Below are positions 1 through 64,000 of a stretch of DNA of 64,000 nt, piece by piece. The position numbers and the translations under genes are program-made. The notes beneath the pieces were generated by a model. It ran no database searches and was not told where the DNA came from. It saw only the letters and a list, made by a program, of their open reading frames with translations. Origin of the DNA: Flavobacteriales bacterium (lineage in GTDB: Bacteria; Bacteroidota; Bacteroidia; Flavobacteriales; Flavobacteriaceae); contig JAMOUV010000010.1 in NCBI GenBank assembly GCA_027067965.1, forward strand, positions 496,001 through 560,000, given 5' to 3'. The number at the start of each line of letters is the position of its first letter. Position 1 is the first letter of the stretch.

Positions 1-1
1 G

Positions 2-439
2 CGTATCAACCGTTTGGGGAAACATATTCCCGTCGAAAAAGCCCATCAATATTACGACGCCATAGGATTGGGAATTGACGTGACCGCCCGGGATGTGCAG
101 CGGCAATTGAAAGCCAAAGGACTGCCCTGGGAAAAAGCCAAAGCGTTCGATTTTTCGGCCGTGGTGAGCCGGGAATTTATTCCCGTGGATGCATTCGACG
201 ACTTGAATGACATTGATTTCTCGTTGAAAATCAACGGTAAAGCCGTACAACAAGGCAATAGCGAACACATGCTTTGGAAGTTTGACGAATTGGTGGCGTA
301 TGTGTCGAAATTTTTTACCTTGCGCACGGGCGATTTAATTTTTACCGGGACGCCCGAAGGCGTGGGACGTCTGGAGCGGGACATGATCCTGGAAGGTTTT
401 ATCGGAGATAAAAGCATGTTTAAAATAAGAGTAAAATGA
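2..439 (+). CDS. Fumarylacetoacetate hydrolase (FAH) family protein, 5'-truncated
   Basis: The reading frame is open from the left edge, so the start lies outside the window; about 145 C-terminal residues are visible. The segments GLGIDVTARDVQ and FTGTPEGVG are typical of the FAH fold (FAHD1/YcgM-like acylpyruvases, oxaloacetate decarboxylases and isomerases). The Mg-binding glutamates normally lie upstream, so the active site cannot be checked. The stop codon overlaps the cinA start (ATGA, 436-439), which implies translational coupling. The exact substrate cannot be told from this fragment. Confidence 0.85.
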   Translation, partial: RINRLGKHIPVEKAHQYYDAIGLGIDVTARDVQRQLKAKGLPWEKAKAFDFSAVVSREFIPVDAFDDLNDIDFSLKINGKAVQQGNSEHMLWKFDELVAYVSKFFTLRTGDLIFTGTPEGVGRLERDMILEGFIGDKSMFKIRVK

Positions 440-1677
440 AAGCAGGCATACTTACCATAGGCGACGAAATCCTCATAGGACAGGTGATCAATACCAATGC
501 CGCTTGGTTGGGCAAACAACTGACGGACTTGGGCTTTGACGTATATTGGATGCTGACGGTGGGCGACTCACCCGAAGCCATTACCGACGGGCTGAAAACC
601 ATTTCGGAGCGAACGGACCTTATCATTTCCACCGGCGGACTGGGCCCTACGCGCGATGACCTGACCAGGGAAACCATCGCCAAATTTTTCGGCAGAAAAC
701 TCGTCTATAAAAAAGAAATCGAGGAGCATATCAAAAAATTGTTCGCGCGGATGAATTATCCTTTTACCGAAAATAACAAATCCCAAGCCATGGTACCCGA
801 AGGGACCAAAATCCTGTGGAACTACTACGGAACCGCACCCGGCATGTGGATTGAACATGAAGGAAAAATTTACGTTTTCCTGCCGGGCGTCCCGTTTGAG
901 ATGAAACATATTTTTAAGGAATATTTAGAACCCGAACTCAAAAAACGCTTTAAATTACCCGTATTGGTGCGCAAAACCGTTTCGGTGTTCGGAATAGGAG
1001 AGAGCCTGCTCGCCGACCGCTTGAAGGAATGGGAAGCCCAATTACCGCCCGAATTGCATTTGGCCTATTTACCGTCGCCCAAGCGGATACGCTTGCGTTT
1101 GTCGGCGAAAACCTATGAGCCGGAACGTATAAAAAAACTCATCGACGAGCAGTTCGAAAAACTCAAACAATACATTCCCGACCTGACCGTCAGCATGGAG
1201 CATGAAGATTTGGTTTACGAAGTGCACGAGGCATTCAAAAAAGCCGGCAAGACTTTGTCCGTTGCCGAAAGTTTGACCGGAGGACACATTATGTCCGGAT
1301 TGGTGGATTTGGCCGGTGCTTCCGTATTTTTTAAAGGCGGTATGGTAACCTATGCCACCGAGAGCAAAATTAAGGTTTTGGGCGTTCCCGCCGAAATCAT
1401 TGAAAAATATTCCGTGGTCAGCGCCGAAACCGCCAAGGAAATGGCCCGGCGCATACGGGAAAAATTCCAAACCGATTTAGCCGTCGCTACCACCGGGATT
1501 GCCGGGCCGGATAAAGGCGATGCCGATGCCGAATTAGGAACCGTATATATTGCTGTTGCTACTGAAAATTCCGTAGAAGCTCATAAATTTCTTTTCGGAC
1601 AACCGAGGGAAAAAGTTATTCAACGGGCGGTTTCGAAAGCATATGAATTGCTTGTAAAAATAGCCCGAAATTTATAG
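436..1677 (+). CDS. cinA: CinA family nicotinamide-nucleotide amidase / competence-damage protein
   Basis: This is a 413-residue protein of normal length for two-domain CinA. Residues 1-170 form the MoaB/MogA-like domain (ILTIGDEILIGQ at the start, then STGGLGPTRDD). The C-terminal 150 residues form the PncC amidase domain, with AESLTGG at about 277-283 (Ser279 fits the catalytic serine) and TGIAGPD near 352. In this family the C-terminal domain deamidates nicotinamide mononucleotide for NAD recycling, and the N-terminal domain is linked to ADP-ribose pyrophosphatase activity. The start overlaps the stop of the FAH gene by four bases, so the two are probably co-transcribed. Confidence 0.93.
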   Translation: MKAGILTIGDEILIGQVINTNAAWLGKQLTDLGFDVYWMLTVGDSPEAITDGLKTISERTDLIISTGGLGPTRDDLTRETIAKFFGRKLVYKKEIEEHIKKLFARMNYPFTENNKSQAMVPEGTKILWNYYGTAPGMWIEHEGKIYVFLPGVPFEMKHIFKEYLEPELKKRFKLPVLVRKTVSVFGIGESLLADRLKEWEAQLPPELHLAYLPSPKRIRLRLSAKTYEPERIKKLIDEQFEKLKQYIPDLTVSMEHEDLVYEVHEAFKKAGKTLSVAESLTGGHIMSGLVDLAGASVFFKGGMVTYATESKIKVLGVPAEIIEKYSVVSAETAKEMARRIREKFQTDLAVATTGIAGPDKGDADAELGTVYIAVATENSVEAHKFLFGQPREKVIQRAVSKAYELLVKIARNL

Positions 1678-1749
1678 AAAAATAGAAAAACCGAGATTTT
1701 AATACAAGCCGTTTTTTAAGGCGGATATTACTTGATACGAAAGTTGCTG

Positions 1750-1766
1750 TTTAGAATTATTCTAAA
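1750..1766. promoter_or_regulatory. Perfect 17-bp palindrome upstream of feoA, likely operator
   Basis: TTTAGAAT-T-ATTCTAAA is a perfect inverted repeat of two 8-bp arms around one base. It ends 14 bases before a TATATTTG -7 box, so it covers the -33 region where a repressor would block RNA polymerase. A near-identical copy lies before actA at 4329-4345. The TTTAG...CTAAA arms resemble those of DtxR/MntR/IdeR-type metal regulators. That assignment is inference; no regulator gene is in the window. Confidence 0.6.
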
Positions 1767-1780
1767 TAATAATTGTTTTG

Positions 1781-1788
1781 TATATTTG
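1781..1788 (+). promoter_or_regulatory. Promoter -7 box (TATATTTG) of feoAB
   Basis: This is an exact match to the Bacteroidota -7 consensus TAnnTTTG, 21 bases before the feoA ATG. The 17-bp palindrome lies immediately upstream in the -33 area. Confidence 0.6.
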
Positions 1789-1809
1789 TTTCGGGAAATT
1801 CAAAATTCA

Positions 1810-2064
1810 ATGAAACTAATTGAACTAAGACCTGATTGTGAGGCATATATAACATCACTGAGAGACGTTCCGGTTAAAATGTTAGAAATGGGAGTTTTGG
1901 AAGGAAGTAAAATTAAACTTCTAAAGGCAAGCCCATTACAACAAATGTTATTGCTTCAATTACATGGAAATCGTATTGCCTTACCACAAGAATTAGCCGA
2001 AAAAATTGAAATTGAACCTTTGCCGGATCAAGACAATTTATATTGTCGTAAATTGAAAAAATGA
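1810..2064 (+). CDS. feoA: FeoA-domain protein
   Basis: This 84-residue protein has a single SH3-like FeoA domain (about residues 8-74), with the characteristic order of a turn, VKMLEMGVLEGSKIKLL, and then a second strand region. FeoA is a small cytosolic partner of the FeoB ferrous-iron transporter. I chose the ATG at 1810 over an upstream TTG at 1732 because it starts right at the domain and lies downstream of the -7 box at 1781-1788. The stop overlaps the feoB start (ATGA, 2061-2064). The overlapping palindrome suggests metal-dependent control. Confidence 0.9.
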   Translation: MKLIELRPDCEAYITSLRDVPVKMLEMGVLEGSKIKLLKASPLQQMLLLQLHGNRIALPQELAEKIEIEPLPDQDNLYCRKLKK

Positions 2065-4043
2065 AAAATTCATATAAATTATTATTGGTAGGAAACTCGA
2101 ATGTAGGTAAATCCACTTTATTTAATATACTTACCGGATTGCACAGGCAGACAAGCAATTATCCCGGTACTACGGTAGCCGAATCGACCGGTTATTTTAA
2201 ACTTCCCGACGGCACCGGAATTCAACTTATCGATTTGCCCGGCACGGAAACCCTTTATCCCCATTCGATGGATGAAGAAGTTACACGCCAAGAAATAATG
2301 TCGTATCCGGGGGGCTATGACGGGATTATTTATGTGGCCGATGTGGACAGTTTGAAGAAAAATTTGTTGTTGCTTACTCAAATTATTGATTTAAAAATAC
2401 CCGTTTTGTTGATTATTAATAAGGCCGATAAAATGGCATCCAAAGCCATTGAAATCGATACGGACGGCTTGGAGAAGTATTTGGGTATTCCCGTTTTTTT
2501 ATTTGGAAAAAAACCATACGATCGAAAGGAGGAATTATTGAAGAAAATTCAAGAATTTGTACACCTGCGCAAACCGCCTGCCACCGCATTTTTTCCTTCA
2601 TTGCGCTTAATGGAAACTTTTCCGGAATTAAAAAAATATCACATCCGTGACTATCGCGACTTGGTAAAATTACTCACGGAAAAAAATATACGGGAGTCAA
2701 AGGAAATTATAAAGAAAGAAATTATTCGCCGCTATCAACTTATCAACCGTTTTTTTTCGCGGATTTACAAGCGTCGTCCGCTTAAGCGCAAGGATATTAC
2801 CGGCCTGCTCGATCGCGTTTTATTGCATCCGTTTTGGGGATATGTGGTTTTCTTTCTAATCATGTTTTTGTTGTTTCAGTCCGTGTATCAATTGGCGGAA
2901 TATCCGATGAATTATATCGATGGATTATATCATAAACTATCTTTATTTCTGCTTGATAAATTGCCCGCAAACATGTTTACCGACTTGATTGTCAACGGTT
3001 TATTAAGTGGTATTTTCGGTGTTTTGATTTTTGTGCCGCAAATTGCGTTTTTGTTTTTGTTTATTATTCTAATGGAAAAAACCGGCTATATGAGCCGGGT
3101 AGTTTACTTGACCGACCGGTGGATGAAACCTTTCGGGATGAGTGGCAAAAGTTTGGTGCCGTTAATTTCCGGTACGGCATGTGCGGTTCCCGCCATTTTG
3201 GCGACCCGTTCCATCGAAAGCCGTCGCGAACGGCTCATTACGCTTTTGAGCATTCCGTTTACCACTTGTTCGGCGCGCTTGCCGGTCTATACCATCATCA
3301 TTGCATTGATTATACCCGAAAAAACAATTTGGGGATTGATCGGCTTAAAGGGTTTGACATTATTTTTATTATACGTGCTGGGTTTTGCTTCCGCTTTGTT
3401 TGCGGCGTGGTTACTTCATCAATTTATAGAAAAACGTTCCGCATCGCATCTCATTATGTTGATGCCCGATTATCATTTGCCTTCGTTTCGCGAATGGATT
3501 TTCGATTGGTTGGACAAATTGCGGTCTTTTGTTTTCGGAGCCGGAAAAATTATAGTGGCATTCTCGGTAATTTTATGGTTTTTGGGAACGCACGGATGGC
3601 AGAATAACCAAGGAGAAATGAAAGGCGTTGCTTATCCGGTTTCGTTGGAAAAGTCTTATTTGGGACAATTCGGACGGATAATCGAGCCCGTTTTCAAACC
3701 CTTGGGTTTCGATTGGAAAATTGACATTGCCGTTTTGAGTTCATTTGCCGCAAGAGAAATCTTTATTTCGACCTTGGCAACCATCTATTCGGTGGAAGAC
3801 GACCAACCGGAAAAAATCGTGGACAGGTTACGCAAGGAAAAATATGCCGACGGCCGGCCCGTGTTTGATTTTGCAACCGGCATTGCCATTCTTTTATTTT
3901 ATGCCTTTGCTTTGCAATGCATGAGCACGCTTGCTGTGATTAAGCAAGAAACCGGAGATTGGAAATATGCCTTGGGTGCCTTTGTGCTAATGACCGGTTC
4001 GGCTTATGTGGTATCATTTATTGCTTATGCCCTTTTAAATTGA
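2061..4043 (+). CDS. feoB: Ferrous iron transport protein B (FeoB)
   Basis: This 660-residue inner-membrane protein imports Fe(II). The N-terminal G domain shows G1 GNSNVGKS (11-18), a YPGTT switch (34-38), G3 DLPG (58-61) and G4 NKAD near 120. The membrane domain carries the conserved gate motifs CAVPAI and FTTCSARLPVY, and has about 8-10 hydrophobic segments. It is slightly shorter than the 770-residue E. coli protein but close to other Bacteroidota FeoB. It overlaps feoA by four bases and is followed after five bases by a small Cys-containing membrane protein. Confidence 0.96.
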   Translation: MKNSYKLLLVGNSNVGKSTLFNILTGLHRQTSNYPGTTVAESTGYFKLPDGTGIQLIDLPGTETLYPHSMDEEVTRQEIMSYPGGYDGIIYVADVDSLKKNLLLLTQIIDLKIPVLLIINKADKMASKAIEIDTDGLEKYLGIPVFLFGKKPYDRKEELLKKIQEFVHLRKPPATAFFPSLRLMETFPELKKYHIRDYRDLVKLLTEKNIRESKEIIKKEIIRRYQLINRFFSRIYKRRPLKRKDITGLLDRVLLHPFWGYVVFFLIMFLLFQSVYQLAEYPMNYIDGLYHKLSLFLLDKLPANMFTDLIVNGLLSGIFGVLIFVPQIAFLFLFIILMEKTGYMSRVVYLTDRWMKPFGMSGKSLVPLISGTACAVPAILATRSIESRRERLITLLSIPFTTCSARLPVYTIIIALIIPEKTIWGLIGLKGLTLFLLYVLGFASALFAAWLLHQFIEKRSASHLIMLMPDYHLPSFREWIFDWLDKLRSFVFGAGKIIVAFSVILWFLGTHGWQNNQGEMKGVAYPVSLEKSYLGQFGRIIEPVFKPLGFDWKIDIAVLSSFAAREIFISTLATIYSVEDDQPEKIVDRLRKEKYADGRPVFDFATGIAILLFYAFALQCMSTLAVIKQETGDWKYALGAFVLMTGSAYVVSFIAYALLN

Positions 4044-4048
4044 GACGA

Positions 4049-4159
4049 ATGATACAATTGTTCACTTATTCGGTAGTTATTTTATCATTTTTTTATTTAA
4101 TGAAGATTATTTTTTCAAAACCGCACCATACTTGTAGCAAGTGTAATTATAAAAGATAA
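4049..4159 (+). CDS. Tiny FeoB-associated Cys-containing membrane protein (36 aa)
   Basis: The frame starts at an ATG five bases after the feoB stop and encodes 36 residues: a hydrophobic segment (about 5-22, YSVVILSFFYLMKIIF) followed by a basic tail with His-His and a CSKC pair. This layout (one membrane helix, then a CxxC-containing tail, directly after feoB) matches the FeoB-associated Cys-rich membrane proteins, which are proposed accessory factors in the role FeoC plays in enterobacteria. It has fewer cysteines than many family members. The call rests on position and layout, not a family search. Confidence 0.6.
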   Translation: MIQLFTYSVVILSFFYLMKIIFSKPHHTCSKCNYKR

Positions 4160-4172
4160 ATTTTTACGACAG

Positions 4173-4198
4173 CCATATAACCGCAAGGTATGGTTTTT
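4173..4198 (+). terminator. Probable weak terminator after the feo operon
   Basis: A CCAT...ATGG outer stem and an ACC-GCAA-GGT inner stem (separated by a small bulge) are followed by six T residues. It lies 14 bases after the small Cys-protein gene and before the act promoter. Confidence 0.4.
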
Positions 4199-4328
4199 TC
4201 TATTCGAATATACCGCTGCACTTTATGCGCTAAATCCTTTAAGAATAACGTTTTATGTTTGAAAAAAGAAAAGATTGATTTGGTTTTCATATCTAATTTT
4301 TCCTTTTTTATTTTTGGAATAAATTTTA

Positions 4329-4345
4329 TTTAGAAACATTCTAAA
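4329..4345. promoter_or_regulatory. 17-bp palindrome upstream of the act operon, near-copy of the feoA operator
   Basis: TTTAGAAA-C-ATTCTAAA matches the feoA palindrome at 15 of 17 positions and keeps both TTTAGAA/TTCTAAA outer arms. It ends 48 bases upstream of the act -7 box. That is farther than in feoA, so it could bind an activator, or a repressor of a second promoter. Confidence 0.55.
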
Positions 4346-4393
4346 TTAACGGCCTCATTTTCTGATAATTGTTATTTTTTGGATATGAATTTA

Positions 4394-4401
4394 TATATTT
4401 G
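4394..4401 (+). promoter_or_regulatory. Promoter -7 box (TATATTTG) of actABCDEF
   Basis: This is an exact TAnnTTTG match 43 bases before the actA ATG. A TTG at 4369-4371 lies 22 bases upstream and could serve as the -33 element. Confidence 0.55.
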
Positions 4402-4444
4402 CGTGTTTTATTTTTTTAATATCAGGAAAATTAATGCACCACAT

Positions 4445-5362
4445 ATGAAAAATAATATGTTTAGTCGAAGGAAGAGCATGATTTTCATGCTTGTTGCTTT
4501 TCTTTTTATGTTAAGCGGTTTCGCAACCCTCTCTGCGCAAGAATCTGCAAAATCTCCTGAAAAAAAGACCGTTCAAGCCGAAAAATCTTCGTCCGCATCG
4601 GCATCTTCTTCCGAAGATCGTCCATATGATGTGATAGATGAAGAATTTCGACATATCGGTCCGGGTTTCGGAGGGATGAACGCTATTCCCTTTTGGGTAG
4701 CATTGGTGGTATTTTTGTTGGCGATGGGAGGATTGATAAAAGGCAAAAACAAATTGATCAAAGGCATTTCCGGCTTAGTGGCTTTGGTTGCTTTCGGCGT
4801 AATTGCCTACATCACTTATTGGGAAGCCCGTTCATTGGGCCGTCAGCAAGGTTATGCGCCGGTTCAGCCCATTTGGTTTTCTCACAAGGTTCATGCCACT
4901 CAGAACAATATTGATTGTGAGTACTGCCATTCCGATGCACGCAGTAGCCGGCATGCCGGTATTCCGTCGTTGAATGTATGTTTGAATTGCCACAGTATGG
5001 TAAAGGAAGGAAAAATTTCCGGAAAAAAGGAAATATCCAAAATTTATCAACATTTGGATCAAAAGAAACCCATTGAGTGGATTAAAGTTCACAATCTCCC
5101 CGATCATGTTTATTTTAACCATGCGCAACACGTGCAAGCGGGAAAAGTGGCATGCCAGGAATGTCACGGACCGGTGGAACGTATGAACCGGGTGGTGGAA
5201 TATACCGAGTTAAGTATGAAATTCTGTTTGGATTGCCACAGAGAACGTGAAATTATTACGGACAATCAGTATTATGCGCTGTATAAATTTCATTTGAATC
5301 CGGGCGAAAAACCCAAAGTAAAAGATATCGGAGGTCAAGATTGTTCATCCTGTCACTATTAA
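4445..5362 (+). CDS. actA: Alternative complex III subunit A, pentaheme cytochrome c
   Basis: This 305-residue, membrane-anchored, periplasmic protein has an N-terminal hydrophobic segment, two further hydrophobic stretches near residues 75-125, then five CxxCH heme c motifs: CEYCH, CLNCH, CQECH, CLDCH and, at the very end, CSSCH. ActA is the multiheme electron-transfer subunit of the quinol:acceptor oxidoreductase called Alternative Complex III. I preferred the ATG at 4445 to upstream TTG/ATG codons, because those overlap the promoter. It is the first gene of a six-gene operon. Confidence 0.92.
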   Translation: MKNNMFSRRKSMIFMLVAFLFMLSGFATLSAQESAKSPEKKTVQAEKSSSASASSSEDRPYDVIDEEFRHIGPGFGGMNAIPFWVALVVFLLAMGGLIKGKNKLIKGISGLVALVAFGVIAYITYWEARSLGRQQGYAPVQPIWFSHKVHATQNNIDCEYCHSDARSSRHAGIPSLNVCLNCHSMVKEGKISGKKEISKIYQHLDQKKPIEWIKVHNLPDHVYFNHAQHVQAGKVACQECHGPVERMNRVVEYTELSMKFCLDCHREREIITDNQYYALYKFHLNPGEKPKVKDIGGQDCSSCHY

Positions 5363-5380
5363 TAAAAAAGTAAGGTAAAC

Positions 5381-8300
5381 ATGAAAAAATATTGGAGAAG
5401 TTTAGAAGAGTATGACATCGTTCGTCAAGGAAATATGCCCGAACCGACGGAAGAATTTTCAACAGAGGGCTTGACGGCGGACGAAATAAAAAATAAATAC
5501 AAAGCCAACAGAAGGGATTTCCTGAAATTGTTGGGATTTTCGACGGCTTATGCCGTAGCGGCCACCAGTTGTCAGCAACCGGTGCGTAAGGCCATACCCT
5601 ATTTGGTGCGGCCGGAAAACGTAACGCCCGGTGTGGCCAATTACTATTCCACCGTGATGAACGACGGTTATACTTTCGGAAGTTTATTGCTAAAAGTACG
5701 CGACGGCCGTCCCATTAAGGTAGAGCCGAACGATTTGGCCGATTATCCCGGCACAAATGCCATTATGCAAGCCGGAATTTTAGATTTATACGATACCGCG
5801 CGCTTGCAATATTCCAGCAAGAAAGGTAATGAAATATCTTGGGATAAGGCCGTATCGGAAATCAAAGCCAAATTGGACGAATTGAATGCGGCCGGCGAAA
5901 AAGTTTACTTAATCGCATCGACGGTAAACAGTCCTTCGTTCAAAAAATTATTGATAGGTTTTGTGGAAAAATATCCCAACGTGGAAATCGTTTATGCCGA
6001 TCCGGTGGATTATAGTGCCATCAAAGAAGCATATAAAAATCTGACCGGAAAGGAAATCATTCCGTCATTCCGCTTTGACAAAGCCAAAGTAATCGTAGGA
6101 ATTAATGCCGATTTTCTGGGTACTTGGTTATCGCCGGTGGAATTTTCGGCCCAATACGCCAAAGGACGCGATTTAACGAAGGGACAAAAAGCACTTTCCA
6201 AACACTATCAAGTGGAAAGTATTATGAGTTTGACCGGTACCAATGCCGACGAACGAATCATCATTAAACCGGCGGAAGAATTAAAAATCGTAGCCAAACT
6301 TTATAACGAAATTGCCAAAGTCACCGGCAAGGCCACGGTCAATGCACCCAAGTGTGATAAAGACATAAGCAAAATTGTCAAAGATTTATTGAAGCATAAG
6401 GGACAATCTTTGGTGGTTTCCGGCACGAATGATACGGGAATTCAAACCCTTGTGGCAGGTATCAACAAGATGCTTGATAATTACGGAAAGACAGTCGATA
6501 CCGCCAGAACCTTTAATCTGTATCAAGGAGGTGATAAAAAACTCGGAGAGGCCTTTGAGCAAATCAAAAACGGAAAGGCCGGTGGTGTGATGGTGATGAA
6601 CATCAACCCCTTCTATGAATATCCGGTGGATGACAAGACCAAAGCGGCATTCGGAAAATTGAAATTATCCGTTGCTTTTGCCGATCGCAATGACGAGACC
6701 GCTTCGCAAATGACTTATGTATTGGCCAACAGCCATTATTTGGAATCATGGGGAGATGCACAACCCTATAGCGATACGTTTATGTTGCAACAACCCGTAA
6801 TCAACAAACTTTGGGATACGCATCAACCCGAAGAATTCTTCATGAAAGTATTGGGCGAAAGCGGTGATTATCAATCCTATGTACAAAAATATTGGGAAGA
6901 AACACTTTATCCCAATGCTGCCGGGTATAATGGATTTACCGATTTTTGGGTAAAATCATTGCAAAACGGAATTTTTAAAGCCACTATGACGCCTGCCGAG
7001 CCCACTCCGGCTGACAAGAAAAATGAAGATAAAACGGCCGAATTGAAAGCCGAAAATGTGCCGGGAGGTTTTGCTTATGTGGTAAACAATCAAGATAAAT
7101 TACTCAAGTTTAATAAGCCCCAAGGAGAAGAATTGGTCATTTATCAAAAGGTACATATGCAAACCGGTAAATATGCCAATAATCCTTGGTTGCAAGAACT
7201 TCCCGATCCGGTTACCAAAGTGGTTTGGGACAATTATGTGAGTGTATCGCCCAAATACGCCGAAGAAAAAGGTCTGAAACAAGAAGATGTGGTGAAGGTT
7301 TCCTATAACGGCTACGAAGTGGAATTGCCCGTGGTGATTCAACCCGGTCAGGATAATTCCACCATAGCCATAGCCATGGGCTACGGACGTAAAGGGGCGG
7401 GCCCTATTGGTGACGGCATCGGAAAAGCCGTAACGGGTTTTATCCAAATAAAAGACGGCAAACGATTTTACAGCCGTATTCCGGCTAAGATCGAAAAAAC
7501 CGGCAAAACATATACCATCGCATCTACCCAAACCCATCATACGATGGAAGGCCGTGATATTGTGCGCGAAACCACATTGGAGAATTGGAAAAAGGATCCG
7601 ACGCACGGTAATGAAAAGCATCAATATTACTTAAAGAAATTAAAGGGCATTACGCTTTACAAGCACGGCTATAATCCCGAGGATTATCCCGGACATCACT
7701 GGGGCATGTCCATTGATTTGAATAAATGTACCGGTTGTTCGGCGTGTATTGTGGCTTGTCAAGTAGAAAATAACATAGCCATTGTGGGCAAGGACGAAGT
7801 CAAGAAAAAACGTATTATGCATTGGCTTCGTATCGACCGGTATTATTCGCAAGAAGAAAACGAATTGCATTCGCCTGTGCAAGAAAATCCCGAAGTGGTG
7901 CATCAGCCGGTAATGTGTCAGCATTGTGATAATGCGCCTTGTGAAAATGTTTGTCCGGTGGCAGCCACCCCGCATACTCGCGAAGGGCTGAATTCAATGG
8001 CTTATAACCGTTGTATCGGAACCCGGTATTGTATGAACAACTGTCCTTATAAAGTACGACGGTTCAATTGGTACAACTTTGTGGAAGGTGGTGATTATAA
8101 TTATTTATTCAATGATGAGATTAAACGCATGGTATTGAATCCGGATGTAGTGGTTCGTCAGCGCGGTGTGGTTGAGAAATGTACCATGTGTATCCAACGT
8201 ATTCAAGAAGGAAAATTGAGAGCTAAATCGGAAGGACGTCAATTAAAAGACGGAGAAATTAAATTGGCTTGTGAACAAGCATGTCCGACAGGTGCAATTA

Positions 8301-8509
8301 CTTTCGGAGATATGAATAATCCCGAATCGCGAGTCATCAAGTTATTTGACGACCCGCGCGCCTACGGATTGTTGGAAGAATTACATACGCTACCCAGTGT
8401 GGTATATTTGACAAAAGTTCGAAACAAAGAACATGTGGATTTCGATTATAGTATTGATGCGCACGGAGGCGAACATACGGAAGGTCACCGGGAAGAGCAT
8501 CACGGATAA
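5381..8509 (+). CDS. actB: Alternative complex III subunit B, molybdopterin-type/Fe-S protein
   Basis: This is a 1042-residue periplasmic subunit. A twin-arginine motif (RRDFLKLLGF, near residue 45) with a following hydrophobic stretch points to Tat export. The long middle part is the molybdopterin-oxidoreductase-like domain; in characterised complexes it holds no molybdenum cofactor (family knowledge). The last quarter, from Cys783, is a ferredoxin-like domain with CTGCSACIVAC, CQHCDNAPC, CIGTRYCMNNC and CTMC...CEQACP cysteine groups, which fits three 4Fe-4S clusters and one 3Fe-4S cluster. It is a fusion of the two parts, as usual for ActB. Confidence 0.93.
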   Translation: MKKYWRSLEEYDIVRQGNMPEPTEEFSTEGLTADEIKNKYKANRRDFLKLLGFSTAYAVAATSCQQPVRKAIPYLVRPENVTPGVANYYSTVMNDGYTFGSLLLKVRDGRPIKVEPNDLADYPGTNAIMQAGILDLYDTARLQYSSKKGNEISWDKAVSEIKAKLDELNAAGEKVYLIASTVNSPSFKKLLIGFVEKYPNVEIVYADPVDYSAIKEAYKNLTGKEIIPSFRFDKAKVIVGINADFLGTWLSPVEFSAQYAKGRDLTKGQKALSKHYQVESIMSLTGTNADERIIIKPAEELKIVAKLYNEIAKVTGKATVNAPKCDKDISKIVKDLLKHKGQSLVVSGTNDTGIQTLVAGINKMLDNYGKTVDTARTFNLYQGGDKKLGEAFEQIKNGKAGGVMVMNINPFYEYPVDDKTKAAFGKLKLSVAFADRNDETASQMTYVLANSHYLESWGDAQPYSDTFMLQQPVINKLWDTHQPEEFFMKVLGESGDYQSYVQKYWEETLYPNAAGYNGFTDFWVKSLQNGIFKATMTPAEPTPADKKNEDKTAELKAENVPGGFAYVVNNQDKLLKFNKPQGEELVIYQKVHMQTGKYANNPWLQELPDPVTKVVWDNYVSVSPKYAEEKGLKQEDVVKVSYNGYEVELPVVIQPGQDNSTIAIAMGYGRKGAGPIGDGIGKAVTGFIQIKDGKRFYSRIPAKIEKTGKTYTIASTQTHHTMEGRDIVRETTLENWKKDPTHGNEKHQYYLKKLKGITLYKHGYNPEDYPGHHWGMSIDLNKCTGCSACIVACQVENNIAIVGKDEVKKKRIMHWLRIDRYYSQEENELHSPVQENPEVVHQPVMCQHCDNAPCENVCPVAATPHTREGLNSMAYNRCIGTRYCMNNCPYKVRRFNWYNFVEGGDYNYLFNDEIKRMVLNPDVVVRQRGVVEKCTMCIQRIQEGKLRAKSEGRQLKDGEIKLACEQACPTGAITFGDMNNPESRVIKLFDDPRAYGLLEELHTLPSVVYLTKVRNKEHVDFDYSIDAHGGEHTEGHREEHHG

Positions 8510-8527
8510 GCAAAAAAAGAATAAATC

Positions 8528-9937
8528 ATGTATAAAAAAGAAGTTCGAGGCGAATTAATTCTGGGTAATAAGTCCTACGGAGATATTACCAAGGATATTT
8601 TGCGCCATCAGGAGGCGGGAGCAAAGACGCCTTTATGGTGGTGGATCGCATTTATTATTTCATTTATTTTAATGTCTATCGGATTGGGGTATTTTGTTCC
8701 GCTTACCATTGCCAAAGGAATCGGAATATGGGGAAACAATAACCAAACCGCATGGGGATGGGCGATAATTAATTTTGTATGGTGGATCGGTATTGGTCAT
8801 GCCGGTACGGCATTTTCCATTTTCCTTTTGGTTTTACGTCAAAAATGGCGAACGTCCATTAACCGTGCGGCCGAAGCCATGACTATTTTTGCCGTATTGG
8901 CGGCCGGTTTATTCCCTGCCATTCACGTAGGGCGTCCCTGGGACGAAATGTTTATATTTCCTTACGGGCCGAATAGTCGCGGTTTGTGGGTAAACTGGAA
9001 CTCTCCTTTGTTATGGGATGTAATAGCCATTTCCACCTATCTGACAACTTCAGCATTGTTCTGGTATATCGGTATGATTCCCGATTTTGCAACCATTCGC
9101 GATCGGTCCAAGGGATTAAAGAAAAAAATATTTCATGCCCTGAGCTTGGGATTTGTGGGTCACTTGAAAACATGGCGCCGTTTTGAAGATGCCGTAATTA
9201 TAATCGGCGGTTTAGCGGCTCCTTTAGTTATTTCGGTCCACTCGATCGTATCCACCGACTTTTCCGTATCGGTTTTGCCCGGATGGCACGAGACCATATT
9301 TCCGCCGTTCTTTGTGGTGGGAGCCATTTTCTCCGGTTTTGCCATGGTATTGACCTTAATGATTATTATTCGAAAAGTATATAAACTGCATGAATATGTA
9401 ACCGATGATCATTTGGACGCCATTGCCCGGATTATCATGTTTGTGAGTTTGATTATGGGCTCGGCTTATTTGATTGAAGAGTTCATCGCGTATTATTCGG
9501 CCAGTCCTTTTGAAAAACATGTATTTCTGGAAATGTACCTCAAGGGTGATTATGCATTGCCTTATTGGGGTATGGTCATATTCAATGCCTTTGTGCCGCA
9601 ATTGTTCTGGTTTAAGAAAATCAGACGCAGTTTGTTGGCTTTATTTATTATTTCCATTATCATTAATATCGGAATGTGGCTCGAACGATATAATATTGTG
9701 ATTCCGCCCACGGCTCAGGATTTTCTTCCTGCCAATTGGGGCGAATACAGTCCGACCAAAGTGGATATTTGGATTTATTTAGGTACGTTGGGACTATTTG
9801 GCGTAGGTGTATTGTTATTCATGCGATTCTTACCTATTATGGCCATGAATGAATTGAAACAACAGGCCAAACGTCAAACCAGTCTTACTGTGGAAAAAAG
9901 TGTTTACGACATATTCGAAAAAAAATTAATCAAATGA
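8528..9937 (+). CDS. actC: Alternative complex III subunit C, NrfD/PsrC-like quinol-binding membrane protein
   Basis: This 469-residue protein has about ten hydrophobic segments and is of the NrfD family. Segments such as GIGHAGTAFSIFLLVLRQKW and PAIHVGRPWD are typical of ActC. It forms one of the two membrane-embedded quinol-oxidation and proton-path subunits of the complex. It follows actB after 18 bases, and its stop overlaps the actD start (ATGA, 9934-9937). Confidence 0.92.
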   Translation: MYKKEVRGELILGNKSYGDITKDILRHQEAGAKTPLWWWIAFIISFILMSIGLGYFVPLTIAKGIGIWGNNNQTAWGWAIINFVWWIGIGHAGTAFSIFLLVLRQKWRTSINRAAEAMTIFAVLAAGLFPAIHVGRPWDEMFIFPYGPNSRGLWVNWNSPLLWDVIAISTYLTTSALFWYIGMIPDFATIRDRSKGLKKKIFHALSLGFVGHLKTWRRFEDAVIIIGGLAAPLVISVHSIVSTDFSVSVLPGWHETIFPPFFVVGAIFSGFAMVLTLMIIIRKVYKLHEYVTDDHLDAIARIIMFVSLIMGSAYLIEEFIAYYSASPFEKHVFLEMYLKGDYALPYWGMVIFNAFVPQLFWFKKIRRSLLALFIISIIINIGMWLERYNIVIPPTAQDFLPANWGEYSPTKVDIWIYLGTLGLFGVGVLLFMRFLPIMAMNELKQQAKRQTSLTVEKSVYDIFEKKLIK

Positions 9938-10434
9938 AAAAATTAATCGGTGTTTATGACGATGATGTCAAATTAATGGAAGGCATCGACCGGTTTGTAG
10001 ATAACAAAGTTCCGGTAGATGATGTGATTACGCCATTTGTGATTGAAGAGTTATTTGAGAGATTAAAAATACATTCCAACATCCAGTTTTTGGGATTTGT
10101 GTACGGCGTATTGGCTTTAGCGGGAATTTTATGGGGTTTGTATTATACCTTTGTAGTGGATTACCCCTTAAACATAGGCGGAAAGCCGAATTTTTCGCTT
10201 GTTTTTGTCATCCTGCTTTTTGTAGGAATGGTTTTAACGGTGGTATTGCTCACCACGGCTACTTTTTTTCATCAGGACCGGTTATATCCGTTTAAGAAGT
10301 TGAAATTCGAATATCCCGGCATGCATGACGATAAGATGGTTGTATTGGTTCCTGCTTCTTATAAGGATAAGGCCCAACAAATTTTTAAGGAAACCGGTGC
10401 AATTGATATCAAAGAAGTGGAAATAGAAGATTAA
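9934..10434 (+). CDS. actD: Alternative complex III subunit D (DUF3341)
   Basis: This 166-residue protein starts with a soluble portion (IGVYDDDVKLMEGIDR...) that resembles DUF3341/ActD, followed by two transmembrane helices (about residues 60-80 and 95-118) and a C-terminal soluble tail. It is a structural subunit with no cofactor. It overlaps actC by four bases and ends one base before actE. Confidence 0.9.
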   Translation: MKKLIGVYDDDVKLMEGIDRFVDNKVPVDDVITPFVIEELFERLKIHSNIQFLGFVYGVLALAGILWGLYYTFVVDYPLNIGGKPNFSLVFVILLFVGMVLTVVLLTTATFFHQDRLYPFKKLKFEYPGMHDDKMVVLVPASYKDKAQQIFKETGAIDIKEVEIED

Positions 10435-10435
10435 A

Positions 10436-11017
10436 ATGAAGATTATGAAAAAAATCATATTATTACTCGTTTCGATGGTATTCCTGGCGGCATGTAATCA
10501 TTATCAGGAAAGGCCCCAATGGGATTATATGGGAGATTTTGACATGTATTATTCCAAGGCCTACGAGTCATATTCGCCTAATCCGTACATGCCCGACGGA
10601 AAAACCCTTCAAACCGTTCCCGAAGGAAGTATAGCCCGGGATGCGGCACCCTATCCTTTCAAAGATAAATTGGCCGACCGTAAAAAAGCCGGAGCACAAT
10701 TGAAGAATCCTATTCCGATGGATGCCAAAAATTTGGCACGCGGCAAATTAATGTATAATATTTACTGTGCCGTTTGTCACGGCAAAGACGGAATGGGAGT
10801 GGCTACTAAAGACACAACGACCTTATTTAAAAAGAAGTTATATCCCATACCGCCGGCTAATTTGAACACGGATTTGGTTCGTGGTTATCCCGACGGAGAA
10901 ATTTATCATGTGATCACCATGGGGTCGGCTGTGATGGGAGCGCACGGAAGTCAAATACGCCCTGCCGACCGTTGGCGTATTGTCAATTATATTAAAAACG
11001 GTTTTAAAGTAAAATAA
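10436..11017 (+). CDS. actE: Alternative complex III subunit E, monoheme cytochrome c lipoprotein
   Basis: This 193-residue protein begins with a lipoprotein signal ending at a lipobox (FLAAC), so it is probably anchored on the periplasmic face. One CAVCH heme motif lies at about residues 113-117, with a distal Met likely in the VITMGSAVMGAHG segment. It passes electrons from the complex towards an oxidase or soluble carrier. Another ATG at 10445 could be the true start; both begin the same signal peptide. Confidence 0.9.
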   Translation: MKIMKKIILLLVSMVFLAACNHYQERPQWDYMGDFDMYYSKAYESYSPNPYMPDGKTLQTVPEGSIARDAAPYPFKDKLADRKKAGAQLKNPIPMDAKNLARGKLMYNIYCAVCHGKDGMGVATKDTTTLFKKKLYPIPPANLNTDLVRGYPDGEIYHVITMGSAVMGAHGSQIRPADRWRIVNYIKNGFKVK

Positions 11018-11023
11018 GCAGTT

Positions 11024-12223
11024 ATGGAAAGAAAATTCGAATTTCCCACAAAACTCAAAACCTTATCATTGATATTGGTTATTATAGGTTTGATTGTTAC
11101 CATTTTGGGTTTTTTTGTTGATAAAGAACGGACCTTATCGTCCTTGTTATATCATAATTATTTCTTTTTGACCTTGGCCTTAGGAGCCGGATTTTGGATG
11201 TCCATTCAATATATTACGGAAGCAGGATGGAGTGCGGCCTTTAAGCGGGTGCCCGAATCCATGTTCAGTTATTTGCTTTACGGATTCGTAATCATGCTTA
11301 TCGTTTTTACCTTGGGTATTAAAATTATTTATCCATGGGCCGATCCGCAAGGACATTTTGATGCTTTTGAATTGAAATTTATCGGGCATCATTTGCATGA
11401 TAAAGCGGGTTGGTTGAATGTGACGTTCTTTTTCATTCGCGTAATCGTGTACTTTATTTTGTGGTATTTGATTATGCAAGTTTTAATTAAATATTCCAAG
11501 AAGGAAGATGAAGATAAGGCCCATGCCATGAAATGGTTCCGTAAATCGTGGTATTATTCGCGTGTGTATATCTTTGTTTGGGCACTCACCTTTATCTTCG
11601 CTTCGATCGATTGGATGATGAGTATCGAACCCATGTGGTTCAGCCATATATTTCCCGTAAAAGAAATTATTTCGGCCTTTGTCCATTCGGCGGCGGCCAT
11701 TATTCTTATTATCATCTATTTGTACCGTAAGGGTTATTATCCTTTTATGAATCCATCTCATTGGCATGATTTGTCCAAATATATTTTCATGGGATCGATT
11801 TTATTCGGTTATGCTTGGTATTTTCAGTACATGTTGATTTGGTACGGAAATATTCCGGAAGAAACGGAATACTTCTTCTTGCGACGTTTTCATTTTTCCG
11901 AACCTTTGTTTATATTGGCTATCGTGTTGAATTTTGCTATTCCGTTTTTATTGACATTATGGAATAGAATGGCAAAAAATTACAAAATTCTGGGCATTGC
12001 CGCTTTTGTATTTTTACTCGGAAAATATTTGGAACATTATTTAATGGTCTATCCCGATACGGTAGGACATCCAGTTTACGGTTGGATTGAGTTGGGCATG
12101 TTGTTAGGTTTTACCGGTTTATTCGTATTTGCCACATTCTTGGCAATGAGTAAGCGCCGTTATATTTTACCGGTCAATCATCCATATTTGGAAGAGAGTT
12201 TATTCCATCATATCCCGCACTAA
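11024..12223 (+). CDS. actF: Alternative complex III subunit F, NrfD-like membrane protein
   Basis: This 399-residue protein has about ten hydrophobic segments and is a diverged NrfD-type partner of ActC. Landmarks include FIFASIDWMMSIEPMWFSH and the GYAWYFQYMLIWYGNIPEE segment. It is the last gene of the operon, six bases after actE. A strong terminator follows directly, so the cytochrome oxidase genes that often trail actF are not part of this transcript. Confidence 0.92.
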   Translation: MERKFEFPTKLKTLSLILVIIGLIVTILGFFVDKERTLSSLLYHNYFFLTLALGAGFWMSIQYITEAGWSAAFKRVPESMFSYLLYGFVIMLIVFTLGIKIIYPWADPQGHFDAFELKFIGHHLHDKAGWLNVTFFFIRVIVYFILWYLIMQVLIKYSKKEDEDKAHAMKWFRKSWYYSRVYIFVWALTFIFASIDWMMSIEPMWFSHIFPVKEIISAFVHSAAAIILIIIYLYRKGYYPFMNPSHWHDLSKYIFMGSILFGYAWYFQYMLIWYGNIPEETEYFFLRRFHFSEPLFILAIVLNFAIPFLLTLWNRMAKNYKILGIAAFVFLLGKYLEHYLMVYPDTVGHPVYGWIELGMLLGFTGLFVFATFLAMSKRRYILPVNHPYLEESLFHHIPH

Positions 12224-12252
12224 ATTCAGTAGCGGAAAAAGATTTGAAATTC

Positions 12253-12282
12253 ACCGGCCGGACATTTTCGGCCGGTTTTTTT
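12253..12282 (+). terminator. Rho-independent terminator of the act operon
   Basis: An 8-bp perfect stem (ACCGGCCG/CGGCCGGT) with an 8-base loop is followed by a T-run, 29 bases after actF. Confidence 0.85.
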
Positions 12283-12305
12283 CTAAGAGGGAAATAAAAT
12301 TGCAT

Positions 12306-12313
12306 TATATTTG
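12306..12313 (+). promoter_or_regulatory. Promoter -7 box (TATATTTG) of the SPOR-domain gene
   Basis: An exact TAnnTTTG match. Its position makes the upstream ATG at 12317 unlikely as the start and favours the ATG at 12338. Confidence 0.5.
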
Positions 12314-12337
12314 TTTATGAATAAAGAAAAGTTTCCT

Positions 12338-12703
12338 ATGAGATCGGTAGTTTTTGTTTTGTTTATTTTTATTTCAATTCCGATTTTCGGTCAAAATTCC
12401 GTTACCCTAAAGCATAGGGCCGATATGTTATTGCACAAGAAGGCCGAATGTTTGAAAAAGAAAAAGAAAGACTCGTTTTACTATATTCAAATTTATAACG
12501 GGCCGGATGTTAATAAGGCCAAAAGAATTTTAAAGGAATTTGTTTCGCGATACCCCAATTCCAAAGCATTTGTTACATGGGAAAATCCCGAATATAAAGT
12601 ATGGGTGGGCGAATATTTTACACGGTTCGAGGTAGAGCGTGCCATGTTGTTGATTCGAGACGAATTTCCCGATGCGATGATTGTTTTTCCACGCATACAT
12701 TAA
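12338..12703 (+). CDS. Small exported SPOR-domain-like protein
   Basis: This 121-residue protein has a cleavable signal peptide (MRSVVFVLFIFISIPIFGQ) and a C-terminal domain of about 75 residues. The YYIQIYNGPDVNKAKRIL...VWVGEYFTRFEVERAML pattern matches SPOR peptidoglycan-binding domains. Such domains bind denuded glycan strands at division sites. I chose this start because it lies downstream of the promoter box; the ATG at 12317 would add seven residues. It converges on the rod-shape operon, and its stop overlaps the rodA stop (12700-12703). The specific role is not known. Confidence 0.75.
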   Translation: MRSVVFVLFIFISIPIFGQNSVTLKHRADMLLHKKAECLKKKKKDSFYYIQIYNGPDVNKAKRILKEFVSRYPNSKAFVTWENPEYKVWVGEYFTRFEVERAMLLIRDEFPDAMIVFPRIH

Positions 12704-13986
12704 AATTCTTCCACTCGATTGGCATCGAATTTTAAAAAAAGAAATAAAAATAAAGAAAAAAAGAATAAAGAAGATCCACCGTAACTAATAAATATAATGG
12801 GTATTCCCACTACGGGGAATAAACCTAATACCATTAGAATATTAATAAAAAAATGTATGGCCAGTAAAGAGGCCAAACTGTAACCTATAATTCGGGAGAA
12901 TTTTTGTTTTTGGCGTTCGGCAAGCATGTAAAGCCGGATGATAAAAACCAAATAAATAAAAACAAAAGCCACCGAACCCACCCAGCCGAACTGTTCGGCT
13001 AAGGCGGTAAAAATATAATCGGTATGTTGCTCGGGAATGTAATTTCCTTTCAATTGGGCGCCTTGTTTGAATCCTTGCCCGTTCCAACCGCCGTTACTGA
13101 TTGCAATCAAAGATTGTTTAAGATGATATCCCACACCTTTATCATCCGAGATTTTTCCTAATAAAAGGGCAATCCTTTGTTGTTGATGAGGTTTTAATAC
13201 GTGATGGTACATGTAAGAAGTAAGTTGAACTGTGGCAGCCGAAAAAAACATAAAAGCAAACCATATAAAGAGATAATTCCACCGGTGTTTTTTCATTTTA
13301 ATATATATGCCGGTTGCAACTATCATGAAAAGAATGATTAATCCCCATAATACAAAACCGGCATTGTATTTAATAGTTAGGAAAAATAGCAGAATAAGCC
13401 ATCCCACTATAAAAATGTAATTTCCATTTAGTCCTTCTCTATACAATACAATGACAAATGCCGAAAAAACCAATACCGAACCCAAATCGGGTTGAAGTAG
13501 AATAAGCACCACCGGAATGGCCAGCAGAATAAATACTTTACCGATATTTTTAATATGATTTAGGGAAAATTCTCGTTCACTTAAAAGTTTGGCAAGTCCC
13601 AGTGCAACGGCGAGTTTGGCAAATTCGGTAGGTTGAAACCCGAAACTTCCTATCCGGTACCATGCCTTGGCTCCCGAAACTTCTTTACCGAATATAAATA
13701 ACCCGGCTAGTAAAATTATGCTTATTAAATAAATTAGACTTCCCCATTCCCGAATCTTTTTTACATTAAAAAAATATATAATAATCAGTCCGAAAAAACT
13801 TATTATAGCCCAAATAAGTTGTTTTTTTGCATAATTAAGCGACACATTTTGCACGCTATCTATAGTAGATAACAAAACAATCCCTGTTGCAACCAGTATG
13901 ACGTACAGCAGTAAACTAAACCAGTCGTATTGTTTCAGACTAATTTTTCTGTACCGTCCCATAAGTTTTGTATTTATAAATTTCAT
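12700..13986 (-). CDS. rodA: Rod shape-determining SEDS glycosyltransferase RodA
   Basis: This protein of 428 residues (or 420 from the second ATG at 13962) has about ten transmembrane segments and the FtsW/RodA family signatures, including GAKAWYRIGSFGFQPTEFAKL, LLQPDLGSVLVF, NGGWNGQGF...PEQHTDYIF and the final PIIFISYGGSSL. RodA polymerises glycan strands during cell elongation together with PBP2. It overlaps the upstream pbp2 gene by 47 bases (23 from the second ATG), which indicates coupling. It ends on the stop of the opposing SPOR gene. Confidence 0.94.
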   Translation of the reverse strand: MKFINTKLMGRYRKISLKQYDWFSLLLYVILVATGIVLLSTIDSVQNVSLNYAKKQLIWAIISFFGLIIIYFFNVKKIREWGSLIYLISIILLAGLFIFGKEVSGAKAWYRIGSFGFQPTEFAKLAVALGLAKLLSEREFSLNHIKNIGKVFILLAIPVVLILLQPDLGSVLVFSAFVIVLYREGLNGNYIFIVGWLILLFFLTIKYNAGFVLWGLIILFMIVATGIYIKMKKHRWNYLFIWFAFMFFSAATVQLTSYMYHHVLKPHQQQRIALLLGKISDDKGVGYHLKQSLIAISNGGWNGQGFKQGAQLKGNYIPEQHTDYIFTALAEQFGWVGSVAFVFIYLVFIIRLYMLAERQKQKFSRIIGYSLASLLAIHFFINILMVLGLFPVVGIPIIFISYGGSSLFFFSLFLFLFLKFDANRVEEF

Positions 13987-15802
13987 TCAAATCGGTAGCA
14001 ATCACTCTATTATACAAATCGGTTCGTGTGATTCGCCCTTTTAAGTATTTTTCAATAATCAAAGTGGCTATGGGCGAGGCGAGCACGCTGCCGTATCCGC
14101 CGTTTTCTATAAAAATCGAGACGACAATTTCCGGCTTATCTTTCGGGGCAAAGGCCACAAAAATGGAATGGTCGGGCAATTGTATTTTTTTTCCGTCGAT
14201 TCGTGCATAATTTTCGGAAGTGCCCGTTTTTCCGCATATTTCGATATCTTTCACACGGTTGAATCTGGCCGTGCCATGGGTATAAACTTTCCACATGCCT
14301 TGAATAACGGGTTCGAAATAGGAGGTATCGATTAAAGTTTTTTTAGGAGTTTTGAATTTTTCGGAAATGGAATCGTTTTCAATTTTTTTTGCCAAATGCG
14401 GGATGTAATAATACCCTTTATTGGCAATGGCAGCGGTCATATTTGCCATTTGTATGGGTGTTACAAGAATTTGTCCTTGCCCGATTCCATTTGAAATGGT
14501 GTACATGCTTCGCCAGCGTTTGTTTCCGAAAAATCTGTTATAATAAGTACTGTCGGGCACGTTCCCCTTTCGTCCGGTGGGCAAATCTACTCCGAGATAA
14601 TTTCCCAGTCCGAAACTTTTGACATATTCGCTCCATTTTTGGATGCCTATCCTGGGATTAGGATAACTATCCAAAATTTTCAGATAAGTTTTTGAAAAAA
14701 AAGTATTACATGAATAGGGAATGGCATAATTCAAATGTACAGGGCGGCCGTTTGCACCGCAATGACATCGCATAAATCTGTTGCCGTAGCGGAATCCGTG
14801 ATGACAAATATAATAGGTGGACGCGGTAACGGCACCGGTTTGCAACCCGACAAGTGCATTGATGAGTTTAAAAGGAGACCCCGGCGGATAGGTGCCCAAA
14901 ATACTTCTGTCATAAAGAGGTTTGTTGAGTTTGTCTTGCAGAAGTGATTTTAAAATTAATTGTTTGTTCCTGCCCGTAAAAACGGCGGGATCATATCCGG
15001 GCGCGGATACCAAAGACAAAATTTCTCCGTTTTCGGGATTAAGAACCACTACGGCTCCGTGTTTGCCTTGCATTAAAGTATCGATAAATGCTTGAAGTTC
15101 GATATCAATACTCAGATGAATATCCTTTCCGGGAACTGGGAGCGAATCCCATTTGCCGTTAAGATACGGACTGGTTTTTCTGTTAAGTTTGTCGCGGTTA
15201 TAATAACGAACCCCTTTTTTTCCGCGAAGTATGGTTTCGTAATACTTTTCAATTCCCGATGCTCCGGTTAAATCACCGGGTTCGTAAAAAGCGTCTTTTT
15301 TCAATAAGACCGGTCCTACTTCGTGTAGATATCCCAGAATATTGGCGGCATGTGTAGTATGATATTTTCGGGTATGGCTCTTTTTTATAAAAAAACCGGG
15401 AAATTGATAAATGATTTCTTTTAAAGGCGCTATTTCGTCAATAAAATATTGTTCGGAAACAGGAGATGCTTTGTATAGAGAGTATTTTTTTGCTTTTTCG
15501 AGTTTGTTCAGAAAAGTTTCCTTGTCGATATGCAAGATATTTAATAGTTTGATGGTATCGAATGAACTCAGCTGAGAAGGTATTACATATAAAGAATATA
15601 CCGGTTGATTGGAAACAAGGAGTTTGCCGTTACGGTCGTAAATTTTTCCTCGCGGCGCCGGTATTTTTTCTTTGATAAGTGAATTAATTTTGGCCAAGGT
15701 TTTATATGAATTTTCATATAATTGAAGTTGACTTAACCGGGCGAGGATTAAAAAGAAAAGTAAAACGAAGAATAGTAAAACTATTTTGGTTTGTTTACTC
15801 AT
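13940..15802 (-). CDS. mrdA: Penicillin-binding protein 2 (elongation transpeptidase)
   Basis: This 620-residue class B PBP has one N-terminal transmembrane helix (residues 8-25), a pedestal domain beginning with PRGKIYDRNG, and a transpeptidase domain. All three catalytic motifs are present: SPFK (Ser309, Lys312), SCN, and KTGT (from Lys525). It crosslinks peptidoglycan during elongation. Its start shares one base with the mreD stop (TAATG), and its 3' end overlaps rodA. Confidence 0.94.
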   Translation of the reverse strand: MSKQTKIVLLFFVLLFFLILARLSQLQLYENSYKTLAKINSLIKEKIPAPRGKIYDRNGKLLVSNQPVYSLYVIPSQLSSFDTIKLLNILHIDKETFLNKLEKAKKYSLYKASPVSEQYFIDEIAPLKEIIYQFPGFFIKKSHTRKYHTTHAANILGYLHEVGPVLLKKDAFYEPGDLTGASGIEKYYETILRGKKGVRYYNRDKLNRKTSPYLNGKWDSLPVPGKDIHLSIDIELQAFIDTLMQGKHGAVVVLNPENGEILSLVSAPGYDPAVFTGRNKQLILKSLLQDKLNKPLYDRSILGTYPPGSPFKLINALVGLQTGAVTASTYYICHHGFRYGNRFMRCHCGANGRPVHLNYAIPYSCNTFFSKTYLKILDSYPNPRIGIQKWSEYVKSFGLGNYLGVDLPTGRKGNVPDSTYYNRFFGNKRWRSMYTISNGIGQGQILVTPIQMANMTAAIANKGYYYIPHLAKKIENDSISEKFKTPKKTLIDTSYFEPVIQGMWKVYTHGTARFNRVKDIEICGKTGTSENYARIDGKKIQLPDHSIFVAFAPKDKPEIVVSIFIENGGYGSVLASPIATLIIEKYLKGRITRTDLYNRVIATDLNEIYKYKTYGTVQKN

Positions 15803-16317
15803 TAGCCCAAAACGGATTTTCGTGTGTTATCCCAGAAAAAAAGGATCGTAAATATAAAATAAAAAAAGGCATTCACCATGGCATGAACGACCAAGTGCTT
15901 TGAATCACGGAAGGGAATGACAAAACTTCCCGAATCGAATATATAAACCAATAACGTAATCAAAAAACTTCCCGTAAGGAGATAAAGTAATAGCAAGATG
16001 AAAGAAAGATTGCATACTTCGGCATGTCGTTCGATCCAATCGTCCTTAAAGAATCTAATAATGAGGTCTCGTGTGTAGGCAATCGTAATGGCGGTTGCTG
16101 CAAATACACCTCCCGTTCCGGTGATCAAATCAATGAGTAAGCCGTTTATAAAAGCATAAATCAAATAATATGTTTTATTGTTTTTAAAAGGGAAAAGCAA
16201 AACGGGAATCAAACCGAAATAAGGTAAATAGGGAATAAAATTTCCCATTTGATTAAAAACGATTGCTTGGAGGATAACCGCAATAAGTAATATGAGCGAA
16301 CTTTTAGTTTTCATCAT
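15802..16317 (-). CDS. mreD: Rod shape-determining protein MreD
   Basis: This 171-residue hydrophobic protein has about five transmembrane helices. Sequence conservation in MreD is weak. The call rests on size, hydrophobicity, GLIPVLLFPF-type segments and its place between mreC and pbp2. It overlaps mreC by 14 bases. Confidence 0.88.
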   Translation of the reverse strand: MMKTKSSLILLIAVILQAIVFNQMGNFIPYLPYFGLIPVLLFPFKNNKTYYLIYAFINGLLIDLITGTGGVFAATAITIAYTRDLIIRFFKDDWIERHAEVCNLSFILLLLYLLTGSFLITLLVYIFDSGSFVIPFRDSKHLVVHAMVNAFFYFIFTILFFWDNTRKSVLG

Positions 16318-17092
16318 TCATTTTTTTCAATTCTTCTTGATAAGGATGAAAACCTATATAGACATTTTGAATGTGATTAATATCCACCACAGGTTCGATT
16401 TCCACCAAGGGGTTTTGCCCCGGATTGTGCTTGACTTTTACGACCTTCCCCACCGGTATGCCTTTGGGGAAAATGAGAGACATACCCGACGTATAAACGG
16501 TATCGCCGGGTTTAATGATTGATTCGTCGGGAAAATCGGTTAGCCGGATATATTTTCTTGAATTTTTATTCCAAGTGGTAAAACCGTAGTCACCGTTTGA
16601 TTCGAGTTGAACACTGAGAGAAACATCGGGATGAAAAAGTGTATAGACTTTGGCAAAATGTGCCGAAACATCCGATATAATTCCCCCCACGCCTTGAGGA
16701 GTCCAAACTCCTTGATTGGGTTGCAGGCCGTCTTTGCTCCCTTTGTCAATGATAATATAATTATTATATCCATGCGTATATCGTGCTACGACATGTGCAG
16801 GTGTGATACGGAATTTATCATAATAGTTATTTAAATGGGGGGATTTAAATAATTTTTCCTGCAGTTGCGCATTTTCATTAAGCAAAGCATTATTATTTTT
16901 CTTTAAATCCAATAAGGAACTCCATAATTGTCCGGGTATATTCAAAATACCTGTAAGTTCTACCGATAGACGGTTGATCTTATGTTGAAAAAATAGATTT
17001 TCAGAATAAATAAGCGATAATGAAATAAACATTAAAACAAGATAAATCCACAAATGGATTTTTTTGGCTAAGGAACGTAAAATTTCCGACAT
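16304..17092 (-). CDS. mreC: Rod shape-determining protein MreC
   Basis: This 262-residue protein has an N-terminal membrane anchor (about 13-31), a coiled-coil region (about 45-85), then the two-lobed periplasmic beta domain with GVWTPQGVGGIISDVSAHFAKV and a GDTVYTSGMSLIFPKGIPVGKV segment that is typical of MreC. It links MreB to PBP2. It starts directly after the mreB stop with no gap. Confidence 0.93.
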   Translation of the reverse strand: MSEILRSLAKKIHLWIYLVLMFISLSLIYSENLFFQHKINRLSVELTGILNIPGQLWSSLLDLKKNNNALLNENAQLQEKLFKSPHLNNYYDKFRITPAHVVARYTHGYNNYIIIDKGSKDGLQPNQGVWTPQGVGGIISDVSAHFAKVYTLFHPDVSLSVQLESNGDYGFTTWNKNSRKYIRLTDFPDESIIKPGDTVYTSGMSLIFPKGIPVGKVVKVKHNPGQNPLVEIEPVVDINHIQNVYIGFHPYQEELKKMNDEN

Positions 17093-18121
17093 TTATCGCA
17101 GTAAAATACGTTTGTATTTATTAAAATCTTTCGAAACCAAACCGGTTCCACGAATAACCGCTCTCAAAGGATCTTCGGCAATATGAACGGGGAGTTCCGT
17201 GGCATCACTTATTCGCTTGTCAAGTCCTCTTAAAAGAGAACCGCCGCCGGCTAAATAAAGTCCGCTATTATAAATATCGGCTGAAAGTTCGGGCGGCGTA
17301 ACCGAAAGTGTTTCAATGATGGCATCGGTGATGGTGGTAAGCGGTTCTTCTAATGCCTTGGCAATTTCATTATAGGTAATGGTTACTTGCTTAGGTTTCC
17401 CTGTAATTAAATCACGTCCTTGAACGGCAAAAGGTTCGGGCGGATTAGGCAGATCGTCAATGGCCGCACCTACTTCTATTTTAATTCTTTCTGCCATACG
17501 TTCGCCAATCAACAAATTATGTTTGTAGCGCATGTATGAAATAATATTTTTATTAAATACATCGCCGGCCGTTTTGATAGATTTTTTTACGGCAATACCA
17601 TTAAGGGCAATCACCGCAATTTCGGTGGTTCCGCCGCCGATATCGATAATCATATTACCTTGGGGTTTTTGAATATCGATGCCCATTCCGATGGCCGCCG
17701 CCACCGGTTCATGAATCAAATAAACTTCACTGGCATTGACCTTTTCAGCCGAATCACGAACGGCTCTTTTTTCCACTTCCGTAATGCCGGAGGGAATACA
17801 AATGACCATTTTTAATTTGGGTGAAAAGAAAGATTTCTTAAAAGGAGGTATTTGACGTATAAATTCTTGTATCATTAATTCGGCCGCTTCAAAATCGGCA
17901 ATTACCCCGTCCTTCAGCGGTCGTATGGTCTTAATACCTTCATGTGTTTTCCCTTGCATCAAAGCGGCTTCTTTTCCTACGGCAATGACTTTCCCCGTAT
18001 GCATATCGCGGGCTACAATAGACGGGCTGTCCACAACAATTTTATCGTTATAAATAATCAAGGTATTGGCTGTTCCCAAATCGATGGCTATCTCCTTGGT
18101 CCTGAAATCAAAAAATCCCAT
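17093..18121 (-). CDS. mreB: Actin-like cell-shape protein MreB
   Basis: This 342-residue protein has full MreB length. It shows the actin-fold phosphate 1 motif IDLGTANT (near residue 14), phosphate 2 IDIGGGTTEIAVI and the adenosine motif LAGGGSLLRGL. It forms membrane-bound filaments that steer the elongasome. It is the first gene of the five-gene rod-shape operon, and its promoter is probably the TAACTTTG box at 18148-18155. Confidence 0.97.
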   Translation of the reverse strand: MGFFDFRTKEIAIDLGTANTLIIYNDKIVVDSPSIVARDMHTGKVIAVGKEAALMQGKTHEGIKTIRPLKDGVIADFEAAELMIQEFIRQIPPFKKSFFSPKLKMVICIPSGITEVEKRAVRDSAEKVNASEVYLIHEPVAAAIGMGIDIQKPQGNMIIDIGGGTTEIAVIALNGIAVKKSIKTAGDVFNKNIISYMRYKHNLLIGERMAERIKIEVGAAIDDLPNPPEPFAVQGRDLITGKPKQVTITYNEIAKALEEPLTTITDAIIETLSVTPPELSADIYNSGLYLAGGGSLLRGLDKRISDATELPVHIAEDPLRAVIRGTGLVSKDFNKYKRILLR

Positions 18122-18147
18122 ATCGGCTATAAATTTTCTTTGGATAA

Positions 18148-18155
18148 CAAAGTTA
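18148..18155 (-). promoter_or_regulatory. Promoter -7 box (TAACTTTG) of the mreBCD-pbp2-rodA operon
   Basis: An exact TAnnTTTG match on the minus strand, 27 bases upstream of the mreB start, within the 102-bp divergent gap to the permease gene. Confidence 0.5.
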
Positions 18156-18223
18156 CAAAAAAACTGCGTATGAATAGGATATCATGCATTTTTTTTATAA
18201 ATTATTGCACGGAAAAATCAAGT

Positions 18224-19486
18224 ATGAAATTGAATTGGAAAAAAGCCGAGTCTTTTTTGGTTTCAACGGGGCTTGCTGTTAAATCGTTGAAAACTAACCT
18301 ATTAAGAACTTCTTTATCGTTATTAGGTGTAACCATCGGTATTTTTGCCGTTTCTTCGATTTATACCGGAGTCGATTCTTTAAACAATTTTTTATTGAAA
18401 TCTTTAGATAAGTTCGGAAACAATACTTTATTTATAGATCGAATTAACTATGAAAAAATAGGCCAAATGGATTGGACGGAAATCAGAAAAAATCGTCCCG
18501 TTTCTTATGAAGAATATCAATATTTAAAAGAAAAATTACCTGCCCGGTTATATAAAGATATCGGATACCGGTTTTCCGTGCCGCGCGTGGCGGCCAAGCA
18601 TGGCAAGCAAAAAGTAAGGGTCACCTTAATAGGAGATACGTATGAAGTTTACGGAATCATGGATTTTAATATAGAGTCGGGCAGATTTTTCAATAAGTTC
18701 GAAGTGCTCAAGGGGATTCCCGTAGCGGTTATCGGCGGAAATGTAGCCGATGCTTTGTTTCCGGGTCAGAATCCTTTGGGTAAAGATATTTTGATTTTAG
18801 GCAAAAAAGTAAAAGTAATAGGGGTATTGAAAAAAGAAACGGGCGCTATAAAAATTAATCCTACCGACAACCAGATATTTGTGCCGGTTAATTTTTTGTT
18901 GAAATTTTATCCTGCCGATAAACGAATGAATTCGGTGATAGTGGTTTTGCCTTCGGACATCAATAAAATAGAACCTTTAAAAGAACAAATAACCATATTG
19001 CTAAGAAAATACCGCAAATTAAAACCGGGACAGAAAAATACTTTCTATGTAAACAATATTTCTTTCCTTAAAGATATGGTTCAGAAAAGCATGGATGTAC
19101 TTAAAACCGCCGGATGGATTTTGGGAGGTTTTTCGTTGCTTGTAGGCGCATTCGGAATTGCCAATATCATGTTTGTCACGGTAAAAGAAAGAACACGGGA
19201 AATCGGTATTCAGAAGGCATTGGGTGCCTCGGGTCGTCTTATTTTAATTGAATTTTTGGTCGAATCGATATTATTGTCTTTAATAGGCGGATTGGTAGGT
19301 TTTTTATTGTTATATCTAGGCGTGCGCATAGCCAATAAGATTTTCCATGATTTTGAAATAATCATTTCGCTTAAAAATATATTGATTGTATCTATAATTT
19401 CCATATTAATCGGCGTTTTGGCAGGCATATTTCCCGCTCTGAAAGCATCCAAATTACATCCTATCGATGCAATAAGAAAAGAATAG
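18224..19486 (+). CDS. MacB/FtsX-type ABC transporter permease
   Basis: This 420-residue protein has one N-terminal transmembrane helix, a periplasmic MacB core domain (about 50-275), then three C-terminal helices of the FtsX domain. VTVKERTREIGIQKALGAS and the terminal FPALKASKLHPIDAIRKE are diagnostic of MacB-like permeases. I took the ATG at 18224 because upstream codons in frame lie inside mreB on the opposite strand. The cognate ATPase is not adjacent and must be elsewhere. These systems are mechanotransmitters or efflux pumps for peptides, lipids or lipoproteins; the substrate is unknown. Confidence 0.88.
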   Translation: MKLNWKKAESFLVSTGLAVKSLKTNLLRTSLSLLGVTIGIFAVSSIYTGVDSLNNFLLKSLDKFGNNTLFIDRINYEKIGQMDWTEIRKNRPVSYEEYQYLKEKLPARLYKDIGYRFSVPRVAAKHGKQKVRVTLIGDTYEVYGIMDFNIESGRFFNKFEVLKGIPVAVIGGNVADALFPGQNPLGKDILILGKKVKVIGVLKKETGAIKINPTDNQIFVPVNFLLKFYPADKRMNSVIVVLPSDINKIEPLKEQITILLRKYRKLKPGQKNTFYVNNISFLKDMVQKSMDVLKTAGWILGGFSLLVGAFGIANIMFVTVKERTREIGIQKALGASGRLILIEFLVESILLSLIGGLVGFLLLYLGVRIANKIFHDFEIIISLKNILIVSIISILIGVLAGIFPALKASKLHPIDAIRKE

Positions 19487-19533
19487 AAACGTTTTGATAG
19501 CGTAAAGTTCATTTTGATAACAGAAATTTATTA

Positions 19534-19541
19534 TATATTTG
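19534..19541 (+). promoter_or_regulatory. Promoter of gldJ (TTTTG - 17 nt - TATATTTG)
   Basis: An exact -7 box TATATTTG, followed by CA, with a TTG at 19514-19516 spaced 17 bases upstream as the -33 element. It ends 39 bases before the gldJ ATG. Confidence 0.65.
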
Positions 19542-19580
19542 CATCCTGAAGAAGCATTTTTTTACCATATTATATTTATT

Positions 19581-21239
19581 ATGAGACATTCTAGGAAGGC
19601 ATTATTCATTCTAACGGCTATAGCATTAATGGGATTGTCGTCTTGCGCCCCCGGAGGAGGAGGAGGACGTAATATTTCCCGTGCAACGGGAAGGTTGATC
19701 AATGATCCCAGAGGTGGATTCCAATATAATACCCGTTTTCGGGATCAAGGAATTTCACCCGGATTGGTATTCATTGAAGGCGGAACATTTACGGTAGGAG
19801 ACGTAGGTGATGACGTGATGCATGAATGGAACGCCATTCCCAAAGAGATGCATGTACAGTCATTTTATATGGATGAAACCGAAGTAACCAATTTAATGTA
19901 TTTGGAATATTTGGATTGGTTAAAAAAAGTTTTCGATCCCGAAGATCCCTATTTTCGTCATATATACGAAGGGGCATTACCCGACACATTGGTATGGCTT
20001 TCGCCTTTATCTTATAATGAAGATTTGGTTCAAAACTATTTGCGCCATCCCGCCTATTCGGATTATCCGGTAGTGGGTGTGAATTGGTTGCAAGCCGTGC
20101 AATATGCCAATTGGCGTACGGACCGGGTGAATGAAATGAACCTTATTCGCAATAGAAAACTTAAACGTGAAGTATTATATGCCACCGACCCGGAAGAAAT
20201 TTTCGTCACGGAAACCTATCTGACCGATCCCGAATCGGCTTTCGGCGGCAATACCGAATATTATCCCGTACGAGGTCGAAGAGACACCATGTTAAATGTG
20301 GCCAATGCATCCAGTGGAATCCTGGTGCCCAAATATCGCCTCCCTACCGAAATGGAATGGGAATATGCCGCCAAATCTCAAATTGGCGAAAGACTGTTTA
20401 ACCGGTTAAGAAATAGAAAACTTTACCCGTGGAAAGGAACGGCCACGCGTTATTTGGGAAGAGGAAGAAATAGAGGAAAGGAATTGGCTAATTTCAAACA
20501 AGGTGACGGGGATTACAGCGGTTTGGCCGGGTGGTCGGATGACGGAGCCGATATCACCGCGCCCGTAAAGACCTATCCGCCCAATGATTTCGGACTATAC
20601 GATATGGCCGGAAATGTAAACGAATGGGTGGCTGATGTATATCGTCCGATCATTGACGACGAAGAAAGCGATTTCAATTATTTTCGAGGAAATATTTATA
20701 CCAAACTCGCCTTTGACGAATACGGTCAATTAATTTTGGTTACAACCGATAGCATTCCTTACGATACTCTGGCTACCGGAAGAATTATTTATAAAGCATT
20801 GCCCGGGGCACCTGTTAAAAAATTACTCGACGAAAAAGAAATGTATTTGCGTCAGAATTTTATGCGGGCCGACAATCGTGATTATAAAGACGGCGACATA
20901 CAATCATCGAGAAATTTCATGCAATCGCCCGAAGATATGGAAGGCGATTTGGAAAAACGCATGTATAATGCACCGGTTCATCGCGTCTATATGGATACGG
21001 TGGACGGTAAATGGAAAATGGTGCGTGAATATGATAGGAGTCGCCGTACGACTTTAATAAATAATGAAGTGCGAGTTTATAAAGGTGGTTCCTGGAAAGA
21101 CAGGGCCTACTGGTTGCAACCTTCAAAACGAAGATTCTTACCGCAATATCTTTCCACAAACGATATAGGATTCAGATGTGCCATGTCGCGATTTGGAAAA
21201 AAGACTATTCATAAAACTTACAGGAGACCCGTTAATTAA
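19581..21239 (+). CDS. gldJ: Gliding motility lipoprotein GldJ
   Basis: This 552-residue protein has a lipoprotein signal (lipobox LSSC) and a formylglycine-generating-enzyme-like (SUMF1) fold: FYMDETEVTN, VVGVNWLQAVQYANWR, YRLPTEMEWEYAAK, FGLYDMAGNVNEWV and a terminal GFRCAMS. Length and the large insertion between these blocks match GldJ rather than GldK. GldJ is needed for gliding and stabilises GldK in Flavobacterium (family knowledge). The ATG at 19581 is preferred over in-frame codons that overlap the promoter. A terminator separates it from topA. Confidence 0.88.
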   Translation: MRHSRKALFILTAIALMGLSSCAPGGGGGRNISRATGRLINDPRGGFQYNTRFRDQGISPGLVFIEGGTFTVGDVGDDVMHEWNAIPKEMHVQSFYMDETEVTNLMYLEYLDWLKKVFDPEDPYFRHIYEGALPDTLVWLSPLSYNEDLVQNYLRHPAYSDYPVVGVNWLQAVQYANWRTDRVNEMNLIRNRKLKREVLYATDPEEIFVTETYLTDPESAFGGNTEYYPVRGRRDTMLNVANASSGILVPKYRLPTEMEWEYAAKSQIGERLFNRLRNRKLYPWKGTATRYLGRGRNRGKELANFKQGDGDYSGLAGWSDDGADITAPVKTYPPNDFGLYDMAGNVNEWVADVYRPIIDDEESDFNYFRGNIYTKLAFDEYGQLILVTTDSIPYDTLATGRIIYKALPGAPVKKLLDEKEMYLRQNFMRADNRDYKDGDIQSSRNFMQSPEDMEGDLEKRMYNAPVHRVYMDTVDGKWKMVREYDRSRRTTLINNEVRVYKGGSWKDRAYWLQPSKRRFLPQYLSTNDIGFRCAMSRFGKKTIHKTYRRPVN

Positions 21240-21256
21240 ACCCAGGTTAAAAAATT

Positions 21257-21283
21257 ACCGGGAACGAAAGTTCCCGGTTTTTG
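21257..21283 (+). terminator. Rho-independent terminator after gldJ
   Basis: A 9-bp perfect stem (ACCGGGAAC/GTTCCCGGT) is closed by a GAAA tetraloop and followed by a T-run. It ends 24 bases before the topA start. Confidence 0.85.
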
Positions 21284-21307
21284 ATTTGAGAAAAATCCCG
21301 CTCGTCA

Positions 21308-23743
21308 ATGAAAAAAAAGTTATTGATTGTTGAATCGCCGGCTAAAGCCAAAACCATCAAAAAATTTCTGGGAAATGCATACGAAGTGGCTTCGTCATTC
21401 GGCCATATTGCCGATTTGCCCGAGCACGAAATGGGTATTGATATCGCACATGATTTTAAACCCAAATACATCATTCCTGCCGAGAAGAAAAAAATAATCA
21501 AAAAATTACAAGAACAAGCCAAACAAGCCGATATGGTACTATTGGCCAGTGACGAAGACCGGGAAGGGGAAGCCATTGCTTGGCATTTGAAAAATTTTTT
21601 GAAACTCGATGATAAAGCCAAACGGATAGTTTTTCATGAAATAACCGAAAAAGCCATCAAAAAGGCATTGGAATTTCCTCGCGACATCGATCAGAATTTG
21701 GTTGATGCCCAACAAGCACGGCGCCTACTCGATCGTTTGGTGGGTTATAAATTATCACCGGTATTATGGAAAAAAATTAAAAAAGGTTTATCGGCCGGAC
21801 GTGTGCAATCCGTAGCATTGCGATTAATAGTGGAAAGAGAAAAGGAAATCCGGGAATTTAAACCGGAAGTTTCCTACAAAATCGAAGGAATTTTTAATAA
21901 AACGGAAGGAGAGGGCACCGTCAACGCCGTTTTGGATTCGGAATTTGCCCTCAAAGAAGAAGTCATCGATTTTTTTGCTCAACTGAAAGGAAAAAATTTT
22001 TATGTAGCGGAAGTTATAAAAAAGAAAGGGAAACGAAATCCGTCGCCTCCTTTTACCACTTCGACCCTTCAACAGGAAGCGGCTTCCAAATTGGGCTTCG
22101 GTGTAAGTAAAACCATGCAGGTAGCCCAATATCTTTACGAAAACGGATATATCACTTACATGCGTACCGATAGTGTTCATTTATCGGAAGATGCTCTTCA
22201 TAAGGCGGAAAAATATATTACGCAACACTTCGGAGCAAAATATGCCAAGCCCAAGCAATATAAAACCAAATCCAAAAGCGCGCAAGAAGCCCATGAAGCC
22301 ATTCGTCCGACCGATTTGTTTTTGGAAAATCCTTCATTGGATCGTGATGCCGCCCGCTTATACAAGCTTATTTGGCAAAGAACAATCGCTTCACAAATGG
22401 CTCCTGCCGAAATAGCCCACACGAATGTATCCATAGCCGCGGACGGTTTATCTCATCAATTCAAAGCAAAAGGTGAAGTATTGGTGTTTGACGGCTTTCT
22501 GAAAATTTACAAACCCGCAGGTTTGACCGAAGCGCAAAAGCAATTGCCCGATTTAAAAAAAGGAGAAAAACTGGTAGCGGAACGCATTGTGGCCAAACAA
22601 AAATTTACTCGTCCGCCCGTACGATACAACGAAGCATCTTTGGTAAGAAAACTCGAAGAATTGGGAATCGGCCGCCCTTCTACCTACGCACCCACCATTA
22701 GCATTATTCAAAAAAGGGGTTATGTAGTGAAGAAAAGCATTCCGGCCAAAAAAAGAAAAATAACCGTCATTGAATGGAAAGACGGTAAAACAAAAGAAAA
22801 GGAAGAAAAGGAAGTCTATGGCGGCGAAAAACAAAAATTAATTCCCACCGATATAGGAATCATCGTAAATGATTTTTTGGTTAAAAATTTTAATGATATA
22901 GTAGATTACGGATTTACCGCCCAAGTGGAAACCAAATTCGACAAAATTGCAAGAGGGCAATACAATTGGGTAAAAATGTTGAAAGAATTTTACGAAACAT
23001 TTAACCCCGAAGTAGAAAAAGTAATCAAAGAATCGGGAAGGGAAAAGGGTGAACGCTTATTAGGCAAGGACCCCGAAACCGGTAAAAATGTGTATGTGAA
23101 ATACGGTCCATACGGTCCGATGGTGCAATTGGGAGAAGTATCGCAAGACGAAAAACCCAAATACGCCTCCTTGTTGCCGGGAATGAGCATGGTTGATTTG
23201 CGGCTGGAAGAGGCATTGGAACTTTTTAAATTGCCCAAAAAATTAGGTGATTATAAAGACAAAGAAGTGGTGGTAGGATTGGGAAAATTCGGTCCCTATA
23301 TCCGCTACGGTAATAAATTCATCTCCGTTCCCACTCATTTGAATATTCTAAAATTGAATTTAGACGATGCCATTTCGTTGATAGAGCACAAAAAGATACA
23401 GGATCGTCCGGTGGCCGAATACGAAGGTAAACCGGTATATGTGCAGTCGGGCAAATACGGTCCTTATTTAAAATGGGGCGATATGAATATAAAAATTCCC
23501 CGTGGCGTGAAGCCCGGCGAATTAAAACTTGAACAAATTATTGATTTGATTAAGCAAAAGCAAGAAAAAGATAAAGCCAACACGCTAAAAGAATGGAAAG
23601 ACCATCAAATTGCCATTAAAAAAGGCGGTTGGGGGAGATTATATATCTATGAAAACGGTAAAAGAAAAAAAATCCTTCCCAAGGATGTGGAGGTAGAAAA
23701 AATTACGCTTGAGGATTTAAAAAAAATACTCGGAAAAAAGTAA
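21308..23743 (+). CDS. topA: DNA topoisomerase I
   Basis: This 811-residue type IA enzyme relaxes negative supercoils. It has an N-terminal Toprim domain (LLIVESPAKAKTIKKFLG, later ASDEDREGEAIAWHL). The active-site region ITYMRTDSVHLS contains the nucleophilic Tyr. The C-terminus has no zinc-ribbon cysteines; instead it carries several repeats of the type YGPYGPMVQLG, FGPYIRYGNKFISVP and YGPYLKWG. It lies between gldJ and gldK on the same strand. Confidence 0.96.
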   Translation: MKKKLLIVESPAKAKTIKKFLGNAYEVASSFGHIADLPEHEMGIDIAHDFKPKYIIPAEKKKIIKKLQEQAKQADMVLLASDEDREGEAIAWHLKNFLKLDDKAKRIVFHEITEKAIKKALEFPRDIDQNLVDAQQARRLLDRLVGYKLSPVLWKKIKKGLSAGRVQSVALRLIVEREKEIREFKPEVSYKIEGIFNKTEGEGTVNAVLDSEFALKEEVIDFFAQLKGKNFYVAEVIKKKGKRNPSPPFTTSTLQQEAASKLGFGVSKTMQVAQYLYENGYITYMRTDSVHLSEDALHKAEKYITQHFGAKYAKPKQYKTKSKSAQEAHEAIRPTDLFLENPSLDRDAARLYKLIWQRTIASQMAPAEIAHTNVSIAADGLSHQFKAKGEVLVFDGFLKIYKPAGLTEAQKQLPDLKKGEKLVAERIVAKQKFTRPPVRYNEASLVRKLEELGIGRPSTYAPTISIIQKRGYVVKKSIPAKKRKITVIEWKDGKTKEKEEKEVYGGEKQKLIPTDIGIIVNDFLVKNFNDIVDYGFTAQVETKFDKIARGQYNWVKMLKEFYETFNPEVEKVIKESGREKGERLLGKDPETGKNVYVKYGPYGPMVQLGEVSQDEKPKYASLLPGMSMVDLRLEEALELFKLPKKLGDYKDKEVVVGLGKFGPYIRYGNKFISVPTHLNILKLNLDDAISLIEHKKIQDRPVAEYEGKPVYVQSGKYGPYLKWGDMNIKIPRGVKPGELKLEQIIDLIKQKQEKDKANTLKEWKDHQIAIKKGGWGRLYIYENGKRKKILPKDVEVEKITLEDLKKILGKK

Positions 23744-23752
23744 ATTGAAAAA

Positions 23753-23773
23753 TCGGAATAATTTCCGGTTTTT
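23753..23773 (+). terminator. Possible weak terminator after topA
   Basis: A 5-bp CGGAA/TTCCG stem with a TAAT loop is followed by five T residues, 10 bases after the topA stop. Confidence 0.4.
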
Positions 23774-23905
23774 ACGGACAAAAAAGTAATATAAATCGGA
23801 TAAAACAATAATAAATATAATAATTCGTTAATCACTTGAAGGGCTAAAAAATCGACTGTTTGAAATGGAAATGAAAGCCGGGGCCATAAAGAAAATAAAA
23901 AGTAA

Positions 23906-23913
23906 TAACTTTG
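23906..23913 (+). promoter_or_regulatory. Candidate promoter -7 box (TAACTTTG) of gldKLMN
   Basis: An exact TAnnTTTG match about 100 bases before gldK, inside the 271-bp A/T-rich gap after topA. A second, imperfect TATATATTGCAC sequence lies at 23955-23965. Confidence 0.4.
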
Positions 23914-24014
23914 TGTCTGAAAACAATTTAATTGGTAAAAAACAAAAAAAAATTATATATTGCACGCTCGAAAAGTGTGTATAAAATAACTTATAGTCAA
24001 AGATAAAAGAAGTT

Positions 24015-25406
24015 ATGAGGAAACTAATAATTATAACCTTGTTGATTGGTGTTTTGATTTCATGCGGCAGTCCGAATCAAAGGGGAGAAATTGTAGGAGT
24101 GAAAGGTAAAGTTTTTCAACCTTACAGGCCATACGGAATGGTTTTGGTTCCCGGCGGAACCTTTATTATGGGTAAACAAAACGAAAACAAGGCCTATTCG
24201 ATAGATGCGCCTACCAAAAGTGTTACCGTTCATTCCTTTTATATGGACGAAACGGAAATAACAAATAGTGAATACCGTGAGTTTGTATATTATGTAAGAG
24301 ATTCCGTAATCAGGACGCGTTTGGCAAAGATGGTGGAAGAGATGGAAATACAAGGTGATAAAGGTATTGGTAAATTTTCTTATTTGGCTTTGGATACCGC
24401 CAAAAATGCATATAACAGATATATGATGGATAAATATGGCGGCACCACTTATGAAGATGAAGAAACGAGCGGAAGAAGATTAAATTGGAAAGTGGACATT
24501 ATTTTCAATAGAAATAAGTTTCCCGATGAATTTTATGCCGAAGTTTTCGATTCATTATATTTACCTTTGAAAGAAACGCCCGACGGCGAAAGACTTTTTG
24601 ATGTAAAACAATTTAAATACCGGTTAAAAATTTTCAATATCGACGAAGCGATTCGATCGGGTGGTAATCGAAGCGATCATGTTTTCGATACCATTATCGA
24701 AGTATATCCCGATACCACCGTTTGGGTAAAAGATTTTATGTATGCTTACAATGAACCCATGGTTCAAGAATATTTTTGGCACAATGCCTATAATGATTAT
24801 CCGGTGGTAGGAGTTAATTGGTATCAAGCCACCGCTTTTGCCGACTACCGGACCAAGAAAATGAATTGGTTTCTTCAATCCAGAAAAAGACCGACTTTAC
24901 ACCGCTTCCGTTTACCTACCGAGGCCGAATGGGAATATGCGGCAAGAGGCGGTCAAGTAGGGACGGATTATCCTTGGGGATCGCCTTATACCATGAATGA
25001 AAAAGCATGTTTTTTGGCCAATTTCAAACCCTTGCGAGGAGATTATTTTGCCGACCAAGCCGTCTTTACCGCCAAAGCCAAATCTTATAATCCGAATGGC
25101 TTCGGTTTGTATAACATGGCAGGTAACGTGGCCGAATGGACCAACTCCTCTTATCATTCCGATTCCTATAATTATATCACCACATTCAATCCCACTACGC
25201 ACGATTGGAAAAATAAACGAAAAGTAATACGTGGCGGTTCCTGGAAAGACGTCAAGTATTTTATTCAAGTGCATACAAGAACTTACGAATATGCCGATTC
25301 GGCCCGGAGTTATGTAGGATTCCGTTGTGTGCAGGATTTCCTCGGTTCAAATGCAAAACGTTATGCCAAGAAGATCAGAACCAATCAATCCAGTTATGCT
25401 TATTAA
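24015..25406 (+). CDS. gldK: Gliding motility / T9SS lipoprotein GldK
   Basis: This 463-residue protein has a lipoprotein signal (lipobox LISC) and the SUMF1-like fold: MVLVPGGTFIMG, FYMDETEITNSEYREF, YPVVGVNWYQ-type segment, FRLPTEAEWEYAARGG, NGFGLYNMAGNVAEW and a GFRCVQD end. GldK and GldN form the periplasmic ring of the type IX secretion system under the outer membrane. It is the first gene of gldKLMN. It is homologous to GldJ upstream but about 90 residues shorter. Confidence 0.95.
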   Translation: MRKLIIITLLIGVLISCGSPNQRGEIVGVKGKVFQPYRPYGMVLVPGGTFIMGKQNENKAYSIDAPTKSVTVHSFYMDETEITNSEYREFVYYVRDSVIRTRLAKMVEEMEIQGDKGIGKFSYLALDTAKNAYNRYMMDKYGGTTYEDEETSGRRLNWKVDIIFNRNKFPDEFYAEVFDSLYLPLKETPDGERLFDVKQFKYRLKIFNIDEAIRSGGNRSDHVFDTIIEVYPDTTVWVKDFMYAYNEPMVQEYFWHNAYNDYPVVGVNWYQATAFADYRTKKMNWFLQSRKRPTLHRFRLPTEAEWEYAARGGQVGTDYPWGSPYTMNEKACFLANFKPLRGDYFADQAVFTAKAKSYNPNGFGLYNMAGNVAEWTNSSYHSDSYNYITTFNPTTHDWKNKRKVIRGGSWKDVKYFIQVHTRTYEYADSARSYVGFRCVQDFLGSNAKRYAKKIRTNQSSYAY

Positions 25407-25442
25407 TTAATAACCCTCTAACCAATTATAAAATTTAGAACT

Positions 25443-26054
25443 ATGACAACGAAACAAAGAAAGAAATTCTTCCAAATGGTTTATGGAATCGGAGCTTCCA
25501 TAGTTATTATCGGTGCCTTATTTAAAATCGCGCACTGGCCAAAAGGAAATCTAATTTTGGCAGTCGGTATGATTGTTGAAGCAATCGTATTCTTTATTTC
25601 CGCATTCGAACCCATCGAAGACGAATTCGATTGGAGTTTGCTTTATAATGAAATAAAGAAAAGTACCGGTACTGCTTCGCAAGTTGAAGCCAAATTGTCT
25701 CAGAAACTCGATGCCATGTTGCGTGATGCCCAGTTGGATGCCGATTTAATGAGAAATTTAGGTCAAGGTATTAATAAATTTGCCGAAGCCGCCAGAAGTT
25801 TGGATGTCGTGGTAGATGCCGCTTCGTCCACCCAAAAATTCAATGAAGAAATCTTAACGGCATCCGCACATCTTGAAGGTCTCAATCAAGTATTGAAAAG
25901 CCAAATGGAAGCTGTGGATAAAAATGCCAAAGTAAACGTTAATGTAGCGGAAGATGCTTCCGCATTACATCAAAAAATGCAAGAACTGAACGAAAGCATG
26001 GCCAAACTCAATCAAGTTTATCAAGGTATGCTGGCCGCCATGGGAAAAAAATAA
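25443..26054 (+). CDS. gldL: Gliding motility / T9SS motor protein GldL
   Basis: This 203-residue inner-membrane protein has two transmembrane helices (about 12-32 and 35-57) and a cytoplasmic tail with helical, coiled-coil-like character. Charged residues in the membrane, Lys28, His31 and Glu46, fit the conserved proton-path residues of GldL. With GldM it forms the proton-driven motor of T9SS and gliding. It lies 36 bases after gldK and 42 before gldM. Confidence 0.95.
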   Translation: MTTKQRKKFFQMVYGIGASIVIIGALFKIAHWPKGNLILAVGMIVEAIVFFISAFEPIEDEFDWSLLYNEIKKSTGTASQVEAKLSQKLDAMLRDAQLDADLMRNLGQGINKFAEAARSLDVVVDAASSTQKFNEEILTASAHLEGLNQVLKSQMEAVDKNAKVNVNVAEDASALHQKMQELNESMAKLNQVYQGMLAAMGKK

Positions 26055-26096
26055 TGGTGTGATTGATTATTAATCCAAATCTAAAAAACTAAAACT

Positions 26097-27653
26097 ATGG
26101 CAGGACAAAAATTGTCACCGCGGCAAAAGATGATTAACTTGATGTACTTGGTTTTTATAGCCATGCTGGCTTTAACCATGTCCAAAAAAGTATTGACATC
26201 CTTTGGCCGTGTGTATGAAGATTTAAAAACGACGGTTTCGCTTACCAAAGATAAAAACTCCGAACTTTTACAGCTTTTGGGACAGAAAGCCCAAGAACAA
26301 CCTCAAAAATACGGAGAAAAATACAGCGATGCCCAAAAGGTCAATCAAATGACCTCGGAATTTCATCAATATATGGATGCTTTCCAAAAAGAACTACTTG
26401 AAAAATCCAAGCAAGATCCCAATAAAATCGATTATGAATCCTTGGATAAAGGTCATGTATTGGACGAAATATTTTTTATCGGTGAAAAATATACACCGAA
26501 GGGCGAAGAATTTGTTAATAAAATAAATACTTACCGCAATCAATTACTGGAATACGTAAAAAAATACGGAGATCAAAGTTTAGCCGACCGGGTAAAATAC
26601 CGTTTTAATACCGACCCCATTAAAGAAGGTACCTCGAAAATTTCCTGGTTGCATTATTATTTTGAAGATTTTCCGTTAATCGCTTCTTTGACCAATATGG
26701 CGCGATTGGAAAATAACGCCCTTTTGTCGGAAAATGAATTGCTTTCATCCATGTTGCGCGGCCAATTGATTAGCGATGTATCGATGAAGAATTATCAAGC
26801 CATTGTGGTATTGGATAAAAGCGCTTTCTTCCCTTCGGAAAAAGTGAAAGGAAAAATTATATTGGGGCGTTTTGATAATACTTTGCAATTTGACAAAGCC
26901 ACTATCAACGGAAAAGAAGTACCCAAAGACAAATTGGTGGGCGGACAAGTATTGATCGATATTCCGGCCGGCAATCCCGGTGATAAAACATTGAAAGGTG
27001 AATTGGTATTCAAAGAAGGCGATTCATTGGTTAAGTTGCCTTACGAATTTCAATATTCGGTTATTCCGATGCCTAATTCGGCGGTTATTTCGGCCGATAA
27101 AATGAATGTTTTATATAAAGGGGTAGATAATCCTTTATCCATTTCCGTTCCCGGAATTCCGGATAATAAAGTTCGCGTAAGCGCACCCGGAATCCGAAAA
27201 ATCAGACCGGGAAAATATGTCATTAACGTAACCAATTATAAAGGACGCAATGTGGATATTGTGGTCAGTTGGACTTTGCCTAACGGACAAAGAAAGCAAG
27301 ACAAAAAGACTTTCAGGGTGAAAAACATCCCCAATCCCGTGGGTACAATCAGTGGTCAGGACGGTTACGTAAAACTTCCCAGACGTAATGTGGAAATCGG
27401 TACGGTATCGGCCGTGTTGCCCGATTTCGATTTCGACGTCAAATTGGTGGTTACCGGATTCGATTTTAAAGCACCGGGACAACCTACCATCCGTGTAAGC
27501 GGTAGAAAACTTAACCAAAGAGCCAAGAGTGCATTGCGCCGTGTGAAGAAAGGACAAACCGTCCAAATCTTCAATATACAAGCACGCTTAGCCAATAACA
27601 GTTCATACAAATTAAAGAAAGTATCGCCTGTTATTATTGAAATTACAAATTAA
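26097..27653 (+). CDS. gldM: Gliding motility / T9SS motor protein GldM
   Basis: This 518-residue protein has the typical N-terminus (MAGQKLSPRQKMINLMYLV), one transmembrane helix (about 12-28) and a long periplasmic part of four domains in the family. The length matches known GldM proteins. It spans the periplasm and couples GldL rotation to the GldK/N ring. Confidence 0.95.
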   Translation: MAGQKLSPRQKMINLMYLVFIAMLALTMSKKVLTSFGRVYEDLKTTVSLTKDKNSELLQLLGQKAQEQPQKYGEKYSDAQKVNQMTSEFHQYMDAFQKELLEKSKQDPNKIDYESLDKGHVLDEIFFIGEKYTPKGEEFVNKINTYRNQLLEYVKKYGDQSLADRVKYRFNTDPIKEGTSKISWLHYYFEDFPLIASLTNMARLENNALLSENELLSSMLRGQLISDVSMKNYQAIVVLDKSAFFPSEKVKGKIILGRFDNTLQFDKATINGKEVPKDKLVGGQVLIDIPAGNPGDKTLKGELVFKEGDSLVKLPYEFQYSVIPMPNSAVISADKMNVLYKGVDNPLSISVPGIPDNKVRVSAPGIRKIRPGKYVINVTNYKGRNVDIVVSWTLPNGQRKQDKKTFRVKNIPNPVGTISGQDGYVKLPRRNVEIGTVSAVLPDFDFDVKLVVTGFDFKAPGQPTIRVSGRKLNQRAKSALRRVKKGQTVQIFNIQARLANNSSYKLKKVSPVIIEITN

Positions 27654-27662
27654 TAAAAAGGT

Positions 27663-28553
27663 ATGATGAAGAAGTTGTTTTTAATAATTCCATTGGTCTT
27701 TTTGTTCGGGCATTTGCATGCACAAGTTAATATCTTGAATGCCAAGACGCCCCAGGAAATAGGCCAAAAAACTCCGCAACAAAAAATAGCGGACAATTCC
27801 AAGCCGCTACCTTATCCTTATACGGACGATAAGGATATTCTGTGGAGTATCCAAGTGTGGGAACGCATCGATTTGGACGAACGTTTCAATCTCCCTTTGT
27901 ACTATCCCACCGATTCCATGTTCAGCACAAGCGACAGAAAAGCATTGTTCGATGTGTTGTTGGAAGGAATCAAATCCGGACGCATCACCGAAGTGTATGC
28001 CGACACCTATTTTAAGGAGAAATTAAAAGCAGAGGATATAGAAGAACGTTTGTCATTTGTCGATACGATGGACGTAGGTATCGAACAATATAACTACGAA
28101 GGAAAAGTGGACGAGGAATATATCCGCCGAATGAAAATCACACCCGCCGAAATCGAAGAATACCGAATCCGCGGACTGTGGTATTTCGACGCCCGTTACG
28201 GGGAGTTGCGCTATCGCTTGATAGGTATTGCTCCCGTCGCTTATGACTTGGCTTCCGTAGCAAGCGGATTGGAAGCCGAATTGGTCGAATTGTTTTGGGT
28301 ATTTTTGCCCGATGCAAGGGAAGTTCTGCATGAATACTATGCTTATAATCCGAGAAACAATGCACGACCGTTTAATTTTGATCACCTGCTAAATGCCCGT
28401 TATTTTGTAACAACCATTTACAAGACAAGTAATGTGTACGGCGACAGGGAAATCAAAGAATACATACATGAAGATGCTTTGCGCCAATTACTTGAATCGC
28501 AAAGAATCAAAGAAAAAATACGTGAATACGAAGAAGATCAATGGAATTATTAA
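27663..28553 (+). CDS. gldN: Gliding motility / T9SS protein GldN
   Basis: This 296-residue protein has a signal peptide (ending near LHA-QVN). The body matches GldN/PorN features (KDILWSIQVWERIDLDERFNLPLYYP, later RYGELRYRLIGIAPVAYD). It partners GldK in the periplasmic ring. It starts nine bases after gldM and closes the operon ahead of a strong terminator. Confidence 0.94.
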   Translation: MMKKLFLIIPLVFLFGHLHAQVNILNAKTPQEIGQKTPQQKIADNSKPLPYPYTDDKDILWSIQVWERIDLDERFNLPLYYPTDSMFSTSDRKALFDVLLEGIKSGRITEVYADTYFKEKLKAEDIEERLSFVDTMDVGIEQYNYEGKVDEEYIRRMKITPAEIEEYRIRGLWYFDARYGELRYRLIGIAPVAYDLASVASGLEAELVELFWVFLPDAREVLHEYYAYNPRNNARPFNFDHLLNARYFVTTIYKTSNVYGDREIKEYIHEDALRQLLESQRIKEKIREYEEDQWNY

Positions 28554-28580
28554 TTTGAACAACTTTCTTAGCCGTAATTT

Positions 28581-28612
28581 AAAGCCGTGTCCTAACAGGA
28601 TGCGGCTTTTTT
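28581..28612 (+). terminator. Rho-independent terminator of gldKLMN
   Basis: A hairpin of 13 pairs, two of them G-T wobbles (AAAGCCG-TG-TCCT / AGGA-TG-CGGCTTT), with a 3-base loop. The T-run that follows leads straight into the prfA promoter. Confidence 0.85.
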
Positions 28613-28614
28613 GT

Positions 28615-28622
28615 TAGTTTTG
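28615..28622 (+). promoter_or_regulatory. Promoter -7 box (TAGTTTTG) of prfA
   Basis: An exact TAnnTTTG match followed by CA, 19 bases before the prfA ATG and just after the gldN terminator. Confidence 0.5.
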
Positions 28623-28641
28623 CATAAACAACGCAAAAGGC

Positions 28642-29721
28642 ATGATTGAGGAAAAATTTGGTATTATTAAACAACGTTTTCGGGAAGTTTCGGATAAGAT
28701 TGTGGATCCGGCCATTATTAATGACCGAAAGAAATATGTGGATATTAATAGGGAATATAAAGAATTAAGCGGATTGGTAAAGAAAATCGAAGAATATGAA
28801 TTAACGAAAGCACAATTGGAGGAAGCGCGTCAAATTTTAAAAGACGAAACCGATAAGGAAATGCGTGAATTGGCCAAATCGGAGGAAGCTGAATTGGCGG
28901 ATAGATTGGAGCAACTAACCGAAGAAATTAAACTCATGCTTATTCCCAAGGATAAAGAAGATGCCAAGAATGCCATAGTGGAAATTCGTGCTGGCACGGG
29001 TGGGGACGAAGCATCTATCTTTGCCGGGGATTTGTTCAAAATGTATTCCAAATACGCTGAAAAAAAAGGATGGAAGGTAGAAATAGTCGATTATAACGAG
29101 GGCACGATGGGCGGTTTTAAAGAAATTATTTTTAACGTAACCGGCGATGATGTGTATGGCACTTTGAAATATGAAGCGGGCGTTCATCGCGTTCAACGCG
29201 TGCCCCAAACCGAAACCCAAGGCCGGGTGCATACATCGGCGGCCACGGTGATGGTTTTGCCCGAAGCCGAAGAGTTCGATGTACAGATCGATATGAAAGA
29301 TATTCGCAAGGATTTGTTTATGTCGTCCGGCCCGGGCGGACAGTCGGTTAACACCACTTATTCGGCTGTGCGTTTGACCCATATTCCAACGGGAATTGTG
29401 GCGCAATGTCAAGATGAAAAATCACAACATAAAAATTTTGAAAAGGCATTGAAAGTATTGCGTTCACGCTTGTATGAAATGGAATACCGCAAGCGCAAGG
29501 AAGAAGAAACCAAATTAAGAAAATCCATGGTGTCGAGCGGAGACCGTTCGGCTAAGATTCGGACTTACAATTATCCGCAAGGCCGCGTTACCGATCATCG
29601 TATCGGATTGACTTTGTACGACTTACAAAATATACTTAACGGAGATTTGGATAAAATTATCGAACCCTTGCGTATTGCGGATAATGCAGAAAAATTAAAA
29701 CAAGCAGGTGGTTATTTTTAA
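28642..29721 (+). CDS. prfA: Peptide chain release factor 1
   Basis: This 359-residue protein is class I release factor length. It has the GGQ motif (Gly232-Gln234) for peptidyl-tRNA hydrolysis. The stop-codon reader motif is PxT ([14 protein letters not shown]), which marks RF1 (UAA/UAG) rather than RF2 with SPF. It is a single gene between two terminators and converges on pckA. Confidence 0.96.
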
Positions 29722-29752
29722 AAAAACGGGCTATTTAAAATAACCCGTTTTT
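29722..29752. terminator. Bidirectional terminator between prfA and pckA
   Basis: AAAAACGGG and CCCGTTTTT arms (9 bp) enclose a partly paired A/T-rich loop. T-runs on both strands allow it to serve both convergent genes. Confidence 0.8.
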
Positions 29753-29778
29753 AAACCATATTATAAAATTTAATGACA

Positions 29779-31482
29779 TTATTTCCCCGGACATTCCTTT
29801 GCAATTTCCTCCGGAATGTTTTTGTCGCCGTAATTTTTATCAAATGCTTCCGAAAATAATTCGGCTAATTTTCGGGCGGTTTTTTCGTAAGCTTCTTTAT
29901 CTTCCCAAGTATTTTCGGGGAAAAGAATTTCTTTGGGCACGCCCGGCACTTCCGTCGGAATATTCAAATGAAACAGTTCGTTATATTTATATTCCATATC
30001 TTTCAGCTCTCCGTTCATGGCCGCTTCCACCATCCGGCGGGTGTATTTTAAACTGATACGTTTGCCCACCCCGTAAGGACCGCCTGTCCAACCCGTATTG
30101 ACCAAAAAGACATCCGTATGGTGTTTTTGCATCTTTTCGCCTAGCATTTCCGCATAAATATCGGGACGCAAAGGCATAAACGGTTGGCCGAAGAAGCGCG
30201 AAAAAGTGGCTGTAGGTTCAATCACATCCGTTTCGGTGCCGGCAAGTTTAGAGGTATAGCCCAATAAAAACCAAAGCATGGCTTGATTGGGATTGAGTTT
30301 GGAGATGGGCGGCAAAACGCCGTATGCATCGGCGGTAAGGAATAAAATAGTTGTAGGATGTCCGCCGGTGGAACTCTCCTTGATATTCGTTAAATATTTT
30401 AAGGGATATGAAGCCCGTGAATTCGGTGTAAACCGGTCGTCGAAAAAGTCGAATTTTCCATTGGGATAAACCATGGCGTTTTCCACTATGCTACCATGAT
30501 TTTCGTATGCATCATGATGCATGACGGCATTGTAAATTTCCGGTTCGCTTTCGCCGGTTACATTAATCATCTTGGCATAACATCCGTTTTCAAAATTGGC
30601 AATTCCCCGTTCGCTCCATCCGTGTTCGTCATCGCCGAGTAATTTACGTTTCGGATCGGCCGAAAGGGTGGTTTTTCCCGTACCGGAGAGTCCAAGCAAC
30701 AGGGCCACATCGCCTTTTTCTCCTTCATTAGCCGAACAATGTAAGGGTAAAATATCATGAAAAGGAAGCAAATAATTCATTACGGTAAAAAGCATTTTTT
30801 TCATGCTTCCCATATAGGCCGAACCGATAATCACACCGATTTTTCTGTCAAAATCCATGGCAATGGCCATATCCGTTACCGGTGAAGGATTTTTTTGCCC
30901 CGGCTTTCGAATCTTCAATTCGTTAGGTGATAATTCGCGAAGGCGTCCTTTGTAGCGTTTTTCATCCAATTTTTGATAAGGTACATGCAACAAGATAAAT
31001 TCATCGTCCTTAAAGACACTTTGATTGATTTGGTCGGGGACGGGACGAAACATATTGTCGGTAAACAATGCGGCTAAGGCATGGGTGGTGATGGTTCTCA
31101 CCGGAAGCGCATAGGACGGATCGGCACCTACCACGCGGTAAGTTTCATAAAGTTGGTCCGCTTGTTTTAAGTATTTCAAAGCATCGTCAACGAGCATGCG
31201 GAAAGTTTCTTCGTCCAATGCTTGATTATTGGGCGATGTCCAATCGACATACCGGGCGGTTCCCGGTGTTTTGACAATCCAGGTATCCTTGGGGCTTCTA
31301 CCGGTGGATTCGCGCGGGGTCCAAGTGGCCAATGCACCGCTTTCGCTGATGATGGCTTCTCGGTTTTTTACGGCGTCTTTAATGAAATCCTTGCGGGAAA
31401 GTTTTTTGATTTTGTGTGAAAATTCCAGTAATCTGTTCTTAATGGAAGTGGATAAATTAACATCGATATTTTGTAAAGACAT
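29779..31482 (-). CDS. pckA: Phosphoenolpyruvate carboxykinase (ATP)
   Basis: This 567-residue protein of the ATP-type PEPCK family interconverts oxaloacetate and PEP in gluconeogenesis. Visible motifs are the kinase loop GLSGTGKTTLS, the metal/ATP loop LLGDDEHGWSERG and MGSMKKMLF. I took the ATG at 31482; an in-frame codon nine residues upstream would start at the promoter box. At about 30 residues more than the E. coli enzyme it is within the family range. Confidence 0.95.
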   Translation of the reverse strand: MSLQNIDVNLSTSIKNRLLEFSHKIKKLSRKDFIKDAVKNREAIISESGALATWTPRESTGRSPKDTWIVKTPGTARYVDWTSPNNQALDEETFRMLVDDALKYLKQADQLYETYRVVGADPSYALPVRTITTHALAALFTDNMFRPVPDQINQSVFKDDEFILLHVPYQKLDEKRYKGRLRELSPNELKIRKPGQKNPSPVTDMAIAMDFDRKIGVIIGSAYMGSMKKMLFTVMNYLLPFHDILPLHCSANEGEKGDVALLLGLSGTGKTTLSADPKRKLLGDDEHGWSERGIANFENGCYAKMINVTGESEPEIYNAVMHHDAYENHGSIVENAMVYPNGKFDFFDDRFTPNSRASYPLKYLTNIKESSTGGHPTTILFLTADAYGVLPPISKLNPNQAMLWFLLGYTSKLAGTETDVIEPTATFSRFFGQPFMPLRPDIYAEMLGEKMQKHHTDVFLVNTGWTGGPYGVGKRISLKYTRRMVEAAMNGELKDMEYKYNELFHLNIPTEVPGVPKEILFPENTWEDKEAYEKTARKLAELFSEAFDKNYGDKNIPEEIAKECPGK

Positions 31483-31506
31483 ATTTTCCAATTTAAGATT
31501 AGCAAG

Positions 31507-31514
31507 CAAAAATA
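31507..31514 (-). promoter_or_regulatory. Promoter -7 box (TATTTTTG) of pckA
   Basis: An exact TAnnTTTG match on the minus strand, 25 bases before the chosen pckA start. Confidence 0.45.
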
Positions 31515-31557
31515 AAAACTCAAACGATACAAATAATTGTCGAATGTCATAAAATAA

Positions 31558-31589
31558 GAAAACGACCGCTCCAATGAGCAGTCGTTTTC
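31558..31589 (-). terminator. Rho-independent terminator of groEL
   Basis: A 9-bp stem (GAAAACGAC/GTCGTTTTC) is topped by a second GCTC/GAGC stem. On the minus strand it ends in a T-rich tract, 32 bases after the groEL stop. Confidence 0.8.
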
Positions 31590-31620
31590 AGTGTAAATGA
31601 ATGGTATTCAAGAGGTTATA

Positions 31621-33279
<1,659 letters not shown>

Positions 33280-33368
33280 TTATTTTTTCATAAATTGTGC
33301 CAATGAGTTTCCGGTGTCATATTGTCAGTGAGGCACATTATTTGTGTGGGCAATAATAAAACAATATA

Positions 33369-33683
33369 ATGAATTGGAAAAAATTATTCTTAAGTATTCT
33401 ATTGGATTTGGTGGGGATGACGTCGTTTGCCATTCCGGGTATCGGTGAATTTCAAGATATGATTTGGGCGCCGCTTTCAGCTTATATTTTAATGAAGATG
33501 TATCCCGGAACCATAGGAAAAGTGGCGGGTACTATTGAATTTATTGAAGAATTATTGCCCGGTTTGGATTTTATACCCACTTTTACGATCACTTATTTTT
33601 ATGATGAATTTATTGAAAAAAGAAACAAAAAATCATTCATTGAAGGAGAAAATCCTCATGCAAGGAAAAATATACAAGATTAA
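33369..33683 (+). CDS. Small integral membrane protein of unknown function
   Basis: This 104-residue protein has two or three hydrophobic segments (about 5-25, 32-46 and 62-77), with Gly/Pro-rich turns such as AIPGIGEFQD and LLPGLDFIPT. The C-terminal 25 residues are charged and soluble (EKRNKKSFIEGEN). I do not recognise the family. Codon use looks native. It is divergent from groEL and followed by the repeat island. Confidence 0.65.
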   Translation: MNWKKLFLSILLDLVGMTSFAIPGIGEFQDMIWAPLSAYILMKMYPGTIGKVAGTIEFIEELLPGLDFIPTFTITYFYDEFIEKRNKKSFIEGENPHARKNIQD

Positions 33684-33911
33684 TTAAATTATTAATTCGC
33701 CCGGGCGGTTTAGGACGAATGAAAACCGAAACGGCCGTGTCTATTTGCTTCAAATTAGAAGGATGAATTGCCTCGAACCTCGGTGAAGCACTCTTAAAGC
33801 GCATGACGCTGCATTTGTAATTCCTAATTGTCATCCTCCCCCCCGTAGGTCGACACGACTCGCATCGAGGGTCTCGATACGAGTCTCACTGAGTCTGCGA
33901 CTGTGACCCGT

Positions 33912-33987
33912 GGACGAAGATCGATACGACTCATCCTTAGGGTTTGACAAACGCAGCGACGCCGTGTCCGCCTCAGGCGGGAAGGAT
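33912..33987 (+). repeat. 76-bp interspersed repeat, copy 1
   Basis: The unit runs GGACGA...TCGATACGACTCA...GGGTTTGA...GCAGCGACG...GTCCGCCTCAGGCGGGAAGGAT. It contains a CCGCC-TCA-GGCGG hairpin at 33968-33980. Confidence 0.75.
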
Positions 33988-33991
33988 TATG

Positions 33992-34040
33992 TGTCATGTC
34001 GAGGGAAGTCCCGATAGCTATCGGGACGACGAGACATCTC
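33992..34040 (+). repeat. REP-like element TGTCAT...CATCTC with 20-bp palindrome
   Basis: Begins TGTCAT and ends ACATCTC. Its core is a perfect 20-bp palindrome at 34008-34027 (GTCCCGATAG and its reverse complement). It lies between copies 1 and 2 of the 76-bp unit. Confidence 0.65.
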
Positions 34041-34050
34041 ATCCCCCCAA

Positions 34051-34125
34051 AGGTCGATGCGACTCACCCTTCGGTTTGAGAAATGAGGAACGAACGACGC
34101 CATGTCCGCCTCAGGCGGGAGGGAT
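34051..34125 (+). repeat. 76-bp interspersed repeat, copy 2 (diverged)
   Basis: Shares GGTCGATGCGACTCACCCTTCGG with copy 3, and the GTCCGCC-TCA-GGCGGGA hairpin end with both other copies. The middle differs (GAGGAACGAACGACG). Confidence 0.7.
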
Positions 34126-34143
34126 ATCATCTTTTCAGTATTT

Positions 34144-34177
34144 GAGATTCCTCCTCCCGATGGTCGTCGGAATGACA
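34144..34177 (-). repeat. REP-like element, minus orientation
   Basis: Read on the minus strand it begins TGTCATTCCGACGAC and ends GGAGGAATCTC. It is the same TGTCAT...AATCTC layout as the elements at 33992, 34346 and 40971. Confidence 0.6.
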
Positions 34178-34203
34178 TTTTTATCATCCCCTAAGGATTC
34201 CTT

Positions 34204-34279
34204 GGACGAGGGTCGATGCGACTCACCCTTCGGGTTTGATAAGCGCAGCGACGCGGTGTCCGCCTCAGGCGGGAAGGAT
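34204..34279 (+). repeat. 76-bp interspersed repeat, copy 3
   Basis: Closest to copy 1: GGACGAGGGTCGATGCGACT, GGGTTTGATAAGCGCAGCGA and the CCGCC-TCA-GGCGG hairpin followed by GAAGGAT are all kept. Confidence 0.75.
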
Positions 34280-34345
34280 CTCATTTTCAGACTTTAACGT
34301 TAACTTTCACTATTTTCGGCAAAAAGAACTGTAATTTTAAATGTA

Positions 34346-34379
34346 AGATTCCCGCTTCGCTTTGCTCCTCTGAATGACA
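34346..34379 (-). repeat. REP-like element, minus orientation
   Basis: Read on the minus strand: TGTCATTCAGAGGAGCAAAG, then CGAAGCGGGAATCTT. It has the TGTCAT...AATCT layout of the family. Confidence 0.6.
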
Positions 34380-34481
34380 GATTCAAAGTAGAATAAATTA
34401 ATTATCCCCGATGCTTCTTATAAAATCCGAAATCTGCAATCTGCAATCGGCTTTAATTTTCCTAGTAACGATAAAATGAAA

Positions 34482-35414
34482 TTACTCGAAATATTTGATT
34501 TTTCTTTCCACTAAGAAAGCGGGTTTTCCATTGATAATGATTTGTTTTTCTATCCAATTATGATGCGAATCAAAACGATATTTATACTCTTCAACAAGTC
34601 GGTCGGGGCCGTTAAATTCTTGCCTTCGTATTAAATTTCCGTATTGATCGTAATTGAAAAATATTTTATTGATCAATTCATTTTCCGGTGTATAAAATTC
34701 CTCCTTTGCTAATTGGCCGTGCGGGTCGTAATATTTGAGGAGTTTATATTCAGGTTGGCCGTCCAAATCGTAGGAATAATATGTGTGTTTGATGAGTTTA
34801 TCATGGCTGTCGTATTCAAAAATTTGTTTAGAGATAGGTGTTCCCTTGGCATGCGTTTCGGTTTGGCGCGTCAAGTTTCCCATGGCGTCATAATCGTATT
34901 TCGTAATGAATAATAATTCTCCCGGATTAAGCGATTCTTCTTTCTTTACCAAAAAGTCGCCGATATAATAATAATGGGTGATTAATTTTAAACTTCTGTC
35001 CCGGTTATAATCGGCTTTTAATTTTAATTTTCCCTTATCGTCGTATTTGAGAATAAGTTCGGTCGTAACCCATTGACCGTCAATGCTCAAGATGTCTTTT
35101 TGGATGAGTTTTCCGGCCGGATTGTATTTGTAAACAAACATAAATGAATAAGGTTCCGCTTCAGGTGTGATAGGTAAGTGGCGTTCTTTGATTAAATTAT
35201 CATTTTCATATTCATATATTATATGCTGGCTTAATTGGTTGCCTCTTATGAAAGATTTTTTTTCCACCACATATCCCTGTCCATTATAATGTATTTCAAA
35301 ATCATTGTCCTCGTACCGCTTGGGTTTGCCCTTGCGATAAGTGCCCGCGTCGAGAATCAACTCGAATGATTTTTCCTTGATGTATTTTACTTTTCCGTTG
35401 AGTTTTAGGTCCAT
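34482..35414 (-). CDS. YD-repeat-like protein of unknown function, no signal peptide
   Basis: This 310-residue protein is rich in Tyr, Asp, Lys and Glu. From about residue 60 on it is built of repeated 20-30-residue units of the form (Y/F)-x-YD-x-x-G-x-L/N-x-(K/R), for example ILKYDDKGKLKLKADY, TKYDYDAMGNLTRQTET and FFNYDQYGNLIRRQEF. This resembles RHS/YD repeats or the MORN-like tyrosine repeats of Bacteroidota proteins. No signal peptide, membrane segment or toxin domain is visible, so it may be cytosolic. It abuts the repeat island downstream and lies 57 bases after mutS2 on the same strand. No function can be assigned. Confidence 0.65.
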   Translation of the reverse strand: MDLKLNGKVKYIKEKSFELILDAGTYRKGKPKRYEDNDFEIHYNGQGYVVEKKSFIRGNQLSQHIIYEYENDNLIKERHLPITPEAEPYSFMFVYKYNPAGKLIQKDILSIDGQWVTTELILKYDDKGKLKLKADYNRDRSLKLITHYYYIGDFLVKKEESLNPGELLFITKYDYDAMGNLTRQTETHAKGTPISKQIFEYDSHDKLIKHTYYSYDLDGQPEYKLLKYYDPHGQLAKEEFYTPENELINKIFFNYDQYGNLIRRQEFNGPDRLVEEYKYRFDSHHNWIEKQIIINGKPAFLVERKIKYFE

Positions 35415-35470
35415 TTGTTTGCGTTTAAAAAAATCGAATGTATATAAGAAGAATTGTTGATTTAAAAATA

Positions 35471-37612
35471 TTATCCTCTCATGACCAATTCCAATTCCGT
35501 AAGCGGTACCTCGGCCACAAAACGCCCGTAATTCAATTTGGCTTTGTTGCCGGAAATTTCCAAAATGGTGGCATTGGCTTTGCTGCCTTTTATGCGGACT
35601 TTATCGCCAATTTTCGGCTTATAATCCATCCTTTTGATTTGAATTTTCTCCAATTTGGCTTTCACATCATCTTGCGCGAGTTGTTTTTCTATTTCCGTTT
35701 TTGTTTTTTTGAGTTTTCGGGAAGTGCGGGCCGGTGGAGTTTGCTTGATTCCTTCTTTGGTCATCCATTTTTCCAAAGTTTTCCATAGCCGTTTTTTGTC
35801 TTTGTTTTTTTCGTAATCTTTAAAAATTTTCAAGATTTTTTCTCCCGCTTCGGCTTTATGTTTTTCATTTTCGAAAAGCTCGCGGAAATCATTGAGTTTT
35901 TTTAGCAGCATGAATTCTTTTTCTTCGTACCGGTCGATTAATTCCTTTATTTTCAGTTGTTCGGCTTGTAATTTTTCTTTTTCTTCGCGCAGGGCTTTTT
36001 GTTTGTTTTGCATATCGGAAAGGGTCCGGTCGAATTTGACTTTTTTCTTATCCACTTTCTTTTTTGCCCGGTTGATTAATCCGTACGGAATGCCCATTTT
36101 ACGGGCTACTTCGAAAGTATAAGAACTTCCGGGTTCACCGATATGCAAATGATATGTCGGTGACATGGTTTTTAAATCGAATTCCATATGTGCATTGAAA
36201 GTCCCGTCTAATTTTTCGGCCAGTAGTTTGAGGTTATTATAATGGGTGGTGATGACACCGAATGCTTTCTTTTTGTTGAATATTTCCAAAAAGACTTCCG
36301 CCAATGCACCACCGAGTTCGGGGTCGGAACCGGTACCGAATTCATCGATCAGAAAAAGGGTTTTATCATCGGCCAAGCGGAGGAACAATCGCATATTACG
36401 CAAGCGGTAACTGTAAGTAGATAATTGATTTTCAATGGATTGGTTATCACCGATGTCGGTCAGAATTTTTTCAAAAAAAGGCATTTGACTGCCCTCTTCG
36501 ACCGGTACGGGAATTCCGGATTGAAACATGAGTTGTAACAAGCCGACCGTTTTGAGCGTAATACTTTTTCCGCCCGCATTGGGCCCGGAAATCACCATGA
36601 TGCGTTGGTGTTCGTCGAGTTGAATATCTTGCGGAATGGTGGCAATATTTTGTTTGCGATTTTCGATGAGTAGGAGCGGATGGTAAGCCCGCTTGAGGTA
36701 TAATTTTTTATCGTTATTTATTTCCGGCACAATGGCTTGAATTTCACGGGCATAAAAGGCCTTGGCTCGAATAAAATCCATTTCCAAAAGGAAGTTTTCC
36801 AAATCCATTAAATCTTCATGATATTCATAAACGAACCGGCTCAATTCTTTCAGTACACGGATTATTTCGGTTTGTTCGTCCGCCCGGAGGCGTTGTAAAA
36901 AACCCGTGAGTTCTCTTGTTTCGGCCGGTTCGATAAACACGATGCTACCGGTACGGGAAGTGCCTGCAAAATCGCCCGGAATCTGTTTGCGATAGGCCGC
37001 CGAAACGGCTAATACGGGGCGCCCGTCCACGTAACTTTCCTTAATTTCGTTCAGGTAACCGAGTTTGTAATATTTTTTTAATACCCGGTTAAAAATCCGG
37101 TTTCGTTCGGTGAGCGTGGATTTGATTTGCTGCCTGATTCGGAACAATTCGTCCGATGCGGTGTCTTTTACCGTGGCATCGCGTGAAATTTTCTTTCTTA
37201 TTTCCCGGGGAATATTTTTATGGATTTCTATTCCTTGAATCAAATCATTAATAAGCGGATAATCGGATTTGAAATTTTTTAAAAATTTTTTCCATTCCAA
37301 AGCCGTTTCCACCGCCCGGGCGATATCTAATAAATTTTCGGGTTGAAGAAAATATTCTTCTACACGCAATTTTTCCAATTTTTCGCCGTAAGGAACAAAA
37401 TCATGGGAAGGAAATTCGTTTTGACTTTCCAAAGAGCGCATGTATTCGTCGGTGAGTTTCAGACTACCTGCCACTTCTTGCGGAGAGGTAGCCGGTGTAA
37501 GGGACAAAATGCGTTGACGGGTTTTGTCCGTATATGCTTTATCCGCCATTTGTTGAAGGACCTGCGGAAATTCCAAATCCATTAAAACTTTCGGATGGAT
37601 GAAATTTTTCAC
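35471..37612 (-). CDS. mutS2: MutS2-like ATPase without Smr domain
   Basis: This 713-residue protein has the MutS2 core: clamp region, ATPase with Walker A GPNAGGKS (343-350) and Walker B LFLIDEFGTGSDPELGG, then a long coiled coil (about 520-600) and a C-terminal KOW/SH3-like strand domain (GDKVRIKG...KAKLNYG). The C-terminal Smr nuclease domain of Bacillus MutS2 (about 785 aa) is missing. MutS2 proteins act on collided ribosomes or branched DNA. The start is GTG, kept because the N-terminal segment before LEFPQVLQQ is homologous in flavobacterial relatives (from memory). Confidence 0.85.
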   Translation of the reverse strand: MKNFIHPKVLMDLEFPQVLQQMADKAYTDKTRQRILSLTPATSPQEVAGSLKLTDEYMRSLESQNEFPSHDFVPYGEKLEKLRVEEYFLQPENLLDIARAVETALEWKKFLKNFKSDYPLINDLIQGIEIHKNIPREIRKKISRDATVKDTASDELFRIRQQIKSTLTERNRIFNRVLKKYYKLGYLNEIKESYVDGRPVLAVSAAYRKQIPGDFAGTSRTGSIVFIEPAETRELTGFLQRLRADEQTEIIRVLKELSRFVYEYHEDLMDLENFLLEMDFIRAKAFYAREIQAIVPEINNDKKLYLKRAYHPLLLIENRKQNIATIPQDIQLDEHQRIMVISGPNAGGKSITLKTVGLLQLMFQSGIPVPVEEGSQMPFFEKILTDIGDNQSIENQLSTYSYRLRNMRLFLRLADDKTLFLIDEFGTGSDPELGGALAEVFLEIFNKKKAFGVITTHYNNLKLLAEKLDGTFNAHMEFDLKTMSPTYHLHIGEPGSSYTFEVARKMGIPYGLINRAKKKVDKKKVKFDRTLSDMQNKQKALREEKEKLQAEQLKIKELIDRYEEKEFMLLKKLNDFRELFENEKHKAEAGEKILKIFKDYEKNKDKKRLWKTLEKWMTKEGIKQTPPARTSRKLKKTKTEIEKQLAQDDVKAKLEKIQIKRMDYKPKIGDKVRIKGSKANATILEISGNKAKLNYGRFVAEVPLTELELVMRG

Positions 37613-37632
37613 GAATACACAAAAATTTATTT

Positions 37633-37640
37633 CAAAGTTA
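37633..37640 (-). promoter_or_regulatory. Promoter -7 box (TAACTTTG) of mutS2
   Basis: An exact TAnnTTTG match on the minus strand, 21 bases before the GTG start, in the 256-bp divergent gap to the GH20 gene. Confidence 0.5.
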
Positions 37641-37868
37641 AAGTTATTTTTTTATTGAGCAGATTTTTTTCGTTAAACGATCCGGTTATTCATATTAAAA
37701 TGTTGAAAATAAACGTTTTATGATTTTTTCTAAATAGTTCGATTGTCATGCTTCATGGCTTATTTAGATTTTTTACTTAGCGATTTTTTCAGTATTTTGG
37801 TTGATATAAACACCGGAAAACAAAGCAGGTGGTCACTTTTTAGAAAAATAATCTGAAAATCTTATAAA

Positions 37869-40157
37869 ATGAAACATTTCGTTTGGCTTACTTTTATTCT
37901 TCCGATATTAATTTTATCCTGTAAAAATCAAGTAGTGGAACCCAAACCGAAACCACGGGAAATTCATATGGTTCCTTTGCCTAATCAAGTCCAAATGCTC
38001 GACGGGACTTTCGAATTGAACGATAAAACTTCTTTGTATGCAAATGGAGCCCATACGGAGCAAGTAGCCCGTTATCTAAGAAAAAAAATCTCACAGAGTA
38101 CCGGATTTGCTTTGCCTTCTACCGGAAAGCCGGCCGGAAATACCATTATTTTACAAATCGATTCCACCGAAACTTCCGGCGAGGAAGGGTATAGTTTAAA
38201 GGTGACGCCCGATCGAGTTGTCATTAAATCCGTTTCGCCGCGCGGTTTGTTTTACGGTGTACAAACTTTATTGCAATTATTGCCACCCGAAGTGGAAAGT
38301 CCTTCGAAGGTAGAGAATATTAATTGGGAAATACCGGCCGTAAAAATTGTCGATCAACCCAGATTCAAATGGCGGGGCATGCATTTGGATGTATGCCGGC
38401 ATTTCTTTCCCGTCGATTTTATCAAAAAACAATTGGATTTGATGGCAATGTATAAACTCAATACCTTTCATTGGCATTTGACCGAAGATCAAGGATGGCG
38501 TATCGAAATAAAAAAATATCCCGAATTGACACGAACCGGGGCCTATCGCATTGACGAAGGAAAACGATACGGCGGTTATTATACCCAAGACGAAATTAAA
38601 GAAATAGTGGATTATGCAGCCGAACGTTTTATTAATGTGGTGCCCGAAATCGAAATGCCCGGCCATTCCCTCGCGGCCCTTGCTTCCTATCCGGAATTGT
38701 CGTGTACGGGCGGCCCGTTTAAAGTAAGGAATTATTGGGGAGTGGAACCTAATATTTATTGTGCGGGTAATGATAAGGTTTTTGAATTTTTGGAAGATGT
38801 AATCGAAGAAGTGGTGGATTTGTTCCCGTATCGTTATTTTCATATAGGTGGTGATGAAGCACCCAAAACCAAATGGGAGCAATGTCCCAAATGTCAGCAA
38901 AGAATCAAAGAAGAAGGATTAAAAGACGAGCATGAATTACAGAGTTATTTTATCAAACGGGTAGAGAAAATTCTCTTAAAACACGGTAGGCAATTGGTAG
39001 GTTGGGACGAGATTTTGGAAGGCGGATTGGCTCCTTCGGCTACGGTAATGTCATGGCGCGGAGAAAAAGGAGGTATCGAAGCGGCCGCCCAAGGACACGA
39101 CGTGGTAATGACACCCGGCAATTGGGTTTATTTGGATCATTATCAAGGCAGTCCGAAGGTGGAACCGGTGGCTATAGGCGGATATACACTATTAAAAGAA
39201 TCATACGAATATGAGCCCGTTCCGGCGGAATTGCCTCCCGGCAAACAAAAACACATTCTGGGTACACAAGGAAACGTATGGACGGAATATATGTACACCC
39301 CTCCACGGGCCGAGTATTCCATTTATCCACGAATTATTGCCTTGGCGGAAGTTAATTGGACCCAACCGGCTCATAAAAATTTTGATGATTTTCTCAAAAG
39401 AATGAACAATCAATTCGTCCGCTTGGATTTGCATGATGTGAATTATCATATTCCCCTCCCCGAAGGACCGGAGAATACTTATGCATTTACTAATGAAGCC
39501 GAACTTGCTTTCGGCACAACCCGGCCTGTAACCATGTACTATACTTTAGACGGGTCGGAACCCGGACCCGAATCGCCGGTTTATAACCAACCGCTTACTT
39601 TAGACCGGTCGGCCACACTTAAAATTCGCACCGCATTGCCTACCGGAAAAATGAGCATGGTGCGAAATATTCGTGTATTAAAACAACAACCGCTTGAACC
39701 GGTGGAAATCGAAAATAAAACGCCGGGCTTGAATATGAGTGTAGCGGAGGGAGAAATATATTCCACAGCCGATTTGAATTCGTTGAAAAATTGGAAAGAA
39801 TACGATTTGAAAGATGCCAAGCAATTCAGAAAAATGTTTGATTTGAAACATCCTTCGGCAGCCATCATGACCGGTTGGTTTTACGCCCCGCAGGACGGCA
39901 TTTACAGGTTCTCGACCGAAATGGACGAATTTCATATAGGTGGAAAATTATTGATCAGCAATGACGGTGAAGTGAAAAAGTTTTCACGAAACGATGCATC
40001 CGTGGCCTTAAAGAAAGGATATTATCCGGTCAAAATAATTTTCATTAACAATATTGTAGGCGGCTGGCCTTCCATTTGGAATGGATTTGCCTTGCGTTAC
40101 AAAATTAGAGGAACCCGCGATTATGTTAAATTGCATCCCGGTGATTTTGTGCATTGA
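37869..40157 (+). CDS. GH20 beta-N-acetylhexosaminidase lipoprotein
   Basis: This 762-residue protein has a lipoprotein signal (lipobox LILSC), so it is exposed in the periplasm or at the outer membrane. Domains: an N-terminal chitobiase-like alpha/beta domain (about 30-160), the GH20 TIM barrel (about 165-520) with FHWHLTEDQGWR and the catalytic HIGGDEAP (Asp329-Glu330), a chitobiase C-terminal Ig-like segment (about 545-610), and a terminal PA14-like domain (about 660-755, GWFYAPQDGIYRFSTEMDE). It removes terminal GlcNAc/GalNAc from glycans by substrate-assisted catalysis. No SusC/D pair is nearby. Confidence 0.93.
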   Translation: MKHFVWLTFILPILILSCKNQVVEPKPKPREIHMVPLPNQVQMLDGTFELNDKTSLYANGAHTEQVARYLRKKISQSTGFALPSTGKPAGNTIILQIDSTETSGEEGYSLKVTPDRVVIKSVSPRGLFYGVQTLLQLLPPEVESPSKVENINWEIPAVKIVDQPRFKWRGMHLDVCRHFFPVDFIKKQLDLMAMYKLNTFHWHLTEDQGWRIEIKKYPELTRTGAYRIDEGKRYGGYYTQDEIKEIVDYAAERFINVVPEIEMPGHSLAALASYPELSCTGGPFKVRNYWGVEPNIYCAGNDKVFEFLEDVIEEVVDLFPYRYFHIGGDEAPKTKWEQCPKCQQRIKEEGLKDEHELQSYFIKRVEKILLKHGRQLVGWDEILEGGLAPSATVMSWRGEKGGIEAAAQGHDVVMTPGNWVYLDHYQGSPKVEPVAIGGYTLLKESYEYEPVPAELPPGKQKHILGTQGNVWTEYMYTPPRAEYSIYPRIIALAEVNWTQPAHKNFDDFLKRMNNQFVRLDLHDVNYHIPLPEGPENTYAFTNEAELAFGTTRPVTMYYTLDGSEPGPESPVYNQPLTLDRSATLKIRTALPTGKMSMVRNIRVLKQQPLEPVEIENKTPGLNMSVAEGEIYSTADLNSLKNWKEYDLKDAKQFRKMFDLKHPSAAIMTGWFYAPQDGIYRFSTEMDEFHIGGKLLISNDGEVKKFSRNDASVALKKGYYPVKIIFINNIVGGWPSIWNGFALRYKIRGTRDYVKLHPGDFVH

Positions 40158-40189
40158 GCATGTCCGGGAAAATTTAAAATAAAAATAGG

Positions 40190-40678
40190 TTATTTGCTTT
40201 TTTCATAGGCCGTAAATTCCACCGGCTTTTCGCTTTTGGGGATTTTTACGATATGAAAAGGTTGAACGATTACAGCCGTAGCGATTCTGCCATAATGACT
40301 TTTTTCGACGAGGGCTTTTATTTTACCGGGGCATTCACGAATTTCTTTTATTTGAATCCGGTAATTTCCGTTCGGGCGGATACTATCGAATACGGCCAGG
40401 ACCATATACCTTTCAAAATCGATTTGTGTTTCGGCAAAACGGTCTGTTACCCGGTTTACCGAATTCATTTTATTCATTAACTTTTGCCATTCGCCGGGGT
40501 CGGTAATTACCAATTCGGAAGCTTCGATACCTTCGCCGCCATTTCCGTGCAATACGCCTCGTGCTATCTCAACCGGCGTAATTTTATCGGGACATTCGTT
40601 ATTCATATTATTTTTATCACACGTTTTCATGGCCAAAGGAAGAATCAAAAATAAAATAAAATAAGTGGCTTTCATCAT
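40190..40678 (-). CDS. PrcB-family-like exported protein
   Basis: This 162-residue protein has an N-terminal hydrophobic signal followed by Cys (MKTCDKNN), possibly a weak lipobox. The body shows a FERYMVLAVFDSIRPNGNYRIQIKEI pattern resembling the PrcB C-terminal domain, named from a Treponema protease complex subunit that supports a chymotrypsin-like protease. No partner protease is adjacent. It converges on the GH20 gene with a 32-base gap. Confidence 0.6.
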   Translation of the reverse strand: MMKATYFILFLILPLAMKTCDKNNMNNECPDKITPVEIARGVLHGNGGEGIEASELVITDPGEWQKLMNKMNSVNRVTDRFAETQIDFERYMVLAVFDSIRPNGNYRIQIKEIRECPGKIKALVEKSHYGRIATAVIVQPFHIVKIPKSEKPVEFTAYEKSK

Positions 40679-41109
40679 TTATTTGTTGTTTGTCAATCCG
40701 GAGAACTATTTCCGTTAAATCAAATTTAGTGATTTTTTGTGAATCGAACGGATCTTTAAGACCCGGAATGAAATGCTGTGGTTCCTACGGAAAAGTAAGG
40801 TTTGGTGGATTGATTTCCGGACTTTAACATTAACTTTAACCTTAACTTTTTTCAATTTGCAATCGTTAATCTCAACTGTTATTACGATGAGCGAAGGAAA
40901 GGGAATGGCTCCCGATGCCTGTTGGGACGGTCATCCCCCGGGCGTTTAAGAAAAGCCCTTCAATATCCGGTGTCATTATGAGGAGCACAATGACATTTAA
41001 TCTCCCCCGCGTTTATAAAAGGATGCTTAATTCCCGTCGGATGGCAGTTAAATGCTTAAAAAGGCAAGGAATTCGTCCGTAAAAATTTATTTCGAATCGA
41101 TAAATTCTC
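40679..41109. other. Non-coding gap with degenerate repeat remnants
   Basis: No gene is seen in these 431 bases. At 40820-40850 there is an ACTTTAACATTAACTTTAAC-type run matching 34290-34310 in the first island, and a REP-like element at 40971-41004. The rest is unremarkable. Confidence 0.65.
40971..41004 (+). repeat. REP-like element TGTCATT...AATCTC
   Basis: TGTCATTATGAGGAGCAC is followed by AATGACATTTAATCTC. The first seven bases pair with AATGACA inside the element. It belongs to the same family as the elements at 33992, 34144 and 34346, but lies 6.6 kb away from the last of them. Confidence 0.55.
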
Positions 41110-42060
41110 CTACCCGAAAAACGATATATAAATAAAGGTTAAATAGAGCAGCACAAAAATACTTGCTTTCCACCAGTTAATCACATGGCGGGGCGGGAGT
41201 AACGCCAAAGGCAATACAAGTAGGGAAATGAGAAACATCCAAACGATATCCGTATTCAACACTTTGTCTTCAAAACCGGAAATGGGTTTAATCATCGCCG
41301 TGATACCCAATACCGACCCGATATTAAAAATATTCGATCCGATTAAATTACCTAAAGACAGGTCTTTTTCCTTGCGATAGGCCGAAATCATTGAGGCCGC
41401 CAGTTCGGGTACGCTCGTCCCCAATGCAATCAAACTAATTCCTATCACCCGCTCACTTACGCCTAACATGCGGGCTATCTCCACCGACCCGTTGACCAAC
41501 AATTCCGAACCGCCCCATAAGGTAATTCCTCCGATGACTAACCATATCAGCACTTTTACGGGATTTGCCTTGTTTAATTCTTCGTCGAAACTGTCATTGG
41601 CCACATCGCCCGACAAATAGGATTTGCGAATGATGTAAGAAGTAAAAATAATAAGAAAAGCAAACAACCCGAAACCTTCGATTCTGCTCAATGTATGTCC
41701 GGTATGTAAAAACCAAATCAGCAATATGCTTAGTAAAATCATAGCGGGCCAATTGAATTTATAAGTAAATTTCTTGACCGTAATGGGCATGAGTAAGGCG
41801 GTTAACCCGAGTACGAGGGCAATATTGGCAATATTGGAACCTATTACGTTGCTTAAGGCGATATCGGGATGTCCTTTCAGTCCGGCCATTAAACTTACCA
41901 ATAATTCCGGAAGAGAAGTGGCAAACGAAACAACCGTCATCCCAATCACAATGCGGGAAAGTTTTAATTTGAGGGACAATGCCACCGAAGATTTGACTAA
42001 AAATTCACCGCCCGCCACAAGTAAAATTAATCCGCCGATAATGTAAAATATACTAAGCAT
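41110..42060 (-). CDS. CaCA-family Na+(K+)/Ca2+ exchanger (YrbG-like)
   Basis: This 316-residue inner-membrane protein has about ten helices in two inverted halves. Each half carries an alpha-repeat: VVSFATSLPELLVSL...SNVIGSNIANIALVLG and IALGTSVPELAAS...LGNLIGSNIFNIGSVLG. The acidic residues in SLPEL and SVPEL are the cation-binding sites. It exports Ca2+ in exchange for Na+ or H+. It lies 27 bases after the protease gene on the same strand, so the two may be co-transcribed. Confidence 0.92.
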   Translation of the reverse strand: MLSIFYIIGGLILLVAGGEFLVKSSVALSLKLKLSRIVIGMTVVSFATSLPELLVSLMAGLKGHPDIALSNVIGSNIANIALVLGLTALLMPITVKKFTYKFNWPAMILLSILLIWFLHTGHTLSRIEGFGLFAFLIIFTSYIIRKSYLSGDVANDSFDEELNKANPVKVLIWLVIGGITLWGGSELLVNGSVEIARMLGVSERVIGISLIALGTSVPELAASMISAYRKEKDLSLGNLIGSNIFNIGSVLGITAMIKPISGFEDKVLNTDIVWMFLISLLVLPLALLPPRHVINWWKASIFVLLYLTFIYISFFG

Positions 42061-42087
42061 GTATGTTTTTTTGCTGCAAAACTAAAT

Positions 42088-43716
42088 TTATTTATTTAAA
42101 ATGCTATCGTATGACCCGTTTTTTAGAATTTCCATAGCCCGGCGAATGATTTCATCATCTTGAAGAATATAATTTTCATAAGCAGCGGGCCCTTCGTAGC
42201 GTAAAATCAAATCTTTTTTCAGGTAAAACAAGATTTTTTTTCGCATGCCGGCATCCTGACGCATTTTATCAAAATCCGCTTCGTCCGTTTTTTGGTTCAA
42301 TTCTTTTAAATGCCTGTAAATATCCGTAGAAATTTTATCCTTTTCGGCCTTTTTTAATGTTTTTTCCAAGTATTTTTCGGTTTCGCTTTTCGGATCAATC
42401 TTGTTGGTTTTGAGATAATTGATAAATTTTTCGAGTAATTTATCATCCTTTAAATCCCGGGGATTTATATCCGGGTTGCGATGAAAGAATTCCGTGTTGA
42501 AATTAAAAATATAGTCGTTGTTAATCAAATCTTTGAGCAATGAAGGATTTTCCTCGGGTCGAACGCTTACATCGGGCGTAATGCCACCGTGTTCATATAC
42601 TTTGCGTTTGTTTTCGGTATAAAAAACTTTGGACGGGTCTTTTTTAAATTTAGTGGCATTGCCGTATTTATCGCGGTGCCAATAATCGATTTTTTGAATT
42701 TGACGCCCCGAAGGAATATAATATTTCGATATGGTAATCTTGACGAAGGTACCGTATTTCAGTGGAAAAAATCTTTGGACCAAGCCCTTGCCGAAACTGG
42801 TATCGCCTACGATGACCGCCCGGTCGTAATCTTGCAAGGCACCGGACACAATTTCGGATGCCGACGCACTGTTTTTATTTATCAAAACGGCCAAAGGAAT
42901 TTCTTCGTCGATGGGATCGGTTTGGGTATGGTATTCTTTATTGAATTTTTCAAAACGGCCTTTGGTATAAGTAACCAAACTGGATTTGGGAATAAACAAA
43001 CTGGTGATTTTAATGGCTTGACTGAGCAATCCGCCCGGATTTCCGCGCAAATCGAGAATAATTTTCCGGGCTCCGTTTTTTTTCAAATCCACCAGTGCAT
43101 TGAGCACTTCGGGATATGCCTTGGAAGTAAAACGGGAAAGTTTGATATAACCGGTTTCATTGTCCAGCATTTTGTAGAGCGGCACGGCTTTTTGCTCGAT
43201 GATCGCACGGGTCAAGGTAAAAGATTGGTTTTTATTCAATCTTTTTACTTTTAATTTGACGGTAGTGCCCGGTTTGCCTTTAAGCAATTTCAGTTTGGCA
43301 TTATAAGAAATGCTATCCAATTTTTTCCCGTCGATTTCAATGATAAGATCTCCGATTAATAAGCCGCTTTTTTCGGCGGGTGAACCGGGAAAAATATCTC
43401 TTATGGATAATCCTTTATCTTTGTTTCGAACCGATACCCCGATACCCGAAATTTTTCCCGACCGGCGCAGTCGCTGCTCGAACATTTGTTGTTCGTCATA
43501 GTATTTGGTATAGCGATCGGTTTTTTTTAGCAGGCCTTTGATGGCTTCGTTGGTCAATATTTCCGCATTGGGTTCTTCGATATAATTATTCAGCAACTCT
43601 TCCGTGACGGCCGATATGATTTCAATTTGCTTGCCCCACTGAAAATAATCGGTTTGTTGGGCGATAGCCGGGTAAAGAGAAATAAAAAGACTAAGTAGAA
43701 AAATTATTTTTTTCAT
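42088..43716 (-). CDS. C-terminal processing peptidase (S41 family)
   Basis: This 542-residue exported protease has a signal peptide (MKKIIFLLSLFISLYPAIAQ). It has a PDZ domain (about 80-165, GIGVSVRNKDKGLSIRDIFPG) and an S41 catalytic domain with the SASASE motif (Ser285) and SFGKGLVQ (Lys310), which form the Ser/Lys dyad. A 170-residue helical C-terminal extension follows. CtpA/Prc enzymes trim C-termini of periplasmic proteins. The ATG at 43716 is chosen since an upstream in-frame codon at 43776 would precede the promoter box. Confidence 0.93.
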   Translation of the reverse strand: MKKIIFLLSLFISLYPAIAQQTDYFQWGKQIEIISAVTEELLNNYIEEPNAEILTNEAIKGLLKKTDRYTKYYDEQQMFEQRLRRSGKISGIGVSVRNKDKGLSIRDIFPGSPAEKSGLLIGDLIIEIDGKKLDSISYNAKLKLLKGKPGTTVKLKVKRLNKNQSFTLTRAIIEQKAVPLYKMLDNETGYIKLSRFTSKAYPEVLNALVDLKKNGARKIILDLRGNPGGLLSQAIKITSLFIPKSSLVTYTKGRFEKFNKEYHTQTDPIDEEIPLAVLINKNSASASEIVSGALQDYDRAVIVGDTSFGKGLVQRFFPLKYGTFVKITISKYYIPSGRQIQKIDYWHRDKYGNATKFKKDPSKVFYTENKRKVYEHGGITPDVSVRPEENPSLLKDLINNDYIFNFNTEFFHRNPDINPRDLKDDKLLEKFINYLKTNKIDPKSETEKYLEKTLKKAEKDKISTDIYRHLKELNQKTDEADFDKMRQDAGMRKKILFYLKKDLILRYEGPAAYENYILQDDEIIRRAMEILKNGSYDSILNK

Positions 43717-43739
43717 GCGATACCGGATATTTATAAATT

Positions 43740-43747
43740 CAAATATA
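43740..43747 (-). promoter_or_regulatory. Promoter -7 box (TATATTTG) of the S41 protease gene
   Basis: An exact TAnnTTTG match on the minus strand, 24 bases before the protease ATG. Confidence 0.5.
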
Positions 43748-43942
43748 AGTAATTCGGAAATATTTAGTAGGCGCATTATAGTAAATTAAATAGATTGAAA
43801 AAGATGAGAATAATATAAATGTAGAAATAATTTAATCGACCGGATTGGATATTAAAAAATATGGAATTATTAAGAAAAATACCTTATAAGCATGGCAAAA
43901 AGGCATATTATTTGTTATGATTCTAAAAAGAAAAATTATTCG

Positions 43943-43950
43943 TATCTTTG
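43943..43950 (+). promoter_or_regulatory. Promoter -7 box (TATCTTTG) of trxA
   Basis: An exact TAnnTTTG match, followed by CAC as at prfC, 26 bases before the trxA ATG. Confidence 0.55.
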
Positions 43951-43975
43951 CACGAAATTTTAAATTCATACAGCT

Positions 43976-44311
43976 ATGCCGAAAGTAGTAACCGACGCAA
44001 CATTTGAACAAGAAGTATTAAAATCAGACGTCCCCGTAGTAGTGGATTTCTGGGCGGTTTGGTGTGGACCTTGCCGTATGATTGCTCCGATTATGGAACA
44101 ATTGGAACAACGATACGGTGATAAAATTAAGGTGGCCAAAGTTGATGTGGACCGCGAACAAAAGTACGCCGCTCAATTCGGTGTGCGTAACATTCCCACC
44201 GTTTTGGTTTTCCATAATGGTGAACCTATCGGCCGTCAGGTAGGCGTTGCTCCGCTCGAAGTATTTACCAGAGCGCTGGACCAATTAGTGGGATACGAAA
44301 AAGAAGCATAA
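43976..44311 (+). CDS. trxA: Thioredoxin
   Basis: This 111-residue protein is one thioredoxin fold with the redox motif WCGPC (Cys30, Cys33), the cis-proline segment RNIPTVLVFHNGE and no signal peptide, so it is cytosolic. It reduces disulphides in ribonucleotide reductase and other targets. It is a single-gene transcript with its own promoter and strong terminator. Confidence 0.96.
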   Translation: MPKVVTDATFEQEVLKSDVPVVVDFWAVWCGPCRMIAPIMEQLEQRYGDKIKVAKVDVDREQKYAAQFGVRNIPTVLVFHNGEPIGRQVGVAPLEVFTRALDQLVGYEKEA

Positions 44312-44335
44312 AGATTTATTGCAAATACCAATGAC

Positions 44336-44368
44336 AACCGCCCGTTTGCAAAAACGGGCGGTTTTTTT
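44336..44368 (+). terminator. Strong rho-independent terminator of trxA
   Basis: A 12-bp perfect stem (AACCGCCCGTTT/AAACGGGCGGTT) is closed by a GCAA tetraloop and followed by a T-run. Confidence 0.92.
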
Positions 44369-44379
44369 ATTTTACCATG

Positions 44380-44451
44380 TAGCCCCGCCGGGAATCGAAC
44401 CCGGATCTACGGTTTAGGAAACCGCTATTCTATCCGTTGAACTACAGGGCC
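44380..44451 (-). tRNA. tRNA-Arg (anticodon CCT)
   Basis: The minus strand folds as a cloverleaf of 72 nt. The 7-bp acceptor stem pairs GGCCCTG with CGGGGCT (two G-T pairs). The D arm begins GTTC, the anticodon stem is GCGGT/ACCGT, the anticodon loop is TTCCTAA with CCT, and the T arm is CCGGG-TTCGATT-CCCGG. The discriminator base is A and CCA is not encoded. It reads AGG codons and lies eight bases after the clpC stop. Confidence 0.92.
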
Positions 44452-44459
44452 TTCCTTTT

Positions 44460-47063
44460 TTAATTGGTATTTTTGGTTTGTTCGCCTTCCTCTTTTCCGG
44501 GATGTTCGATGATGACTTTCAATTTGTCATTTTTTTCATCGTAATCCAGAATTACTTTTCCGCCTTCTTTCAGATGGGCATCCAAGATTTCTTCGGCCAA
44601 TGTGTCTTCCACATATTTTTGGATGGCACGTTTGAGCGGTCGGGCACCGTATTGTTTGTCATATCCTTTTTCGGCCAGAAAATCCTTTGCTTTTTCGGTG
44701 ATTTTCAATTCATAACCGGCTTCTTCGATACGTTTATATAATTTCTGTAATTCGATATCGATAATTTTTCGAATATGTTCTTTTTCCAACGGATTGAATA
44801 TGATGATATCATCGATTCTGTTCAAAAATTCGGGGGCAAATGTTTTCTTAAGCGCTTTTTCTATGATACTTTTGGCTTGTTTGTCCACTTGTGCTTTTCG
44901 TGCCGATGTGCCAAAGCCCACTCCTTCTCCGAAATCTTTCAATTGGCGTGCGCCGATATTGGAAGTCAAAATGATGACGGTATTTTTGAAATCGATTTTT
45001 CTTCCCAAACTATCGGTAATTTGTCCTTCGTCCAAGATTTGCAAAAGCATATTAAATACATCGGGATGTGCTTTTTCAATTTCGTCAAACAGCACCACGG
45101 AATAAGGTTTTCTCCTTACTTTTTCGGTTAATTGTCCGCCTTCTTCATAACCGACGTATCCGGGAGGCGCTCCTATTAAGCGAGAAATGGAGAATTTTTC
45201 CATATATTCACTCATGTCAATACGGATAAGCGCATCTTCGCTATCAAATAACTCTTTAGCCAATACTTTAGCCAACTGGGTTTTTCCGACTCCGGTTTGT
45301 CCAAGGAATATAAACGAACCGATGGGTTTGTTGGGATCTTTAAGCCCCAAACGGTTTCTTTGAATGGCCTTTACTACTTTTTCAACGGCTTCGTCTTGTC
45401 CGATGACTTGTGTTTTGATGATATCGTCTAATTTTCTGAGTTTTTCGCTTTCGGCTTCGGCGATTCTGGTAACGGGAATGCCTGTCATCATGGAGACCAC
45501 ATCGGCGATATTTTCTTCACTTACTTTTTCGGGATGTGATTTCATTTCTTCTTCCCAACGTTTTTGAGCCGTTTTAAGTTGTAACTCTATTTTTTCTTCT
45601 TGATCGCGATAGTAGGCCGCTTCTTCGAATTTTTGTTGTTTAACGGCTTTAATTTTTTGTTGTTTGGTTTCTTCGAGTTTTTCCTCCAATTTTTTGATAT
45701 AGTCGGGTACTACGATATTTTGTAAATGTACACGAGATCCGGCTTCGTCCAATGCATCGATGGCTTTGTCCGGTAAATAACGATCGGTCATGTAACGATT
45801 GGTTAGTTTTACGGCAGCTTCGATGGCATCGTCGTCATAAATTACATTATGATGTTCTTCGTACTTATCTTTAATATTATGAAGAATTTGTATGGTTTCG
45901 TCCACAGAAGTCGGTTCTACCATTACCATTTGAAAACGGCGGGCCAGTGCACCGTCTTTTTCAATATATTGCCTATATTCGTCTAAGGTGGTAGCACCGA
46001 TAGTTTGTAATTCGCCCCTGGCCAATGCGGGTTTAAACATGTTGGAAGCATCTAACGAACCGATGGCGCCGCCTGCACCTACAATGGTATGTATTTCATC
46101 AATAAAAAGAATCACATCTTTGTTATTTATCAGTTCGTTCATCAATGCCTTCATACGTTCTTCGAATTGACCGCGGTATTTGGTGCCGGCTACCAGACTG
46201 GCTAAATCCAGGGCTACTATCCTTTTGTTGAACAATACACGTGGTACTTTTTTCTGCACGATGCGCAAAGCCAGTCCTTCTACAATGGCCGATTTTCCTA
46301 CACCGGGCTCACCGATTAGAATAGGGTTGTTTTTCTTTCGTCTTCCCAGAATTTGTGAAACGCGTTCGATTTCTTTTTCCCGTCCGATTACCGGATCGAG
46401 TTTGCCTTCCATGGCCAATTTGGTCAAATCGCGACCGAAGTTATCCAATACGGGCGTTTTGCTTTTACGTGATTGTTTGGAAGGAGAGCGTCCTGAAGGC
46501 CGGTCGTAGTCTCCTCCTTCTCCCGATTGGTTTCGGGGCATGTCGCTACCGAACAGACGATCGAAGTCGTCCGAAGTGATGTCTTCGTCAAAATCTTCGT
46601 CCGAAATGGCCGATTGATATTCTTCCAACATATCTTCGAAAGTGATTCCCGCTTCATTGAATATTCTGGTAACGGGATCCATTTCGTTTTGCAAAATCGC
46701 CATCAATAGATGAATCAGGTTTATTTCCTCTTCACCCAATTCGTGTGCCAATTCTATGGCTTTTTTAATGGCTTGCGCGGCAGGTGGTGTTAATGATATA
46801 AAAAATTCCGCATTGTATAATTCCGGTTCGTTTTCATCGGCCGGTGAAGATGAGGAAAGGTTATTTATCTTTCTTAATATTCGTGATAATCCCATATCCA
46901 TATGGTATTCCAAGAAATCAATCAATTCATTATTTCCATAGCGCGAATTTAAAGCGGTAAAAACAATATGGTTGGTACCGAGTAATTTATCGCCGGTATG
47001 TGAAGCGTAATTTTTGCTTTTTCGAATAACTTTTACTAAATCTTTGGAGTATCTTGTTTTCAT
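44460..47063 (-). CDS. clpC: ATP-dependent Clp protease ATP-binding subunit ClpC
   Basis: This 867-residue AAA+ unfoldase has an N-terminal repeat domain (about 1-145), an acidic linker (150-175), AAA module 1 with Walker A GEPGVGKS (251-258), a middle region with a UVR-like coiled coil ([17 protein letters not shown]) that marks ClpC rather than ClpA/ClpB, and AAA module 2 with Walker A GQTGVGKT (588-595). It feeds substrates to ClpP. It starts 59 bases after pta on the same strand and is followed by tRNA-Arg. Confidence 0.94.
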
Positions 47064-47122
47064 TTGTTATGCGCTTTTTAAAGACTACAATATAATACCT
47101 TTTTTATGATCTGTCAATTACT

Positions 47123-49255
47123 TTACACGTTTTCTTGAGCCGTTTTTTCTTTATATGTTTTTTTGTCGTTTGTTTTTTGGGCTTGAATAGCAGTTAGGAG
47201 GATGGTATTGTAAATATCATCAACCGTGGCGCCACGGCTTAAATCGTTAACCGGTTTTTTTAAACCCAATAACATCGGACCGATAGCCAAAGCACCTGTT
47301 TCCCGTTGAACGGCTTTGTATGTGTTGTTTCCGGTGTTTAAATCCGGAAAAATCATTACGGTGGCTTGTCCGGCTACCGGTGAATCGGGAAGTTTCTTTT
47401 TGCCCACAACGGGATCCACGGCTGCGTCGTATTGAATGGGGCCTTCGATTAATATATCCGGTCTTTTCTTCTTCACGATTTCGGTGGCTTTTCTAACCTT
47501 TTCCACTTCTTCGCCGCTTCCGGAACTTCCGGACGAATAACTCAGCATGGCCACCCGGGGTTCAATACCGAATTCTTTGGCGGCATCTGCGGTGGCAATG
47601 GCAATTTCGGCTAATTGTTCGGCATTGGGATTAGGCACTATGGCACAATCGGCAAAGGCGGATACCCGTTCGGGAAGTGCCATGAAAAAGGTGGATGTTA
47701 CAAAATTGGAACCGGGTTTGGTTTTGATTAATTGCAGAGCCGGTTTGATGGTATGAGCAGTGGTATGAACCGCTCCGGAAACCATACCGTCGGCATCTCC
47801 CTCACGAACCATCATAGTGCCGAAATAGGCCGGATCTTGGGCCAAGTCGTAGGCCATGGCTTCATTGACACCTTTATGTTTTCGTAATTCGTAGATTTTT
47901 TTGGCATATTTGTCCAGTAAGGGTGAATTTTTCGGGTCTATAATGGTAATTTTGTCCCAATCCAAATTAATACCGTGCATTTTAGCGGTGTTCTTGATGG
48001 CTTTTTCGTCGCCCAGTAAAATAATATCCGCCAAATCCCGTGACAAAATTTGACAGGCGGCTTTTAAAATACGCGGTTCGGTACCTTCGGGTAATACAAT
48101 TCTTTTTTTGTCTTTGGATGCCTTTTCTTCCAAGTTATATAAGAACATACTCGGGGTTACCCGCGTGGTTTCGAAACTAATAAAACGATCCAAAATTAAT
48201 TTGGCATCTACATACTTATTGAATAATCTGATGGAACGTAGGATTTTTCGTTTATCGTGCGCATTAATATGAATAGGCATGGATTTGATTCCCGTGGCCA
48301 CTTCGTAAGTTTGCGGTTTGACGCTTAAAATGGGCACATTGGTATTGGTGCCTTCAATCAATTTCATGATGGATTTTTCCGGTATTAATCCGCCGGAAAG
48401 TACAATTCCGGAAATATCGGGATAATTATAAGATTTGTCGGCTTGAAGTGCGGATAAAATAATGTCTCCTCTGTCGCCCGGTGTAATGACCAGGGTTTGA
48501 TTTTTTATAAATTTCAAAAAATGACGCATTTGCATGGCCCCTACGGCTACGTGTTTTATTTGGCGCCCCAGATTATTATCACCCAACAGTACCGTGGCAT
48601 CGAAATGCCGGATGATATCGTATAAACTGGGATTGGCCAATTGATCGTCGCGGGGAATAGCGGTGACATAAGTTTTTTTGTCCACGATTTTTTTGAGCTC
48701 CGTACGAACCAATTTTAAATTCTTAGGTAATATTTTATTGGCTATTAATGCAATAACTTCCACTTCTTTTTCGGAAAAACCGTCGTAAGCCAATTTCATA
48801 CTGCCGATAAATTCTTGTAAGGTTTTGGATTTTCCACTTCCGATAATAATGGCCGGTACGGTAAGGTTGGATGCAATTTTAATATTCATTTCAAATTCCA
48901 CGATGGATCCTTCTCCGCTAAAGTCGCTTCCTTCGATAATAATAAAATCAAATTTCTTTTCTAATTTTTTATACTTCCGAATGATAATTTCAAGAATTTT
49001 GTCTTCGTTGTTTTCATTTAATAACCGGACTATCTCGCTTCTGGTCAATCCGTATGCTTCGTCATAATCCTGTTTTAGGTTGAAATAATTCAGCATTAAA
49101 TGAATATGATTGTCCTTTTCCGGGCTTTCGTCGATAATAGGTCTGAAGTAACCGACATTGCCGGAATGTGATTTTAATTCATTCATCAAGCCGATACTCA
49201 CCAACGATTTGCCACTATTGGGTTCGATAGTGGCGATGTAAATGGCTTTGTTCAT
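47123..49255 (-). CDS. pta: Phosphate acetyltransferase, long form
   Basis: This 710-residue protein is the three-part Pta type. The N-terminal region is a P-loop, dethiobiotin-synthetase-like domain (TIEPNSGKS, 9-17), then a DRTGG domain (about 210-330), then the catalytic PTA/PTB domain (about 385-700), with NPNAEQLAEIAIATADAAK and SYSSGSSGSGEEVEKV. It converts acetyl-CoA and phosphate to acetyl phosphate. The usual partner ackA is not adjacent. It starts 12 bases after the upstream FKBP-like lipoprotein gene and probably shares its transcript. Confidence 0.94.
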   Translation of the reverse strand: MNKAIYIATIEPNSGKSLVSIGLMNELKSHSGNVGYFRPIIDESPEKDNHIHLMLNYFNLKQDYDEAYGLTRSEIVRLLNENNEDKILEIIIRKYKKLEKKFDFIIIEGSDFSGEGSIVEFEMNIKIASNLTVPAIIIGSGKSKTLQEFIGSMKLAYDGFSEKEVEVIALIANKILPKNLKLVRTELKKIVDKKTYVTAIPRDDQLANPSLYDIIRHFDATVLLGDNNLGRQIKHVAVGAMQMRHFLKFIKNQTLVITPGDRGDIILSALQADKSYNYPDISGIVLSGGLIPEKSIMKLIEGTNTNVPILSVKPQTYEVATGIKSMPIHINAHDKRKILRSIRLFNKYVDAKLILDRFISFETTRVTPSMFLYNLEEKASKDKKRIVLPEGTEPRILKAACQILSRDLADIILLGDEKAIKNTAKMHGINLDWDKITIIDPKNSPLLDKYAKKIYELRKHKGVNEAMAYDLAQDPAYFGTMMVREGDADGMVSGAVHTTAHTIKPALQLIKTKPGSNFVTSTFFMALPERVSAFADCAIVPNPNAEQLAEIAIATADAAKEFGIEPRVAMLSYSSGSSGSGEEVEKVRKATEIVKKKRPDILIEGPIQYDAAVDPVVGKKKLPDSPVAGQATVMIFPDLNTGNNTYKAVQRETGALAIGPMLLGLKKPVNDLSRGATVDDIYNTILLTAIQAQKTNDKKTYKEKTAQENV

Positions 49256-49267
49256 TTTTTTATTAGT

Positions 49268-50200
49268 TTAATGTGTGTCCGGGTCCAAGTAATTGGGAAT
49301 ACCGTCGCCGTCGTCATCGTCATCCGTCGGATCTCCGTTTCCGTTGGTATCTTCCTGTTTGGTAGGAAGAGAGTCACCGTCGTCGTCGGCATCCATATAA
49401 TTGGGTATATTCGGAATTTTATATTTATCTTCGAGTTCTTTGTCCGTGTTGTCATCCGTCGGGTCCAAATTTCCGTTAAGGTCTTCTATAATGTTGGGGA
49501 CATTATCTTTGTCGAAATCCTGATTAACGGCCAGCGTTTTAAATTTCACAATTACCGGCGAGTAGGCGGGTAATCTCGTAAAGTTTTGATCGCTTGCCGC
49601 TACGGCATATTGATAATTGGCCAAACCCGACGGCAAAAATACAACTCCTATACCATAACCGGAAAACAAGACGGTACCGTCCGGATTAGCCGTATAAGTG
49701 CCCACATTAAAATCCGGTAAGACCTTCCGGAGTCCCAAGGCGCCCATTCCTATATGGGGAGTCCATACATTGGTCCATTGCGGAAACAATTCGGTTTTTC
49801 TTTTTATCATATTCAATTCGAAATCCTGAATTTCATAAGCCAACAATACGCCGTCGGCGGTTGTAATGGAATCCGATTGCCCTTCTGCAATTTTCAGATA
49901 ATAGATATCGTAAGTCAAATCTTCCACGGCTGTATCCTGCATTTGAACCAATATGGCATCGTCATATATAGTCCGTTGACCGGGATCTGTCACGGGTTCT
50001 ATGTGCACATTATAATATGCATCCAGGACATAAGTGTGTGTTTTGATAAAATTCAAAATGGAATCTTTTTCCTTGGCATACTGTTCTTTCCGGTCTCTGA
50101 TTTTAAATTCTACTTCTTCTTTTTCTTTTTTGCATTTGCTTGACAAGAGTAAAAGGCCTGTAATAAGTATGAGAATGCTGCTTTTTCCTGTTAATTTCAT
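49268..50200 (-). CDS. FKBP-like lipoprotein with C-terminal Asp-rich calcium-type repeats
   Basis: This 310-residue protein has a signal ending in SSKC (probable lipoprotein). A middle domain (about 75-230) resembles exported FKBP-type peptidyl-prolyl isomerases of Flavobacteria (GVLLAYEI, NPDGTVLFSGYGIGVVFLPSGL). The last 75 residues are thrombospondin type 3-like Asp repeats (DFDKDNVPNIIEDLNGN, DADDDGDS, DDDDDGDGIPNYLDPD) that probably bind Ca2+. It probably assists folding of exported or surface proteins. It is divergent from the S4 gene and heads the pta-clpC run. Confidence 0.75.
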   Translation of the reverse strand: MKLTGKSSILILITGLLLLSSKCKKEKEEVEFKIRDRKEQYAKEKDSILNFIKTHTYVLDAYYNVHIEPVTDPGQRTIYDDAILVQMQDTAVEDLTYDIYYLKIAEGQSDSITTADGVLLAYEIQDFELNMIKRKTELFPQWTNVWTPHIGMGALGLRKVLPDFNVGTYTANPDGTVLFSGYGIGVVFLPSGLANYQYAVAASDQNFTRLPAYSPVIVKFKTLAVNQDFDKDNVPNIIEDLNGNLDPTDDNTDKELEDKYKIPNIPNYMDADDDGDSLPTKQEDTNGNGDPTDDDDDGDGIPNYLDPDTH

Positions 50201-50268
50201 CTGTCGTCTTTTTTCAGTCGCAAGTTATGAATTTTACTTAACTTTATAGCAATAATTATACCTTTTTT

Positions 50269-50649
50269 ATGCGGATTGATAAATTTTTATGGAGTGTAAG
50301 ATTTTACAAAACGCGGAGTAAGGCATCGGATGCGTGTAAACGTCATCATGTCACTATCAACGGTATGCCGGCCAAGCCCTCAAAGGAAGTTTTTCCCGGT
50401 GATGAGATTAGTGTTCGAAAGGATCAAATCACTTATATTCTTCGTGTGCTTAACTTGCCCGAAAATCGCCTTGGAGCCAAATTAGTGCCTTATTATGTAA
50501 AGGATTTGACGCCTCCCGAAGCATTCGAACATAAGCGACTCATGCGTGATGCACAACTTTATTACCGCAAGAAAGGAACCGGCCGGCCGACTAAAAAAGA
50601 TCGAAGGGCATTGGACAAACTCTTTGAGGGCGGGGAAGAAGAGGAATAA
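50269..50649 (+). CDS. hslR: Hsp15-type S4-domain RNA-binding protein
   Basis: This 126-residue protein starts with an S4 domain (RIDKFLWSVRFYKTRSKASDACKRHHVTING) followed by a basic tail, the layout of HslR/Hsp15. In E. coli this protein rescues stalled 50S subunits carrying nascent chains. It is a single gene in a 68-bp divergent arrangement with the FKBP-like lipoprotein. It ends at a terminator shared with the OmpA gene. Confidence 0.88.
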   Translation: MRIDKFLWSVRFYKTRSKASDACKRHHVTINGMPAKPSKEVFPGDEISVRKDQITYILRVLNLPENRLGAKLVPYYVKDLTPPEAFEHKRLMRDAQLYYRKKGTGRPTKKDRRALDKLFEGGEEEE

Positions 50650-50665
50650 TAAAAATTGATTTAAA

Positions 50666-50699
50666 AAAAAGAGACTGCCTTCTGAGACAGTCTCTTTTT
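50666..50699. terminator. Bidirectional terminator between hslR and the first OmpA gene
   Basis: A 12-bp perfect stem (AAAAAGAGACTG/CAGTCTCTTTTT) with a 10-base loop has T-runs on both strands. It is homologous in position to the terminator at 52875-52906. Confidence 0.88.
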
Positions 50700-50717
50700 G
50701 AATATATTGACGCGGAT

Positions 50718-52517
50718 TTAGTTTTTATTAAATCCGGGGTCTTTCGGGCAGATTACTTTAAATTCCGTTCGTCTGTTTAATTGATGTTCCGCTTCGCTAC
50801 AAGGTACACCGTCGTCGCAGCGATTGAGCAATTTGCTTTCGCCGTAACCGACGGCTTTAATTCTGTTCGGGCTGATGCCTTTGGAGATGATGTAATTTAC
50901 GGCCGCTTCGGCACGTTTTTGCGATAATCTCATGTTATAGGCATCCGAACCGCGGCTGTCGGTGTGTGAACTGAGTTCAACGATGACGTCTGAATTTTCT
51001 TTCATGAATTCAACCAGTTTGTCCAATTCGGGTTTGGCATCCTCGCGGATATAGTATTTATCGAAGTCATAGAGGATGTTGTTCAAGCGAATGGGTTTGC
51101 CGCAATCGGCTTTGTCCATACAAATTTCGAGGTTGATAAACATGGTTTTGCTGCGGTCGAAGTCGGCGGTTGAGATATGTTCGGTTTGCGAGAAATATTT
51201 TTGTTTTTTACCGTAGAGCGAATAATTGGCTTTTTGTTTTAGATAGAAGGTGAATTTACCGTCTTTATCGGTGATTGTTGTTTTTTTAACGGCATTGTCT
51301 TTGTCTTCCAAAACCACCGTCACATCTTCGAGCGGGATATCGGTATTACACTTGACTACTTTTCCTTTTAGGATAAAGTTTTCGTCTTCGTACCATAAGG
51401 TTTTCTTGATATTTTCGCCTGCTTTGAATTCGGATTTATCCACGCTTGCCGGGGTTAGTGCTTTTTCGTTCCATGCTCCTTCGATTTTGTAATTACCTTC
51501 TTTGATATTTTCGAACACATATACGCCGAAGTCGTTGGTGGTACCGGTTTTGAGGATATCGCCCGCTTCATTTTTAAGCACAACATCGGCGCCGGGCAAG
51601 GTTTGTTCGGTAAAGCGGTCTTTGGCCGTGACGACGATATTGGTTACCACTTCTTTTTTCACGGGCGGTGGAATGGGTACCGGTTTGGGTTTGGGTGCGA
51701 ATTTAAAGGTTATACCGGCAAAAATGCCAAGCGAAGAAATATTGATTTTTTTGGATTTTATGTAATCCATATTTTTAACCAAATAATAATCTCCCAAATC
51801 ATCGCTTCTTTCCTCTAAATTAGTATAAATAGAAGAATATACATGTTCATAGCGATCGGTCAGTTCTTGGACTTTAAAATGAGTCAGGTAATAACTGCCC
51901 ACATGAAATCCCATCATGTCATTAAAGAAATAAGTGAATCGTACTTGCGCTTTGGCCGAAATGGCATGCGTGTCGAATCCGGCATAATAATTATATAAAT
52001 TATCCCAATCTCCTTGTTCTGTACTTCCGGTAAGGATTACTTCACCTCCTTTGATTGATCCGTAACCGCCACGCAGGTTCAGTTCCGTCATAAAATTCTC
52101 ATTTTCGTATTTGAAATCCGGTCCTATTCCGAAAAACATCCGGGTAATTTTCTCTTCCGTTAATTTCCAGTCGGTTATTTTTACCAAACCTATATGCGTG
52201 TCATAATAGGAGCGTACATACACATTTTCAGTAGGGAATGTGGATACGGGTTTGTTCTGGATATAGTCGAAATCAAATCCTAAACCGAACCAATCCCAAT
52301 AGTAGTCCAATGAAGTGCCTCCTTCCAAGCCACCTTTGAATTTAATGTAGGGTGCTTTGGTATTATACATCGGAAGCACATCATAGCCACCTCTGAAACT
52401 CAGCATAAAACTGTTCTTTTTTTCCGGAGTTGTTCCCGGGGAGACTGCTTCTTTGACTTCCTGAGCATAACTTAAGCCAAAGAGCAAAAGACCGATGATG
52501 AGAAATAATTTCTTCAT
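50718..52517 (-). CDS. OmpA-family outer membrane protein, tandem copy 1
   Basis: This 599-residue protein has a signal peptide (MKKLFLIIGLLLFGLSYA), an N-terminal beta-barrel of about 255 residues, a proline linker (PKPKPVPIPPP), two carboxypeptidase-regulatory/CNA-B-like beta domains (about 290-365 and 380-445), and a C-terminal OmpA peptidoglycan-binding domain (ELSSHTDSRGSDAYNMRLSQ, then RIKAVGYGES). The last 325 residues are identical to copy 2. The first 52 are almost identical, and the barrel between them differs at many sites. It probably anchors the outer membrane to the wall. Confidence 0.92.
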   Translation of the reverse strand: MKKLFLIIGLLLFGLSYAQEVKEAVSPGTTPEKKNSFMLSFRGGYDVLPMYNTKAPYIKFKGGLEGGTSLDYYWDWFGLGFDFDYIQNKPVSTFPTENVYVRSYYDTHIGLVKITDWKLTEEKITRMFFGIGPDFKYENENFMTELNLRGGYGSIKGGEVILTGSTEQGDWDNLYNYYAGFDTHAISAKAQVRFTYFFNDMMGFHVGSYYLTHFKVQELTDRYEHVYSSIYTNLEERSDDLGDYYLVKNMDYIKSKKINISSLGIFAGITFKFAPKPKPVPIPPPVKKEVVTNIVVTAKDRFTEQTLPGADVVLKNEAGDILKTGTTNDFGVYVFENIKEGNYKIEGAWNEKALTPASVDKSEFKAGENIKKTLWYEDENFILKGKVVKCNTDIPLEDVTVVLEDKDNAVKKTTITDKDGKFTFYLKQKANYSLYGKKQKYFSQTEHISTADFDRSKTMFINLEICMDKADCGKPIRLNNILYDFDKYYIREDAKPELDKLVEFMKENSDVIVELSSHTDSRGSDAYNMRLSQKRAEAAVNYIISKGISPNRIKAVGYGESKLLNRCDDGVPCSEAEHQLNRRTEFKVICPKDPGFNKN

Positions 52518-52925
52518 TTGTTTAAAGTTTTAAGATAGTTGAATAAATATATTTCGTCGAGAATGGTTTTCGGTGAAATTCCGTTAATTTCAAATAAACG
52601 GAAGATTTTTCGGTGGGAATTTTTATATAATTCGTAAGAAAAAAACGACTCAAGGAAAATTTTCCCGATCTTTGCGATGATGAGCGAGAAACAAGTTTTC
52701 ATGACTTTAATGTTTAGCAAACCCCATTATTGGTAAATAATGACGCTGCTATTACATATAAATTAATTAAATTTACATACATGTGCCATATATCACACTG
52801 ACAAAAGTCAGAAAACTGCCGTTAATAAATATGGCAGCCATGTGTTTTTCAATTAGGATTAATATTTTATAATAAAAAAGGACTGCCACATCCGGCAGTC
52901 CTTTTTGAAATACATTTACAATGAT
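52518..52925. other. Gap between the two OmpA genes
   Basis: These 408 A/T-rich bases hold no credible gene. They contain the terminator of copy 2 (52875-52906), a small CTGAC-AAAA-GTCAG hairpin (52798-52811) and, near 52560, a TATATTTA sequence that may be the -7 box of copy 1. Confidence 0.55.
52875..52906 (-). terminator. Rho-independent terminator of OmpA copy 2
   Basis: A 13-bp perfect stem (AAAAAGGACTGCC/GGCAGTCCTTTTT) with a 6-base loop, 19 bases after the stop. It is clearly related to the terminator of copy 1, so the duplication included the 3' region. Confidence 0.9.
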
Positions 52926-54716
52926 TTAGTTTTTATTAAATCCGGGGTCTTTCGGGCAGATTACTTTAAATTCCGTTCGTCTGTTTAATTGATGTTCCGC
53001 TTCGCTACAAGGTACACCGTCATCGCAGCGATTGAGCAATTTGCTTTCGCCATAACCGACGGCTTTAATTCTGTTCGGGCTGATGCCTTTGGAGATGATG
53101 TAATTTACGGCCGCTTCGGCACGTTTTTGCGATAATCTCATATTATAGGCATCCGAACCGCGGCTGTCGGTATGTGAACTGAGTTCAACGATGACGTCTG
53201 AATTTTCTTTCATAAATTCAACCAGTTTGTCCAATTCGGGTTTGGCATCCTCGCGGATATAGTATTTATCGAAGTCATAGAGGATGTTGTTCAAGCGAAT
53301 GGGTTTGCCGCAATCGGCTTTGTCCATACAAATTTCGAGATTGATAAACATGGTTTTGCTGCGGTCGAAGTCGGCGGTTGAGATATGTTCGGTTTGCGAG
53401 AAATATTTTTGTTTTTTACCGTAGAGCGAATAGTTGGCTTTTTGTTTGAGATAGAAGGTAAATTTACCGTCTTTATCGGTGATTGTTGTCTTTTTAACGG
53501 CATTGTCTTTGTCTTCCAAAACCACCGTCACATCCTCGAGCGGGATATCGGTATTACACTTGACTACTTTTCCTTTCAGGATAAAGTTTTCGTCTTCGTA
53601 CCATAAGGTTTTCTTGATATTTTCGCCTGCTTTGAATTCGGATTTATCCACGCTTGCCGGGGTTAGTGCTTTTTCGTTCCATGCTCCTTCGATTTTGTAA
53701 TTACCTTCTTTGATATTTTCGAACACATATACGCCGAAGTCGTTGGTGGTACCGGTTTTGAGGATATCGCCCGCTTCATTTTTAAGCACAACATCGGCGC
53801 CGGGCAAGGTTTGTTCGGTAAAGCGGTCTTTGGCCGTGACGACGATATTGGTTACCACTTCTTTTTTCACGGGCGGTGGAATGGGTACCGGTTTGGGTTT
53901 GGGTGTAAATCTAAAGGTCAGACCGGCAAAAACGCCGATGGAAGAAATATTCACCTTTTCGGGTTTTTTATATTCATATATAGTGCCATGTAATTCACCG
54001 GGGTATTCGGGATCTTCTACAAAATTCAAATAAATATATGAATAGACATGTTCATAAGGGTCGGTTAATTCTTGAACGTTGAAGTGATTCATGTAATAAC
54101 CACCTGCATGGAATCCGACCACGTCATTAAAGAAATAAGTGAATCTTAATTGGGCTTTTGCCGAAATGGCACCCGTGTCAAATCCGGAATAATAGTTAAT
54201 TAATCTTTCGTATCCTTGTTCCGTCTCACCTTTCAGTTGAACCTCTCCGCCTTTAATGAGTCCGTAACCTCCACGCAGGTTAATTTCCGTGATAAAATCC
54301 TCATTGCCGAATTTAAAATCAGGTCCGAGGCCGAAAAACATGCGGGTTATTTTTTCTTCCTTTAAAGACCAGTCCGTTATTTGAATAAAATAATAACTGT
54401 CGATGTATTCGGAGATATAAAAATTTTCGGTAGGGAATGTGGATACGGGTTTATTTTGGATATAATCGAAATCAAATCCTAAGCCGAACCAATCCCAATA
54501 GTAGTCCAATGACGTGCCTGCTTCGATGCCCCCTTTGAATTTAACGAAACGGGTATTATTGTTATACATCGGAAGCACATCATAGCCACCTCTGAAACTC
54601 AGCATAAAACTGTTCTTTTTTTCCGGAGTTGTTCCCGGGGAGACTGCTTCTTTGACTTCCTGAGCATAACTCATGCCAAAGAGCAAAAGACCGATAATGA
54701 GAATAAATTTCTTCAT
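52926..54716 (-). CDS. OmpA-family outer membrane protein, tandem copy 2
   Basis: This 596-residue paralogue of the preceding gene has the same order: signal peptide, beta-barrel, PKPKPVPIPPP linker, two CNA-B-like domains and the OmpA C-terminal domain. From the linker to the stop (325 residues) the protein is identical to copy 1. I count about 12 nucleotide differences there, all silent. The barrel part differs in loop-like stretches, for example the segments after NKPVSTFPTEN and after YEHVYS. This suggests recent duplication or conversion of the periplasmic half. Confidence 0.92.
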   Translation of the reverse strand: MKKFILIIGLLLFGMSYAQEVKEAVSPGTTPEKKNSFMLSFRGGYDVLPMYNNNTRFVKFKGGIEAGTSLDYYWDWFGLGFDFDYIQNKPVSTFPTENFYISEYIDSYYFIQITDWSLKEEKITRMFFGLGPDFKFGNEDFITEINLRGGYGLIKGGEVQLKGETEQGYERLINYYSGFDTGAISAKAQLRFTYFFNDVVGFHAGGYYMNHFNVQELTDPYEHVYSYIYLNFVEDPEYPGELHGTIYEYKKPEKVNISSIGVFAGLTFRFTPKPKPVPIPPPVKKEVVTNIVVTAKDRFTEQTLPGADVVLKNEAGDILKTGTTNDFGVYVFENIKEGNYKIEGAWNEKALTPASVDKSEFKAGENIKKTLWYEDENFILKGKVVKCNTDIPLEDVTVVLEDKDNAVKKTTITDKDGKFTFYLKQKANYSLYGKKQKYFSQTEHISTADFDRSKTMFINLEICMDKADCGKPIRLNNILYDFDKYYIREDAKPELDKLVEFMKENSDVIVELSSHTDSRGSDAYNMRLSQKRAEAAVNYIISKGISPNRIKAVGYGESKLLNRCDDGVPCSEAEHQLNRRTEFKVICPKDPGFNKN

Positions 54717-55047
54717 TTGTTTAATTTTAATTTGAAATGATGATTTATAAATATGTGATATTGAAAAGAAAAATTTTTTGTTGCTAATACCGCTAATGAA
54801 GAATTATTAATCGAAGTTCCAAAAAATTTGAAAAGTAATGGCGGTTCGTCTATATATATACGATGAACCGGAGAGGAAAAAATAGTAATCCCCAACATGC
54901 GGTTTTTCATGGCTTTATTTTAAGTAAACTCAATGGCCGAAATGAACCGGCCGTTTTGTTTACCAATTCATTTTCATCCAATCTATAGAAAAAAAAATTT
55001 TTATAAATTGATATTTATCAGGATTTTTATAATATATCTCAAGATTT
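54717..55047. other. A/T-rich gap upstream of OmpA copy 2 with two hairpins
   Basis: No gene is seen in these 331 bases. A hairpin with a 9-bp stem and a TATATATATAC loop lies at 54842-54870. A second one, GGCCG/CGGCC inside GTAAAC/GTTTAC arms (54924-54963), may end the leftward btpA transcript. No exact TAnnTTTG box was found for copy 2. Confidence 0.45.
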
Positions 55048-55554
55048 TCATAAAACATCGGCCGGTTTGATATAACCTAATGCATAAAGATATTTTTTTA
55101 ATTCATGTAAGAAAGTAGGCAAGTCTTTTTGTTCCTGAATAACCAAATCGTAGAATTGCATTTGATCGGGAGTAGTGCCTATCCGAAAGCCGGCTTGAAT
55201 TCCCGAAGATACCAAACGTTCTTTTGTATTTTTCAAAGAAGAAAAATCGATGAGGAGATCGTAGTTTTTATTAAAATATTTTTGAATATTGGGTTCAATT
55301 AATTTGCCCCGCCAATTGAAATGAGCATCCAATACACTGACAAAATCGGGGTGTGGTTCATCGTTAGATAGAAATAACACATCCCATTTGTCATAAGGAA
55401 TACTTGTTATATGACTTAATTTTCTTATAAAATTTTTATCAATAGATGTTTCGGAGGGAAAGATAATAATACCGGAACGCAAGGGTAATTCCAATGTGTT
55501 TTTCTTCTTTAGGTTATTTTCAATTCTTTTATTAATCAAATATTTTTTCCACAT
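55048..55554 (-). CDS. Conserved Bacteroidota protein, DUF6913-like
   Basis: This 168-residue cytosolic protein has the pattern of a basic N-terminus (KKYLINKRIENNLKKKN), an ETSIDKNFIRKL segment, HFNWRGKL, then YDLLIDFSSLK and AGFRIG. It resembles the DUF6913 proteins of Flavobacteria, an assignment from memory with moderate certainty. No catalytic motif is obvious. It lies six bases after btpA on the same strand, so the two are probably one operon. Confidence 0.6.
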   Translation of the reverse strand: MWKKYLINKRIENNLKKKNTLELPLRSGIIIFPSETSIDKNFIRKLSHITSIPYDKWDVLFLSNDEPHPDFVSVLDAHFNWRGKLIEPNIQKYFNKNYDLLIDFSSLKNTKERLVSSGIQAGFRIGTTPDQMQFYDLVIQEQKDLPTFLHELKKYLYALGYIKPADVL

Positions 55555-55560
55555 AACGAT

Positions 55561-56382
55561 TTAAGTATTTTCCAAAAACCGGAAGCGTTCCATCAACAAA
55601 TGCACACGATTTTCATCCACCGGGTTTTGCCATTTGCCTTGCATTTTAAAATAAGAACCCACGATAAAAGCATCGGTGTAAGGATAATAGGAATCCAAAT
55701 TTTCGGCCGTTACGCCCGAACCGATGAGTACGGGCAAGCGGGTTTGTTGCCGTACCGCTTTCAATTCTTCCACATCCACGGCTTCGCCCGTATGGCCTGC
55801 CGTAATGATGAGACCGTCGGAACGGAAAAATTCGGCTGCACGGGCATGTTCCGTAATATCCGTATCGGCTGTCAGTTGATGCGAAGCATGTTTTTTCTTG
55901 ATATCGGTAAATACGGCAATATGTTCCGCTCCGATGTGTTTGCGATAGCGCAATAACTCCCCGGCATCCGATTGCATAAATCCTTCGTCGGCCATGTGCC
56001 CGAAAACAAAACCTTCGGCACGAATGAAATCCATTCCGCTTGCCAATGCTGCCGCCAGCGCTTGTTTATTGGCCCCGGCCAAAATTTGAATACCGACGGG
56101 AATGGCAAATTCTCTTTTCAACATATAGCCGATGACAGCCATGGATGTGGATATCTCATGCCCTGCTTTCCGGTTTAAATAGGGTACATCGTGCATATTT
56201 TCAATCATCAAGCCGTGTATTCCGTGTTTGATATAAATTTCGGCTTCATTCAATGCCTTATCCATCACCGTATTAAAATTTCCTTGATAAAAAGGCGTTC
56301 CGGGAAGCGGCCGCACGTGAACCATGGCAATAACCGACTTGGGCCGGTTGAAAATACGCTGAAAATGACCGACGGATTCCAT
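55561..56382 (-). CDS. BtpA/SgcQ-family TIM-barrel protein
   Basis: This 273-residue protein of the BtpA family (COG0434) shows the N-terminal VIAMVHVRPLPGTP and GIHGLMIENMHDVPY motifs, then ILAGANKQALAAALASGMDFIRAE and the phosphate-site-like PVLIGSGVTAENL. The family is named for a cyanobacterial photosystem I factor, but most members sit in sugar or nucleoside catabolic loci. I used the ATG at 56382; the longer frame begins with a TTG at 56424, which nearly touches psuK. It is divergent from psuK-psuG, with 44 bases between the starts. Confidence 0.85.
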   Translation of the reverse strand: MESVGHFQRIFNRPKSVIAMVHVRPLPGTPFYQGNFNTVMDKALNEAEIYIKHGIHGLMIENMHDVPYLNRKAGHEISTSMAVIGYMLKREFAIPVGIQILAGANKQALAAALASGMDFIRAEGFVFGHMADEGFMQSDAGELLRYRKHIGAEHIAVFTDIKKKHASHQLTADTDITEHARAAEFFRSDGLIITAGHTGEAVDVEELKAVRQQTRLPVLIGSGVTAENLDSYYPYTDAFIVGSYFKMQGKWQNPVDENRVHLLMERFRFLENT

Positions 56383-56426
56383 ATTTTGTTTAATTTCCTG
56401 TAAATTTACTGAAATTTTATCCAATC

Positions 56427-57350
56427 ATGAATATGGTATCCAAACACGTCAGTGTTTTCGGGGCGGCCAATACGGATTTGGTGGGATTTCCCGAAAGCGG
56501 CTTGGTATTCAACGATTCCAATAAAGGAAAAATCAAAATGCTTCCCGGCGGGGTGGGGCGAAATATTGCCGAAAACCTCACCCGGCTCGGTCAAAAAGTA
56601 TCCTTAATCAGTGTATTGGGAGACGATGTATTTAAGGATTTTTTGCTTCGCCATGCGGAATCCATCGGAATAGATATGTCCGAATCCGTTATTTTAAAGG
56701 ATGAATCTTCGGCGGTTTTTTCGGCCGTGCTCAACCGTAATAACGATTTAGCCGTGGCCATTGCCGATATGAAAATTTACGACCAACTTTCGCCCCATGT
56801 TTTTTATCGTGATTTTCCTTCTCTAGAAAAAGCCGATTATGTGGTTTTGGAAACCAATTTTCCCGCATCGGTATTGGATTATTTGGTCAATCGCTATCCG
56901 GATAAAAAATGGATTCTCGACACCGTGTCGGGCGACAAAGCCAAACGCAGTGAACCTGTATTGTCTCAATTGTTCGTGCTGAAAACCAATTTGCTCGAAG
57001 CCGAAGTGATAACGGGAATTTCATCCCGTACTTCCGACTATAGACCTATGGTGGAATATTTTTTGGACGAAGGCGTGGAAAATGTCTTTATCACGCTCGG
57101 AAAGGAAGGTGTGATTTACGGCAACCGAAAAAAAATTCATTATTTGCCACCTGTTCCTTCCAAGGTGATTAATACCATCGGGGCGGGCGATGCCTTTCTT
57201 TCGGGTATCACTTTCGGTTTTATTCAAGGTTTCGATTTGGATAAAATTGCACGGCTCGGATTAATCACCGCCGGATTGACCGTACAAACCGAAGAAGTGG
57301 TTTCTCCCCATATCACGCCGGAATCTATTATGGATAAATTAAATGCTTGA
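56427..57350 (+). CDS. psuK: PfkB-family kinase, probable pseudouridine kinase
   Basis: This 307-residue ribokinase-fold protein has the PfkB signatures GGVGRNIAENLTRLG (near residue 37) and TIGAGDAFLSGITFG, whose Asp is the catalytic base. Its place directly before psuG makes pseudouridine kinase (to pseudouridine 5'-phosphate) the best call; by sequence alone it could be another nucleoside or sugar kinase. The psuG start follows 20 bases later. Confidence 0.85.
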   Translation: MNMVSKHVSVFGAANTDLVGFPESGLVFNDSNKGKIKMLPGGVGRNIAENLTRLGQKVSLISVLGDDVFKDFLLRHAESIGIDMSESVILKDESSAVFSAVLNRNNDLAVAIADMKIYDQLSPHVFYRDFPSLEKADYVVLETNFPASVLDYLVNRYPDKKWILDTVSGDKAKRSEPVLSQLFVLKTNLLEAEVITGISSRTSDYRPMVEYFLDEGVENVFITLGKEGVIYGNRKKIHYLPPVPSKVINTIGAGDAFLSGITFGFIQGFDLDKIARLGLITAGLTVQTEEVVSPHITPESIMDKLNA

Positions 57351-57370
57351 CTCGAATTTTAAGATTAAAT

Positions 57371-58297
57371 ATGACTCTATCAAAAATAAACCCGACCTAT
57401 TTTGATATCCATCCCGAAGTGCGCGATGCCTTGCAGCGGGGGCGTGCAATTGTGGCCCTAGAATCGACGGTAATTTCCCACGGGCTGCCGTTTCCCGAAA
57501 ATATACAATTGGCCATGGAACTCGAAGATATAATCCGGTCTCATCATGCCGTTCCCGCTACGATTGCTTTGTTGGAGGGAAAATTCAAAATTGGATTGCA
57601 CGAAAAAGACCTTGAAATGCTGGCCGACCCTGCCGTAGCAGTTCATAAAACAAGCCGAAGAGATATATCGTATGTATTGTCGCAAAAAATTCCCGGCGCT
57701 ACTACGGTTTCCGCTACCATGTGGGCGGCCCACCGAGCGGGAATTAAAATTTTTGCAACCGGTGGCATTGGCGGTGTGCATCGCGATGCTACAAATACTT
57801 TCGATATTTCAGCCGATCTCCGGGAATTTGCCGTGACACCTGTAGCCGTGGTTTCGGCCGGTGTAAAATCCATTTTGGACATCGGAGCCACTTTGGAATA
57901 TTTGGAAACGATGGGTGTGCCGGTTATCGGATACGGTACGCATGAATTTCCGGCCTTTTTTAGCAGAAAATCGGGATTCGGGGTTCCCTTGGAAATACAT
58001 GATGCGGACAAATTGGCCGAATTGCTTCGCGTCCATTTCGAATTAAAAATAAATACCGGAATTCTTATCGCCAATCCGGTGCCCGAAGCGGACGGTTTGG
58101 ATAATGATTTTATTGAAAAAATAATCGCCGGTGCGTTGGAAGAACAAAAGAAAAAGCAAATTAAAGGAAAGGATATCACCCCGTTTCTGTTGAAAAAAAT
58201 CGTGGAAAAATCCGGTGGAAAAAGTCTTCGAGCCAATATATCTTTATTGAAAAATAATGCCAAAACGGCGGCCGAAATAGCCCGGAAATTAACCTGA
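57371..58297 (+). CDS. psuG: Pseudouridine-5'-phosphate glycosidase
   Basis: This 308-residue protein is of the usual PsuG length. The motif VALESTVISHGLPFPEN holds the active-site Glu; TGGIGGVHRDA, VSAGVKSILDIGATLEYLET and GTHEFPAFF are further conserved blocks, with a Lys in AGVKS that fits the Schiff-base lysine. It cleaves the C-C glycosidic bond of pseudouridine 5'-phosphate to uracil and ribose 5-phosphate. The ATG at 57371 is preferred to a TTG that overlaps the psuK stop. Confidence 0.93.
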   Translation: MTLSKINPTYFDIHPEVRDALQRGRAIVALESTVISHGLPFPENIQLAMELEDIIRSHHAVPATIALLEGKFKIGLHEKDLEMLADPAVAVHKTSRRDISYVLSQKIPGATTVSATMWAAHRAGIKIFATGGIGGVHRDATNTFDISADLREFAVTPVAVVSAGVKSILDIGATLEYLETMGVPVIGYGTHEFPAFFSRKSGFGVPLEIHDADKLAELLRVHFELKINTGILIANPVPEADGLDNDFIEKIIAGALEEQKKKQIKGKDITPFLLKKIVEKSGGKSLRANISLLKNNAKTAAEIARKLT

Positions 58298-58385
58298 ATA
58301 CTTCTTGTTTCGTTTTTATGGGTGGCTATATGTGAACCGGTAGAAATTTTATTTAAGGAATGGATTTATTTATCCGCTAAATCCC

Positions 58386-58393
58386 TATCTTTG
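58386..58393 (+). promoter_or_regulatory. Promoter -7 box (TATCTTTG) of prfC
   Basis: An exact TAnnTTTG match followed by CAC, 23 bases before the prfC ATG. Confidence 0.55.
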
Positions 58394-58415
58394 CACTTCA
58401 TTTTTTTTCGGAATA

Positions 58416-60008
58416 ATGAGTGAACTTAAAAGAGAAATAGCACGAAGGCGAACTTTCGGCATCATTTCGCACCCCGATGCCGGAAAAACCACTTTAACCG
58501 AAAAATTACTCCTTTTCGGCGGGGCCATTCAGGAAGCTGGTGCCGTTAAGTCGAATAAAATCAAAAAAACGGCTACTTCTGATTTTATGGAAATAGAACG
58601 TCAACGGGGCATTTCCGTGGCCACTTCGGTATTGTCATTTGAATATCGCGGAAAAAAAATAAATATTCTCGATACGCCCGGTCATAAGGATTTTGCCGAA
58701 GATACGTATCGAACCTTGACGGCGGTGGACAGTACCATAGTCGTAATCGATGTGGCCAAAGGGGTAGAGGAGCAAACCGAAAAATTGGTCAAGGTATGTC
58801 GCTTGCGGGATATTCCGATGATCGTATTTATTAACAAATTGGACCGGGAAGGAAAGGATGCTTTCGAATTGTTGGATGAAATCGAACAAAAATTAGGATT
58901 GAAGGTTGTGCCTTTGAGTTTTCCGGTGGGTATGGGCCAAAATTTTCAAGGTGTTTATAATATCCGGGAAGAAAAATTACTTGTTTTTGAAGGAGGAAGC
59001 AAGCAAAAACTCGGGGAGCGAAAGGTTTTTACGGATTTGGACGATCCGGATTTAAAAAATTATATCGATGCGGAATTACTCGAAGAATTGAAAGAAAATC
59101 TCGAATTGGTGCGCGAAGTCTATCCTCCTTTTGATCGTGAACTTTACTTGGAAGGAAAATTACAACCGGTTTTCTTCGGTTCGGCTTTAAATAATTTCGG
59201 GGTGCAGGATTTGTTGGACTGTTTTGTGGATATTGCTCCGCCCCCGCGCCCCAAAAAAGCCGACAAAAGAATAGTCTATCCCGACGAACCGCAATTCACC
59301 GGCTTTGTATTTAAAATTCATGCCAATATGGACCCCAAACACCGCAACCGCTTGGCTTTTGTCAAGGTGGTTTCGGGCATTTTCGAGCGTAATAAATCTT
59401 ATTATCACGTCCGTTTGGATAAGAAGATGAAATTTTCGGCGCCCAATATGTTTTTCGGTAGCAAAAAACAAGTGGTAGATAAGGCCTATCCCGGTGATAT
59501 TGTGGGATTGCACGATTCGGGAAATTTCAAAATCGGGGATACGTTGACCGAAGGCGAAAAGTTGATGTTCAAAGGTATTCCGCGGTTTTCTCCCGAACAT
59601 TTCCGTTATATCAATAACGAAGACCCGATGAAGTCCAAACAATTGGCCAAAGGTATCGACCAATTGATGGATGAAGGTGTCGCCCAATTGTTCACCTTAA
59701 ATTTAAATAACCGTAAAGTAATCGGCACGGCCGGGGCTTTGCAATACGATGTGATTCAATACCGGCTTGAACACGAATACGGTGCCAAGTGCAGTTACGA
59801 ACCGCTACAAATTTGGAAAGCATTTTGGATTCATACCTCCGATCCGGATAGCGAAGAATACAAGGAATTTTTAAGGGTTAAACAAAAATATTTAGCCAAA
59901 GATAAAGACGGTCTTCCCGTGTTTTTGGCCGATTCGCCTTTTTCGGTTCAAATGGTAAAAAATGATTTCCCTTCGGTGGAATTGATGGAAATTTCCGAAC
60001 GCGAATAG
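58416..60008 (+). CDS. prfC: Peptide chain release factor 3
   Basis: This 530-residue translational GTPase matches E. coli RF3 (529 aa). G1 is SHPDAGKT (18-25). The switch II region is DTPGHKDFAEDTYRTL, and G4 is NKLDREGKDAFELLDEIE, which is specific to RF3. It removes RF1/RF2 from the ribosome after peptide release. It converges on rsmI with only four bases between the stops. Confidence 0.96.
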   Translation: MSELKREIARRRTFGIISHPDAGKTTLTEKLLLFGGAIQEAGAVKSNKIKKTATSDFMEIERQRGISVATSVLSFEYRGKKINILDTPGHKDFAEDTYRTLTAVDSTIVVIDVAKGVEEQTEKLVKVCRLRDIPMIVFINKLDREGKDAFELLDEIEQKLGLKVVPLSFPVGMGQNFQGVYNIREEKLLVFEGGSKQKLGERKVFTDLDDPDLKNYIDAELLEELKENLELVREVYPPFDRELYLEGKLQPVFFGSALNNFGVQDLLDCFVDIAPPPRPKKADKRIVYPDEPQFTGFVFKIHANMDPKHRNRLAFVKVVSGIFERNKSYYHVRLDKKMKFSAPNMFFGSKKQVVDKAYPGDIVGLHDSGNFKIGDTLTEGEKLMFKGIPRFSPEHFRYINNEDPMKSKQLAKGIDQLMDEGVAQLFTLNLNNRKVIGTAGALQYDVIQYRLEHEYGAKCSYEPLQIWKAFWIHTSDPDSEEYKEFLRVKQKYLAKDKDGLPVFLADSPFSVQMVKNDFPSVELMEISERE

Positions 60009-60012
60009 CCGT

Positions 60013-60687
60013 TTATTTTTTTCCTTCCACAACGATAACAATTTCGCCTTTGGGCGGGCGGGATGCAAAGTGCCGGGCTAATTCTTTAAGATTTCCCCTG
60101 CGGGTTTCTTCGAATTTTTTTGTCAGTTCACGCGAAACCGCCGCCCGGCGTTCGTCGCCTAAAACTCCGGCCAATTGCTCAAGGGTTTTGACCAAGCGAT
60201 GAGGCGATTCGTAAAAAACCATGCTGCGTTTTTCTTCCGCCAATTCCTTTAAACGTGTTTGGCGTCCTTTTTTGACAGGCAAAAATCCTTCGAAGACAAA
60301 TCGTTCCGAAGGCAAGCCCGAGTTTATCAATGCCGGAATGAGGGCGGTGGCCCCGGGCAATGTTTCTACCTCGATATTATTTTTCAGGGCTTCGCGAACG
60401 GCTAAAAAACCGGGATCGGAAATGCCCGGCGTGCCGGCATCGGATATTATAGCCAAATTTTTACCCGCCCGCAACATATCCATCATTTTTTCGACCTGCT
60501 TGTGCTCGTTGAATTTATGGAATGATTGCATGGGGGTTTTTATTTCATAGTGCTTCAATAATTTGCCCGAAGTGCGGGTGTCTTCGGCCCATATTAAATC
60601 GACTTGTTGCAGGATTTCCAATGCCCGTAGCGTGATGTCTTTCAAATTGCCGATAGGGGTAGGTACGATATATAATTTTCCCGCCAT
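60013..60687 (-). CDS. rsmI: 16S rRNA (cytidine1402-2'-O)-methyltransferase
   Basis: This 224-residue SAM-dependent methyltransferase of the tetrapyrrole-methylase fold has the RsmI signatures LYIVPTPIGNLKDITLRAL, AEDTRTSGKLLKHY, ISDAGTPGISDPG and the LPGATALIPALINSGLP block. It starts directly after the stop of the upstream hypothetical gene (no gap), so the two are translationally linked. Confidence 0.95.
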   Translation of the reverse strand: MAGKLYIVPTPIGNLKDITLRALEILQQVDLIWAEDTRTSGKLLKHYEIKTPMQSFHKFNEHKQVEKMMDMLRAGKNLAIISDAGTPGISDPGFLAVREALKNNIEVETLPGATALIPALINSGLPSERFVFEGFLPVKKGRQTRLKELAEEKRSMVFYESPHRLVKTLEQLAGVLGDERRAAVSRELTKKFEETRRGNLKELARHFASRPPKGEIVIVVEGKK

Positions 60688-61293
60688 TTATGAAAATTTG
60701 GCTTGAATGAGTTGAATTAAACGAAATTCATATTCGTCTTTTCCCGACCAATTGAATTTTTCCTTGGTTTGATGAACCCATTCCAATGCTTCGTCGTAGT
60801 TTTGTGCTTCGTCAATGCGGCGGACAAATTCTTCGAAGGCGGTTTGATCTTTGGCAAAAAGATTATTGAGTAAAGCAATCTTGTCGGCCAGTCCGATTTG
60901 GAATCCGGCATTCGATTTCTTTTTCGGTTGAAATTTGGTTTCTACGGCTTTTTTATAAAGAGGTGCATGATTTTTTATAGGATTTCGCGGAGAATCGATG
61001 CGGGTGGCCGGTGATCGGGTTATCGAGCTTTTTTCATCTTTGACCGGCGGTTCCGCTTCCTTTTTTTCGACCGGTTTCTCTTCATGCTGATTTTGGGTTT
61101 CCCGGAATAAAAATTCCCAATTTTCTTCATGAGAATTTTTTAAATACCGGTAGGCCGCAATCTTGCCATAGAGTTTTTCGAAACGTTCGACGGTTTTGTC
61201 AAATGATTCTTTATCGGCGGCCGAAAGTAACTTTTTGGCAGCCAAAACGATTTCCGCTTTCAAAATATTTTCCAATTCTTGTTTTTTACTCAT
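60688..61293 (-). CDS. Conserved hypothetical protein, helical with disordered middle
   Basis: This 201-residue cytosolic protein has an N-terminal helical region (about 1-65), a low-complexity Lys/Glu/Pro linker (about 70-130) and a C-terminal helical domain (about 140-200, GLADKIALLNNLFAKDQTAFEEFV). No enzyme motif is visible. I chose the ATG at 61293; another lies seven codons upstream. It is coupled to rsmI with no gap, which may hint at a role in ribosome maturation, but this is only context. Confidence 0.7.
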   Translation of the reverse strand: MSKKQELENILKAEIVLAAKKLLSAADKESFDKTVERFEKLYGKIAAYRYLKNSHEENWEFLFRETQNQHEEKPVEKKEAEPPVKDEKSSITRSPATRIDSPRNPIKNHAPLYKKAVETKFQPKKKSNAGFQIGLADKIALLNNLFAKDQTAFEEFVRRIDEAQNYDEALEWVHQTKEKFNWSGKDEYEFRLIQLIQAKFS

Positions 61294-61458
61294 CGGGCTA
61301 ATTTTTTTCAACAAACTTACATCGGACTTTTGGTTTAAGCATGAATTTTCCTACTTTTATAAACGAAATTGCAAGCCGGATGCAAGCGAGTTTTTTCTTC
61401 TTGATTTTCCTTGCAATTTACAAATAATCAACGTAAAACGAATAAAAATTATTTTACA

Positions 61459-62058
61459 ATGTTTTTAGAAATTCCCGTCAATCATCACGATAATTTAGGA
61501 TGGATAGAAGTCATCACCGGTTCGATGTTTTCCGGCAAAACCGAAGAACTAATTCGCCGTTTGAAACGGGCGCAATTTGCACGCCAAAAAGTGGAAATTT
61601 TCAAGCCGGCCGTGGACAATCGTTATGACGAAAAGAAAGTGGTTTCACATGATGCCAATGCGATTCCTTCCATCGTAGTTCAAAGGGCCTCCGATATTTT
61701 AAAACATGTGGATACCAATCAAATCCAAGTGGTGGGGATTGACGAAGCCCAATTTTTTGATGACGAAATTGTCGATGTGGTCAATGAATTGGCCGATAGC
61801 GGTCTTCGGGTGATTGTGGCCGGATTGGATATGGATTTCCGGGGCAAACCCTTCGGCCCGATGCCTTATTTGATGGCTATCGCCGAATATGTAACCAAAG
61901 TGCATGCCATCTGTGTGGAAACCGGGAACTTGGCTCATTATAGTTATCGCAAAACCGCATCCGAAGACCTGGTATTAGTTGGCGAAAAGGATGTTTATGT
62001 GCCTTTGAGCCGGGCGGCATTCGTCAAAAAAATGAAAAATAAAAAGATCGAAAAATAA
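61459..62058 (+). CDS. tdk: Thymidine kinase (type II)
   Basis: This 199-residue enzyme phosphorylates thymidine. The P-loop is GSMFSGKT (21-28), the Walker B-like segment is [10 protein letters not shown], and the flavin-like lasso region [12 protein letters not shown] is conserved. The structural zinc cysteines of type II enzymes are mostly absent: the first pair reads CVETGN rather than CxxC, and the second pair is missing. This is a variant I recall from Bacteroidota. The stop shares one base with the alr start (TAATG). Confidence 0.94.
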
Positions 62059-63155
62059 TGTGTGAAATCCGCTTATTGCTGTCTCGTGAACGCATTGGAC
62101 ATAATTTGGATTATATCCGTTCAAAACTAAATGAAGATACCCGTATTTTGGTCAATCTTAAAGCAAATGCTTACGGACACGGGGCGGTTATGCTGGGAAA
62201 ATTTCTACAAGATAAGGTGGATTATTTCTCCGTGGCATGCCAAAAAGAAGGTATGGAATTGCGCCAAGCGTCCATACGTACACCCATTTTGGTATATAAT
62301 CCGCCGGTGGAGTGGAATAAGGATTTTTTTAAGGCCGGTCTGGAGCCGGTCCTTTACGGTTTACATCAAACGGAAAAATTAATCCAATTTATCGAACACA
62401 ACCGTCTCGGCCCGGTAAAAGTTCATGTCAAGTTGGATACGGGCATGCACCGTAGCGGTTTAATGGCTCCTTATGTAGATGAGATGATAAAACTTTTGTC
62501 CGGCTCGCCGAATCTCGAATTGGTGAGTGTATTATCGCATTTCGCCGCCGCGGACGATCCGCATGAAGATGCATTTACCATGGCTCAAGTGCGCCTGTTT
62601 GATGAATTAAGTAGGAAATTTTATACGGTAAATCCCCGTTTAATCCGGCATATTGCCAATTCATCCGCTATTTTCCGGTTGAAAAATGTCCTTTTCGATA
62701 TGGTACGGCCCGGATTGAGTGTGTATGGTATAAGTCCCGTGGAAGGCGAACCGGAAAAACACCTGCTTCCGATTGGCAAATTCATTACCAGAATTACCCA
62801 AATAAGAGAAGTGGATCCCGGTGAAACGGTGGGATATAACCGGATGTTCAGGGCCGAAAGAAAAACCCGGGTGGCTTTGGCTCCCGCCGGCTATGGCGAC
62901 GGTTATAAGCGCGCCCTCGGTCATGGAAAAGGCAAGGTGTGGATTAACGGTGTTCCGGCTCCTGTAATCGGTAAAGTGAGTATGGATATGCTTACGTTGG
63001 ATATTACCGGAATAGAGGCGGCCATCGGTGACGAAGTGGTTTTGTTCGGCGACCGTCCGCATGTAAACGAATTGGCCCGGTGGGCGAATACCATTCCTTA
63101 TGATATCACCACCTCTTTGTCGCAACGTGTAACCCGAATTTGGCAAAACTTTTGA
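62058..63155 (+). CDS. alr: Alanine racemase
   Basis: This 365-residue PLP enzyme makes D-alanine for peptidoglycan. The PLP lysine is Lys35 in NLKANAYGHG. Other landmarks are LDTGMHRSG, the LSHFAAADDP block, MVRPGLSVYGISP, the catalytic Tyr in VGYNRMF and GKVSMDMLTLDIT. It is a single-domain form without a fused MurF. It is translationally coupled to tdk. Confidence 0.95.
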   Translation: MCEIRLLLSRERIGHNLDYIRSKLNEDTRILVNLKANAYGHGAVMLGKFLQDKVDYFSVACQKEGMELRQASIRTPILVYNPPVEWNKDFFKAGLEPVLYGLHQTEKLIQFIEHNRLGPVKVHVKLDTGMHRSGLMAPYVDEMIKLLSGSPNLELVSVLSHFAAADDPHEDAFTMAQVRLFDELSRKFYTVNPRLIRHIANSSAIFRLKNVLFDMVRPGLSVYGISPVEGEPEKHLLPIGKFITRITQIREVDPGETVGYNRMFRAERKTRVALAPAGYGDGYKRALGHGKGKVWINGVPAPVIGKVSMDMLTLDITGIEAAIGDEVVLFGDRPHVNELARWANTIPYDITTSLSQRVTRIWQNF

Positions 63156-63156
63156 T

Positions 63157-63164
63157 TACTTTTG
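63157..63164 (+). promoter_or_regulatory. Candidate promoter -7 box (TACTTTTG) of the last gene
   Basis: An exact TAnnTTTG match just after the alr stop and 17 bases before the next ATG. Confidence 0.4.
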
Positions 63165-63181
63165 TATAAAAATTACACCCG

Positions 63182-64000
63182 ATGAAAAAAATATTATTTT
63201 TTACGCTGTCAATTCTTCTTGTAGTATCCTGTGGAACCAAGAAAAAAATAAGTGAAGCCATTGCCACGGGAAATTATGATGCGGCCATTGACATGAGCAT
63301 CAAAAAACTCAAAAAAAATAAAAACACCAAACGGGCAGATACTTATGTGATGTTATTGGAAGAAGCGTTTGCCAAGGCCCAAAATCGGGATTTGAAGCGA
63401 ATCGAACAATTGAAAAGAGACACCAAGCCGGGAAAATGGGAAGAAATATATCAATTATATAATAATTTAATGGAAAGACAAGAAAAAATCGAACCTTTAC
63501 TTCCGTTATATGTGACCAAACAAAACCGGCAAGCCAAATTCGAATTTCACGATTATATGCCCGATTTAATTAACGCACGGGACCATATGGTGGCTTATAA
63601 ATATGAAAAGGCCAAAGAATTATTGCGTTATCAAGATAAAAACCATATTCGACAAGCATACGATATATTGGAAGATATCGATAGAATTTATCCGGATTAT
63701 AAAGATGTAAAATCATTAATGGACGAAGCCCACCGGCGTGGAATTTCCAAGGTAGGCGTCATTATAGAGAACAAAAGCAATAAGATTATCCCTCAAAAAT
63801 TACAAGAAGAATTATTGAATTTCAATAGTTTGAACGCCAATAATTTTTGGACTGTTTACGAGCCGGTTTCTCGCGACACCGCCCGGTACGATTATTTGGC
63901 CGAATTGATTATTACCGATATTTATGTAGGACCGGAGAAAGAACAGGAAAAAGTCGTGGAGCGGCAGCGTGAAATTCAAACGGGTTGGCAAAATGTCTAT
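63182..64000 (+). CDS. Lipoprotein with TPR-like helices, 3'-truncated
   Basis: The frame is open from the ATG at 63182 to the right edge, giving 273 visible residues. It begins with a lipoprotein signal (lipobox VVSC, then GTKKK). The following residues are helical and TPR-like (AIATGNYDAAIDMSIKKLKKN, later YEKAKELLRY and AYDILEDIDRIYPDY). This is typical of Bacteroidota cell-envelope lipoproteins, but I do not recognise a specific family. Most of the window-internal part looks soluble. Confidence 0.75.
   Translation, partial: MKKILFFTLSILLVVSCGTKKKISEAIATGNYDAAIDMSIKKLKKNKNTKRADTYVMLLEEAFAKAQNRDLKRIEQLKRDTKPGKWEEIYQLYNNLMERQEKIEPLLPLYVTKQNRQAKFEFHDYMPDLINARDHMVAYKYEKAKELLRYQDKNHIRQAYDILEDIDRIYPDYKDVKSLMDEAHRRGISKVGVIIENKSNKIIPQKLQEELLNFNSLNANNFWTVYEPVSRDTARYDYLAELIITDIYVGPEKEQEKVVERQREIQTGWQNVY

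Follow-up and report, generated by a model that had tools for sequence, protein, structure and literature searches.

A tandem pair of flavobacterial OmpA-type genes with an identical C-terminal half and diverged predicted barrels

The two genes and their surroundings

The stretch of DNA analyzed here (the window; 64,000 nucleotides of contig JAMOUV010000010.1, assembly GCA_027067965.1, from a Flavobacteriales bacterium) carries two ompA-type genes in tandem on the minus strand, copy A (50718..52517, 599 amino acids) and copy B (52926..54716, 596 amino acids), both recognized as open reading frames with Pfam matches. The two proteins have a common layout, in which a signal-like N terminus is followed by a predicted eight-strand barrel, a PKPKPV linker, immunoglobulin-like domains (SdrD_B and CarboxypepD_reg matches in Pfam), and an OmpA domain. 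The OmpA C-terminal domain, PF00691, scores above the gathering threshold in both copies (E values of 3e-20 and 4e-20), and on the basis of this domain both proteins would bind peptidoglycan.

AlphaFold models of the two proteins, built from a shallow alignment of seven sequences, reached moderate overall confidence (mean pLDDT of 74.1 and pTM of 0.41 for A; 75.3 and 0.40 for B). They show eight long barrel strands joined by four long and three short connections, in the same topology for A and B, with the longest barrel loop poorly modeled. Thus, as far as the models go, both copies have the eight-strand N-terminal barrel expected of the OmpA family. When the model of B was compared with known structures using Foldseek, the immunoglobulin-like repeat proteins TIE and SdrD ranked first, followed by the OmpA-type C-terminal domains of PorE and OprF. 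Matches to the barrel came with low query TM scores and high rmsd, at rank 33 (OmpA-short, 9fzc_A) and rank 50 (OmpW, 2f1v_A).

We compared A and B by codon alignment. From the PKPKPV linker to the stop codon (codons 275 to 599 of A; 50718..51695 in A and 52926..53903 in B), all 325 residues are identical, and 12 codons differ, each at one base and each silently, in line with the count of about 12 in the initial annotation. The near identity that it had reported for the first 52 or so residues was likewise confirmed, as residues 1 to 52 differ only at positions 4, 5, and 15; codons 1 to 15 hold these three replacements plus one silently changed codon, and codons 16 to 51 hold no difference at all. 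Between these stretches lies the barrel (codons 52 to 274 of A, 51696..52364; codons 52 to 271 of B, 53904..54563), with 67.3% identity over 220 ungapped codons and three one-codon indels, all inside predicted extracellular loops. By a simple counting method, which is weak at such high divergence, the barrel gave a dS of 0.85 and a dN of 0.22, corresponding to a dN/dS of 0.26.

The near identity of the two genes stops 3 nucleotides past the stop codon. Beyond these, and through the terminator, 35 of 54 columns of the 3' flank are identical, as are 159 of 314 columns of the 5' flank. Each copy is followed on the minus strand by a strongly folding terminator hairpin, at 50666..50699 for A and 52875..52906 for B (z-scores of -6.33 and -6.05); the hairpin behind A folds on the plus strand as well (z = -4.8), where it would serve the convergent Hsp15-like gene. 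The proposed homology of the two terminators stands, with the qualification that they have diverged. With these hairpins, the transcripts of A and B probably end separately. Given the strong terminator behind each gene and the intact reading frames, the two are likely to be expressed separately, yielding outer-membrane proteins that would share the half tied to the wall and expose different loops.

The dissimilar upstream regions suggest that A and B may also be regulated separately. The Bacteroidota-type promoter motif is TTTG/TAnnTTTG; it occurs at about chance level in the window, with no match upstream of A or B. A scan for sigma-70-type sites in 50500-55200 returned 19, against 12.8 ± 3.6 in shuffled sequence, two of them just upstream of B; we set these sites aside as promoter evidence, and no promoter was identified for either gene. 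Both genes are also preceded by overlapping upstream reading frames of a kind that is unlikely in shuffles. We rejected these frames as genes, for they show no codon-position signal, no clear protein similarity, and no Pfam match.

Age and distribution of the pair

With a barrel dS of 0.85, near identity that ends 3 nucleotides past the stop codon, and divergence in both flanks, the duplication is not recent. In a tree of 12 rows, the barrels of A and B are sisters with 100/100 support, and their nearest relatives by path are L035, L036, and L037. Five neighboring genes, compared with those of G007, a genome of the same genus, gave dS values that started at 1.49 and ran up to saturation; one of the five comparisons covered just 58 codons. 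As the barrel dS lies below the divergence of these neighbors, the duplication is probably younger than the split from G007, unless the barrel was once partly converted, in which case its dS of 0.85 would be an underestimate.

Our genus sample comprised nine genomes, one per species, including the genome under study. The tandem pair was not found in the other eight, though G005 has a fragment at the edge of a contig that could still be part of such a pair. A barrel match occurs in two of the nine genomes, namely, the one under study and G005, whose fragment is cut by the contig end and is closer to barrels of other genera. In the window, the pair is flanked by a DUF6913 gene and the Hsp15-like gene. 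In G007, G002, and G003, these two genes adjoin directly, leaving the junction empty of the pair. In G004, a CZB-domain gene occupies the junction, and G006 has near-identical DNA there; the two flanking genes lie on different contigs in G001 and about 27 kb apart in G008, and they were not found in G005.

Beyond the genus, we drew on 199 genomes from the family, 395 from the order, and 395 from the class, which are overlapping draws that include the genome under study and in which the best three to six candidates per genome were scored. Among the matches listed, every other genome with a full-length match has a single copy. A scan of genome contigs gave five relatives. Four of these carry a single full-length copy within the DNA retrieved, in one case from a 4.9-kb contig, and L038, the last of the five, has a tandem. 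Given three same-genus genomes without the pair at the junction and full-length relatives that are single copy elsewhere, the pair is probably an accessory gain. Gain in the lineage of the window is the simplest reading of this distribution, and loss elsewhere would also be possible.

Probable recombination between the copies

The two halves of the genes differ most clearly at silent sites. Overall silent divergence in the C-terminal half is 0.06, about 14-fold lower than the 0.85 of the barrel; it is 0 over codons 275 to 382 and 0.10 over codons 383 to 599, which hold all 12 silent differences. Among degenerate codons that encode the same residue in both copies, silent differences affect 1 of 45 in the first 51 codons, 44 of 144 in the barrel, and 12 of 319 in the C-terminal half (barrel versus C-terminal half, Fisher P = 6e-15). 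The longest run without silent change was significant in a permutation test (P = 0.0002; 20,000 permutations). The longest identical runs, of 328 bp and 110 bp, sit at the two borders of the barrel. The former, just after the barrel, spans 51370..51697 in A (alignment nucleotides 821 to 1148) and 53578..53905 in B, and the latter, just before it, spans 52363..52472 in A (alignment nucleotides 46 to 155) and 54562..54671 in B; a further run of 125 bp lies within the C-terminal half. Beside the barrel, 0 of 106 codons differ silently, against 12 of 213 in the rest of the C-terminal half (P = 0.01), which gives modest support to a more recent conversion of the stretch beside the barrel.

Comparison with the relatives indicates how much divergence the C-terminal half would otherwise have accumulated. 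This half is 65 to 67% identical to those of L035 and L036, the barrel 49 to 55%, and silent sites in the C-terminal half are saturated against L035, L036, and L037. Mean identity to these three relatives is 61.8% for the C-terminal half of B, against 63.8% for its barrel strands, and despite this similar conservation A and B differ in the barrel strands and not in the C-terminal half. Since the latter is conserved no better than the strands, scaling the barrel distance between A and B by the relatives predicts 94 to 99 nonsynonymous differences in the C-terminal half, where 0 are observed. The N-terminal stretch 1 to 35 is only 32% conserved in the family, yet it holds just three residue differences between A and B.

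Selection on the protein would not be expected to hold silent divergence this low; the pattern points to recombination between the copies, which most likely caused the identical half. The initial annotation's suggestion of gene conversion is supported by the mosaic of silent divergence, the conservation among relatives, the limits of the tracts, and the diverged flanks. A third copy or dispersed donor was not found in the same genome, where other OmpA genes reach at most 59% protein identity over the OmpA domain and the pair matches other DNA over short lengths (135 to 209 bases, 68 to 72% identity). Within the barrel, counting gives a silent divergence of 1.43 for loops and 0.62 for strands and turns. 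Among same-residue codons, of which 18 of 47 in loops and 26 of 97 in strands and turns differ silently, this contrast is not significant (P = 0.18), and patchy conversion of the barrel is therefore not proposed.

Other histories could be imagined for this mosaic. It is scarcely credible that no recombination took place and that extreme purifying selection on the C-terminal half, with relaxed or diversifying selection on the barrel, produced the pattern. The 12 silent changes without a replacement would suit it, but neither a 14-fold drop at silent sites nor their complete identity across 328 bp is an effect of selection on protein, and the saturation of silent sites against L035 to L037, in a half that is 65 to 67% identical to L035 and L036, means that these sites are not frozen. 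A collapsed or chimeric repeat that made the C-terminal halves alike is very improbable as well. It would suit a draft assembly of 33 contigs with a 328-bp exact repeat at the locus, and contigs that end in OmpA C-terminal sequence occur in several genomes of the genus and, in one instance, in this genome too. Against it, a single contig of 658,957 bases spans both genes, both are intact, and the C-terminal halves have kept 12 separate silent differences.

A recent duplication of the whole gene, followed by replacement of one barrel through import of a divergent allele from a different strain or species, would leave the same within-gene mosaic, with the exact tracts flanking the barrel as would-be crossover zones. 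We consider this unlikely. Flanks duplicated recently should match like the C-terminal half, at about 94% as at its silent sites, which the observed 35/54 and 159/314 columns do not approach. In addition, each barrel has the other as its nearest relative in the tree of 12 rows, and neither of the two stands clearly nearer to an outside relative (51.5/49.6% identity to L035 and 48.0/47.4% to L036), so that import from another lineage is unsupported by both the tree and the identities. We also regard as quite unlikely that the pair is a barrel-exchange system, in which the identical 110-bp and 328-bp tracts would be kept as recombination arms and whole barrels would be swapped between loci with different upstream regions, changing the expressed surface on a constant wall anchor, with the overlapping upstream reading frames as part of an expression switch.

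We therefore favor, with a probability of roughly 0.85 for the reading as a whole, an origin of A and B as lineage-specific tandem paralogs of a flavobacterial OmpA-type outer-membrane/cell-wall anchor, with a predicted barrel, immunoglobulin-like domains, and an OmpA peptidoglycan-type domain. In this scenario, a duplication that is not recent (barrel dS of 0.85) would have been followed by inter-copy recombination, presumably intragenomic gene conversion. The 3' half would have been overwritten, together with a short stretch near the 5' end, perhaps most recently in the tracts that adjoin the barrel, and the barrel itself would have been spared. Both proteins may be displayed together, giving a common wall anchor two alternative surfaces.

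Selection on the two halves and comparable systems

The strong barrel difference in loop-like segments that had been described initially is borne out. The differences lie mostly in loops rather than in strands: among barrel residues after residue 51, assigned by the model of B, 47 of 95 loop residues (49%) differ, against 24 of 124 in strands and turns (19%; P = 3e-6). Diversifying selection on the loops, proposed together with this pattern, found no support, as loop dN/dS is 0.28 (bootstrap range, 0.11 to 0.53), below 1 in a pairwise test with low power for single sites; strands and turns gave 0.17 (0.09 to 0.32). In sliding windows of 40 codons, the ratio peaks at 0.61 at codons 241 to 280 and never reaches 1 (windows without silent change give no ratio). 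The loops are weakly conserved against the relatives (26.5%), and relaxed constraint would account for the bias toward loops, with nothing that calls for positive selection. A literature search for the suggested phage or host pressure on the pair returned no match.

Purifying selection on the wall-binding half, which the initial annotation had also invoked, has acted since the last exchange. Twelve silent and no replacement changes have a probability of 6e-6 at the barrel dN/dS of 0.26 and of 0.01 at a dN/dS of 0.1. As the cause of the identity, it fails, because the same half is just 65 to 67% identical to those of L035 and L036.

The pair resembles cases of concerted evolution among outer-membrane paralogs. 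In Helicobacter pylori, as described for babA/babB and homA/homB (PMC2795765, PMC4552749), 3' segments evolve in concert by intragenomic conversion, with the variable segment elsewhere in the gene, and A and B would fit the same plan of a homogenized 3' part and a variable part elsewhere. A and B differ from those pairs in their tandem arrangement, in having a predicted periplasmic wall anchor as the conserved half, and in varying over a predicted eight-strand barrel. A further difference, from the Bab-type antigenic variation of H. pylori, is that no CT-type phase-variation repeat was found in 50000-55600, where the repeats are limited to 2.5-copy 6-mers inside the genes and a 2-copy 21-mer at 55011-55053. 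The likeness is drawn from one genome and its within-pair silent contrast of 0.06 versus 0.85.

Within the phylum Bacteroidota, Pgm6/Pgm7 of Porphyromonas gingivalis (pg0695/pg0694) are likewise two OmpA-like proteins with consecutively numbered genes, and they can form heterotrimers (PMC6112661). As described there, they have one transmembrane region, which sets them apart from the barrel proteins here, and concerted evolution of the kind proposed for A and B is not mentioned for them in the available excerpts of that paper. A and B also have the CarboxypepD_reg-OmpA C-terminal part in common with the CHU_0125 family OmpA-like outer membrane integrity protein (NF053607) and PorE (NF052230). 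Their NF053607 scores of 207.6 and 209.4 bits (209 for B) lie far below the cutoff of 620, and B likewise scores just 143 bits for NF052230 against a cutoff of 600; the barrel half lies outside the matched stretch. In the available parts of the literature found on such paralogs, the pair itself is undescribed.

In conclusion, this is a clean but familiar kind of evolution of gene twins, with an identical inner half and drifted surface halves, apparently by DNA copying between the genes. It offers a sharply bounded natural case of a surface protein whose anchor half was homogenized while the exposed half was free to diverge, within a flavobacterial OmpA architecture that is otherwise single copy in the samples, among the matches listed. 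If strains should show swapping of barrels, the pair would add a locus of antigenic or phage-receptor variation in Bacteroidota; otherwise, it would be a case of ordinary concerted evolution.

Genomic setting of the ompA pair

The tandem ompA genes lie at the junction between the convergent genes for DUF6913 and an Hsp15-like protein (50649-55048 in the window; L101-L105 in genomes of the same genus). Three other genomes of the genus have no gene at this junction, and in G004 it is occupied by a gene encoding a CZB-domain protein, the DNA of G006, another member of the genus, being near-identical to that of G004 at this site. We consider it possible that the junction is an insertion hotspot. 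The neighboring gene (49268-50200, minus strand) matches the NCBIfam profile for the BamM family with 148.6 bits, below the cut-off of 315, and its product carries an Asp-rich tail.

Open reading frames upstream of the two copies

Each ompA copy is preceded on the minus strand by an ATG-initiated ORF whose stop codon overlaps the ompA start (ATGA), encoding 62 aa upstream of copy A (52514-52702) and 65 aa upstream of copy B (54713-54910). Upstream ORFs of at least 60 codons arose by chance in 86 and 47 of 20,000 shuffles, respectively, and no upstream ORF of at least 30 aa was seen in the 12 homologs checked. However, no clear likeness was found between the two peptides, and identity between the ORFs was flat across codon positions 1, 2, and 3 (29/56, 27/56, and 27/56).

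OmpA genes at related loci

At L038 (7131-10524), a relative locus in a Porphyromonadaceae metagenome-assembled genome, a barrel OmpA gene is followed by a second OmpA-type gene with a dissimilar N terminus and a homologous CarboxypepD_reg-OmpA end (55% identity over 210 residues). This pair is a case of OmpA genes in tandem without homogenization.

In the same-genus genome G008, loci L072 and L073 (contigs C24 and C18) share their first 127 nt, comprising an OmpA C terminus and stop codon at the contig start, before diverging. This looks like an assembly break within an OmpA 3' repeat; therefore, other OmpA genes of the genus may also have 3' ends in common.
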